Source: Bacteroidota bacterium
GTDB lineage: Bacteria > Bacteroidota > Bacteroidia > JACCXN01
Length of the DNA: 5,275 nt
Direction of reading: 5' to 3'
NCBI GenBank assembly: GCA_013696965.1
Contig: JACCXN010000069.1
Location: 1 to 5,275 of the forward strand
In this document: one piece after another, positions 1 through 5,275 of the stretch
Layout of the letters: the number at the start of each line of letters is the position of its first letter
Position numbering within the stretch: position 1 is the stretch's first letter
Notes under the pieces: model-generated
Seen by the model: only the letters and a program-made list of their open reading frames with translations
Told to the model about the DNA's origin: nothing
The model's database searches: none
Program-made: the position numbers and the translations under genes

Positions 1-173
1 CAAATTCGGTAAAGCATAAATTTGATATAGAAAAAGTCATTTCCCAGGATTTCCGGACTGATATTCTTCAGGAAAACTATTTTGTCATAGAATCTTTTGC
101 ACAGCTTAAAAATTCTGTAAAAGACATTGAGAAGGAAATACTGAGAAAAGGAAAGACGGAGCCCCGAAAATAA
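1..173 (+). CDS. Phenylalanine 4-monooxygenase-like protein, C-terminal fragment (5' end outside window)
   Basis: The reading frame is open from the window edge (first whole codon at position 3) to TAA at 171-173, giving 56 residues of the C-terminus. The segment FRTDILQENYFVIESFAQL resembles the end of the catalytic domain of bacterial aromatic amino acid hydroxylases, where I recall the pattern PyRiDifQ..YFVidSfeQL. These enzymes are iron- and tetrahydropterin-dependent and convert phenylalanine to tyrosine in the cytoplasm. The last ~20 residues are Lys/Glu-rich and look like a variable tail. The iron-binding His/His/Glu residues lie upstream of the window and cannot be checked. The gene ends 46 bases before a strong terminator, so it is the last gene of its transcript and is separate from the receptor operon. 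The family assignment rests on one short motif from memory; another member of the aromatic amino acid hydroxylase family is possible. Confidence 0.72.
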   Translation, partial: NSVKHKFDIEKVISQDFRTDILQENYFVIESFAQLKNSVKDIEKEILRKGKTEPRK

Positions 174-219
174 ACGATTTTTACATCTTATTCCACTGAA
201 TAACAGACCTACTGGCATC

Positions 220-253
220 AAAAAAGGGAAAGCTTTTCAGCTTTCCCTTTTTT
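220..253 (+). terminator. Intrinsic terminator after the hydroxylase-like gene
   Basis: A perfect 14-bp inverted repeat (220-233 with 240-253) encloses a 6-base loop (TTTTCA). The stem core is GGGAAAGC/GCTTTCCC. It is flanked by an A-run on the left and a T-run on the right, so the hairpin could also work for minus-strand transcription. It starts 46 bases after the stop codon at 171-173. Confidence 0.9.
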
Positions 254-335
254 GTGCACGACATAATGTCAAACCCTTTCGAGAAAGATTAAAGGAGTTG
301 TTTCAGCTTTAGGAAGTATTTTGTGACATTAAAGT

Positions 336-363
336 AAAGGACATAGGTGCAAGTCCTTTTTTT
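336..363 (+). terminator. Weak terminator-like hairpin in the intergenic region
   Basis: A 7-bp stem AAAGGAC/GTCCTTT (336-342 with 353-359) with a 10-base loop is followed by a continuous T-run (357-363 in total). It could be a backup terminator for the upstream gene or a leader hairpin if the operon promoter lies further left. The stem is short and half of it is A:T, so this is a weak call. Confidence 0.3.
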
Positions 364-626
364 CTGGAAATTCATGTTGGGTGCGTTGTAACTTTCGCTA
401 TCATAAAGCCTCCAATCTGTTGTCCAGGGCCCTTCCGACATAATTCTTTCTCAGAAACCTTATCATTAAGTGGAACGATTACGGCTTCTGTTCCCTCACC
501 GACTTCAGTGAATCATGTCTTTGAGCAGGATAACTATCAAAAACTGAATAACTTTCCCCTCAAAACAGACAAATTTTTTTTGTACCTTCAAGATAGCTTA
601 AAATTTCATGAAGCGATACAGAAAAT

Positions 627-651
627 CCGGTAAAGAATAAGCTTATACCGG
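627..651. promoter_or_regulatory. Inverted repeat upstream of the receptor gene (possible operator or leader hairpin)
   Basis: CCGGTA at 627-632 is repeated inverted as TACCGG at 646-651 with a 13-base spacer. The palindrome TAAGCTTA (638-645) lies inside the spacer. The dyad ends 37 bases before the receptor start, a suitable place for an operator or a 5' leader hairpin. No regulator family is recognised, and the arms are only 6 bp, so chance cannot be excluded. Confidence 0.3.
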
Positions 652-688
652 TTAAGCAGTAATAATATTCTGATTTAAACAAAAACAA

Positions 689-2854
689 ATGACAATGCGA
701 AAAATAGCAGCAGATATTTTTTTGTTACCCATTTTATTTTTCATGGTAACTTGCTTTTTACAGGCACAAACAGATACTGTTCCGGCAGCATCCAAGCTAT
801 CTGAACTCACCCTTGAGGAATTAATGAACATGGAAGTTGTTACCGCTTCCGGTTCTGAACAAAAAATAACTGAAGCCCCCGCTACAATGCTCGTGGTTAC
901 TTCGCGTCAGATTAGCGAGAGAGGGTATGAACAACTAAGCGATGTGCTACGCGATCTTCCAGGGGTTGATTTAATACATACTTACGGACGGGCCCCAACT
1001 TTTATTACTTTCCGAGGTATGTATGGCGATGAAAACAAAAGAGTACTATTGATGATTGATGGAATTGTAGAGAACAGTATTATGGGTGGTTATGAAATGG
1101 CAGGGCCTGCTTATAGCCTGTTTAATGTTGACCGTATAGAAATAATGTGGGGCCCTGGCTCGGCACTTTATGGCGCCAATGCGTTTAGTGCTGTGATTAA
1201 CATTATTACCAAAAAAGGGGCAGAAATAAATGGAATCCATTATCAGAAGGGTTATGGTAGTTTTAATACCCAAACTGAAAATGTAATGTTCGGGTTAACA
1301 AAATCAGGCCCGCCAGAAGGAGCAATCATAGATTTAGCTGTTTCAGCTTCATTATACAATACAGACGGCCCACGTTTTACCAATAGGCACCCCCGCTATT
1401 CCAACTCCTATGTTGACAATGCCTGGTCGTTTAATGGAAATGTTACCCATACTATTAAAAAATTTAAAACAACTTTGGGCGGACGTATTTATCAAACTCC
1501 AAGTGGCTGGGGAACAATAACCGCCTCGCCCACTATGCTTATAGGACTTCCTTCGCAAGGAATGGGAAATACCGGAAATGGTGGCACAATGCAAGCCATT
1601 TTTAATGGAGAAAGGCCATCCCTTTTTGAAAGTTTCGCACGAACCGCTTTCTTGAGAAGCCAGTTTACCCCCAACTCAAAAATCACCCTCCTAGTTGAAG
1701 GGCAATACAGAAAAACAGGATCGGAGGAAAATTCATATATATATAGCAATTTGCCTGAGACGGGATACCTGAGCAGAAATCCCCTAACATATTTTGCCAA
1801 TCGCATCAGGGCTGATGTTTCTGCCACTTTTGCAATTACGGAACAACAAAGATTTTCCGCAGGTATCCTTTACTTCCAGGACAACCTGGAACGTGGGGTA
1901 AGAGGGTTTGTTCCTGATACCTTGTTTGATACCATTCAAAATATACCTGTAACCAATGTTTATGCAACATTTAAGCCCAGGGAATTCACAATACAGAATA
2001 ACATCGGGGTATTTATGCAATACATTTTGAAAACAACTTTACTCAATAAAACAAACTTTACAGCAGGATGGCGAATTGACAACAACAGCATCTACGGCAA
2101 CACACTTAATCCGAGGGCAGGAATTATCAACCAGCCAAATGAAAAACTTACTTTCAAAGTGCTGGCTGGATCTGCATTTCGTGGGCCCAGCAACTTTGAG
2201 CTATATACTGTGGTGGGAGGGAGCATAGCCAATCCGGACTTGATTCCTGAAAAAATTCAGACCTATGAACTGAATATTATTTATTACCCTATAAAAATTT
2301 TAATGGTTCAGGGTAATTTGTTCCAGAACCACCTTAAAGATATAATTGTCCAGGATGTGCCGATTGGAGGTGGCAGGAGCCAGATCCTGAATATTGGCAC
2401 AGCCACCACTAGAGGGCTGGAAGCCAAGTTTGAAATTATTCCTTCAAATTCATTTTCAGCATTCGTGAACTATACTTTGCAGGAAGGGAAACAAGATGAT
2501 GGAAACATGGAAAATGAAATACCCAACATTGCAAGGGCAAGGGCAAATATTGGTATTTCAATGTTACTGTCAGATCTTGTAAACATCAGCCTGATTGCAA
2601 ACTGGGTGGGAGCCCGTTCTGTGGCTGAAACCAATCCCCTTAATAAAGTAAATGGGTATTTCATTCCTAATCTTGTAATCACCACAAACAAAATATTTGA
2701 TAATCGTGTAAGCGCAAGTTTAAACATAGAGAACCTTTTTAATCAAACTTACTATGATCCCGGAATAAGGGCGGCAAATGGAAATTTCTATGGGACAGTG
2801 CATGAACAACTTGGAATAAACGGGTTCTTTAAAATTTTGTTGAGGATTTTTTAA
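689..2854 (+). CDS. TonB-dependent outer-membrane receptor (721 aa, BtuB/CirA-like size)
   Basis: Outer-membrane active transporter: a 22-strand barrel closed by a plug and energised by TonB-ExbBD. Residues 1-26 are a Sec signal peptide (basic MRK, hydrophobic core about 9-24, likely cleavage in LQAQ near residue 26). EVVTASG (49-55) sits where the TonB box is expected. The plug spans about 60-177: APATMLVVTSRQIS, LRDLPGVD (88-94), FITFRGM (105-111), VLLMIDG (119-125), DRIEIMWGPGSALYGANAFSA (148-168), then VINIITKKG. The barrel follows, with the characteristic SLNIENLFNQTYYDPG near the end (677-692) and a C-terminal Phe, as expected for BAM insertion. Only ~30 residues lie between signal peptide and plug, so there is neither a FecA-type signalling domain nor a carboxypeptidase-like N-domain, and it is too short for SusC. 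The ATG at 689 has an A-rich leader; ATG at 695 is a near-equivalent alternative. The substrate cannot be told. It is first in the operon with the YfiR-like and kinase genes. Confidence 0.95.
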   Translation: MTMRKIAADIFLLPILFFMVTCFLQAQTDTVPAASKLSELTLEELMNMEVVTASGSEQKITEAPATMLVVTSRQISERGYEQLSDVLRDLPGVDLIHTYGRAPTFITFRGMYGDENKRVLLMIDGIVENSIMGGYEMAGPAYSLFNVDRIEIMWGPGSALYGANAFSAVINIITKKGAEINGIHYQKGYGSFNTQTENVMFGLTKSGPPEGAIIDLAVSASLYNTDGPRFTNRHPRYSNSYVDNAWSFNGNVTHTIKKFKTTLGGRIYQTPSGWGTITASPTMLIGLPSQGMGNTGNGGTMQAIFNGERPSLFESFARTAFLRSQFTPNSKITLLVEGQYRKTGSEENSYIYSNLPETGYLSRNPLTYFANRIRADVSATFAITEQQRFSAGILYFQDNLERGVRGFVPDTLFDTIQNIPVTNVYATFKPREFTIQNNIGVFMQYILKTTLLNKTNFTAGWRIDNNSIYGNTLNPRAGIINQPNEKLTFKVLAGSAFRGPSNFELYTVVGGSIANPDLIPEKIQTYELNIIYYPIKILMVQGNLFQNHLKDIIVQDVPIGGGRSQILNIGTATTRGLEAKFEIIPSNSFSAFVNYTLQEGKQDDGNMENEIPNIARARANIGISMLLSDLVNISLIANWVGARSVAETNPLNKVNGYFIPNLVITTNKIFDNRVSASLNIENLFNQTYYDPGIRAANGNFYGTVHEQLGINGFFKILLRIF

Positions 2855-3447
2855 TGAAAAAGATAGGGAGGTATATCAGTTCTGCTGTTCATGTATTTAA
2901 GATGCGCAAGGTATGCCAGTTAATCTTTTGTTCATGCCTGTTCAATTCTTTTCTTTTTATTTTGATCACTGGCTTTGCTGTTAAACCTCAATCGGAAGCG
3001 GAAGAATACAATTTAAAAGCAGCCTTTATTTATAATTTCACCATGTATATTGAGTGGAGTGGTTTTATTGCGGAAGAGGAATTTATTATAGGTATAATTG
3101 GAAACTCACAAATTAATGAACCCCTTGCCCAAATTGCCCGCACAAAAACTGTAAATGGTAAAAAAATAATTATCCAGAATTTCGACAACCCGGAAGAAAT
3201 AATTTTTTGCCACATACTTTTTATTTCGCGCGATACCACATTTCCACTTAAAACTATCCTTGCAAGGGCAAATTTTAATGGAACACTAATTGTAAGTGAA
3301 AAAAGAGGATTTGCAGAACAAGGGACAGCAATTAATTTTGTTATAGACAATGATAAAGTGAAATTTGAGGCAAATACAAAAGCAATAAGATCAGCAGGTT
3401 TAACTGCCAGTTCCCAATTGTTGAAATTGGCCCGAATAGTTGAATAA
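2854..3447 (+). CDS. YfiR/DUF4154-family periplasmic protein
   Basis: Small periplasmic regulator. In P. aeruginosa, YfiR binds and represses the inner-membrane protein YfiN. Family hallmarks seen here are EYNLKAAFIYNFTMYIEW (51-68), FIIGIIG (77-83), the IIFCHILFIS core (116-125), then GFAEQGTAINFVIDNDKV (152-169) and a C-terminal SAGLTASSQLLKLAR (180-194). A hydrophobic export signal covers about residues 18-41, with cleavage possible near SEA (47-49). The ATG overlaps the receptor stop by one base (TAATG), which indicates translational coupling, and GAGG lies 8 bases upstream. That start gives an unusually long N-region; ATG at 2902 (Met17, MRKVCQ) would give a more typical signal peptide. 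The mature part has a single cysteine (C119), so the paired disulfides described for Pseudomonas YfiR cannot form. The 197-residue length fits the family. The partner is probably the CHASE8 kinase encoded next. Confidence 0.93.
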   Translation: MKKIGRYISSAVHVFKMRKVCQLIFCSCLFNSFLFILITGFAVKPQSEAEEYNLKAAFIYNFTMYIEWSGFIAEEEFIIGIIGNSQINEPLAQIARTKTVNGKKIIIQNFDNPEEIIFCHILFISRDTTFPLKTILARANFNGTLIVSEKRGFAEQGTAINFVIDNDKVKFEANTKAIRSAGLTASSQLLKLARIVE

Positions 3448-3448
3448 A

Positions 3449-4882
3449 ATGGAAGCGTTTAAAAACATATCTATAAGAAACAAGCTGATTGTAATTCAGT
3501 TGGCAACTGCATTTATAGCTGTGCTGATTTGTTCTGTAATTTTTGTCATTATCACCATAAATACATTTAAGGAAGCTGAAATAAAAAACAAATATTCACT
3601 TGCTGAAATTGTGGGTGTTAATGCAGCCCCTACACTTCTTTTTGATGACAATTCTGCTGCAAATCAAATTCTTGAGGAATTAAAAAGCAACCCTTCCATT
3701 CTGAACGCAATTATACTTGATAAGACAGGAAAAGAATTTGCCAAATATTCCAAAGAGGGCGAAGAAGATTTTTCTTTTTCAAATCTTGATAAAAAAGACA
3801 TTACAGCAAAAAGGCTTATCGGCAATGAATTTATTGTGAGGTATAAAATTTTCCATGAAAAAGAGTTCCTTGGTTCAGTAATTTTAAAATCAAAAATGGC
3901 CGATCTTAATAATATTATTTATAACTATATAAAAGTTGCTGCCTTCGTTTTATTTACCGGACTAATTGTTGCCCTGTTAATTTCAGTATTTCTCCAACGC
4001 TTGTTATCAAATCGCTTGTTATCACTAGTAAAAAAAACCAAGGAAATAACAGAAACTGGCGATTATTCCAGTATGATTTTATTTGAAGGGAAGGACGAGA
4101 TAGCGGTTTTGTCGAGGGCGATTAATAAAATGCTAGGGCAAATAGAAAAAACACAAGACAACCTTAAAGAAGCAAACATACACCTGGAAGAACTTAACTT
4201 ACATAAGGAGAAGACACTTTCTGTACTTTCGCATGATTTAAGAAGCCCCTTAAACTCCATTATCGGAACCTCTGAACTGCTAAAGGCAAATTTCGATAAT
4301 ATGAACAGGGCTGATTTACAACAAATGCTCATTTTGATTCATAAATCATCGAAACGCTTGTCAGATATGCTGAACAATTTAGTGGAATGGGCAAGAATAA
4401 AATTTGCATCTGAAATATTTTCTCCCGAAAAAATTCAAATTTGCATGGTGGTGAAAGATGTTTTTGATATGCTTAGTGAAAATGCCCTCGGAAAAGGAAT
4501 CAGCCTGCAAAATAAAATCATTGAAAATGTTTTTGTTTGGGCTGATGGAAAAATGTTACACTCTATTCTTCAAAATTTAATTTCAAATGCGATTAAATTT
4601 ACTCCCGAGGGAGGTAAAATTACTGCAACATCCGAAACAAGAAACAATGAATCTGTCATCAGGATAATTGACACGGGCCATGGCATGTCAAAAGAAGCGC
4701 AGGAAAAACTTTTCACACCACAGGTTGATTCCCTCTCGGCAAGTAGACAAGAAAAAGAAGGTGCCGGAATAGGGTTGTTAATAGTAAAGGGCTTTGTTGA
4801 AAAAAATAGCGGTAAAATTTGGGTGGAAAGTGAGCAAGGAAAAGGCACTTCAATGATTTTCACACTTCCTTTGACACATTAG
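3449..4882 (+). CDS. CHASE8-HAMP sensor histidine kinase
   Basis: Inner-membrane two-component sensor kinase of 477 residues. TM1 is about 13-38. The periplasmic part (about 40-158) matches the CHASE8 pattern found in YfiN-type proteins: LAEIVGVNAAPTLLFDD (51-67), ILEELKSNPSILNAII (74-89), DKTGKEFAKY (91-100), then a GSVILKSKM strand (142-150). TM2 is about 161-182, HAMP about 183-235 with DEI (216-218), then a short coiled coil (about 230-256). HisKA follows with the H-box SHDLRSP (phospho-acceptor His262). HATPase_c has the N-box LQNLISNAIKFT (N376, N380), the G1 box DTGHGM (408-413), F422, the G2 box GAGIGL (438-443) and GKGT (464-467). All catalytic motifs are intact. There is no receiver or GGDEF domain. 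I chose ATG 3449, one base after the YfiR stop; an in-frame TTG at 3440 would add three residues and overlap YfiR. No Shine-Dalgarno is visible, so coupling is likely. The cognate response regulator is not in the window. Confidence 0.95.
   Translation: MEAFKNISIRNKLIVIQLATAFIAVLICSVIFVIITINTFKEAEIKNKYSLAEIVGVNAAPTLLFDDNSAANQILEELKSNPSILNAIILDKTGKEFAKYSKEGEEDFSFSNLDKKDITAKRLIGNEFIVRYKIFHEKEFLGSVILKSKMADLNNIIYNYIKVAAFVLFTGLIVALLISVFLQRLLSNRLLSLVKKTKEITETGDYSSMILFEGKDEIAVLSRAINKMLGQIEKTQDNLKEANIHLEELNLHKEKTLSVLSHDLRSPLNSIIGTSELLKANFDNMNRADLQQMLILIHKSSKRLSDMLNNLVEWARIKFASEIFSPEKIQICMVVKDVFDMLSENALGKGISLQNKIIENVFVWADGKMLHSILQNLISNAIKFTPEGGKITATSETRNNESVIRIIDTGHGMSKEAQEKLFTPQVDSLSASRQEKEGAGIGLLIVKGFVEKNSGKIWVESEQGKGTSMIFTLPLTH
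3998..4027 (+). repeat. 15-bp imperfect tandem repeat inside the kinase gene at the TM2-HAMP junction
   Basis: Two adjacent 15-base units (3998-4012 and 4013-4027) share their first 12 bases, CGCTTGTTATCA, and differ in the last three. They are in frame and encode RLLSN then RLLSL (residues 184-193), at the membrane exit where HAMP helix 1 begins. Confidence 0.8.
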
Positions 4883-4932
4883 TAAATCAGGAGAATAATA
4901 AGAGTCAATGGTTATAAAAGCTTACATAGACA

Positions 4933-4957
4933 CATGATGTTTTCCGGAAATCTCATG
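4933..4957. promoter_or_regulatory. Extended dyad around the palindrome TTTCCGGAAA (possible protein-binding site)
   Basis: TTTCCGGAAA at 4941-4950 is a perfect 10-base palindrome. It is flanked by CATGA (4933-4937) and TCATG (4953-4957), which are also inverted copies, with spacers of 3 and 2 bases. The tight centre makes it a poorer RNA hairpin than a DNA-binding dyad. It starts 51 bases after the kinase stop. No regulator is recognised, and no gene start lies near enough to say what it would control. Confidence 0.3.
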
Positions 4958-5053
4958 GAATTATTGTGGCTTGGGCATTGGTAAGTTTTTATAGGTTCTG
5001 CCATTTAAGAGCTGTTAAATTAAAAACTGAAAAAGTTATTCTTTACATGAGCC

Positions 5054-5068
5054 CCTCATTAATTGAGG
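5054..5068. repeat. Small inverted repeat
   Basis: CCTCA (5054-5058) and TGAGG (5064-5068) flank a 5-base AT-only spacer. It could form a weak 5-bp hairpin. No T-run follows, so it is not a terminator by itself. Confidence 0.25.
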
Positions 5069-5192
5069 CAAATAATTCTTTATATAAAGAGAGGCTTCTA
5101 TTATGTGGAAAATGATAAAAGTAATTTTTATAAAAAGCCCACTATAAAAATGGAGGCCACTGAAAAAGTCTTTTTAAGAATTAAATGTTAAT

Positions 5193-5232
5193 AAAAGGGA
5201 GTAGAAACGCAAGTTTATCTACTCCCTTTTTT
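5193..5232 (+). terminator. Strong intrinsic terminator, probable end of the operon transcript
   Basis: The outer stem AAAAGGGAGTAG (5193-5204) pairs with its complement at 5219-5230. The stem continues with AAAC (5205-5208) pairing GTTT (5213-5216), past one unpaired A at 5217, and is capped by a GCAA tetraloop (5209-5212) of the stable GNRA type. The T-run 5227-5232 follows. The left-hand A-run would also give a U-rich tail to minus-strand transcripts, so it may act in both directions. Confidence 0.88.
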
Positions 5233-5275
5233 GTATTTTGTATCAGATTCAAAAGCCTAATATACATGCTGGTAC
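5233..5275. other. Right edge, nothing assignable
   Basis: These 43 bases after the terminator contain no supported gene. An ATG occurs at 5264-5266, but only a few codons remain before the edge, so it cannot be judged. Confidence 0.4.

Follow-up and report, generated by a model that had tools for sequence, protein, structure and literature searches.

Our work identifies, on a 5275-bp stretch of Bacteroidota DNA (hereafter, the window), three consecutive genes for a TonB-dependent receptor (TBDR), a YfiR-like periplasmic protein, and a CHASE8 sensor kinase that probably act together to relay a signal through the cell envelope. Most knowledge of YfiR proteins comes from the YfiBNR system of proteobacterial pathogens. 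The TBDR version is a real, widespread, and functionally uncharacterised variant of the YfiR–YfiN module, and six or more bacterial phyla or classes show the same order of the trio. An earlier note on this DNA had described the three genes as linked through an overlap and a gap of one base each. The open reading frames of the whole window, the letters at the junctions, and Pfam matches all confirm this layout: TBDR at 689–2854, DUF4154/YfiR at 2854–3447, and kinase at 3449–4882, on the forward strand, as are all features given below. The receptor and YfiR genes share one base in TAATG, and one base separates YfiR from the kinase in TAA-A-ATG; the kinase frame starts with the ATG at 3449, and the ORF tool also lists a TTG at 3440. 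The window is a complete contig of a 106-contig assembly, and the neighbourhood is visible only within its 5275 bp. Upstream of the receptor, the contig contains the 3′-terminal part of a gene that resembles a biopterin-dependent aromatic amino acid hydroxylase, just under the Pfam cut-off. The 393 bases between the kinase and the contig end hold no convincing gene, and no response regulator was found within the window.

We searched for DUF4154 in random genome draws from Bacteroidota and from groups centred on labelled Acidobacteria, Verrucomicrobia, Desulfobacterales, Nitrospirae, and Gammaproteobacteria loci, the groups being defined by phylum except for Gammaproteobacteria (by class), and typed the neighbours with profiles of our own construction. 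Among the 124 YfiR genes of these six phyla or classes, a TBDR stands immediately upstream on the same strand in 69 and adjacent in another orientation in 14 more, a CHASE8 gene lies immediately downstream in 89, and the full TBDR–YfiR–CHASE8 order is present in 54. The linkage that the earlier note had proposed to seek by a neighbourhood survey is thus found. The same picture emerges in KSB1, Armatimonadota, and others from a scan of named genomes that is biased to similar YfiR proteins. TBDR genes are common, with 16 plug matches in the genome of the window, and an ordinary neighbourhood of a functionally unrelated receptor and relay might be imagined on that ground. The positional enrichment of TBDRs beside YfiR is overwhelming: over all loci with an upstream neighbour, a TBDR occupies position −1 in 127/202, −3 in 6/166, and −4 in 1/109. 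The survey refutes a chance neighbourhood, and we give the idea of unrelated function almost no credence.

The idea that a TBDR takes the place of YfiB is likewise supported. Of 137 YfiR genes in the draws, 89 have a TBDR no more than 3 kb away, whereas an OmpA-like neighbour was seen at only one of the 137 with a simple OmpA pattern that may miss some; neither the ORFs nor Pfam reveal an OmpA-like (YfiB-type) gene on the 5275-bp contig. Because the TBDR arrangement outnumbers the YfiB type in the draws, calling the trio "rewired" from YfiBNR does not settle the direction of evolution.

The second gene encodes a DUF4154/YfiR-like secreted periplasmic protein of 197 aa (2854–3447; PF13689, 2.7e-37). 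Its AF2 model (pLDDT 89) finds P. aeruginosa YfiR as the best PDB match, with a TM of about 0.8 at 17% identity, and together with PF13689 this fold match places it in the YfiR family. It scores 26.8 of the 85 bits set for the regulatory YfiR of NCBIfam (NF053586), far under that cut-off. An ungapped stretch of the alignment equates its F171, E172, A173, N174, and I178 (3364–3387) with F162, E163, A164, N165, and I169 of P. aeruginosa YfiR, of which E163 and I169 have been placed on a surface common to YfiN and YfiB (PMC4887326). The third gene encodes an inner-membrane protein of 477 aa with a predicted periplasmic CHASE8 sensor domain at aa 45–146 (3581–3886; PF17152, 2.1e-14). Within it, VNAAPTLLF (aa 57–65; 3617–3643) corresponds to AAVVF, the YfiR-binding motif of YfiN (PMC3375315). 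Pro-Thr replaces the Ala-Ala of AAVVF in the window, and the Phe equivalent to F65 is kept in 96% of 168 YfiR-linked CHASE8 domains.

These two proteins also appear to evolve together. YfiR and CHASE8 distances co-track strongly, with r = 0.71 versus a null of 0.44 ± 0.04. We examined covariation in a block pairing the YfiR C terminus with the AAVVF segment, a choice taken from published genetics (PMC3375315) after an unfocused run had already shown pairs there. Covariation in this block exceeded that of within-group re-pairings in 300 of 300 trials, a permutation that keeps relatedness at group level only, so that shared inheritance contributes to the signal. The block ranks in the top 1–2% of equal-sized blocks, and some others outscore it. 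Such covariation supports contact and does not prove it. Taken with the conserved Phe, the FEAN/Ile surface, and the co-tracking, it favors the earlier proposal that YfiR pairs with CHASE8 here much as it does with YfiN, and we infer that the AAVVF-like segment contacts YfiR on a C-terminal surface.

The kinase itself (3449–4882) has the predicted architecture CHASE8–HAMP–HisKA–HATPase_c without a receiver domain, with Pfam matches to HAMP, HisKA (1.1e-12), and HATPase_c (5.1e-26). All four catalytic boxes (H, N, G1, and G2) are intact, and motif reading assigns the phospho-acceptor to H262 in SHDLR (4232–4234). The window therefore has the CHASE8–HAMP inner-membrane protein with an AAVVF-type Phe that characterises YfiBNR and lacks the GGDEF output of that system. 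Intact kinase motifs support the proposal that the output would be phosphotransfer instead of c-di-GMP synthesis. At other loci, what follows the kinase is a GGDEF protein, a further kinase, or a protein of receiver size, and such GGDEF neighbours suggest that cyclic di-GMP may be the end point of the relay in some lineages.

Protein fusions are good evidence, and the best that we have, that YfiR acts as a kinase input and that the receptor belongs upstream of it. The Bacteroidota draws contain six proteins in which DUF4154 is joined to signalling output domains, and CHASE8 is absent from them. Pfam finds DUF4154 with HisKA/HATPase_c in one and DUF4154 with SpoIIE in the fusion carried by the window's own genome. 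A TBDR or TBDR-like barrel gene lies immediately upstream in five of the six fusion loci, the exception being the SpoIIE fusion. Each fusion has a polar, heptad-like (coiled-coil-like) linker of roughly 139–150 residues (143–150 in fusions to a kinase), followed by a transmembrane helix. As a continuous helix, this linker would span about 21–22 nm, near the figure usually given for the width of the periplasm. The six align from end to end; their constant linker length is thus inherited and does not represent six independent events.

The fusions bear on a reading in which the receptor is an output. YfiR and the kinase would monitor the redox state or the envelope on their own, and the TBDR would simply be co-expressed with them or regulated by them. 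This reading draws on the finding that P. aeruginosa YfiR is partly a YfiB-independent redox sensor (PMC3375315) and on the ability of a neighbouring two-component system to regulate TBDR genes (PMC8001512), and it fits the loci where the TBDR is divergently transcribed. However, mature window YfiR has a single Cys, C119, equivalent to Cys110; Cys71, Cys145, and Cys152 are missing, and with them the two Cys pairs of P. aeruginosa YfiR on which the redox mechanism relies. Moreover, the TBDR linkage holds in six phyla or classes, in the fusions, and also at loci that lack a CHASE8 gene next to YfiR (L329, L389, and L400). We consider the receptor quite improbable as an output.

The receptor (721 aa; 689–2854) comprises a signal peptide, an N-terminal segment, a TonB box, a plug, and a beta-barrel. 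Plug (5.8e-18) and TonB_dep_Rec_b-barrel (3e-32) matches, together with the TonB-box-like EVVTAS at aa 49–54 (833–850), aligned to VVTASSVEQ of Cir, identify it as a TBDR. Its AF2 model (mean pLDDT 81) is closest to BtuB, Cir, FepA, and PfeA, which indicates an ordinary transporter fold. Pfam finds no STN domain in it, and the plug begins near aa 61. Directly before the TonB box lies the segment LSELTLEELMN (aa 37–47; 797–829), with a short helix predicted by AF2 at residues 42–46. YfiR-linked TBDRs share, and are enriched for, an N-terminal segment of this kind, LxxLSLEELMN, in the same position. Among 30 plug-model loci from nine genomes, eight have the segment, seven of which adjoin a YfiR gene and one of which was not resolvable; no YfiR gene was found beside the segment-less loci of this sample. 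At a threshold of at least 30 bits, matches to a segment profile that include the segment have DUF4154 no farther than 5 kb away in 14 of 25 cases in the Bacteroidota draw and 24 of 32 in the Acidobacteria draw, as opposed to 0 of 14 matches without it, counts that are partly circular because the profile was built from YfiR-linked receptors. The window receptor is the only one of its genome's plug-bearing proteins to match the profile, and the solved receptors that the profile retrieves match the second half of the segment only. The notion that the LSLEELMN segment is exclusive to YfiR linkage was rejected, as several TBDRs with the motif stand alone. One motif TBDR scored as unlinked turned out to adjoin a divergent YfiR.

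These observations lead to our best explanation, a three-layer relay in which the receptor acts on YfiR and YfiR on the CHASE8 kinase, with phosphotransfer as the output; we give this account about an even chance of being right. At the outer membrane, the TBDR would sense or import a ligand. As the periplasmic go-between, YfiR would be able to engage both the receptor side, probably through the periplasmic N-terminal segment of the TBDR, and the kinase's CHASE8 domain. Once occupied or energised, the receptor would alter the amount of YfiR on CHASE8, the occupancy of CHASE8 by YfiR would switch kinase autophosphorylation, and the phosphate would pass to a response regulator whose gene lies elsewhere in the genome. 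Gene order and its conservation, the protein families, and the kinase motifs are observed, and the YfiR fold is modelled. We infer the TBDR–YfiR contact, the ligand, and the regulator, and repression of the kinase by YfiR is assumed by analogy.

Several points count against this relay. Some YfiR–kinase pairs (L033–L036) lack a TBDR in their neighbourhood, the LSLEELMN segment is also carried by TBDRs that stand apart from any YfiR gene, and the window contains no response regulator. TBDR distances co-track with those of YfiR or CHASE8 weakly (r = 0.26), and covariation between TBDR and YfiR gives a global excess with no hot spot on the receptor that would mark a contact site. Direct TBDR–YfiR contact is therefore unproven. 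The earlier suggestion that the signal comes from the plug state of the receptor or from its cargo gains no support, localised TBDR–YfiR covariation being absent. Judged by the distances, YfiR and CHASE8 form a stable core with exchangeable receptors. Weak co-tracking is also what would be expected if receptors were swapped by substrate, and it fits the main rival explanation. Here YfiR would read the cargo imported by the TBDR in the manner of a small solute-binding protein, and ligand-bound YfiR would set the CHASE8 kinase with no need for TBDR–YfiR contact. A fold search finds that the window YfiR model also resembles the solute-binding proteins 3LFT and 3LKV. In P. aeruginosa YfiR, a pocket that also takes F57 of YfiB binds vitamin B6 or L-Trp, although with affinities in the ten-millimolar range (PMC4887326). 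A precedent exists in PfeA–PfeS, where imported ferri-enterobactin is sensed by the kinase (PMC8001512). The unusual periplasmic N-terminal segment common to YfiR-linked TBDRs speaks against cargo reading, which we regard as unlikely.

It is useful to set the trio against known systems. With YfiBNR (P. aeruginosa; DgcN–YfiR–YfiB in E. coli and HmsCDE in Yersinia), it shares a YfiR with the same predicted fold and FEAN/Ile surface, a CHASE8/PAS–HAMP inner-membrane sensor with an AAVVF-type Phe, and one component per envelope layer; it differs in that a kinase replaces GGDEF and a TBDR replaces YfiB, an OmpA-like lipoprotein. NCBIfam describes a trio of the same families and association, namely the TOL_0244 TBDR (NF053590), the TOL_0243 YfiR-like protein (NF053591), and the YfiR-associated sensor kinase (NF053592), whose cut-offs the window proteins all miss, at 110 of 645, 122.5 of 125, and 151.8 of 194 bits. 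Like FecA–FecR–FecI, the trio would use a TBDR as outer-membrane signal input; FecA–FecR–FecI employs an STN domain at the N terminus together with an anti-sigma factor, and the window receptor differs in having no STN match. In PfeA–PfeS/PfeR of P. aeruginosa, a TBDR is likewise linked to an inner-membrane kinase, and the window receptor is close to PfeA in fold, but no YfiR intermediary is involved and the imported siderophore is sensed directly by the kinase (PMC8001512).

Parts of this picture are already known, namely the three-protein association (NCBIfam) and the swap of output domains. Malone et al. (2012) reported YfiN homologues with histidine kinase outputs, proposed a YfiR–PAS/HAMP core with changing inputs and outputs, and called the nature of the activating signal of YfiBNR a central open question (PMC3375315). 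Among the open-licence papers covered, we found none on a TBDR–YfiR–kinase operon or its function; one literature match on an outer-membrane sensor was rejected because it concerns another system.

The TBDR, as the usual neighbour of YfiR in the draws, suggests a concrete input for YfiR, and the trio offers a system for joint tests of ligand, receptor, go-between, and kinase. If true, the relay would add an STN-free way of signalling for outer-membrane receptors. More broadly, and as a tentative idea that we think somewhat unlikely, there may be a further class of trans-envelope signalling driven by TBDRs, besides transducers with STN domains and anti-sigma factors and kinases that sense cargo. 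In such a class, receptor state would reach YfiR at the outer membrane through the N-terminal LSLEELMN segment and pass on to CHASE8 by diffusible YfiR or, in fused forms, directly to a kinase by a coiled coil that spans the periplasm, and this would be the prevalent context of YfiR, with YfiBNR a special case. No near DNA match to the window was found on plasmids; annotated plasmid examples of a TBDR beside YfiR are TBDR–YfiR–ATP-binding protein on pSRL1 of Sphingobium indicum and TBDR–YfiR–EAL protein in Pseudoalteromonas.

A gene for a GGDEF protein lies directly 3′ of the YfiR-linked kinase gene in L118, L128, L129, L130, L179 and other surveyed loci (L-numbers denote the DNA around DUF4154 or receptor matches, with locus-internal positions). 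This arrangement suggests a cyclic di-GMP output via phosphotransfer.

DUF4154, the YfiR-type family, also occurs within larger proteins. In L064 (4079-6409), L065 (3024-4964), L490, L491 and L492, it is fused through a coiled coil and a TM helix to a histidine kinase lacking CHASE8, and a gene for a TonB-dependent receptor (TBDR) or TBDR-like barrel adjoins. The coiled-coil rod of these kinase fusions would span the periplasm. On contig C94 of the window genome (L066, 3800-5656), one protein joins DUF4154, a coiled-coil-like stretch of ~139 residues, a TM helix and a SpoIIE-type phosphatase domain; no TBDR gene adjoins it.

Contig C99 of the same genome carries a second stand-alone YfiR gene (L050, 4034-4582). 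After it come a TPR-like gene and a gene for a membrane sensor that, judged by sequence reading alone, appears to have an MCP-like N-terminus in place of CHASE8. Receptors in L514, L515, L516, L517, L519 and L521 match the profile built from YfiR-linked receptors with the N-terminal LSLEELMN-type segment, with no YfiR or kinase gene adjoining. YfiR genes stand in tandem in L041 (4200-5473), L403 and L395, alternating with TBDR genes in two of the three.

In the window, stem-loops with A- and T-runs at 222-252 and 5196-5236, one on each side of the operon, look like terminators and are candidates from sequence reading; a terminator scan of the window called neither. Positions 3-173 hold the 3′ end of a gene resembling biopterin-dependent aromatic amino acid hydroxylases (E = 3e-4, just short of Pfam's cut-off).
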